Virus record (IMG/VR): IMGVR_UViG_3300043786_000089
Coordinates: 1-25,327 of that record
Reading direction: 5' to 3' (one strand)
From: a virus
DNA length: 25,327 nucleotides
The notes beneath the pieces are model-generated. The model worked only from the letters and a program-made list of their open reading frames with translations, had not been told where the DNA came from and ran no database searches. Positions 1-25,327 of the stretch are shown in pieces. Within the stretch, counting starts at the first letter, position 1; each line of letters starts with the position of its first letter. Made by a program: the position numbers and the translations under genes.

Positions 1-516
1 TTGTGAAAATGTTAACCCTGACATAAAATTATATAGATATGAATTAGTGTCTACTGATCCAAATGAACCTTGTTCACTACTAGTAAATACTCTTGGAAGG
101 CTATTCATAAAGGTTGTTTGTACGTTGTGATTTGAAGGTACAATTGCAGTTATAGAACCCGCAACTCTCCAAACACTTTGGTCAGTAAATAAAAATACTC
201 GATAGTAAGTTTGTCTTCCAGGAATTAGTGGAACATCTGATGGATTATCTTCTCCGTCAATGTATTCTGCACGAGATACCGTTCCTTCTGTAGCAAACTC
301 ATCAAAAATTATAATTCCATCTTCTGCAGTTTCTGGAAATCCAACTTGACTTCTTAGTAATCTTATTCGAGAAAAATCACCTCGAGGGGTTTGCCAACCT
401 ATTAAAACTTTTGTAAAGTCTAAAACCAATACAGACATTGGCTCTACAGAAAAAGCGAGTTTAACAAACGCACCATAATTGGTAGCGCCGTAATAATTTA
501 TACCATATTTAGCCAT
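1..516 (-). CDS. Baseplate/tail protein, 3' end cut by window edge
   Basis: The open frame starts at ATG 516 and runs off the left edge with no stop, giving 172 visible residues beginning MAKYGINYYGATNYG. It contains a beta-rich stretch resembling a fibronectin-III-like module (FTKVLIGWQTPRGDFSRIRL, then PGRQTYYRVFLFTDQSVWRV). Near the visible end comes NSYLYNFMSGLTF, which recalls the start of P2 gpI-like baseplate proteins. It follows the preceding fibre-like gene after a 7-nt gap and is the last tail gene seen in this transcription direction. No strong Shine-Dalgarno sequence precedes it, so coupling to the upstream gene is likely. The gpI-like assignment is an inference from position and a short motif. 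A structural tail role is fairly safe. Confidence 0.7.
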   Translation of the reverse strand, partial: MAKYGINYYGATNYGAFVKLAFSVEPMSVLVLDFTKVLIGWQTPRGDFSRIRLLRSQVGFPETAEDGIIIFDEFATEGTVSRAEYIDGEDNPSDVPLIPGRQTYYRVFLFTDQSVWRVAGSITAIVPSNHNVQTTFMNSLPRVFTSSEQGSFGSVDTNSYLYNFMSGLTFSQ

Positions 517-523
517 AAAATTT

Positions 524-913
524 TTACGCTACATTTCCAAATACAATCCAACTGTCATTTGCAATTTTTAGTAATGTAGCAACTCCATATCTTTCAGTAA
601 TATTAATAGAACTTGTAATTGCTGCTCCGTTCACGGTTACTCCAGCCGCTCCCTCAATCGTAACCGTTCCTGTTCCATTTTGAATTAACACAATAATTTG
701 TCCAATAGTAAACTCATCACTTGCATCAGCGGGAATGGTTACAGTTATAGAACTGCTGCTTGAGAACACAAAAGTATCTGCCGCAACTGTTGTGTCTAAA
801 GTTAAAGATGTTCCAATCTGATTACTAATCGTTTTTTGTTGTGAGTTAGCAACTGCTACCGCAATACCCGCCCACTCAGATCCTGTCCATACCTTAGAAG
901 TCTTATAACTCAT
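524..913 (-). CDS. Small tail fibre/baseplate-associated protein
   Basis: This 129-aa protein has no charged core, is rich in Ser, Thr, Val and Ile, and looks all-beta. It starts MSYKTSKVWTGSEW and ends with a pattern (ATLLKIANDSWIVFGNV) common at the C-terminus of small phage fibre proteins. That ending probably forms a trimeric beta-structure or a pyocin-knob-like tip. The start overlaps the stop of the upstream gene as ATGA, which fixes the start and shows translational coupling. There is no enzyme motif. Structural virion protein is the best call. Its exact place in the baseplate or fibre is unknown. Confidence 0.65.
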   Translation of the reverse strand: MSYKTSKVWTGSEWAGIAVAVANSQQKTISNQIGTSLTLDTTVAADTFVFSSSSSITVTIPADASDEFTIGQIIVLIQNGTGTVTIEGAAGVTVNGAAITSSINITERYGVATLLKIANDSWIVFGNVA

Positions 914-1488
914 ACAATAGCCCCCATTAAAATTAAAATTCCAGCATCAGAAGATAAAATATCTTCATTATTTTCTAAAGCAGCGCTAGAGGTTGAGTCT
1001 ACCCAGATGGTTCCAGCAGCATACTCGGAACCAGTTGGTTGAGTTGCTGCGTAAATAACTGGTACTAACTCTTTGCCTCGTGTTTGTATGGTTCCGTCTG
1101 GAAGAACTTTAGTTACAACTGCCGAGGCTGAGGTTTGGAATTCAACAAGGTTTGCGGTCTGACTAGCCCTTGCTCTTACAACGAGACCTTTTACTCCAAT
1201 AGCAGATGAGATAATTACTGAACCACCTACATCAGAAACATATTCGTCATACACATCTTTAAGACCATACTCAATATTTGCAAGACGATCTTTTAAGGTG
1301 TCCCAAGAGGTAGTTACAAAATCAACATTTCCTACCCAACCTGAGCCTGTCTTAATAAGGGTTCCAAGGTTTGTTTGTAAGGAGTTAACCTCTTCTTGAA
1401 GACTATTTACGTGCTCGGCAAGAACGGTGTCGCTAAAATCAACCTTTGTTGTAAAGGACTTTACCGATGCGGGATATGCTGCAGTCAC
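910..1488 (-). CDS. Tail fibre/baseplate protein with N-terminal helical segment
   Basis: The protein has 192 aa and a GTG start at 1488, preceded by AGAGGAAA at good spacing. Residues about 1-45 (YPASVKSFTTKVDFSDTVLA, then a helical EHVNSLQEEVNSLQTNLG segment) resemble the N-terminal attachment region of several phage fibre proteins. The helix is probably a short trimeric coiled coil. Residues about 85-170 are beta-rich and contain VLPDGTIQTRGKEL and GSEYAAGTIWVDSTS, like the head or knob parts of side-tail fibres. It lies just after the spike gene, separated by 65 nt that hold a small hairpin. A fibre or baseplate-fibre connector is likely; no receptor specificity can be read. Confidence 0.65.
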   Translation of the reverse strand: MTAAYPASVKSFTTKVDFSDTVLAEHVNSLQEEVNSLQTNLGTLIKTGSGWVGNVDFVTTSWDTLKDRLANIEYGLKDVYDEYVSDVGGSVIISSAIGVKGLVVRARASQTANLVEFQTSASAVVTKVLPDGTIQTRGKELVPVIYAATQPTGSEYAAGTIWVDSTSSAALENNEDILSSDAGILILMGAIV

Positions 1489-1501
1489 TTAATTTCCTCT
1501 C

Positions 1502-1515
1502 AGACCTAACGGTCT
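1502..1515 (-). other. Small hairpin between spike and fibre genes
   Basis: A perfect 5-bp inverted repeat (AGACC, GTTA loop, GGTCT on the minus strand) lies just upstream of the Shine-Dalgarno of the gene starting at 1488. On the minus strand no T-run follows it, so it is not a terminator for the tail operon. It could affect translation or mRNA processing. On the plus strand it is followed by a T-rich tract, but no plus-strand gene is near. Confidence 0.35.
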
Positions 1516-1553
1516 ATTTTCTCTTGTTTGCCCCCTATTTACTGTCTTAACTA

Positions 1554-2060
1554 TTAATGGGTATGTCCTGTAGCGGCTTTTCCTGTCATCTGTGACTCTA
1601 AGGTAGAGACCTTTCCTTCTAAGGTAGTTATCTTTCCTTCGGCTGTCGTCATTCTTGTTTCTAAACTTTTTACTTTATTTGCTAGAGCCATAAAGGTAGC
1701 GGTCAAATCTACCTCTGTAGTTCCATCAGAACTTTTAGCAGTTATTACATGAGCAGATAATCCAGTTAAAGAAGTTGTATTAGCCAAGGGTTTAATAAAA
1801 ATCTTTTTATTTTTACCTTTATTTTTACCAAATGCTCCAAACCAAATAGGATATTCAAGATTGCCACCTTCAAAAGAGATCCAAACTCCCTGGCCAATTG
1901 CAGGGGGTTCTGTTCTAATTCCAGCAGGTTCAGCAGGATCTATCCATCCAGTAACTTGAGTTCCAATTAATTGGGGAATAGATACTTTTAAACGATTTTG
2001 TTTTTTGGGATCAGTATTGTTTTTTACAATACCCCTATATATTCCAGATAAGTTACTCAT
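1554..2060 (-). CDS. Baseplate central spike protein (gp5 OB-fold / gpV-like)
   Basis: This 168-aa protein has an N-terminal OB-fold region of the gp5/gpV/VgrG type, residues about 5-78. Recognisable pieces are YRGIVKNNTDPKKQNRLKV, VTGWIDPAEP, IGQGVWISFEGGNLEYPIW and FGAF. Residues about 88-120 are a short beta region and 124-158 a predicted coiled coil with heptad spacing (ANKVKSLETRMTTAEGKITT). The extreme C-terminus is GHTH, a His-x-His end reminiscent of metal-binding spike tips such as P2 gpV. The ATG overlaps the stop of the upstream wedge gene as TAATG. It is much shorter than T4 gp5 and has no lysozyme domain; the visible wall-cutting domain is on the tape measure protein. It should sit at the tip of the tail tube beneath the hub. 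Confidence 0.85.
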   Translation of the reverse strand: MSNLSGIYRGIVKNNTDPKKQNRLKVSIPQLIGTQVTGWIDPAEPAGIRTEPPAIGQGVWISFEGGNLEYPIWFGAFGKNKGKNKKIFIKPLANTTSLTGLSAHVITAKSSDGTTEVDLTATFMALANKVKSLETRMTTAEGKITTLEGKVSTLESQMTGKAATGHTH

Positions 2061-3616
2061 TAGATGGCTGCAATATTTAGATTTGTTTCTTTAAAACGCC
2101 AGATTTGTCCAGCAGTTCCTACCATAGTATTGGCTCCAGAACCACCTGTTAGGTGCAGAGCCGTAACATTTACAGTCTTCACACCAGGTGCTTGTAGCAC
2201 CATAAACTCAACATCTCTTGGATAAATAGTTTCTGCAAAAGTTGCATTTACATAACCAAAGCCAGTTAAGATAGCAATTTTAATAGACTCTTCTACCTCG
2301 GCAGTTGTGTATTGGTCTGTCTTTGTATAAGCAAGAGTACAGATTAAATCTGTATAAGTAGGAGGTTGGACGGTAACCGTTGTTCCAATTAATACTTTAT
2401 TAGTTAAAAACTCTTCAACACCTGTTTGTATACGTTCAAACTCTGCGGTTGGATCACCTGCATCATCTAACCCTGGAGCAATATCTGTATCGGTTGCTGA
2501 TCTACTTGGTGCTATGTACAGCGTGACGGATGTCCAAACAGCAGCGGTCGCATTGGCTTTTCCAACGCCACTAACAGACAGTGCAAGATCTGAAAAATCT
2601 TTTAACGTAACCGCTCTATTACCAGAACGTAAGGCTGCTGGTGCTGAAGCACGAATTTGATCGTTAGTCTCAGGATCAGAACCACCTAAAGCGGCGGTTT
2701 CATTTGTTACCGTTACCGCACCTTGTACTGCAGTTGTTTCTCCCTCTGATAAGTTAGGAATAAATTCAATAGTATCTATAACTGCTGATTCAATATTTCC
2801 TATAGAACCACCTCCAACAGTATACAGCGCTCTAATTTCAGAATAGTTTGTTGGTATTACACCCGAAACACCGTCTCCAAAATTTATATAAACAAGATTA
2901 TTATCATCAATAAATAATGAATAAACTAAATCATTTGTTGAATAATCAATTATGTGCTCAACCTGTGTCCACTTAGAAAACAAATCTCCATCTTGAACAT
3001 AAACCTCTACAGAACCATCAACTACAGGAGATTCTCCAAGAACAAATCTCATTGCTGGAGTTCCAGTAGATGTTCCAACTAACTCTCCATATGTAGTAGT
3101 TTCATCTGCAATTAAAGTAACTGACCTTCCTTCAGAGGCACTTACGGTATACTCTCCAGGAGTTTCTCCAACAAGTGCGTCAATTACAGCATCAGCAACG
3201 GTTGTAAAATAAACAGTTTCAACGGTGTCATCAATAATTACTTGACCACTTACAACAGTTCCAGTAGGTATGGTTACCTCATCTTCAGATGAATTAGTAA
3301 AAGTAATTCCTACCGTGGCATTTCTATAACCTGCAGGGGTATAACCATAGGTTAAAGCAATGTTTAATAAACTCTCTCGTTGAGTTGCAGTTCTAATAAA
3401 GGATTCATTAGCAACTCGGTCAATGTAATACGACACTAAGTCGCCCATGTATGCAAAGGCTTCAACTAAAGCAACGCCAAAGTCTGCTGGATCAGAAGCA
3501 TTCCACTCAGGAATACGGTCTTGTATTCTTGCAATTAACTCATCTCGAAGAGAGTAGTAATCTCTTCCTGTATAGTCGACTGAGATAGGTATATTTGATG
3601 GTGGCGCAACGGTCAT
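2060..3616 (-). CDS. Baseplate wedge protein, gpJ/gp6-like
   Basis: The 518-aa protein matches the baseplate J family. The diagnostic N-terminal stretch is DYTGRDYYSLRDELIARIQD, then SDPADFGVALVEAFAYMGDL and a helical region ending in ESLLNIALTYGYTP. The middle is beta-rich (residues about 95-290). The C-terminal part has SAPAALRSGNRAVTLKDFSD and IYPRDVEFMVLQAPGVKTVN, both typical of the family. It forms the wedges that surround the hub and join to the fibre network. Its ATG overlaps the gp25-like stop as ATGA. Its place between the gp25-like and spike genes fits the order seen in many contractile tails. Confidence 0.92.
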   Translation of the reverse strand: MTVAPPSNIPISVDYTGRDYYSLRDELIARIQDRIPEWNASDPADFGVALVEAFAYMGDLVSYYIDRVANESFIRTATQRESLLNIALTYGYTPAGYRNATVGITFTNSSEDEVTIPTGTVVSGQVIIDDTVETVYFTTVADAVIDALVGETPGEYTVSASEGRSVTLIADETTTYGELVGTSTGTPAMRFVLGESPVVDGSVEVYVQDGDLFSKWTQVEHIIDYSTNDLVYSLFIDDNNLVYINFGDGVSGVIPTNYSEIRALYTVGGGSIGNIESAVIDTIEFIPNLSEGETTAVQGAVTVTNETAALGGSDPETNDQIRASAPAALRSGNRAVTLKDFSDLALSVSGVGKANATAAVWTSVTLYIAPSRSATDTDIAPGLDDAGDPTAEFERIQTGVEEFLTNKVLIGTTVTVQPPTYTDLICTLAYTKTDQYTTAEVEESIKIAILTGFGYVNATFAETIYPRDVEFMVLQAPGVKTVNVTALHLTGGSGANTMVGTAGQIWRFKETNLNIAAI

Positions 3617-4014
3617 AGCAACTCCTCATAGATTGGATTAGCACCTTGAGAAAATACCAACCCAATAAGAGTGCTAACAACCTCATCGTTTGGTAAACCA
3701 TAAATAACCTCAACAGTTAAAGTACCTGTATTGGTATCACTTGTTACACTTGTTTGTTGAAGAGTTAATAGATCTAGTTGTTCAGCAAAGGCTTGTTCAA
3801 CCGCTGCCTCAATCTCACTAGTTGCTACAGTTTCTGAATTAAATAAAGAGTAAGGAATTGTTGTTCCAAAACTTGGTCGCATCACTCTTTCTCGTAAAGT
3901 TGTTCCTAAAACAGACTTAACCCTATCGGACCAAATTTTAGATTGAGATTGAGTTGAAGCAACCTTTCCATAAGAATCTATGGAAAATGGAAGCGCAATT
4001 GCTTTTTGAGCCAT
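3613..4014 (-). CDS. Baseplate wedge protein, gp25/gpW-like
   Basis: This 133-aa protein fits the GPW/gp25 family. It begins with IALPFSIDSYGKVAST, followed by DRVKSVLGTTLRERVMRPSF, whose RVMRPxFGT core is typical. An amphipathic helix (SEIEAAVEQAFAEQLDLLTL) and a C-terminal beta hairpin follow. The family nucleates sheath attachment at the baseplate; in T4, gp25 contacts sheath and wedge. Stop and start are shared with both neighbours (TAATG upstream, ATGA downstream), so translation is tightly coupled. The length is normal for the family. Confidence 0.92.
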   Translation of the reverse strand: MAQKAIALPFSIDSYGKVASTQSQSKIWSDRVKSVLGTTLRERVMRPSFGTTIPYSLFNSETVATSEIEAAVEQAFAEQLDLLTLQQTSVTSDTNTGTLTVEVIYGLPNDEVVSTLIGLVFSQGANPIYEELL

Positions 4015-5273
4015 TAGTCACCTCTCCATTTTCTAGGGGTTGTTCTGTATCCCGAAGAACCTTGCGAAACTAAAACCGTACTAGAGTTTAACCTAGTTTT
4101 AGTTGGTTTATTTTTTAAGTTTCCTATAATATCATTTTGTACATTCCTATAAGGAACAGAACCCGCAGATGAAGGCCTAAAAGCACTGGGCTTGTTACTA
4201 CCCACGCCATCTGTTCTGCACTCAAAATCTACCTCATAACCTCCAGAAATAAAAAGATAATGTGTTGCTTTCTTTATGACCCAAAAACCATCCCCACCAC
4301 CCTGTGTTCCACTAATTTCAACAGTTCTCCAAGGAGCAATTCTTGGATCTCCCTGGGCTTTGCCCTTTCCTGGTATGGATAATCTTCCTAGTTGAGAGGC
4401 TGCTTCTGACAAAGACCTAGCCATAGCATTGCTATTTACCACGATACTTGTTTTATTTTTAGAAAACAACGGGTCTTTAGTACTTGCTCGTACTGACTTT
4501 CCTAGTTTATTTGGTGAAGTTATAGAAGAGTACACTTTACCAGTTACAGGGTCTACACCACGCACCGTATTCTCACTTCTGCTGTACTCTCCAGAAAGTT
4601 CAGGATAATCTCCTATACGGGCTTCAAACTCATCTAAGGTAGGTGCTGCAAATTTATTCAATGGAGATACAAAAGAATTGTCAGAATACAAGACAGGTAT
4701 TGTTGTCATAAATTGATTAATCATTTTATCAATTGGATGAAAGTGTAGTTCTGTTCCAGAGACTTGAATTCCATAACCAATTGTTTCTGCAAGTTCATTT
4801 AATTTTTCCCAATAAGATTTTCCAGATAAAGATTGTTGTGTAAAGATAGTTTTATGTGGAGTAACGTTTGGTTTTAGTTTTGCTTTTTTAGCAATCTCAA
4901 TTGCTATTTGAGGAGCCGTTTTGTTAGTCCAAATTTTAAGATCAGTTTCTTTTAGAGGATAGGATGCTCCTACACATTGAATTTTTGTTTCTTGATAATC
5001 TTGATACTTAATTGGTAAGGACACGGTAGTGGCATAGCCTACAAAACTTCCAGAGACCTTATCGTTCTTCCAAGTAAACTGAATTGGAGTTCCAGTCTTT
5101 ATTGCTTTAAGAATAAAAGGAGTTAGTAACGTATATGTTAATTCAAGAATATCGTGCTTACCCATCTCTTGATGAAGAACGACCTGATTAGGTTGAGCCT
5201 TAAGAGACGGAAAATCAGGATAAGAAACTTCGTAATAACTACTAAGTCTATGTTGAGTTCCTGGACTACGCAT
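4014..5273 (-). CDS. Baseplate hub protein, gpD/gp27-like
   Basis: The 419-aa protein lies directly after a LysM gpX-like gene and before gp25, which is the usual place for the hub protein. The N-terminal half is beta-rich, with TGTPIQFTWKNDKVSGSFVG and a hub-type stretch, KIWTNKTAPQIAIEIAKKAK, then SGKSYWEKLNELAETIGYGI. That pattern (short beta domain, helical insert, binding to the spike) is typical of P2 gpD and related hub proteins. The C-terminal 60 residues are low complexity and basic. It should form the trimeric ring between the tube and the spike. Start ATG 5273 overlaps the upstream gene by 8 nt. Confidence 0.82.
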   Translation of the reverse strand: MRSPGTQHRLSSYYEVSYPDFPSLKAQPNQVVLHQEMGKHDILELTYTLLTPFILKAIKTGTPIQFTWKNDKVSGSFVGYATTVSLPIKYQDYQETKIQCVGASYPLKETDLKIWTNKTAPQIAIEIAKKAKLKPNVTPHKTIFTQQSLSGKSYWEKLNELAETIGYGIQVSGTELHFHPIDKMINQFMTTIPVLYSDNSFVSPLNKFAAPTLDEFEARIGDYPELSGEYSRSENTVRGVDPVTGKVYSSITSPNKLGKSVRASTKDPLFSKNKTSIVVNSNAMARSLSEAASQLGRLSIPGKGKAQGDPRIAPWRTVEISGTQGGGDGFWVIKKATHYLFISGGYEVDFECRTDGVGSNKPSAFRPSSAGSVPYRNVQNDIIGNLKNKPTKTRLNSSTVLVSQGSSGYRTTPRKWRGD

Positions 5274-5541
5274 TTGGAATCCTTAATTGAGTTCCTGGAG
5301 TAATTTCTTGAGGGTTTATAATCTCTGGATTAATATCTAAAATTCTCCACCACAAAGAGGGACTTCCTAAAAATTTTGTAGCAAGTAAATCTAAGCGGTC
5401 GGTTTCAACCCATTCATATATAAAGTATCCTAAATAAGAAGTTGGATAATTTCTAAAAACTGTTAGATGGTATTCCTGTTTACCTGCATGCCAAGCCTTA
5501 AATAGAGTGCCATCAACATATCTGCTATCTAAAAAAATCAT
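5266..5541 (-). CDS. LysM tail protein, gpX/gp53-like
   Basis: The protein has 91 aa. Its C-terminal 50 residues read YEWVETDRLDLLATKFLGSP, then SLWWRILDINPEIINPQEIT and PGTQLRIPNA. This is the compact LysM-like pattern of P2 tail protein X and of T4 gp53-type wedge proteins. In P2-like systems the protein is small and sits next to the hub gene, as here. Whether it binds glycan or simply acts as a structural LysM cannot be told. The ATG overlaps the stop of the preceding gene as ATGA. Confidence 0.85.
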   Translation of the reverse strand: MIFLDSRYVDGTLFKAWHAGKQEYHLTVFRNYPTSYLGYFIYEWVETDRLDLLATKFLGSPSLWWRILDINPEIINPQEITPGTQLRIPNA

Positions 5542-6818
5542 CGGTTATCCTCTGGTTTCAATCCCACGTCATTGTATCTTCCACAAGATAGGGATACTTG
5601 AGAAAGAACAGGAACCATTCGATCATTAAAAATAGTATGACTAACGTTTATTCCATTTAATCTAACCAAATATCTTAATCCATCTCCTAAGAATAACTCT
5701 ATTTGAGATCCAATTAAAAATCCCCAATCAGCACTTTTACCATTTAGAATGGTTTGATGTATAGCATTTGGTCCATTTATAACTCTGAACAAGTATTCAA
5801 GATCGTACATAGTTCCTTTTTTATAAATGGTTTTTAAATCTTCAACTCTACTAAGAGTATTAACTCCTGAATATGGATTGTTTTCTCCTGGTGCCAATCC
5901 ATTTTCATCTAAGAAATCCATATCTCCAATTCTGTTTAGTAATAAAGTAAAATCAATAGTAGACAATCCCACACCACTTATAGGAGCAAGTCCTCCTGCA
6001 GCACCGCTTCGTATTACATTTGGATCTACACCCTCTAACATTCCCCAACCCATGTTTACTTCAGTTGGGTTATACAAAAATTTAAAACCATACATTGTTG
6101 AATCTTCTTTATATATTCCAGTTTTAAATTTCCAAGCAGCACTGTTTGTAAGATTAAGTGGCATTTGTATAGTGCCTTTTGCAATAGACTCACCAAACAT
6201 ATTTCTAGCATCTGTGTAGTTTCCAGCCCCAGTAACACCTCGTTCAGTGCTTCCTCCTTGAGGAGAATCTTGTCTAAAGTATGCAGACTGAATCATTGGT
6301 AAGTTATATACGTACCCAGTAAAAGGTTGTGGTGCTGGTGGCTCTGGCGTATCTTCTGTAGCAGGTTTAATCTTTTTTTGTTTTTTATTTGTATCTGGCT
6401 TCGTAATCCCAGAGTCTTTAATAGACGCATTAATTACTGCTTTATTTGCAGCAACTAATCCCGCTACAATATTTCTACGCTCTGTATTTACTCTTGCTTC
6501 ATCGTCTTTTAGTTTATCTAGTTTTACTTTTTGAGTATTATAGATTCCAAGTCCTACATCAACTCCAGCGGTATCACCAGCGGCTCGTGCTGTTTGTATG
6601 TTGGCAGATGTAATACTTAAGTCTCTCTCAGCGAGAATAATTAACCTTCTATATTCATTTATCTGTGTTACTAAATTTGATAATTGATTTGATTTACGGG
6701 CTTTGTCTCTAGCAGCAGCAGCATCAGCCACGCCTTTTGCTCTAGCACTATTTCGTTCCGCAATGATTTGATCAATAGTTTTAACATATTGATTTGGATT
6801 ACTGTTTTCTCCAGGCAT
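5538..6818 (-). CDS. Tube initiator/baseplate protein (XkdP or Afp7-like), with N-terminal coiled coil
   Basis: The protein has 426 aa. Residues about 15-135 are a long, highly charged helical region likely to form a coiled coil. A Lys/Pro-rich linker follows (about 138-165, TNKKQKKIKPATEDTPEP). The C-terminal 250 residues hold FKFLYNPTEVNMGW (about 246-258), STIDFTLLLNRIGDMDF and a final beta region (RYLVRLNGINVSHTIFNDRM). A YNPTE-type motif in a protein between the tape measure and gpX/gpD genes marks the family that joins tube and hub. Unlike many relatives it carries no LysM domain of its own; the LysM is the next gene. The coiled coil may touch the tape measure C-terminus. ATG overlaps the tape measure stop as TAATG. 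Confidence 0.72.
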   Translation of the reverse strand: MPGENSNPNQYVKTIDQIIAERNSARAKGVADAAAARDKARKSNQLSNLVTQINEYRRLIILAERDLSITSANIQTARAAGDTAGVDVGLGIYNTQKVKLDKLKDDEARVNTERRNIVAGLVAANKAVINASIKDSGITKPDTNKKQKKIKPATEDTPEPPAPQPFTGYVYNLPMIQSAYFRQDSPQGGSTERGVTGAGNYTDARNMFGESIAKGTIQMPLNLTNSAAWKFKTGIYKEDSTMYGFKFLYNPTEVNMGWGMLEGVDPNVIRSGAAGGLAPISGVGLSTIDFTLLLNRIGDMDFLDENGLAPGENNPYSGVNTLSRVEDLKTIYKKGTMYDLEYLFRVINGPNAIHQTILNGKSADWGFLIGSQIELFLGDGLRYLVRLNGINVSHTIFNDRMVPVLSQVSLSCGRYNDVGLKPEDNR

Positions 6819-8794
6819 TATTTACCTCCCACTTCTTGAAGGTCTTTATCTTTTAACAAAATGTCTTTTACTTGTTTAGCCAACTTATTGGCTTCTGCTG
6901 CCGACGCATTGGCTAAATTAACAGTTATATTAACTGTTTTGTTTCCCATGCTAGCCGAAGCGGTGCCAGAGGTATGCTGTAAATATTTACCACTGGTATA
7001 GGTAGTCCACGGATTAAAGTTTGTTCCACCTTTAGAAATATCGTACGCAATTCTAGCGTTTATAAATGGATCAAGTAGACTTTCTGGACCTGTATAACCT
7101 ATTGATTTATACTTTTTTAAATAGGCTTCATTACGTTTAACTCCCATATTAGGGTTACGTGGATCATTATTTTCCATATTAATTTGAAATAAGCCATAAG
7201 ATTTATCAAGACCCTGCATATTTTTTGCTCCAGGTCTTCCACCTGATTCAGCCTTTACAACTCCGTATGCAGTTGTTAATGCGTCGCCTCTAAACCCAGC
7301 ATTTTGTAAAGTTTGCGATAATTCAGGATCCATTCCAGAAGTCATCTGGGTTCCTGTTTGAGATGTTTGGGCTGCGTTAGCGGGAGTTCCAAACATATTT
7401 TTTCCTAAAAATTTCAATCCTTCATAAGCAAGCAATGCGGTGCCAACATACGGTACAAATCTTAATGCGGCTTTTATTCCAAACTTTGCTGCAGTTGCAC
7501 CAGCCACAGCGGCCGTAGTTCCACCAGCAACAGCAGTAGTTGCAGCAGCGCCTCCAGCAGCAGTAGCAGCACTAGCAGCAGCCCTAACGGCTGCTCCTCC
7601 CAACATAGTTCTAACACCTTTTGCTACTAATAAAGTACCCGCTGCCCCAGCAACTCCTCCAACAACTCCGCTAATTGCGGATCCAGCATTTGTATTTGAA
7701 AGTCCTTGAACAAATCCTTTTGTCTTAAAAAATCCATCTGGCAATTTTTCTAGTTGTGCATTTAGTGCAGCCGCTGCAGTTGCTGCTGACTCAAAACCAG
7801 AAATCATTGGCTCAGTACCACGTTCCATTAAGGAGGTCATTGATGTAGCAAGTTTCATTTGTGCATTTAATGGATTATCAGCATTAAATGGTAGAGTTGC
7901 TAAGTCACCTAGAGGTTTACCAGCAGCCATGTTTATAAGCATTGGTTCTAATATGGCTCGTTGTTCTGGTGAGAACATCTGCATATCTACTGAACCAAAA
8001 CCTGCTCGTAAGTTTGTTGACATCTGTTCAGCGGTTGGGTTTACTCTCCCACCCATAGTCATACGACCGTAAAGTTGTTGAGCAATTGCTTCTGTAGAAA
8101 GAGGTTGTCCCGTACTTGGATCAGTTGTATTTATACCAAACTGATAAAGTTGTGCTCCCATTGTTCCAGTGCGTAATCCACCAATAGCCTGAGCAGCAGT
8201 AGCATTCTGCATTCCAAAGTAACGACCAACACCGCCCACTTCACGCATCATTCTATTAAATGAAGATGTTCCTGGCATAAAGTTATAACCTTGAGAGAGC
8301 ATTGACGCTGCGGCTACATCATCGCCAACTCCAGTTATGCCACCACCTAATGCACTAAAGGTGGCCGCAGCAACTCCTGCACGGTTCATCATTCCACCAG
8401 TACGTAGTGAACTCTGATAGAAGCCAGTTGCACGAGATACAGTCATACCAAGATCTGGCATCGCACTGTAGGCTGCTCCTGCAACACTTAATCCAAGTTG
8501 AACTCCAGCAACACCTGCAGCACCTGTCTTTGAATAGATCCAAGGCATTGCATTAGTGCTACTACCTGCAGGTGTACCACCTGCACCATTACTAAATTGA
8601 GCGTTACTACTTCCTAAACCTAATCCAGGACCCATGCCAACACTTGGCATCATTATGCGGCTTACTGAATCTAGAGACTTTGTTGCAACTCCACCTATTC
8701 TTTTGAGAATAGATTCAAAGGCATTAAGTTTTTTTAGAGTCTGATCTAGACCAGCGTTTACATTGGAAATTTGCGATACGGGATCTTTAGCCAT
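6818..8794 (-). CDS. Tape measure protein with C-terminal lytic transglycosylase-like domain
   Basis: The protein has 658 aa. The N-terminus is helical (VSQISNVNAGLDQTLKKLNA) and the middle is rich in Ala, Gly, Met and Thr. A hydrophobic Ala/Val/Gly stretch at about 375-470 probably makes membrane-active helices. Residues about 488-615 look like a lysozyme-like transglycosylase: GVVKAESGGRPG (likely catalytic Glu516), SYGLFQINM (about 532-540) and ARIAYDISKGGTNFNPWTTY. A final basic tail follows. The domain would open the peptidoglycan when the tail contracts. By the usual rule of about 0.15 nm per residue, the part before the enzyme domain fits a tail of about 70 nm (inference). It follows the tail chaperone, as expected. 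Confidence 0.88.
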   Translation of the reverse strand: MAKDPVSQISNVNAGLDQTLKKLNAFESILKRIGGVATKSLDSVSRIMMPSVGMGPGLGLGSSNAQFSNGAGGTPAGSSTNAMPWIYSKTGAAGVAGVQLGLSVAGAAYSAMPDLGMTVSRATGFYQSSLRTGGMMNRAGVAAATFSALGGGITGVGDDVAAASMLSQGYNFMPGTSSFNRMMREVGGVGRYFGMQNATAAQAIGGLRTGTMGAQLYQFGINTTDPSTGQPLSTEAIAQQLYGRMTMGGRVNPTAEQMSTNLRAGFGSVDMQMFSPEQRAILEPMLINMAAGKPLGDLATLPFNADNPLNAQMKLATSMTSLMERGTEPMISGFESAATAAAALNAQLEKLPDGFFKTKGFVQGLSNTNAGSAISGVVGGVAGAAGTLLVAKGVRTMLGGAAVRAAASAATAAGGAAATTAVAGGTTAAVAGATAAKFGIKAALRFVPYVGTALLAYEGLKFLGKNMFGTPANAAQTSQTGTQMTSGMDPELSQTLQNAGFRGDALTTAYGVVKAESGGRPGAKNMQGLDKSYGLFQINMENNDPRNPNMGVKRNEAYLKKYKSIGYTGPESLLDPFINARIAYDISKGGTNFNPWTTYTSGKYLQHTSGTASASMGNKTVNITVNLANASAAEANKLAKQVKDILLKDKDLQEVGGK

Positions 8795-8942
8795 TACTCA
8801 TCCTTTCGTATCGCACTCTTGCAACCTCTAACCAGTTGCTTCTTTCTCTTTGAGATAAACCTTTTATCTCAGATAAAGACCATCCATCGTTGTACTCAGA
8901 TAACGCAGACCATTCAGAGAATAATCTGGCGTAACTAATCAC
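8787..8942 (-). CDS. Tail chaperone second frame (T-like), frameshift product or separate ORF
   Basis: A 51-aa open frame lies in the 150-nt space between the chaperone and the tape measure. It starts at GTG 8942, one base after the chaperone stop (TAA T GTG), and ends 8 nt inside the tape measure gene. It reads VISYARLFSEWSALSEYNDG, then WSLSEIKGLSQRERSNWLEV and ARVRYERMSNG. A helical, WLEVAR-rich product in this place is what the T part of a gpG/gpT chaperone pair looks like. The frame is -1 relative to the chaperone and is open upstream only to a TAG at about 8961-8963. No classic slippery heptamer is visible in that overlap, and no close Shine-Dalgarno precedes the GTG. Re-initiation or an unusual frameshift are both possible. 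Confidence 0.65.
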   Translation of the reverse strand: MISYARLFSEWSALSEYNDGWSLSEIKGLSQRERSNWLEVARVRYERMSNG

Positions 8943-8943
8943 A

Positions 8944-9747
8944 TTAGAATTGAAATAAGGATCCTAAATTAATAGGAACCGTTACCTCACTTCCTGTATC
9001 GGGGTCTGTAACAACTATGTCTTCAAACTGTGGCCCAGGGGCTCGTTTGTTTATCTCTTCAATAATCGTTCTACGATCAACAACGCTAAGTGCTTGCACT
9101 TGTGCTTTGCTGTATACAGGGGCCTCTCCTATACGAACTAAAGTATTTTCTAAAACAATAGTAGTTAGTTCTGCAGGAGTCTTATCTGCATTGTTAATCA
9201 TTTCTCTTTGAACAACTCCGTTGGGCAGTTTTACTGTGTACTCAACGGCTTTACCTTTAACGGTAAACATTCGTTCATTTATAGGATCTGCTAGGAACTT
9301 AGTTTTAATGTCAGTGTTAAGATCAATCTCAACAAACTTCTGTTCGCCATCTGAGAATATTGGAAGTTTTGCTGTAGTTCCAAAAGTGGCTTTAATGATG
9401 CCAAGCAAAATAGCATCTCTATCGCCAACTAAAAGTTCATCTAATAACTTATCACTAGATGGTTCATTGCCAATTTTAACGGTTCCTAATTGTAAGATAG
9501 TTAAAATTGCTTTACCTAAGTTATTAGTTTTAGAAATAACTTCTTCATCTTTACCTGTTAGTTCACGAACCTCTGCAGTTCTGATGACCTCCCCAGCGGC
9601 GTTTATATAGCCGCCAGGAAGTTCAACAGTTGTATCTGAAGGAGATACGATTTCAGGCGTTCTTTCTTTTGGCGTTTCAGTCAACGCCTTGTTTAACATT
9701 TGGTTTGCTAATGCGGGATTAACCGCTGCGCTAATGGTATTCGTCAT
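8944..9747 (-). CDS. Tail assembly chaperone (G-like)
   Basis: The protein has 267 aa and is charged and soluble. The central part reads VELPGGYINAAGEVIRTAEV, then RELTGKDEEVISKTNNLGKA. An ELPGGY...GxxRELTGKDEE signature is common in tail assembly chaperones that sit between tube and tape measure genes. The second half (about 155-267) is a beta-rich and helical region that includes FTVKGKAVEYTVKLPNG. It is longer than classic gpG proteins. AAAGGA precedes ATG 9747. T4 gp26-like naming is also used for relatives. It is followed by the small -1 frame ORF described separately. Confidence 0.72.
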   Translation of the reverse strand: MTNTISAAVNPALANQMLNKALTETPKERTPEIVSPSDTTVELPGGYINAAGEVIRTAEVRELTGKDEEVISKTNNLGKAILTILQLGTVKIGNEPSSDKLLDELLVGDRDAILLGIIKATFGTTAKLPIFSDGEQKFVEIDLNTDIKTKFLADPINERMFTVKGKAVEYTVKLPNGVVQREMINNADKTPAELTTIVLENTLVRIGEAPVYSKAQVQALSVVDRRTIIEEINKRAPGPQFEDIVVTDPDTGSEVTVPINLGSLFQF

Positions 9748-9764
9748 TGTTATCCTTTGTTAGA

Positions 9765-10379
9765 TTATGCGGTAAATGCTGCTGCGCTAGTTGCTAGAGA
9801 TGATGCAAAGTTGATATTGAATCCCTCGTGTACCAAGGTCATCTGTTCAACAAGTAAAGCATTATCACCAGCGTTTAGGTCTGAGTATGCTACAGCGGTT
9901 GGCCATGCGTTATAAACTTCAAAACGCATTGCTATGTGATCAGTTGCTGATGGAGTGTTCTGAGGAGTTTCACCCGCTGATGGAATTGGATGAGACAGTA
10001 CTTGAATCTCTAAGTTGCAACGGAAGTTCTGCTCTTTACCACGGGTAGTTCCTCCACCTTGTACTGTAGCAAACAGATTTCGCATCCACTCATAGTTTTG
10101 ATTAGTTCCAAGAATTACACCACGTTGTAATGTAATCGGAGCAAAGGTTGTTTGCCCTGGAATCTGGTGAACAGTGGTGTTGTATCCACCTTCACGGTAA
10201 GGAATAGAGTCGGTTGTAACCGCCATTCCAGAGATTGATGTAAACCCAAAAGTAGTGGCTGCAGCCAAGTTTGTTGTTGCAGTACTTGCTGTTGGGATAG
10301 GTTTAAACGTAACTAAAAATCTAAAGTTACGTAATGGATCGGTAATTAAACTTGACCGATTATTAATGATTGTAGGCAT
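9765..10379 (-). CDS. Tail tube protein (T4 gp19-like)
   Basis: The 204-aa protein directly follows the sheath gene. It begins MPTIINNRSSLITDPLRNF, then FLVTFKPIPTAS, and contains FGFTSISGMAVTTDSIPYRE and GGYNTTVHQIPGQTTFAPIT. These are the hallmarks of the gp19 tube family: the DPLxNFxF start, a short helix, the GM...T...YREGG loop, then LxRG (here LQRGVILG). It stacks in hexameric rings inside the sheath. GGAG lies about 10 nt upstream of ATG 10379. The length fits the family well. Confidence 0.94.
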   Translation of the reverse strand: MPTIINNRSSLITDPLRNFRFLVTFKPIPTASTATTNLAAATTFGFTSISGMAVTTDSIPYREGGYNTTVHQIPGQTTFAPITLQRGVILGTNQNYEWMRNLFATVQGGGTTRGKEQNFRCNLEIQVLSHPIPSAGETPQNTPSATDHIAMRFEVYNAWPTAVAYSDLNAGDNALLVEQMTLVHEGFNINFASSLATSAAAFTA

Positions 10380-10400
10380 TTATTTATTATCTCCTTCGGA

Positions 10401-11912
10401 TTAGTTCAGCGTCTTTTGGCTGAGGTCGATGACGATGAACTCTGCTGGGTATTGAAGAGCAACACCAACTTGAATGTGAACTTCACCATTTGCAATATCT
10501 GCATCTGAGTTGTTCTCTGCGTCGCACTTTACAAAGTAAGCCTGTGATTGGGTTGCTCCACGAAGACCACCTTGATTGCGATACTCACTTAAGAAGGAAC
10601 CGATATTAGTATTAATACGGGCCCATAATCTTTCGTCATTATTTTCAAATAATGCAAACTCTGTTAAGTTCTTTAGATTCTTGCGAATATAAATTAAAGA
10701 ACGACGCATGTTTACATACTTGTTTGCAGTTCCATCTTGCTTTAATGTACGAGCACCCATTACAGAAAGACCAGCGCCAGGAATTTGACGAATTGGATTT
10801 ACTGGAGAAGTACTTGCATTCATGGTATCTAACTCTGCAGATGTAAATGTTTTTTCTACAGAGACGATTCCTAGCACTGGAGTTGAAATTCCAGCAGGTG
10901 CTTTGAATACACCACGGCTTGCATCTGTTGATAAGTAAAGACCAACAACTGCGCCAGTAGGTTCAATCTTACGAAGTGCTCCAGAACTACGTCCAAGTGG
11001 ATCTGAAATAAAGATATTTGGATAGTAGACAGCAGCGTTGCTTGTATCAGTAAGAGATCCAGCAAAAGAAACAGCATTTGCTACTGTTAGATCTGGATCA
11101 GTCCCAATAACAACAAAGCCGTTATTTTCTTCTGCCCAAGAGGTTGCTGCATCAAAGACTGCAACTGTTCCAGATGCTAATGCATTTGCAACAGGTAGGA
11201 ATAGTACTAGTGGACGATCAAGAGAAGTAAATCTCTCAAACACTGAATTAGCAGTTCCTTTGTATGCAGTGTAGTCAGTAGATGCTGTAGCAGTTCCATT
11301 TGAACCACTTGTTAGTGGGTAGGTTGCTAGAGTAATAGATGCACCAGCATAACCACCAGCAACAGATACTGAGATGTTTGGTGAAATAATGTTAATTACT
11401 GTTGGAGCATAATCACTTGAAGTAGTGTCATCAAACACAATGTTTTCATAACGCTCAAGTAAGATGTCATCAGAAATGTCATTTGCTACACCAGACTCCT
11501 TGTAAAGAGTAAGTGTATAAGTGCTTGCAACTTGACCAGCAGTTAATACAACACGAAGGTTGTTACCGTCTGTTCCAGCATTCTTTGAAGTAACAGTCGC
11601 AGCAGTTGCACCGCCACCATCTGTTAAGTTTCTAGAAGCAGCAACAGCGTTAGCCGCAAGTAGACGTTGAACATACAGTTCACGTCCGCCATTTGCAAAG
11701 AATGAGCCAACCTGGAAGGTGGCTGGATAGGTTGCGTTGTAACCTCCGAAGTACTTGGTAAATTCATACCAAGAATTAACAAGGGTTACTGTTTCTGGGC
11801 CTTGTGCAAAAGGTGCAACAACTGCGCCAGCAGCATTTGCAGTAACTCCACTTGGGAGTACTGGTGGTAGTAGGCGTTCACTTATGTAAACACCTGGACG
11901 GCTATAAGCCAT
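10401..11912 (-). CDS. Tail sheath protein
   Basis: The 503-aa protein starts MAYSRPGVYISERLLPPVLP, the typical sheath opening (RPGVYxxE). It goes on with GAVVAPFAQGPETVTLVNSW and FGGYNATYPATF. A variable beta domain covers about 105-235. The conserved C-terminal part includes GAGLSVMGARTLKQDGTANK, RRSLIYIRKNLKNLTEFALF and NNDERLWARIN. The C-terminus, AEFIVIDLSQKTLN, is the strand that links neighbouring subunits in the family. It contracts during infection to push the tube through the envelope. AGGAG stands about 6 nt before ATG 11912. Confidence 0.96.
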   Translation of the reverse strand: MAYSRPGVYISERLLPPVLPSGVTANAAGAVVAPFAQGPETVTLVNSWYEFTKYFGGYNATYPATFQVGSFFANGGRELYVQRLLAANAVAASRNLTDGGGATAATVTSKNAGTDGNNLRVVLTAGQVASTYTLTLYKESGVANDISDDILLERYENIVFDDTTSSDYAPTVINIISPNISVSVAGGYAGASITLATYPLTSGSNGTATASTDYTAYKGTANSVFERFTSLDRPLVLFLPVANALASGTVAVFDAATSWAEENNGFVVIGTDPDLTVANAVSFAGSLTDTSNAAVYYPNIFISDPLGRSSGALRKIEPTGAVVGLYLSTDASRGVFKAPAGISTPVLGIVSVEKTFTSAELDTMNASTSPVNPIRQIPGAGLSVMGARTLKQDGTANKYVNMRRSLIYIRKNLKNLTEFALFENNDERLWARINTNIGSFLSEYRNQGGLRGATQSQAYFVKCDAENNSDADIANGEVHIQVGVALQYPAEFIVIDLSQKTLN

Positions 11913-11943
11913 TTTTTCTCCTAACTAGTTTGGGGGAGGGACC

Positions 11944-12843
11944 TTATGGTGCCGATTGAGTGTACGTATCGATGGTAGTGAACTGAGAGCGACCAAGGGT
12001 CTGACTTCCAGTTGTACCTGTGACGTTTATTTGCAACACTTTGTACAGATTGTTATATGTTTCAGGCGCAATCTCAGAAGAGACACGAACTGTCATAGCA
12101 TTTACAAACAGTCGTTTTCCTTGTTCAGTAATATCTCTCTTAGATATATCAAGAACGTCTAAACGACGAGTAGTTCCAAATACAGTATTTGGTCCTGTGT
12201 TTAACACAGCAAACCGTAGTGGAACTTTTGTAAATAACAATTGAGATAAAATTTGACGATCATGACGTGGTTGACGAGAGTATGAAGTAATTTGGTAATC
12301 AATATTTACAGGAATTGGATAGTTAATTTCCCAGTTATGTTCATCATTATCCCAAGCAGTACTTTCGCCAATGACTGTTGGGTTAGTTAAATACGCTGGC
12401 TTTACCTTGCCTCTCATAGCACGAGAGAAATCTTCAGAGATATCGACCATATCAATAGTGATGTAAGGGTATGACTGAGCACGAATTTCCTGGTCAGGTT
12501 GTCCAAACCAGACTCCTACTTTTCTAGTAGTACCTGGTGTAGCAGTGCCACCTGAAGCAACACTTGCAATGTTTGCATTTGTTTTTGCATATTTAAATGT
12601 AGTAGGAGTTGGAATTAATGTAATGTTGTAGGTGCCATTAAAGGCAGTTGCAGTACCCGCAATAGTAACTGTGTCTCCAACTTCAAAGCCATGTTCTGTA
12701 GATGTAGTTATTGTAACTACATTATTAGTAAGCGCTCTATTTGTAATAGTTTTTGCCGTAGCAGAAGAGGCCTTCTGATCAGTAACAGTCATCTCTTTTA
12801 ACAAGTCTCTCAGCGCTTCATCTTCTTCTAAAAGGAAGGTCAT
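11944..12843 (-). CDS. Neck/tail-completion protein with inserted beta domain
   Basis: The protein has 299 aa and lies directly before the sheath. Residues 1-28 and about 105-299 form one part, with KVGVWFGQPDQEIRAQSYPY, RQPRHDRQILSQLLFTKVPL and a C-terminal beta region. This context fits a neck or sheath-terminating protein. Residues about 30-104 (KTITNRALTNNVVTITTSTE, HGFEVGDTVTIAGTATAF, NGTYNITLIPTPTTFKYAKT) look like a separate beta module of the kind repeated in many phage structural proteins, resembling the FCCH/E1-like fold. It seems inserted between the N-terminal helix and the main body. Start ATG 12843 overlaps the preceding stop as ATGA. The exact function is inferred from position only. 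Confidence 0.6.
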   Translation of the reverse strand: MTFLLEEDEALRDLLKEMTVTDQKASSATAKTITNRALTNNVVTITTSTEHGFEVGDTVTIAGTATAFNGTYNITLIPTPTTFKYAKTNANIASVASGGTATPGTTRKVGVWFGQPDQEIRAQSYPYITIDMVDISEDFSRAMRGKVKPAYLTNPTVIGESTAWDNDEHNWEINYPIPVNIDYQITSYSRQPRHDRQILSQLLFTKVPLRFAVLNTGPNTVFGTTRRLDVLDISKRDITEQGKRLFVNAMTVRVSSEIAPETYNNLYKVLQINVTGTTGSQTLGRSQFTTIDTYTQSAP

Positions 12844-13160
12844 AGGTAGCCATCCATATGCTGCATGGTGCGGGCTAGCATAAACTTCTCAGACTCTTGT
12901 TGACGATTGTTAAAGCGACGCATAGCAGCAGTTGGTTGAGTGCTTGGAGTTCCGTACTCAAGATCTAATATATCTGCCTTGTGGTCTGGGTTGCCGTGAA
13001 TAGTAAAGGAACCATCAGAGTAACGGACATGGAGGTTTCGTACAATTTTTTCAGGCCAACCTGATGCTCTAGCCTCTGATCGTAAATGAGCGCCCATGAA
13101 CCTTGTAGTTTCTACACTGGCTCTATTTAAAGACTCTCTGGCTTTTTTTAGGTAGGTCAC
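12840..13160 (-). CDS. HK97 gp10-like neck/tail completion protein
   Basis: The protein has 106 aa, with a helical N-terminus (KKARESLNRASVETTRFMGA, HLRSEARASGWP) and then a small beta section (IVRNLHVRYSDGSFTIHGNP). The end has YGTPSTQPTAAMRRFNNRQQ. That order (helix, small beta sheet, LExGT-like turn, P...AMRRF) is the gp10-like pattern of proteins that close the head-tail joint. The start is GTG 13160, which overlaps the upstream stop as GTGA. The fit is by pattern; a minor tail role is the main alternative. Confidence 0.6.
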   Translation of the reverse strand: MTYLKKARESLNRASVETTRFMGAHLRSEARASGWPEKIVRNLHVRYSDGSFTIHGNPDHKADILDLEYGTPSTQPTAAMRRFNNRQQESEKFMLARTMQHMDGYL

Positions 13161-13363
13161 TTCTTTTTCTTCGCTTTCGCTTTTGCTTTGGAAGCAACGT
13201 AGACAGCACCAGCAAGATAGGCTGCGGTTGTACCTGCAATTAGCGATGCGATAGCGGGACGCTTTTCTTTAGGGCGGAATCCAAACACACCCCGAATAAA
13301 CTCTTCACGTTCGCCTTGATTATTAATCTCAGCGGCTTGTTCGTACCAAGGCTTGTAAGCCAT
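13157..13363 (-). CDS. Small membrane-spanning protein with Lys-rich tail
   Basis: The protein has 68 aa. The N-terminal half is charged (YEQAAEINNQGEREEFIRGV). One membrane segment covers about residues 36-57 (PAIASLIAGTTAAYLAGAVY). The C-terminus is AKAKAKKKK. The start is ATG 13363 with AAAGGGG at 13373-13379 as ribosome binding site. It is the first gene after the strong terminator at 13448 and heads the neck-tail block. A holin-like or virion membrane role is possible, but there is no direct evidence, and one membrane segment with a basic tail is not diagnostic. Confidence 0.65.
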   Translation of the reverse strand: MAYKPWYEQAAEINNQGEREEFIRGVFGFRPKEKRPAIASLIAGTTAAYLAGAVYVASKAKAKAKKKK

Positions 13364-13372
13364 AATAAATAA

Positions 13373-13379
13373 CCCCTTT
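13373..13379 (-). promoter_or_regulatory. Strong ribosome binding site for the 13363 gene
   Basis: AAAGGGG lies 9 nt before ATG 13363. This is a much stronger site than those inside the small-gene cluster upstream, in line with a newly started transcription unit after the terminator. Confidence 0.6.
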
Positions 13380-13407
13380 ATCGCAACCTGTGGGAACAGT
13401 ATTCAGG

Positions 13408-13420
13408 CACCGCAGCGGTG
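13408..13420. promoter_or_regulatory. 13-bp palindrome, possible operator or promoter element
   Basis: CACCGC, one central base, then GCGGTG form a perfect dyad. It is GC-rich in an AT-rich gap, between the terminator at 13448 and the next gene at 13363. With a 1-nt centre it cannot make a good RNA hairpin, so a DNA-binding site is more likely. TATATC lies just upstream on the minus strand as a weak -10 candidate. No convincing -35 is seen. Confidence 0.3.
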
Positions 13421-13447
13421 TTCTGATATAGCAATGATAAAGAAGAA

Positions 13448-13465
13448 AGGCCCCTTTCGGGGCCT
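13448..13465 (-). terminator. Intrinsic terminator after small-gene cluster
   Basis: On the minus strand the sequence is AGGCCCC, GAAA, GGGGCCT: a perfect 7-bp GC-rich stem with a GNRA tetraloop. It is followed by TTCTTCTTTA. It lies 26 nt after the last small gene (stop at 13491) and before the neck-tail genes. This is the clearest terminator in the window. Confidence 0.88.
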
Positions 13466-13490
13466 AACTACTTATTTCTTTTTATTGATA

Positions 13491-13610
13491 TTAGACGATT
13501 TTCTTTTTCTTTTTCTTCTTTAGCGCCTTAAAATCTGCGCCAGTAATTTTATCAGCAGGCTTTGCAGCGTTAGCAATTTTCATCTGCTTAGGGCTTAGTG
13601 ACTTCTTCAT
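13491..13610 (-). CDS. 39-aa basic phage protein (SLSPKQ...ITGADF family)
   Basis: The ORF reads MKKSLSPKQMKIANAAKPAD, then KITGADFKAL followed by a run of seven lysines and IV. Tiny proteins with SLSPKQ and DKITGADFxxL are recurrent in environmental phages, so the call does not rest on length alone. The ATG at 13610 shares its A with the TAA of the preceding 21-aa ORF (TAATG). It is the last gene before the terminator. The poly-lysine end suggests nucleic acid or membrane binding, but the function is unknown. Confidence 0.75.
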   Translation of the reverse strand: MKKSLSPKQMKIANAAKPADKITGADFKALKKKKKKKIV

Positions 13611-13675
13611 TACTTACCTTTCTGGCAAGTGGAACACTTGCACTTGCAGTTCTTCATGTCGCACTTAAGAGCCAT
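13610..13675 (-). CDS. 21-aa cysteine-rich micro-protein
   Basis: A 21-residue ORF: MALKCDMKNCKCKCSTCQKG K. It has five cysteines (5, 10, 12, 14, 17) among lysines, a metal-binding-like density. Support for it being real: its ATG overlaps the preceding TAA (TAATG at 13675) and its own TAA overlaps the next ATG (TAATG at 13610), which is how the neighbouring genes are joined. It may bind zinc or another metal. No known family is recognised. Confidence 0.6.
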   Translation of the reverse strand: MALKCDMKNCKCKCSTCQKGK

Positions 13676-13794
13676 TATTTTTTGTCCTTCTTCTTCTTAT
13701 CTGTCTTCTTCTTAGCATACTTTTTATTAGCAGCGGCTAGAGTCTTCATGCCATGCTTGTTCTTAGGCTGCATACAGCCACAGGTAGCGCACAT
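13675..13794 (-). CDS. 39-aa protein with CATCGC metal-binding-like head and Lys-rich tail
   Basis: The ORF reads MCATCGCMQPKNKHGMKTLA, then AANKKYAKKKTDKKKKDKK. The N-terminal MCATCGC is identical to that of the preceding ORF, which makes the two likely paralogues. The C-terminus is a lysine-rich tail. Both ends are set by one-base TAATG overlaps (13794 and 13675). A CxxCxC head is suited to binding metal or a redox role, but the partner is unknown. Translational coupling in the cluster is the main argument that this is a real gene. Confidence 0.7.
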   Translation of the reverse strand: MCATCGCMQPKNKHGMKTLAAANKKYAKKKTDKKKKDKK

Positions 13795-13883
13795 TACTTA
13801 CCCTTTGGCTTTGGCTTGGCTTTTGGACCCTTACCAAATCCTGGCTGACCTTTTTTCTTACCACATCCACATGTTGCACACAT
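13794..13883 (-). CDS. 29-aa protein with CATCGC head
   Basis: The ORF reads MCATCGCGKKKGQPGFGKGP, then KAKPKPKGK. The head MCATCGC is shared with the next gene. The tail is Gly/Pro/Lys-rich and disordered. Start ATG 13883 has AGGAAA about 6 nt upstream and lies 9 nt after the previous stop. Micro-proteins of the MCATCGCGKKKGQPG type seem familiar from environmental phage genomes, which I recall only as a pattern. Function is unknown; a role as a virion-borne or DNA-bound metal protein is a guess. Confidence 0.7.
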   Translation of the reverse strand: MCATCGCGKKKGQPGFGKGPKAKPKPKGK

Positions 13884-13892
13884 TGGCGTTTC

Positions 13893-14129
13893 CTATCTAT
13901 GTCGTGCCGTTTTTTTGGCAATTGATTTTGGTTGTTTTACAAACTGCTTCCCCTTGCTATTGCCTTCTGCTTTAGCACGGTTGGTAGCAGCCTTTTCTGA
14001 AGGAGTAAGAGTATCCCACGCTTTGTCTGGTAGGTAACGCTTTTTGCCTTTAGATTCTTTGCCATCTGAAGTGCGCCATTTTTCATTGCCCCACTTCTTC
14101 AGGGATTGTTGAGATTTTGCAAGAGCCAT
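13893..14129 (-). CDS. 78-aa basic phage protein (SQQSLKKWG...KAWDTLTPSEKAATNRAK)
   Basis: The protein begins MALAKSQQSLKKWGNEKWRT and has RYLPDKAWDTLTPSEKAATN, then RAKAEGNSKGKQFVKQPKSI. I chose ATG 14129: the frame is open to a TTG at 14174, but the sequence before MALAKSQQS is unlike the rest, and ATG 14129 lies one base after the previous stop (TAA G ATG). The pattern PDKAWDxLxPSEKAATN is conserved in small phage proteins. It is basic and probably binds DNA or RNA, or is packed in the virion. Function is unknown. Confidence 0.78.
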   Translation of the reverse strand: MALAKSQQSLKKWGNEKWRTSDGKESKGKKRYLPDKAWDTLTPSEKAATNRAKAEGNSKGKQFVKQPKSIAKKTARHR

Positions 14130-14130
14130 C

Positions 14131-14325
14131 TTAGTTCTTATAACCTCCGCCTGCCTTCTTATACTCAGCAGCAAGAAGTTGAGCCTTACGAGCAGACCAT
14201 TCTCCTGGATCTCCGCCTTTAGTTCCAGCCTTTATCTTTTTAAATAAACTTTTACGCATTCCAGGCTTGGTGTAATTACCAGCCTCATTTACTTTTGACT
14301 TTGGTTTTGCTGCTTTTTTTGGCAC
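14131..14325 (-). CDS. 64-aa basic phage protein (PGEWSARKAQLLAAEYKKAGGGYK)
   Basis: The protein reads MPKKAAKPKSKVNEAGNYTK, then PGMRKSLFKKIKAGTKGGDP and GEWSARKAQLLAAEYKKAGG. The start is GTG 14325: GGAGGAG lies at 14332-14338 with a 6-nt spacer. The frame could be extended to 14373, but those residues have no ribosome binding site and do not look like the family. Small phage proteins with NEAGNYTKP and PGEWSARKAQxLA are known as a recurrent family of unknown role. Its first 41 nt overlap the end of the 44-aa ORF in another frame. Confidence 0.8.
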   Translation of the reverse strand: MPKKAAKPKSKVNEAGNYTKPGMRKSLFKKIKAGTKGGDPGEWSARKAQLLAAEYKKAGGGYKN

Positions 14326-14419
14326 TCTTAACTCCTCCACTCTTTGGTACACAGTTAGGAACTCTCTTACCATTCTTTATTTTAAAACCTTTTTGAACGT
14401 AACCTTCCCAACAAGCCAC
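14285..14419 (-). CDS. 44-aa out-of-frame overlapping ORF (CWEGYVQKGFK...RVPNCVPK)
   Basis: Reading from GTG 14419 gives VACWEGYVQKGFKIKNGKRV, then PNCVPKSGGVKSAKKSSKTK and VKSK. The pattern CWEGYxxxGxKxKxGKxVPNCVPK occurs in small phage proteins, so this is a real-looking gene in a place that would otherwise be a 94-nt gap. The GTG overlaps the stop of the preceding gene as TAGTG, the same one-base joint used by its neighbours. The end overlaps the next gene (GTG 14325) by 41 nt in a different frame. TTG 14425 is another possible start. Two cysteines may form a metal or disulfide site. Confidence 0.72.
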   Translation of the reverse strand: MACWEGYVQKGFKIKNGKRVPNCVPKSGGVKSAKKSSKTKVKSK

Positions 14420-14679
14420 TAACAATCCCACTTTCTTAGTGCTAGTGCTTTACGAGTTGGCTTACCATTCTTTTCCATAGGTCCTGGCATACCACCCATC
14501 CTTGCACAGAATGATTTACGACGGGCTGCAGACTTCTTAGACTTCTTTGCTTGCTTAGCAGATACAGGTGGCTTTAATGTTCCGCCAGTTTCACGCTTGT
14601 ATGATGCACGACCTTTAGCATTTAATCCACCCTCTGGATTTTTGCCTTCTTTACGTTGCCACGCTGCTGTCTTTGCCAT
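14419..14679 (-). CDS. 86-aa basic protein (DUF6321-like)
   Basis: The sequence MAKTAAWQRKEGKNPEGGLN, then AKGRASYKRETGGTLKPPVS and RRKSFCARMGGMPGPMEKNG matches the DUF6321 pattern as I remember it (AWQRKEGKNPxGGLNAKGRxSY ... KSFCARMxGMxGP ... PTRKALALRKWxC). It is basic and has two cysteines, one at the very C-terminus. Its function is unknown; relatives are common in phages from aquatic metagenomes. The start overlaps the upstream TAA as TAATG (14679). It is full length. Confidence 0.85.
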   Translation of the reverse strand: MAKTAAWQRKEGKNPEGGLNAKGRASYKRETGGTLKPPVSAKQAKKSKKSAARRKSFCARMGGMPGPMEKNGKPTRKALALRKWDC

Positions 14680-14930
14680 TATCTTCCCTGACTTCTATGA
14701 GCATTGCTCTTGTGGAATTTCTGCACGGCCTTTACGCCTTGCTTTATGGTTCTTGATCCACCTTTTTTTGTGAGATTGATTTTATCCCACTTACCTTGAT
14801 TTGTATTAGTGTGATCAACAATAACGTCGCCCTTTTTATTTTTAAAAACTTTATGAACTACCCTGGCTTTTTTTCCAGGAATACCAGTAGTAAGAGTTAC
14901 TGGCTTTTCTTCCTTCTTCTTATCAGCCAT
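14679..14930 (-). CDS. 83-aa basic hypothetical protein
   Basis: The protein reads MADKKKEEKPVTLTTGIPGK, then KARVVHKVFKNKKGDVIVDH and ends KFHKSNAHRSQGR. It has a small beta-like middle (ARVVHKVFKNKKGDVIVDHT) and is strongly basic. Start and stop are coupled to its neighbours (TGATG at 14930 and TAATG at 14679). I do not recognise the family. Position in the run of small basic genes suggests the same, unknown, role: DNA- or RNA-binding or virion-associated. Confidence 0.7.
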   Translation of the reverse strand: MADKKKEEKPVTLTTGIPGKKARVVHKVFKNKKGDVIVDHTNTNQGKWDKINLTKKGGSRTIKQGVKAVQKFHKSNAHRSQGR

Positions 14931-15112
14931 CAGGTCACCGACTTCTTATGCTTATAACGAATTGGGGCTTTAGGTCTTCTCACTATGCCGCCCTTCTTTC
15001 GTTTTAATCTGGCACCGCCAGCCTCGTATTTACTCTCAGTAACATTTGTTTGAATATTCTTCTGTGGCTGTTTACCAGCCCTTGCTCCAATGTTCCTGCG
15101 CCGTCTAGCCAT
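14930..15112 (-). CDS. 60-aa Arg/Lys-rich hypothetical protein
   Basis: The protein reads MARRRRNIGARAGKQPQKNI, then QTNVTESKYEAGGARLKRKK and ends RYKHKKSVT. It is strongly basic, with no membrane segment and no recognisable domain. It shares one-base overlaps with both neighbours (TAATG at 15112, TGATG at 14930). Its composition would suit binding to nucleic acid, but it could also be a disordered virion protein. No family is recognised. Confidence 0.65.
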   Translation of the reverse strand: MARRRRNIGARAGKQPQKNIQTNVTESKYEAGGARLKRKKGGIVRRPKAPIRYKHKKSVT

Positions 15113-15288
15113 TACTTATTCTTTTTCTTTTTCGACATTCCCGCTTCGCTCATTGCAATAGCAACAGCCTGCTTCTTTGATTTAACAACTGGGCCTTTAC
15201 CAGGACCCTTCTTACCTGAATGCAACTTTCCTTCTTTGTACTCCTTCATAACTTTTTCAACTTTGCCTTTTGCTTTTTTAGTTGCCAT
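15112..15288 (-). CDS. 58-aa basic protein (DUF6496-like)
   Basis: The protein is MATKKAKGKVEKVMKEYKEG, then KLHSGKKGPGKGPVVKSKKQ and AVAIAMSEAGMSKKKKNK. The pattern KVMxEYKEGKLHSG...GPVVKSxKQAxAIAxSEAG is that of DUF6496, a small protein family of unknown function widespread in phages. Three consecutive ATG codons are possible (15294, 15291, 15288). I chose the third because AGAGG then stands 6 nt upstream. It overlaps the 31-aa acidic ORF, in another frame, by 11 nt. Confidence 0.87.
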   Translation of the reverse strand: MATKKAKGKVEKVMKEYKEGKLHSGKKGPGKGPVVKSKKQAVAIAMSEAGMSKKKKNK

Positions 15289-15373
15289 CATCATCCTCTT
15301 CTACTTGGTCATCTAATTCTACCGCATCAAACTCAAAGAGAGAGGGGTCTAATAACTCCTCAAAATTTCCCAA
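15278..15373 (-). CDS. 31-aa acidic ORF (possible)
   Basis: In the 81 nt between the connector gene and DUF6496, a frame from TTG 15373 reads LGNFEELLDPSLFEFDAVEL, then DDQVEEDDDGN. It is strongly acidic, opposite to the basic proteins that follow. Support: it fills the gap fully, its composition is clearly protein-like (FEELLDPSLFEFD), and it ends 11 nt inside the next gene. Against: a TTG start with no Shine-Dalgarno sequence. It may be coupled to the gene stopping at 15376. Confidence 0.5.
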   Translation of the reverse strand: MGNFEELLDPSLFEFDAVELDDQVEEDDDGN

Positions 15374-15375
15374 GG

Positions 15376-15909
15376 TTAGTTTGCGTATGCTTGGAACTGA
15401 GGATCGTTTACTAACTCCTCTGAGTTGACTAGGTTGCAGTCTATAGTTACTACTGAATAACGTTCAGCGTATCTTCCACGAGGCAAGACTCTTGTAGGTA
15501 CAAATACCTGATCTTGGAATACGACACGATCCTTGATGTGTTGATTTGGATCAGTAACCATTGCTGGAATAAGTCTATTTATATCTGCTACAGAAACAAC
15601 AAGGCGCAGAGTATCTACTACGTAAAATCCTCGTTCATTCATTATGTTTGTACCACGCATTAATTGCGCTAAAATTACGGGCAGATCAAATGGGTCATTC
15701 CATCTACGACCTTTAGTAGGATCTTGATTTGATACATCATAAACTGGATCTACATAATTTGCGTAGTCTGCAGCAAGGGCTGCATCATCCCAAGTCCACC
15801 AGTCAACAATAGTTCCAATAGGATCACGAAGTTCATCAACCATACCCTCATCCATAGAGAGGGTTTCAAACCCTATCTTAAATCGTCCTTGGACTTTTGA
15901 ACCACGCAT
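15376..15909 (-). CDS. Putative head-tail connector/structural protein
   Basis: The protein has 177 aa. It begins MRGSKVQGRFKIGFETLSMD, then DEGMVDELRDPIGTIVDWWT, and has NDPFDLPVILAQLMRGTNIM, RLVVSVADINRLIPAMVTDP and RYAERYSVVTIDCNLVNSEE. The beta-rich body and its place before the neck genes fit a head-tail connector or similar structural protein, but the specific family is not recognised. It has no membrane segment or enzyme motif. It is separated by 41 nt (with a hairpin) from the glycosyltransferase gene, and its end abuts the small-gene cluster. Confidence 0.55.
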   Translation of the reverse strand: MRGSKVQGRFKIGFETLSMDEGMVDELRDPIGTIVDWWTWDDAALAADYANYVDPVYDVSNQDPTKGRRWNDPFDLPVILAQLMRGTNIMNERGFYVVDTLRLVVSVADINRLIPAMVTDPNQHIKDRVVFQDQVFVPTRVLPRGRYAERYSVVTIDCNLVNSEELVNDPQFQAYAN

Positions 15910-15944
15910 AGGTCAATTGTGAAGGCAAGCGTCGATAGTTACAG

Positions 15945-15966
15945 CCTGAATTATTCAGGTTTTTTT
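15945..15966 (+). terminator. Hairpin plus T-run, reads as an antisense (plus) terminator
   Basis: On the plus strand CCTGAA, TTA, TTCAGG is followed by seven T. That is an intrinsic terminator form for plus-strand transcription, although both flanking genes are on the minus strand. On the minus strand the hairpin is preceded by the A-run and followed by CTGTAACT, so it would not end the minus transcript by the usual rule. It covers the stop codon of the glycosyltransferase gene. Confidence 0.55.
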
Positions 15967-16661
15967 ATATTCCAGTAGGCTTGATAATAGTTTATATCTA
16001 AAGGAAACCTCTTCATATGTTTTGCAGTGGCTCCAGTGTGAGCATAAATTGGAATTCCAGCCTCTTTTACCTTTCTAAAAAAAGCAATATCTTCACCAAC
16101 AAAATCATTATTTAATCCAAGTTTTTCAGCAAAAACAGGTTCATTCAAAAATTTGTTTTGTAGAGTTATGCCTACCGATCTATGCATAAGAACAAATCCC
16201 ATACCCGAAGAATCAACTTCTATTACTTGATTTTCTGGAAGAGGATGTACGTATTCAATTGTTTTTTCATCAATATTATTAAATATAACAGGAAGTGGTT
16301 GCATTACTTCATAGTCCGTACTTTTTGAAACAAAGTAAACTCCAGTTACTATAGGTTTTTCTATCTTATGCGCTGTATTCCAAAGTAACTTAAAATTATC
16401 AATAGATACATATACATCAGAGTCTATCCAAAATAACCAATCAGTTGTTGTATTTTTAATCCAATGATCAAAAACTATTTGACGTTGTCTGCTAATTTGA
16501 TTTCCTTGAACTCTAAAAATTTCATTCAATTTTAAATCAGATTTACCAAGATAAAGAACGAGATGGGCTAATCCTTCTGTAAATTTACCATCTACTAAAC
16601 CATTGTCACACCAAGCAATAGACAAACTTTCTTCAGTATTTTTAAAACCAGACGTAATCAT
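15951..16661 (-). CDS. GT-A glycosyltransferase (GT2-like)
   Basis: The protein has 236 aa. The GT-A features are RQRQIVFDHWIKNTTTDWLF (about 59-78), then WIDSDV with the DxD metal-binding pair at D80 and D82. VDSSGMGFVLMHR (about 149-161) is followed by VGEDIAFFRKVKEAGIPIYA (about 188-207), whose GED is a typical acceptor or catalytic acid. His215 follows in TGATAKHMKRF. The enzyme should transfer a sugar from a nucleotide-sugar donor in the cytoplasm. The target is not visible; fibre proteins or a cell-surface glycan are candidates. Start ATG 16661 overlaps the upstream stop as ATGA. Confidence 0.82.
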   Translation of the reverse strand: MITSGFKNTEESLSIAWCDNGLVDGKFTEGLAHLVLYLGKSDLKLNEIFRVQGNQISRQRQIVFDHWIKNTTTDWLFWIDSDVYVSIDNFKLLWNTAHKIEKPIVTGVYFVSKSTDYEVMQPLPVIFNNIDEKTIEYVHPLPENQVIEVDSSGMGFVLMHRSVGITLQNKFLNEPVFAEKLGLNNDFVGEDIAFFRKVKEAGIPIYAHTGATAKHMKRFPLDINYYQAYWNIKKPE

Positions 16662-17344
16662 TTATACTCCTTTTTATTCCACCACATAGTTTTATAAATA
16701 TCAAAAAATTTACTCTCTAATTGTAATCGAATTTGATGTGAAGATTTTTGATCTTCTGTAGAACCTATTTCCATTTCCCAAGAATCTCTTTTAAAAGGAA
16801 TTACTTGAGCAATTGGGGTTCCCTTTGGTATAAGTCCTTCAAAGGTTGTATCATTCATTACAAATGGAAAATTTACATTATTAAAATAGGTATCTGTATC
16901 TACAATTCCTGGAAGGATAGTAAATACTGATTCTCTGTGAAATGGTTGAACAAATAAAGTTGAATATCCTTTAGGTGTTTTTATAGCCCAAGGATTATGC
17001 CATTTGGGATAACTCCTATTAAAGTGCCCGTCAGGATGGGTAGGTGCTTGTTGAAAGTTATGAAAAGAGATTATATCTCCGCTTGGCCAATTAAACCATT
17101 GCTCACCATCTTTTATAGTTACAAACACATCTACTGGAGACAGAATAATGTAGCCAGATGTAAGTGCATCAAAAACAGGCATACAACGTTTTAAAGTAGC
17201 CGTAGTTTTGCCTTCAAAATTTAAAGTTTTGGTTTTACTACCGATATATGAATCTAAATTTTTATACCAATCAGGTATAAATTTTGAAGCAGGAATTGGA
17301 GGATCTAATTCAATTTGTGTTTTATTTATAAATTTAATTTTAAT
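16658..17344 (-). CDS. Conserved phage protein, non-canonical ATT start
   Basis: The frame continues upstream of the first ATG (17182) for 54 more residues that are clearly part of the protein: KIKFINKTQIELDPPIPASK, then FIPDWYKNLDSYIGSKTKTL and KTTATLKRC before MPVFDALTSG. IPDWYK and KKC.PVFDALTSGY-type stretches are conserved in such phage proteins. The only start close to a good ribosome site is ATT 17344: AAAGGGG (17351-17357) with a 6-nt spacer. No ATG, GTG or TTG is available in frame upstream of 17182. The total is 228 aa. The rest has NPWAIKTPKGYSTLFVQPFH and VNFPFVMNDTTFEGLIPKGT. Function is unknown; it overlaps the glycosyltransferase and may act with it. Confidence 0.8.
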   Translation of the reverse strand: MKIKFINKTQIELDPPIPASKFIPDWYKNLDSYIGSKTKTLNFEGKTTATLKRCMPVFDALTSGYIILSPVDVFVTIKDGEQWFNWPSGDIISFHNFQQAPTHPDGHFNRSYPKWHNPWAIKTPKGYSTLFVQPFHRESVFTILPGIVDTDTYFNNVNFPFVMNDTTFEGLIPKGTPIAQVIPFKRDSWEMEIGSTEDQKSSHQIRLQLESKFFDIYKTMWWNKKEYK

Positions 17345-17350
17345 TTTTTG

Positions 17351-17357
17351 CCCCTTT
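17351..17357 (-). promoter_or_regulatory. Ribosome binding site supporting the ATT start
   Basis: AAAGGGG on the minus strand, 6 nt before ATT 17344. It is the same strong sequence used before ATG 13363 and has no other start codon at suitable distance. Confidence 0.7.
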
Positions 17358-17376
17358 AAAATTTAATTTAAATTTA

Positions 17377-17673
17377 TTATACTTCAACCCATTCCAATAA
17401 AGATTCATTCCAGGAGTATATACCGCCATCTGTTGGGTATGCAACAGGAGGAGCGTACATAAAAGTCTCTTGATTTAAGATCCAAGAATCAAAGGGTTTT
17501 GGTTCAATAAATCTGCTGTATTGAGCATTGTAGGTATAGTTAATACCAGCCGTTACGTTGGCTAGTACCTCTACACAAGATGCGTTAGAAGAACTTTCAG
17601 CAATAGCAAGGTTTTCAGCAATAATTACATTAACTACTGTATTTTGATTATCTAAAACTGCAAATTTTTTCAT
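17377..17673 (-). CDS. Conserved small fibre-associated protein
   Basis: The protein has 98 aa. It begins MKKFAVLDNQNTVVNVIIAE, with a small beta strand opening (FAVLDNxNxVVNVIVAxx is a repeated pattern in phages). It has SRFIEPKPFDSWILNQETFM, then YAPPVAYPTDGGIYSWNESL and LEWVEV at the end. Small proteins with KPFxSWxLNxxxxxWxAPxxYP...YxWNExxxxWV occur in many environmental phages next to fibre genes. They may be tail fibre chaperones or minor structural parts. This one follows the glycine-rich fibre gene, which supports such a link. Confidence 0.7.
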   Translation of the reverse strand: MKKFAVLDNQNTVVNVIIAENLAIAESSSNASCVEVLANVTAGINYTYNAQYSRFIEPKPFDSWILNQETFMYAPPVAYPTDGGIYSWNESLLEWVEV

Positions 17674-17691
17674 GTGTACAGTCTCTTTTCT

Positions 17692-18657
17692 TTAGAAGCC
17701 ACGTAGAACATATATAACACCAGGGCCACCTATTCCACCTACGTTGTTACCGCTGTAGGAAGTGTTACGTCCTCCGCCACCGCCACCTGAACCGTAGCCA
17801 GTTCCATTATTACCAGCGTTACCAGGATAGTTTCCACCATTTCCACCAGTGCCAATTCCACTGCCAGCGCCAGAGCCTCCAGGAGTTCCTGAGTTTCCTC
17901 CGCCTCCGCCTCCGCCATTTGTACCATCTATAATTGATTTTGTAAGAACAGAGTTAGCATTTCCAGAACTTGTAGGGCTTCCTGCTCCGCCACCTTCAGC
18001 AGGTGATGCAGGCTGAAACCAAGTATTTCCTCCGCCTCCGCCAGATGAAACAAGGTTACCAAAGTTAGTGGTACCACCACCGTTTCCATTTGAGTTGCTT
18101 GCAGTTCCACACCCATCACCACCGCTACCGATAGTTACGCTGGTGCTGCTGTTTGCATAAACTAATTTTGCAACAGGTACAGCCTTTCCACCGCCGCAAC
18201 CAACTGTGTTATTAGAGGTAAGTCCACCACCGCCACCTCCGCCTCCGCCTACTGCACAGACATAGAGTAATCCAGTTTGAGTATAAGTTCCAGAACTAGT
18301 AATAGTGTCTAGAGTTCCACTAAGTCCTGCTGGGGCAACTGTTGCGGCAGTTAAACTTATAGTAACTACTACGTCAGTTCCAGTATTTGTTTGTATATAG
18401 GCACCTATTGATGCAGTTCCAAGTGCGTATGAAACAGTTCCACCTGATGTAGTTGTTGGTGTAGTCGTTTCACTTGCAGAAAAAAAGGTAACAGTTGCAT
18501 TTGAAGATGCTGGACTTGTTGTAATTGTGTAAGTTCCAGTATTAAATGTACTAAGAATTTTATAGGTAGTTAATGCAAGAGGAATAGTTGCTGAAATCTG
18601 ATCATTTTGAGCAGCAGCCGCTGCTGCGGATGGAATTGGAAAGATTGAAATTCCCAC
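17692..18657 (-). CDS. Glycine-rich tail fibre adhesin-like protein
   Basis: The protein has 321 aa. Residues about 1-110 are beta-rich and Thr/Ser-rich (TGTYTITTSPASSNATVTFF). From 136 onwards it has clusters of 4 to 9 glycines separated by short variable loops: VGGGGGGGGGLTSNN, SGGDGCGTASN, SSGGGGGNTWFQPASPAEGG and GGGGGGRNTSYSGNN. It ends GGIGGPGVIYVLRGF. Polyglycine sandwiches with variable loops are known from phage adhesins such as those related to T4-type gp38 (Salmonella phage S16). The loops here would form the host contact surface. Start is GTG 18657, overlapping the upstream stop as TAGTG. Confidence 0.78.
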   Translation of the reverse strand: MGISIFPIPSAAAAAAQNDQISATIPLALTTYKILSTFNTGTYTITTSPASSNATVTFFSASETTTPTTTSGGTVSYALGTASIGAYIQTNTGTDVVVTISLTAATVAPAGLSGTLDTITSSGTYTQTGLLYVCAVGGGGGGGGGLTSNNTVGCGGGKAVPVAKLVYANSSTSVTIGSGGDGCGTASNSNGNGGGTTNFGNLVSSGGGGGNTWFQPASPAEGGGAGSPTSSGNANSVLTKSIIDGTNGGGGGGGNSGTPGGSGAGSGIGTGGNGGNYPGNAGNNGTGYGSGGGGGGRNTSYSGNNVGGIGGPGVIYVLRGF

Positions 18658-18971
18658 TAGACTATCTCCACTCCGCTAATATGAAAAAATACTGATGTTG
18701 TAGATGCAAGTCCAGCAATTACTTTAGGTGTTGCATTTGCAGGAATCACTTGCTTTAAATCAAATCCAAATACTGAGTTAGCAGCAAGAGATACAGTTGG
18801 AACAACGTTTATACCATCTATGGTTATTGTTGCTGTTGAAGTTGATGCTGCGGTATTACTAATAACAATGTTTGTGACTACTGTTGTAGTGCTTGAATTT
18901 GGCACTGTATAAAGGGTTGTGCTTGAGGTCGCTGCAGCAGTTCTTGCTAGGACCTTGGAGGTTACAGCCAT
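18657..18971 (-). CDS. Small beta-rich structural protein
   Basis: The protein has 104 aa, is rich in Thr, Ala, Ser and Val, and reads like a single beta-sandwich: KVLARTAAATSSTTLYTVPN, then TVVTNIVISNTAASTSTATI and ANSVFGFDLKQVIPANATPK. Small proteins with SSTTTVVTNIVISN and DLKQVIPA occur in phage tail regions. They are probably minor virion components at the fibre base. It is the first minus-strand gene after the inverted plus-strand island. ATG 18971 has AAAGGA about 10 nt upstream. A baseplate attachment role is inferred from position only. Confidence 0.65.
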   Translation of the reverse strand: MAVTSKVLARTAAATSSTTLYTVPNSSTTTVVTNIVISNTAASTSTATITIDGINVVPTVSLAANSVFGFDLKQVIPANATPKVIAGLASTTSVFFHISGVEIV

Positions 18972-19002
18972 AAGTTACTGTTCCTTTCGGGAGGTATAGC
19001 GG

Positions 19003-19044
19003 ATAGGTTAAGGCTTTTTTTAAGCCTGTGTGTCCTAAACCTAT
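19003..19044. promoter_or_regulatory. Nested inverted repeats between divergent gene sets
   Basis: ATAGGTTAAGG (19003-19013) pairs with CCTAAACCTAT (19034-19044), 10 of 11 bases. Within it, AGGCTT (19011-19016) pairs with AAGCCT (19022-19027) around a T5 loop. The element sits between the minus gene at 18971 and the plus gene at 19059. It could be a bidirectional regulatory site, an operator or an attenuator. TATGCT at 19042-19047 is a possible -10 for the plus genes. Confidence 0.45.
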
Positions 19045-19058
19045 GCTAATGTGAACCC

Positions 19059-20060
19059 ATGAATTTGGTGCATAAATCCGTATCTCAAGGGGGCAAATTA
19101 GTACCCTTAATTCTACCTCACTCAACTACCTCTGGTATGGGCTTAATGAATCCATCTATCTTTGTTGATGATGACGGTGATATCTTAGTAAATATTAGGC
19201 ACGTAAATTACACTCTCTATCATTCAGAAAAAGACCAAAGATTTTTTAGTCCTTGGGGTCCTCTCTCCTATCTACACCCTGAAAAAGACCAACGGCTAGT
19301 TACGACCAACTACCTAGGCCGTCTTGATAAGGATTACAACCTAATTAATTTTACTAAAGTTGATTACTCTAAATTTGATGTGCCACCTATTTGGGAGTTT
19401 GTTGGTGAGGAGGATGTCCGCATCACGCAGTGGGATGGCAACTACTACCTGATCGGAGTACGGCGTGATACCACGCCCAATGGGCAAGGTCGCATGGAGT
19501 ACTCCAAAATTGAATTAGATAAAACCAACTGGACAGCCACCGAAGTTCAACGAGTTCGTATTCCTCCTCCTGTTGATGTTAACTCGTATTGCGAAAAGAA
19601 TTGGATGCCGATCCTTGATATGCCATATCACTTTGTTAAGTGGGCTATGCCTACCGAAGTTGTTTGGGCTGATCCCGATAAATCTGAATGTAAGCAAGTA
19701 CTAACAAAAGAAACTCCGCCAATCTCTCCTGATCAACGTGGTGGTACAAACATAGTTGCTTGGGGAGATTATTATATTGCCTTTACTCATGAAGTTAGAC
19801 TGTGGAAAAATTATCTAAATCAAAAAGATTCAACATATAGACATCGCATGATTGTATGGGATAAAGAGTTCAACTTTGTTGGACTTACGTCGTCCTTTTC
19901 ATTCTTAGATACGCCAATTGAATTTTGCGTTGGCGCAGCAGTTATAAAGAAGAACCTAGTACTAACTTTTGGTGTACAAGATAATTGCGCTTTTGTTCTT
20001 GAGGTTTCTAAAAAGGTTGTCAACGGAATGATTACGGAGGCTATGTCTTATGGACATTAG
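19059..20060 (+). CDS. Five-bladed beta-propeller protein, glycoside hydrolase/phosphorylase-like
   Basis: The protein has 333 aa. Motifs include MNPSIFVDDDGDILVNIRHV (about 30-49), EEDVRITQWDGNYYLIGVRR (about 117-136), CEKNWMPI (about 178-185) and GGTNIVAWGDYYIAFTHE. NP...DDDG, EDxR and EKNW with repeated WDGxYYL blades are characteristic of five-bladed propellers of the GH43/GH130-like superfamily. In GH130 the D and E of such motifs shape the active site, but I cannot assign a substrate. It heads the plus-strand island with TPR, methyltransferase and GT25-like genes. No ribosome binding site precedes ATG 19059, and a -10-like TATGCT ends only 11 nt upstream, so a leaderless message is possible. 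Confidence 0.62.
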   Translation: MNLVHKSVSQGGKLVPLILPHSTTSGMGLMNPSIFVDDDGDILVNIRHVNYTLYHSEKDQRFFSPWGPLSYLHPEKDQRLVTTNYLGRLDKDYNLINFTKVDYSKFDVPPIWEFVGEEDVRITQWDGNYYLIGVRRDTTPNGQGRMEYSKIELDKTNWTATEVQRVRIPPPVDVNSYCEKNWMPILDMPYHFVKWAMPTEVVWADPDKSECKQVLTKETPPISPDQRGGTNIVAWGDYYIAFTHEVRLWKNYLNQKDSTYRHRMIVWDKEFNFVGLTSSFSFLDTPIEFCVGAAVIKKNLVLTFGVQDNCAFVLEVSKKVVNGMITEAMSYGH

Positions 20061-20613
20061 AGAGTTGACTTTAAAACTGGCTGAAAATCCAGTTGATGTT
20101 GAGAATAATTTCAATCTTGCTACTGCCTACGAAGAACAACTGCAGTACGCATCGGCTGCTGGATTTTATTTAAGGGCTGCTGAATACGGGTATAAAACAC
20201 ATCCTCTAATCACCTACACCTCTTTGTTAAAGATGGCCTTGTGTTGGGGTGCTCAAGGAGATAGAAACCGAACTGTTTACAACAATCTCATGCAAGCAAT
20301 TGCTTATCTGCCAAATAGACCAGAGGCGTATTTTTTAGTGTCTAGAATTAAAGAAAAAAACAATGAATATCAGGAGTGTTATACCTACGCTGAGATAGGG
20401 TTACTCTTTGCAACCAATACCTATAATCAGCCACTGCCAGGATATGTTGAATACAACGGTACATACTGCCTACTATTTGAGAAGGCTGTTGCTGGTTGGT
20501 GGATTGGGCGCAAAGAAGAAAGCAAAGTTCTTTTTCACCACCTATTAGATGAGCATAAGATGTCTAAAGAGTATGTTAATAGTTGTCTAAATAACTTAAA
20601 GTTGTTTAACTAA
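20050..20613 (+). CDS. Tetratricopeptide repeat protein
   Basis: The protein has 187 aa with paired helices of TPR type. One repeat is ENNFNLATAYEEQLQYASAA (about 18-37), followed by GFYLRAAEYGYKTHPLITYT. Another is NLMQAIAYLPNRPEAYFLVS (about 79-98), followed by RIKEKNNEYQECYTYAEIGL. TPR proteins often hold glycosyltransferases together or bind their acceptors. Here it lies between propeller and methyltransferase genes. The ATG (20050) overlaps the propeller gene by 11 nt, so translation is coupled. GGAGG stands upstream. Confidence 0.75.
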   Translation: MDIRELTLKLAENPVDVENNFNLATAYEEQLQYASAAGFYLRAAEYGYKTHPLITYTSLLKMALCWGAQGDRNRTVYNNLMQAIAYLPNRPEAYFLVSRIKEKNNEYQECYTYAEIGLLFATNTYNQPLPGYVEYNGTYCLLFEKAVAGWWIGRKEESKVLFHHLLDEHKMSKEYVNSCLNNLKLFN

Positions 20614-21146
20614 TGTTTCCTAATTGGTTTAAAGATGTAGAGAAGTACTTTAGACACGTACCAAGTGTTCCACTTCGTGCACTGCAGATCGGCACCTACA
20701 CAGGAGACGCCACCGAGTGGCTACTTAATAATCGAGAGATTGAATATCTAGATGATGTAGATACATGGGAGGGCAGTGAAGAGACCGCCCATAAAGATTT
20801 AGATTTTGTTTCAGTAGAGGCTTACTATGATTCAAGATTTCCAAAGGATGGAAGAATCTTAAAGCACAAGATGACCAGTGATGAGTTCTTTATTCGTAAC
20901 GCTAGTTCGTATAACTTCATATACATAGATGGCGACCACACCGCCCTACAGACCGCTATAGATGGCTTAAATGGCTTTAGGCACCTGGAATCAGGTGGGG
21001 TGATGGCATTTGATGACTACCTCTGGAATTATGGCGGAGGAGAGTACAGGGAGCCCAAGAGGGGCGTGGATTGCGTTCTTAATCTCTGTAAAGGCGAGTA
21101 CACAATGATTGAATCTGGATATCAGGTATGGATTGAGAAGTGCTAG
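20613..21146 (+). CDS. Class I SAM-dependent methyltransferase
   Basis: The protein has 177 aa. Residues 23-33 (ALQIGTYTGDA) are motif I, the SAM-binding glycine loop. YNFIYIDGDHT (about 100-110) is the post-II acidic region with the DGDH metal/substrate signature of Methyltransf_24-type enzymes, and SGGVMAFDDY (127-136) follows. Such enzymes often methylate sugars or small molecules; small-molecule, glycan and protein targets are all possible. The neighbours suggest a sugar. Stop and start with the TPR gene share one base (TAATG). It ends 7 nt inside the GT25-like gene. Confidence 0.82.
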   Translation: MFPNWFKDVEKYFRHVPSVPLRALQIGTYTGDATEWLLNNREIEYLDDVDTWEGSEETAHKDLDFVSVEAYYDSRFPKDGRILKHKMTSDEFFIRNASSYNFIYIDGDHTALQTAIDGLNGFRHLESGGVMAFDDYLWNYGGGEYREPKRGVDCVLNLCKGEYTMIESGYQVWIEKC

Positions 21147-21883
21147 ATAACGCTTGCTTTGAAGTCTTTCATACTGATACTGGAAATGAATTAAGAAACA
21201 AATCTTATGAGGGCATTTTAAATTCTATGTCTTTCTTGCCTCGTCTTGGCTCTCCTACTATGTACTTAAATACTGCTGATAAGGCTGAAGCATTTATTAA
21301 TCAAACACCAGAGTTTAAAGTAAATACAGTTACTGACTTCTGTAAGCCAGGAGAGACCTTCCCACCATCATCTGGAGTTATAGGAGTTTGGGCAAGTGCT
21401 TATTTGGCTTATAAAAAGTTTTTAGAATCTGACAAAGATGTATTAATAATTTTTGAAGATGACATAATTATCAGCAATAACTTTAAAACTATTGCTGATA
21501 TGTATATGAGTGAACTTATGCCTATATGGGATTTCTTTTCATTCTTTGTTCCAGATGATTCACTATTTGCTTATAATCAATCTGAACACGATATTGGTGA
21601 AGAACATACTTGCAAATCATATCAACAATGGTCTTGTGCAGGATACGCCGTAAGTAGACGTGGTGCAGAAAAGGCTATTGCAGATATTGAGTTTAAAGGA
21701 ATTAATTGTCCTGTAGATTGGTATATTTTTAACTTTAGAATGAAACAAGAAGAAAATCAAATAAAATTTAATACATTTACAATAAAGCCACAGATATATA
21801 GACCTATAAAGTTTTTACAAGAAGCAGCACAATACAGTCAAATTCACAACGGTAGTACAGAGTTACTTAGTAGACATCCATAA
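21140..21883 (+). CDS. Glycosyltransferase family 25-like protein
   Basis: The protein has 247 aa. [20 protein letters not shown], then [12 protein letters not shown] holds an EDD (106-108) that is typical of GT25 (LPS or collagen glucosyl-galactosyltransferase superfamily). [17 protein letters not shown] (about 164-180) and CPVDWYIF (about 190-197) match the later motifs of the family. Start is GTG 21140, 7 nt before the end of the methyltransferase gene. Its end overlaps the C-terminus of the minus-strand collagen-like fibre gene by 17 nt, tail to tail. GT25 members are known to modify collagen hydroxylysine in animals and LPS in bacteria; the link to the neighbouring collagen-like fibre is suggestive only. 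Confidence 0.78.
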
Positions 21884-23057
21884 CATCGTTTATAACTACC
21901 TCATCAGTAGCACCGCTAGTACCTTGAGTGCCCTGTGTTCCTGTACCCGTAGTTCCTTGAGTGCCCTGTACACCTTGTGTTCCTAATGTTCCTTGAACAC
22001 CCTGAGTTCCTTGGGCTCCAATTGTTCCCTGAACTCCCTGAGTTCCCTGTGTACCGTCTACACCTTGAGTACCTTGTGTACCTTGTGCACCAGTAGTTCC
22101 TTGGGTTCCCTGAATACCCTGATCACCCTTATCACCAACACGAGCAAATGTCACATATAAATTATCATTATTAGAGATTGATAGAGTTCCAGTTACATAA
22201 GCAACTGGGACGTTAAAGTATGCGCCACCGCTCTCATGTGTGTGAGTTCCTGTAACTTGAAAGAATGCAAAACTATTTGAGTCAGTAGTTTCTGTAAACT
22301 TAATAGTTGCTTTAATTCCAGAGGTTGAGTCATCAATTGTTTGTAGTAGTTGTGAAATGTCGCTTGAATTAAAATCAAGGTTGTCTATATATAGCGCAGT
22401 TGCACTAGAGATAGTTGCATTATTAAATTTTAAATTTCCATTACCTGGATCAGTATTTTCTGTATTAGTTAAGAAGTTATATTCATGAGTTTCTCCACCA
22501 AAGTTTCCTGTAGCACCCTGAGTTCCAAGTGTTCCTTGAGTGCCTTGAGTGCCTTGAGTGCCTTGAGTTCCCTGAGTTCCTTGAGATCCTAAAGTACCTT
22601 GAGTTCCATCAGTTCCCTGCGTGCCCTGAGTGCCCTGAGTGCCTTGAGTTCCTTGAGTTCCTTGAGTTCCTTGAGTTCCATCAGTTCCCTGCGTGCCCTG
22701 AGTGCCCTGAGTGCCTTGAGTTCCTTGAGAACCTAAAGTACCTTGAGTTCCCTGAGTTCCATCAGCACCTTGTGCACCAACAGTCCCTTGCAATCCTTGT
22801 ACACCCTGTACGCCTTGTACGCCTTGTACACCTTGTACACCTTGTACACCTTGAGTGCCCTGTACACCTTGTACTCCTTGAACACCTTGAATACCTTGAA
22901 GACCACCATATGCAAGAGAGTTCCAAGCAGTTGATCCGTTACCAACTTTAAATTTACCAGTATCTGTCTCTGTTCCTACTTCACCAGCAGCAAGTGTTGG
23001 GTTATTAGCAGTCCATTGTGATTCAGTACCTCTACGAAGTTTGATTGTTACTGACAT
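21867..23057 (-). CDS. Collagen-like tail fibre protein
   Basis: The protein has 396 aa. Residues 1-52 ([52 protein letters not shown]) are the N-terminal module found on many phage fibre/tropism proteins (Mtd-type). Then comes a collagen-like block of Gly-X-Y triplets (about 52-185) of the GTQ, GVQ, GTD and GTL kind, a globular module (about 186-304, containing [15 protein letters not shown] and [11 protein letters not shown]), and a second collagen block to about 380. The C-terminus is short ([14 protein letters not shown]). There is no proline in the triplets. The globular module is repeated in the next fibre protein upstream. ATG 23057 overlaps the previous stop (TAATG). Confidence 0.85.
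21918..22142 (-). repeat. Collagen-type Gly-X-Y triplet repeat (second block)
   Basis: About 25 triplets, mostly of the GTQ/GVQ kind. Nine-base periodic DNA coding for these repeats also opens false long ORFs on the other strand. Confidence 0.8.
22500..22904 (-). repeat. Collagen-type Gly-X-Y triplet repeat (first block)
   Basis: About 45 triplets such as [12 protein letters not shown] and GVQ. The DNA is a degenerate 9-base repeat of the CAAGGTACT kind, prone to slippage and length change. Confidence 0.85.
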
Positions 23058-23338
23058 TAGACTACTCCTCCACCATTATAGGAACTTGTGTATACATCAC
23101 TGCCACCTGCTTCGTCTCCTCCATCGGCTACACCTGTTACGGTGTCAGAACCATCAACTTCATCTCCACCCTCAACTATATCTGCAGAAACGTTTGTTGT
23201 AATTTCAAGCCACTCAACCCCATCAAATACATAGACATTTCTTGCTTCTGTATTGTAATAGATATCTCCAACGTACCTACCTGTAGGTTGAGTTCCTACG
23301 GCAAGTACGTTGATAGGTACGAGGGCTCTTTTACTCAC
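23057..23338 (-). CDS. Small virion protein between fibre genes
   Basis: The protein has 93 aa and a GTG start (23338), placed 3 nt after the stop of the preceding fibre gene. Its N-terminal half reads [20 protein letters not shown], then [20 protein letters not shown]. This is a beta-rich pattern seen in small fibre-associated phage proteins. The C-terminal 45 residues are acidic and Gly-rich ([20 protein letters not shown]) with no clear fold. It may link the two collagen-like fibres, but there is no direct evidence. Confidence 0.65.
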
Positions 23339-23341
23339 GTA

Positions 23342-25327
23342 TTAAGCCTTTACTACGACCCGATAAGTTTCACCTGATTGTGGAGCCACTGCAAATCCGA
23401 TAGTTACAGCAGATGTAGTTGATGCAATTACATCAGTAACTACCTCGTTATAAGTAGCATCTTGTACAGTTACTAACACATCTCGTGTTCCAAGATTGTG
23501 TGTAATTGTGAAAGTTGTTGCTGAATATGGAGATACTGGAGTAATAGTCTCTGCGTGAGTTCCAAGTTGACCAGAGGTACCTTGAGCACCCTCTGTTCCT
23601 TGGGCGCCAGTAGTTCCTTGAGCACCAGCAACACCGACAGCACCAGATAGATTTACTGTCCATGAAGCGTATGTTCCAGTACCAACTTTGCTGGTTTTAT
23701 TAAATGCAAGAGCGCCAGTTCCAGGGTTATAACTTGAAACGGTACCGTATTGAATATTACTTACATCATATGCAACAGTGATGTCTTGACCAACAGAGTA
23801 ATCAACTGCTAGATCTGTAACCGTAATTGTTTGAGAACCAGAAGTTCCTAATGTAAATGATGTTGTAGAGGTTGTGGAGTACTTATCTCCATCAAGACCA
23901 GATGTACCTTGAGAACCAACTGTTCCCTGTGCACCTACTGTGCCTTGAGTACCTTGAGCACCTTCAGTTCCTTGAGTACCATCAGTACCTTGAGAACCTA
24001 CTGTGCCTTGAGCACCAACAGTACCTTGAGCACCCACAGTTCCTTGAGTACCTTGAGCACCTTCAGTTCCTTGAGTACCATCAGTACCTTGAGAACCAAG
24101 AGTACCTTGGGTACCTACAGCACCTTGTGCACCAACAGTTCCCTGTGCACCCTCTGTTCCTTGGGCTCCATCAGTACCTTGAGTACCTAAAGTTCCTTGA
24201 ACTCCTTGAGATCCAACAGTTCCTTGAACTCCTTGTGCACCTTCAGTTCCTTGTGTACCTTGAGTACCAACAGCACCTTGGGCTCCATCAGTTCCCTGTG
24301 TTCCTTGTGCACCTACAGTACCTTGTAAACCTTGAGTACCAACTGCTCCTTGAGCACCAACAGTTCCTTGAACTCCTTGAGAACCAACAGTTCCTTGAAC
24401 TCCTTGTGCACCTTCAGTTCCCTGTGCTCCTGTAGGACCTAAGTTAGATACTGTTATAGAGCCAGCCATTGATGAGTGGAACTGACATACATAATAAAGT
24501 TGAGGAGCATCAAATGGAACTTCAAAAATAATAGTCCCAACTGCTGCGCCGTTATTTGTTACACCAGTGTTGTAAATATTTCCTGAACTGTACGCTCCTG
24601 AAACTGTTTGAATCCAGAACGGGTGACCAGACGCATTAACATTAATAACATATCTATGACCACGAATAAAAGACAGAGTTGGATTATTAGATCCATTTAT
24701 TGCGTAAGCAGAAAACCCAGAGTTAGTAACTTCAAGAGTTATGCCTCCAGAGACACCAACTGTTCCTTGTGCACCCTGTGCACCTACAGTACCTTGAGAA
24801 CCCGTTGCACCAGCATCACCAGTACGTGCAAAGGTTAACAGAACTGGATCAGAGTTTGATAAAGAACCAGCACCAGATAAGTATGTAATATCTAAATCAA
24901 AGAAGCCTGTGTCATCAACCATTGAGTTAATTGCATACATTGCAAACACTGCAGCGTTAGATTTCTTTGAAATTTTTACGTGACCCTTAATTGTTGATGT
25001 AGAGTCATCAATAGTTGCTAAATATGAAGCAATGTTTGTTGCATTTACATCTTCATCATCAATTACAAGATGAGTTGCACTTGCTAAGGCTGCGTTAAAC
25101 CTTACATTTGAAGAACCTGGGTCTGACATTGTGGTTGATGTACTGTATGCGTATTCAACAGTTACGCCACCAAATGAACCTTCAGCACCTTGTGTTCCAA
25201 GAGTACCTTGAGTACCTTGAGTACCATCAGTACCTTGAACTCCTTGAGCACCTAAAGTACCCTGCGTACCTTGAGAACCAACAGTTCCTTGTGAACCTTC
25301 AGTTCCTTGAGAACCTACAGTTCCTTG
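23342..25327 (-). CDS. Collagen-like tail fibre protein with cupredoxin-like domain, 5' end cut by window edge
   Basis: The frame is open through the window edge; the Met at 25129 is internal (66 more in-frame residues lie upstream). The order of modules over 661 visible residues is: collagen-like triplets; a globular module (about 25174-24815, TIDDSTSTIKGHVKI and LLTFARTGDAG) paralogous to that of the next fibre gene; a beta-domain (about 24440-24745) with GHPFWIQT and LYYVCQFHSSMAGSITV, like a cupredoxin; a long collagen block; a beta-domain (STTSFTLGTSGSQTITVTDL); a short collagen block; and a C-terminal beta-sandwich (TFTITHNLGTRDVLVTVQDA). It should be a trimeric fibre. The start is outside the window. 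Confidence 0.85.
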   Translation of the reverse strand, partial: QGTVGSQGTEGSQGTVGSQGTQGTLGAQGVQGTDGTQGTQGTLGTQGAEGSFGGVTVEYAYSTSTTMSDPGSSNVRFNAALASATHLVIDDEDVNATNIASYLATIDDSTSTIKGHVKISKKSNAAVFAMYAINSMVDDTGFFDLDITYLSGAGSLSNSDPVLLTFARTGDAGATGSQGTVGAQGAQGTVGVSGGITLEVTNSGFSAYAINGSNNPTLSFIRGHRYVINVNASGHPFWIQTVSGAYSSGNIYNTGVTNNGAAVGTIIFEVPFDAPQLYYVCQFHSSMAGSITVSNLGPTGAQGTEGAQGVQGTVGSQGVQGTVGAQGAVGTQGLQGTVGAQGTQGTDGAQGAVGTQGTQGTEGAQGVQGTVGSQGVQGTLGTQGTDGAQGTEGAQGTVGAQGAVGTQGTLGSQGTDGTQGTEGAQGTQGTVGAQGTVGAQGTVGSQGTDGTQGTEGAQGTQGTVGAQGTVGSQGTSGLDGDKYSTTSTTSFTLGTSGSQTITVTDLAVDYSVGQDITVAYDVSNIQYGTVSSYNPGTGALAFNKTSKVGTGTYASWTVNLSGAVGVAGAQGTTGAQGTEGAQGTSGQLGTHAETITPVSPYSATTFTITHNLGTRDVLVTVQDATYNEVVTDVIASTTSAVTIGFAVAPQSGETYRVVVKA
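23890..24436 (-). repeat. Collagen-type Gly-X-Y triplet repeat
   Basis: Long block of GTQ, GAQ, GTV, GSQ, GTE and GTD triplets without proline, in the right-edge fibre gene. The DNA repeats with a 9-base period and several 40-90 base segments recur almost unchanged (for example around 23950-24000 and 24045-24100). Confidence 0.82.
24440..24745 (-). other. Cupredoxin-like domain in fibre protein
   Basis: This domain has about 100 residues. With the internal Met at 25129 as residue 1, His169 is in SGHPFWIQT and Cys215, His218 and Met221 are in YYVCQFHSSMAG. Cys-x2-His-x2-Met resembles the blue-copper loop, which in plastocyanin is Cys-x2-His-x4-Met. The loop is two residues shorter, so copper binding is possible but not shown. 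Confidence 0.6.
25177..25327 (-). repeat. Collagen-type Gly-X-Y triplets at right edge
   Basis: About 16 triplets of GTV, GSQ, GTE, GTQ, GTL and GVQ type, continuing beyond the window. They show that the fibre gene has a collagen block before its first globular module. Confidence 0.8.

Follow-up and report, generated by a model that had tools for sequence, protein, structure and literature searches.

Here, we propose that the twelve tiny genes at 13491-15373 (minus strand) of a lake-type phage encode small basic proteins that are made late, belong with the virion in its head, neck or packaging compartment, and probably bind nucleic acid, a reading to which we give an even chance of being right. 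The window is the whole 25,327-nt stretch analysed (IMG/VR record IMGVR_UViG_3300043786_000089). The original prediction had left the choice between a virion- or packaging-related set and an early-infection set; the former is favoured by the head, packaging and neck neighbourhoods in which these families occur and by the apparent detection of a relative, GC119, in virions, and the latter is weakened by the late-gene context.

A cassette of twelve small genes

The cassette consists of twelve ORFs of 31-86 aa, all present on the minus strand at the sizes originally listed (in order 31, 58/60, 60, 83, 86, 44, 64, 78, 29, 39, 21 and 39 aa). It opens with ac31 (15278..15373), an acidic ORF with a TTG start, 2 nt past the stop of the upstream gene. 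This is followed by the DUF6496 protein d6496 (15112..15294; 58-60 aa, three tandem ATGs), the Arg/Lys-rich r60 (14930..15112; pI 12), the basic g83 (14679..14930), the 86-aa DUF6321 protein d6321 (14419..14679), and cw44 (14285..14419), whose 44 aa carry the motif CWxGYxxxGxKxKxGKxVPNCVP. The next two genes, ng64 (14131..14325; GTG start) and yl78 (13893..14129), resemble the N-terminal and C-terminal halves of DUF5872 proteins. Last come the Lys-rich c29 (13794..13883) and c39 (13675..13794), both beginning MCATCGC, the 21-aa c21 with 5 Cys (13610..13675), and the Lys-rich k39 (13491..13610). Most joints do share one base, as was claimed (7/11, at 15112, 14930, 14679, 14419, 13794, 13675 and 13610; TAATG, TGATG or TAGTG), and the remaining four are an overlap of 11 or 17 nt, a 41-nt overlap with the GGAGGAG ribosome site of ng64, a 1-nt gap, and a 9-nt gap. 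The same -1 overlap is found at 293 of the 536 joints in 59 homologous cassettes. The description of the set as Lys-rich and basic holds for eleven ORFs (pI 9-12, net charge +5 to +19 each and +146 summed) and fails for the first, since ac31 has 13 D/E, no K/R, and a net charge of -13.

The surroundings of the cassette are largely as first described. Neck-tail genes, including sheath and tube, follow it, and the strong terminator that closes it is a hairpin found by terminator scan (GGCCCC-GAAA-GGGGCC; 13448..13465, minus strand), with stem letters that change in relatives while pairing is kept. The label of "connector-like" for the upstream gene (con177, 15376-15909) gained no support, as this gene has no PHROG and no PDB sequence match other than a single meaningless one. 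Just downstream of the cassette and ahead of the next gene, we also observed a covarying, pseudoknot-capable RNA element (13364-13428), with pairs counted on a hand-adjusted alignment because MAFFT misplaced gaps; it is absent from Rfam, where only sub-threshold chance matches were returned.

All twelve ORFs are under purifying selection in relatives (dN/dS 0.05-0.35, resembling the sheath and tube genes), which supports their translation as originally supposed. The ratios are 0.17-0.24 for ac31 (present in 57/58 cassettes), 0.07-0.09 for d6496, 0.06 for r60 (present at 63 of the 80 loci of this phage group), 0.11-0.20 for g83, 0.09-0.16 for c29 and likewise for c39, 0.10-0.15 for k39, and 0.25-0.35, on few sites, for c21 (kept at 51/80 loci). 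In addition, the start of ac31 keeps a constant position among relatives as its codon switches between TTG, GTG and ATG.

Families, fusions and exchange

Both family assignments made at the outset stand: 14419-14679 matches DUF6321 (Pfam PF19846) at 91.4 bits against a cut-off of 28.5, over profile positions 1-72 of 72, and 15112-15294 matches DUF6496 (PF20106) at 43.6 bits against a cut-off of 24. Annotation of the cassette families reads hypothetical or "unknown function" throughout, and the literature searched yielded no mention of DUF6321 or DUF6496. In PHROGs, DUF6321 is the C-terminal domain of long proteins. Elsewhere it is fused to the g83 module (L293), to the cw44 Cys motif (L070, L075 and L086), and is built into bead-like cyanophage proteins; the cw44 motif itself lies inside PHROGs 9737, 4359, 28131, 10346 and 727. 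The DUF6321 profile had no PDB sequence match, and fold searches of the AF2 model of d6321 (pLDDT 87.5, pTM 0.67) returned nothing significant; their top row, the mimivirus sulfhydryl oxidase R596 (Foldseek E 9.2; VIA Z 3.2 over 56 residues, rmsd 3.8), was not used.

The co-occurrence across genomes on which the original prediction had staked itself is found. The 64- and 78-aa genes occur together in 71/73 contigs, with yl78 adjoining ng64 in 69/70, and no module lies 2.5-8 kb distant from them in this survey; among GenBank phages, 16 of the 17 records with either gene carry both, making this a near-obligate pair. The further suggestion that the set is selected as a unit stands only insofar as its families co-occur. 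In 59 related cassettes with the same flanking genes, modules have been gained, lost and reshuffled, and individual genes pass between phages that are not related, as with a DUF6321 gene that recurs by itself, with 85% DNA identity, in a contig showing no other relationship. A strictly inherited fixed unit is therefore rejected, because content and order differ even among close relatives. (Single-linkage clustering of the cassette ORFs lumps Lys-rich families together and served for counts only, not for family claims.) The families are common in aquatic phages, with DUF6321 in 476 GenBank phage records and several IMG/VR scans returning at least 600 matches each.

Neighbourhoods and competing explanations

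In unrelated phages, DSL-LC07 among them, the modules adjoin major capsid, scaffold, terminase, portal or neck genes. PHROG tallies give major head protein families (1357, 334, 544 and 617) upstream of ng64, and tail and terminase families downstream. The modules adjoin terL in MEP402, GC119 sits between gp16 and gp17 in P-RSM4, and HTVC022P has its DUF6321 gene between those for scaffold and capsid, a position that would imply late expression given that the temporal classes of this phage are contiguous (PMC12753301). Together, these families make up a single exchangeable system linked to head and packaging genes, in which stand-alone genes and fused beads are interchangeable.

Indirect evidence for a place in the virion comes from cyanophages. 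The GenBank record of P-RSM4 carries the note "similar to Synechococcus phage S-SM1 protein" on gp13, 14, 15, 18, 19, 20, 21, 23, 3 and GC119, and omits it from gp16, gp17, gp22 and the replication genes. S-SM1 is a phage with a measured virion proteome (PMC3037559). Judging from these annotation notes, T4-GC119, a bead-like DUF6321 protein, was apparently among the virion proteins that MS detected in S-SM1, where it is a 495-aa fusion with DUF6321 at its C-terminal end.

How might such a set work? We propose that the cassette encodes small accessory proteins of the virion, produced late, translated together and open to exchange, whose basic modules would be synthesised with the structural proteins and come to lie in or on the head/neck compartment. 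There, these basic and partly folded modules may touch packaged DNA, or acidic capsid or neck surfaces; Foldseek and VIA searches with two AF2 models matched no DNA-binding fold. The MCxxCGC peptides could contribute a head that binds metal or thiols, and the acidic peptide may keep the basic proteins in solution up to the point of assembly. With one-base stop/start overlaps, the phage could gain, lose or exchange modules and would need neither new promoters nor long leaders for them.

Taken by itself, the position among late genes is also compatible with assembly factors that stay out of the virion, or with late proteins directed at the host. One option is that the proteins help scaffold, terminase or neck in assembly or packaging and do not leave the cell with the virion, for which the same neighbourhoods speak (terL in MEP402, the scaffold-capsid gap in HTVC022P, and the gp16-gp17 gap in cyanophages); nevertheless, we hold this to be unlikely, given the apparent virion detection of GC119 and a content that varies more widely than is usual for essential assembly factors. 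Less probable again is a swappable "moron" island within a structural operon, encoding late proteins directed at the host nucleoid, RNA or defences. Gene-by-gene exchange between unrelated phages, turnover in composition, an HNH-like ORF within one cassette (L260), and chromosomal bacterial homologues of ng64-yl78 would all suit such an island, but not the constant location beside head and packaging genes in unrelated phages, or the presence of DUF6321 as part of what is probably a virion protein. Early expression is common among small basic phage proteins, and these could be expressed early, or be carried in and act early; this we regard as very improbable, because the cassette runs in the same direction as the structural genes and close to them, and because of the probable late expression of the HTVC022P gene. 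That the ORFs are spurious Lys-rich readings opposite a T-rich strand, as their very short length and low-complexity tails might suggest, can be dismissed in view of the dN/dS of each ORF (decisive for at least 10/12, with c21 resting on few sites), the start-codon swaps, and homologues in unrelated phages and in bacteria.

Relation to known systems

Returning to virion-associated basic proteins as the preferred reading, several known systems offer comparisons. The c29 and c39 families, with their M-C-x-x-C-G-C start, resemble the N-terminal nickel site of HypB; in E. coli HypB, CXXCGC is the high-affinity Ni site (PMC7055735). Ninety-one cassette ORFs start in this way, one or two per cassette in 57/59 cassettes. 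However, c39 matches the NCBIfam model HypB_prefix_1 only weakly (19.3 bits vs a cut-off of 30), and at 29-39 aa both peptides lack the GTPase domain and have a Lys-rich tail instead.

Likewise, ng64 (phrog_17747, E=1.8e-35) and yl78 (phrog_14910, E=5e-37) correspond to the two halves of DUF5872 proteins (PF19197), which occur in bacteria and in algal giant viruses, with one such protein recorded for the algal virus CpV-BQ1 (PMC12085832). In 61/62 bacterial homologues the halves are fused in one chain, whereas here they are split into two coupled genes without the Rho_N tail; Rho_N/SAP-like nucleic-acid-binding domains occur on some cellular homologues. Neither ng64 nor yl78 alone matched PF19197 (cut-off 27.5 bits), for which fused L361 scores 17.3 and bacterial L388 29.2. 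On sequence grounds, the pair is homologous to DUF5872 via intermediates, yet its genes are not scored members. The DUF5872-like profile had no PDB sequence match, and the AF2 model of the fusion had no Foldseek match and a VIA Z of 2.9 at best. The bacterial homologues are chromosomal with mixed neighbours, none consistent, which counts against the virion reading. The pair, split or fused, provides a functional lead for this bacterial family.

Further parallels are found in phages. HMO-2011-type and related marine phages (HTVC033P gp36-gp42, MEP402 gp48-gp51) also carry ng64, yl78 and DUF6321 as a row of tiny basic genes, which in HTVC033P meet at one-base joints, but belong to another lineage with other fillers, no annotated con177, and no CATCGC genes among the CDS examined; the passages covered in papers on HMO-2011-type phages and pelagiphages contain no discussion of the small genes. 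The cyanomyovirus T4-GC119 family (P-RSM4_120, S-SM1_115; PHROGs 727, 10346 and 3477) shares the C-terminal DUF6321, the cw44 motif in some members, and a place among neck and terminase genes, but consists of single long bead-like proteins (365-495 aa) that include other modules, rather than of separate tiny genes.

T4-type internal head proteins and protamine-like viral proteins are small, basic, late and possibly packaged, as may be the proteins described here, for which DNA binding is putative and based on charge. More speculatively, and in our view doubtfully, the families may constitute a nucleoprotein kit shared by aquatic tailed phages, in which basic folded and unstructured modules, a thiol- or metal-binding peptide and an acidic partner, encoded as exchangeable one-base-coupled genes or as fused beads, are packaged with the genome as a chromatin-like analogue on which bacteria and algal giant viruses also draw. 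If the proteins are packaged, the view of tailed-phage DNA as essentially bare of small basic proteins would change.

Layout and coding status of the cassette

On this linear IMG/VR virus fragment of 25.3 kb, twelve ORFs of 31, 58/60, 60, 83, 86, 44, 64, 78, 29, 39, 21 and 39 aa run down the minus strand from 15373 to 13491, with one-base overlaps at 7 of the 11 joints and a terminator hairpin directly after them (13448-13465, minus strand). Past the hairpin come m68, n106, t299, tail sheath and tail tube, so the original prediction of a row of tiny coupled genes ahead of a terminator and tail genes is borne out. Its description of the genes as basic holds for eleven ORFs (computed net charge +5 to +19, pI 9.2-12.0) but not for the first, ac31, which is acidic (net -13, pI 4.1). 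The upstream gene con177 (15376-15909, minus strand) had been called connector-like, a label that is unproven, as con177 matches no PHROG or PDB chain.

The cassette ORFs are real genes. Our comparison set consisted of 80 loci with con177 homologues (70-100% identity), in 59 of which the cassette was tiled between con177 and m68/n106, giving 594 ORFs with one-base overlaps at 293 of 536 joints. By codon comparison, every tiny gene has a dN/dS of 0.05-0.35 (that of c21 based on few sites), in the range of the sheath and tube genes or somewhat above. The acidic ORF is found in 57 of 58 cassettes, its start constant in position while the codon switches between TTG, GTG and ATG. A reading of the cassette as spurious ORFs is excluded.

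Exchange, co-occurrence and fusion of the cassette families

The cassette genes are modular and mobile. Content and order differ between relatives, with DUF6496 present in 72 of the 80 loci, DUF6321 in 43, ng64 in 28 and yl78 in 27 (some contigs are cut), and one locus, L005, matches the window (84.7% identical DNA) over 14414-14687 and nowhere else, a stretch made up of the DUF6321 gene and a few extra bases. The idea of a set selected strictly as a unit thus fails, because members are swapped. Co-occurrence across phages is evident for ng64 and yl78 (the 64- and 78-aa genes, resembling the N- and C-terminal halves of DUF5872): yl78 lies within 2 kb of ng64, usually 2 nt downstream, in 71 of 73 distinct ng64 contigs, and, of 50,697 GenBank phages, 17 records have ng64, 19 have yl78 and 16 have both (hypergeometric p ~2e-58, inflated by related isolates). 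DUF6321 is present in 34 of the 73 contigs and con177 in only 8, and no module families were found 2.5-8 kb from ng64 in them. A separate series of tiny basic genes, ng64, yl78 and DUF6321 among them, is present in the SAR11 phage HTVC033P.

One cassette (L260) contains a 157-aa HNH-like, Cys-rich ORF, which could aid module exchange if it acted as a homing-type endonuclease. In L329, L336, L341, L343, L346 and L347, the junction of con177 with the acidic peptide gene is precisely where an extra fibre-like ORF (~150-500 aa; collagen-like in L329) is inserted.

Fusions also tie neighbouring families together. Next to each other in the window, g83 and DUF6321 form a single 209-aa protein in L293, the 44-aa Cys-motif gene cw44 is fused to DUF6321 in L070, and in the 640-aa protein of L075 two cyanophage modules are flanked by a cw44 on each side, with DUF6321 after the second cw44. 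Of 62 ng64 homologues on bacterial chromosomes (Sphingomonas, Roseomonas, Myxococcus, Hymenobacter, Chlamydiia and others), 61 have the yl78 domain on the same polypeptide; some match DUF5872 and bear Rho_N repeats. Rho_N/SAP-like repeats (GRSxMxKxxLxxAL) are frequent at the C-terminus of chromosomal DUF5872 proteins of Alphaproteobacteria (L370, L388, L404 and others), a hint that these proteins contact nucleic acid.

Other features of the window

Between the terminator and m68 lies a conserved RNA-like element of two hairpins (13364-13428, minus strand), with no Rfam match. Standard pairs fill 182 of 210 pair cells across 15 distinct versions, at least two standard pair types occur at most positions, and stems covary (CACCG/CGGTG, GACCG/CGGTC, AACCG/CGGTT; CTGT/ACAG, CAGT/ACTG, GTAGT/ACTAC). 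Pairing this good is not approached in any of 2000 shuffles or in any slid register, the alignment being hand-adjusted and the shuffles ignoring relatedness. The element precedes m68 homologues in dozens of contigs, and of 67 distinct instances of its sequence pattern at least 64 stand before an m68-type start, the others being cut off or in a variant start context. The CCC of the second loop could pair with GGGG at the m68 ribosome site, making pseudoknot-type translational control of m68 possible.

Before the tail sheath, t299 (11944-12843, minus strand) has near its N-terminus an insert (residues 29-99) matching the virion structural PHROG 5838. An inverted island of four plus-strand genes (19059-21883) stands between fibre-like genes within the minus-strand structural region; by eye, one or more of the four resemble glycosyltransferase genes. 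Upstream of con177, several relatives retain a similarly sized inverted block. Two long collagen-like proteins (GTQGTQ/GAQGTQ; 21867-25327, minus strand) are probably head or tail fibres.

Possible role and likeness to known systems

What might the role of the cassette be? The best single account, one we credit about as readily as we doubt, is that these genes specify small basic virion-associated proteins, a late and exchangeable set belonging to the head, neck or packaging compartment and likely contacting nucleic acid. Major head proteins (PHROGs 1357, 334, 544 and 617) are among the upstream neighbours of ng64 in unrelated phages, and terminase, tail and head-closure families are among the downstream ones; yl78 adjoins terL in MEP402, and DUF6321 is placed between the scaffold and capsid genes of HTVC022P, near capsid genes in DSL-LC07 and between gp16 and gp17 in P-RSM4.

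For the virion itself, purified S-SM1 particles yielded 41 detected proteins in the study of Sullivan et al. (PMC3037559). In the P-RSM4 record, GC402, gp13, gp14, gp15, GC403, GC119, gp18, gp19, gp20, gp21, gp23, gp3, GC399 and GC400 are annotated as 'similar to Synechococcus phage S-SM1 protein'. Neither gp16, gp17 and gp22 nor any replication gene read bears this note, despite many of them having an S-SM1 orthologue. From this annotation we infer that the note marks proteins detected by mass spectrometry; GC119, with DUF6321 at its C-terminal end, would then be a virion protein. The original suggestion of a virion- or packaging-related set is favoured, GC119 itself being a long fusion rather than the product of a stand-alone tiny gene.

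That the cassette encodes helpers left out of the virion seems unlikely to us, and that its products are late proteins directed at the host we regard as improbable. The other original suggestion, an early-infection set, is very unlikely: temporal classes are contiguous along the HTVC022P genome (PMC12753301), and the position of its DUF6321 gene would accordingly imply late expression.

AlphaFold2 models DUF6321 confidently as a small helical protein (pLDDT 87.5, pTM 0.67; the other four models 65-74) and the DUF5872-like fusion as mostly helical (85.2, 0.51); neither has a usable PDB match. The fused proteins of L070 and L075 have the same build as the cyanophage T4-GC119 proteins. The c29/c39-type ORFs, one or two of which occur in 57 of 59 cassettes, start M-C-x-x-C-G-C, an N-terminal motif in common with the nickel site of Escherichia coli HypB, where Cys2, Cys5, Cys7 and the N-terminal amine hold Ni(II) (PMC7055735). 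Since c39 matches the NCBIfam HypB prefix model only below its cut-off, the relation to HypB is one of motif likeness, not of membership.
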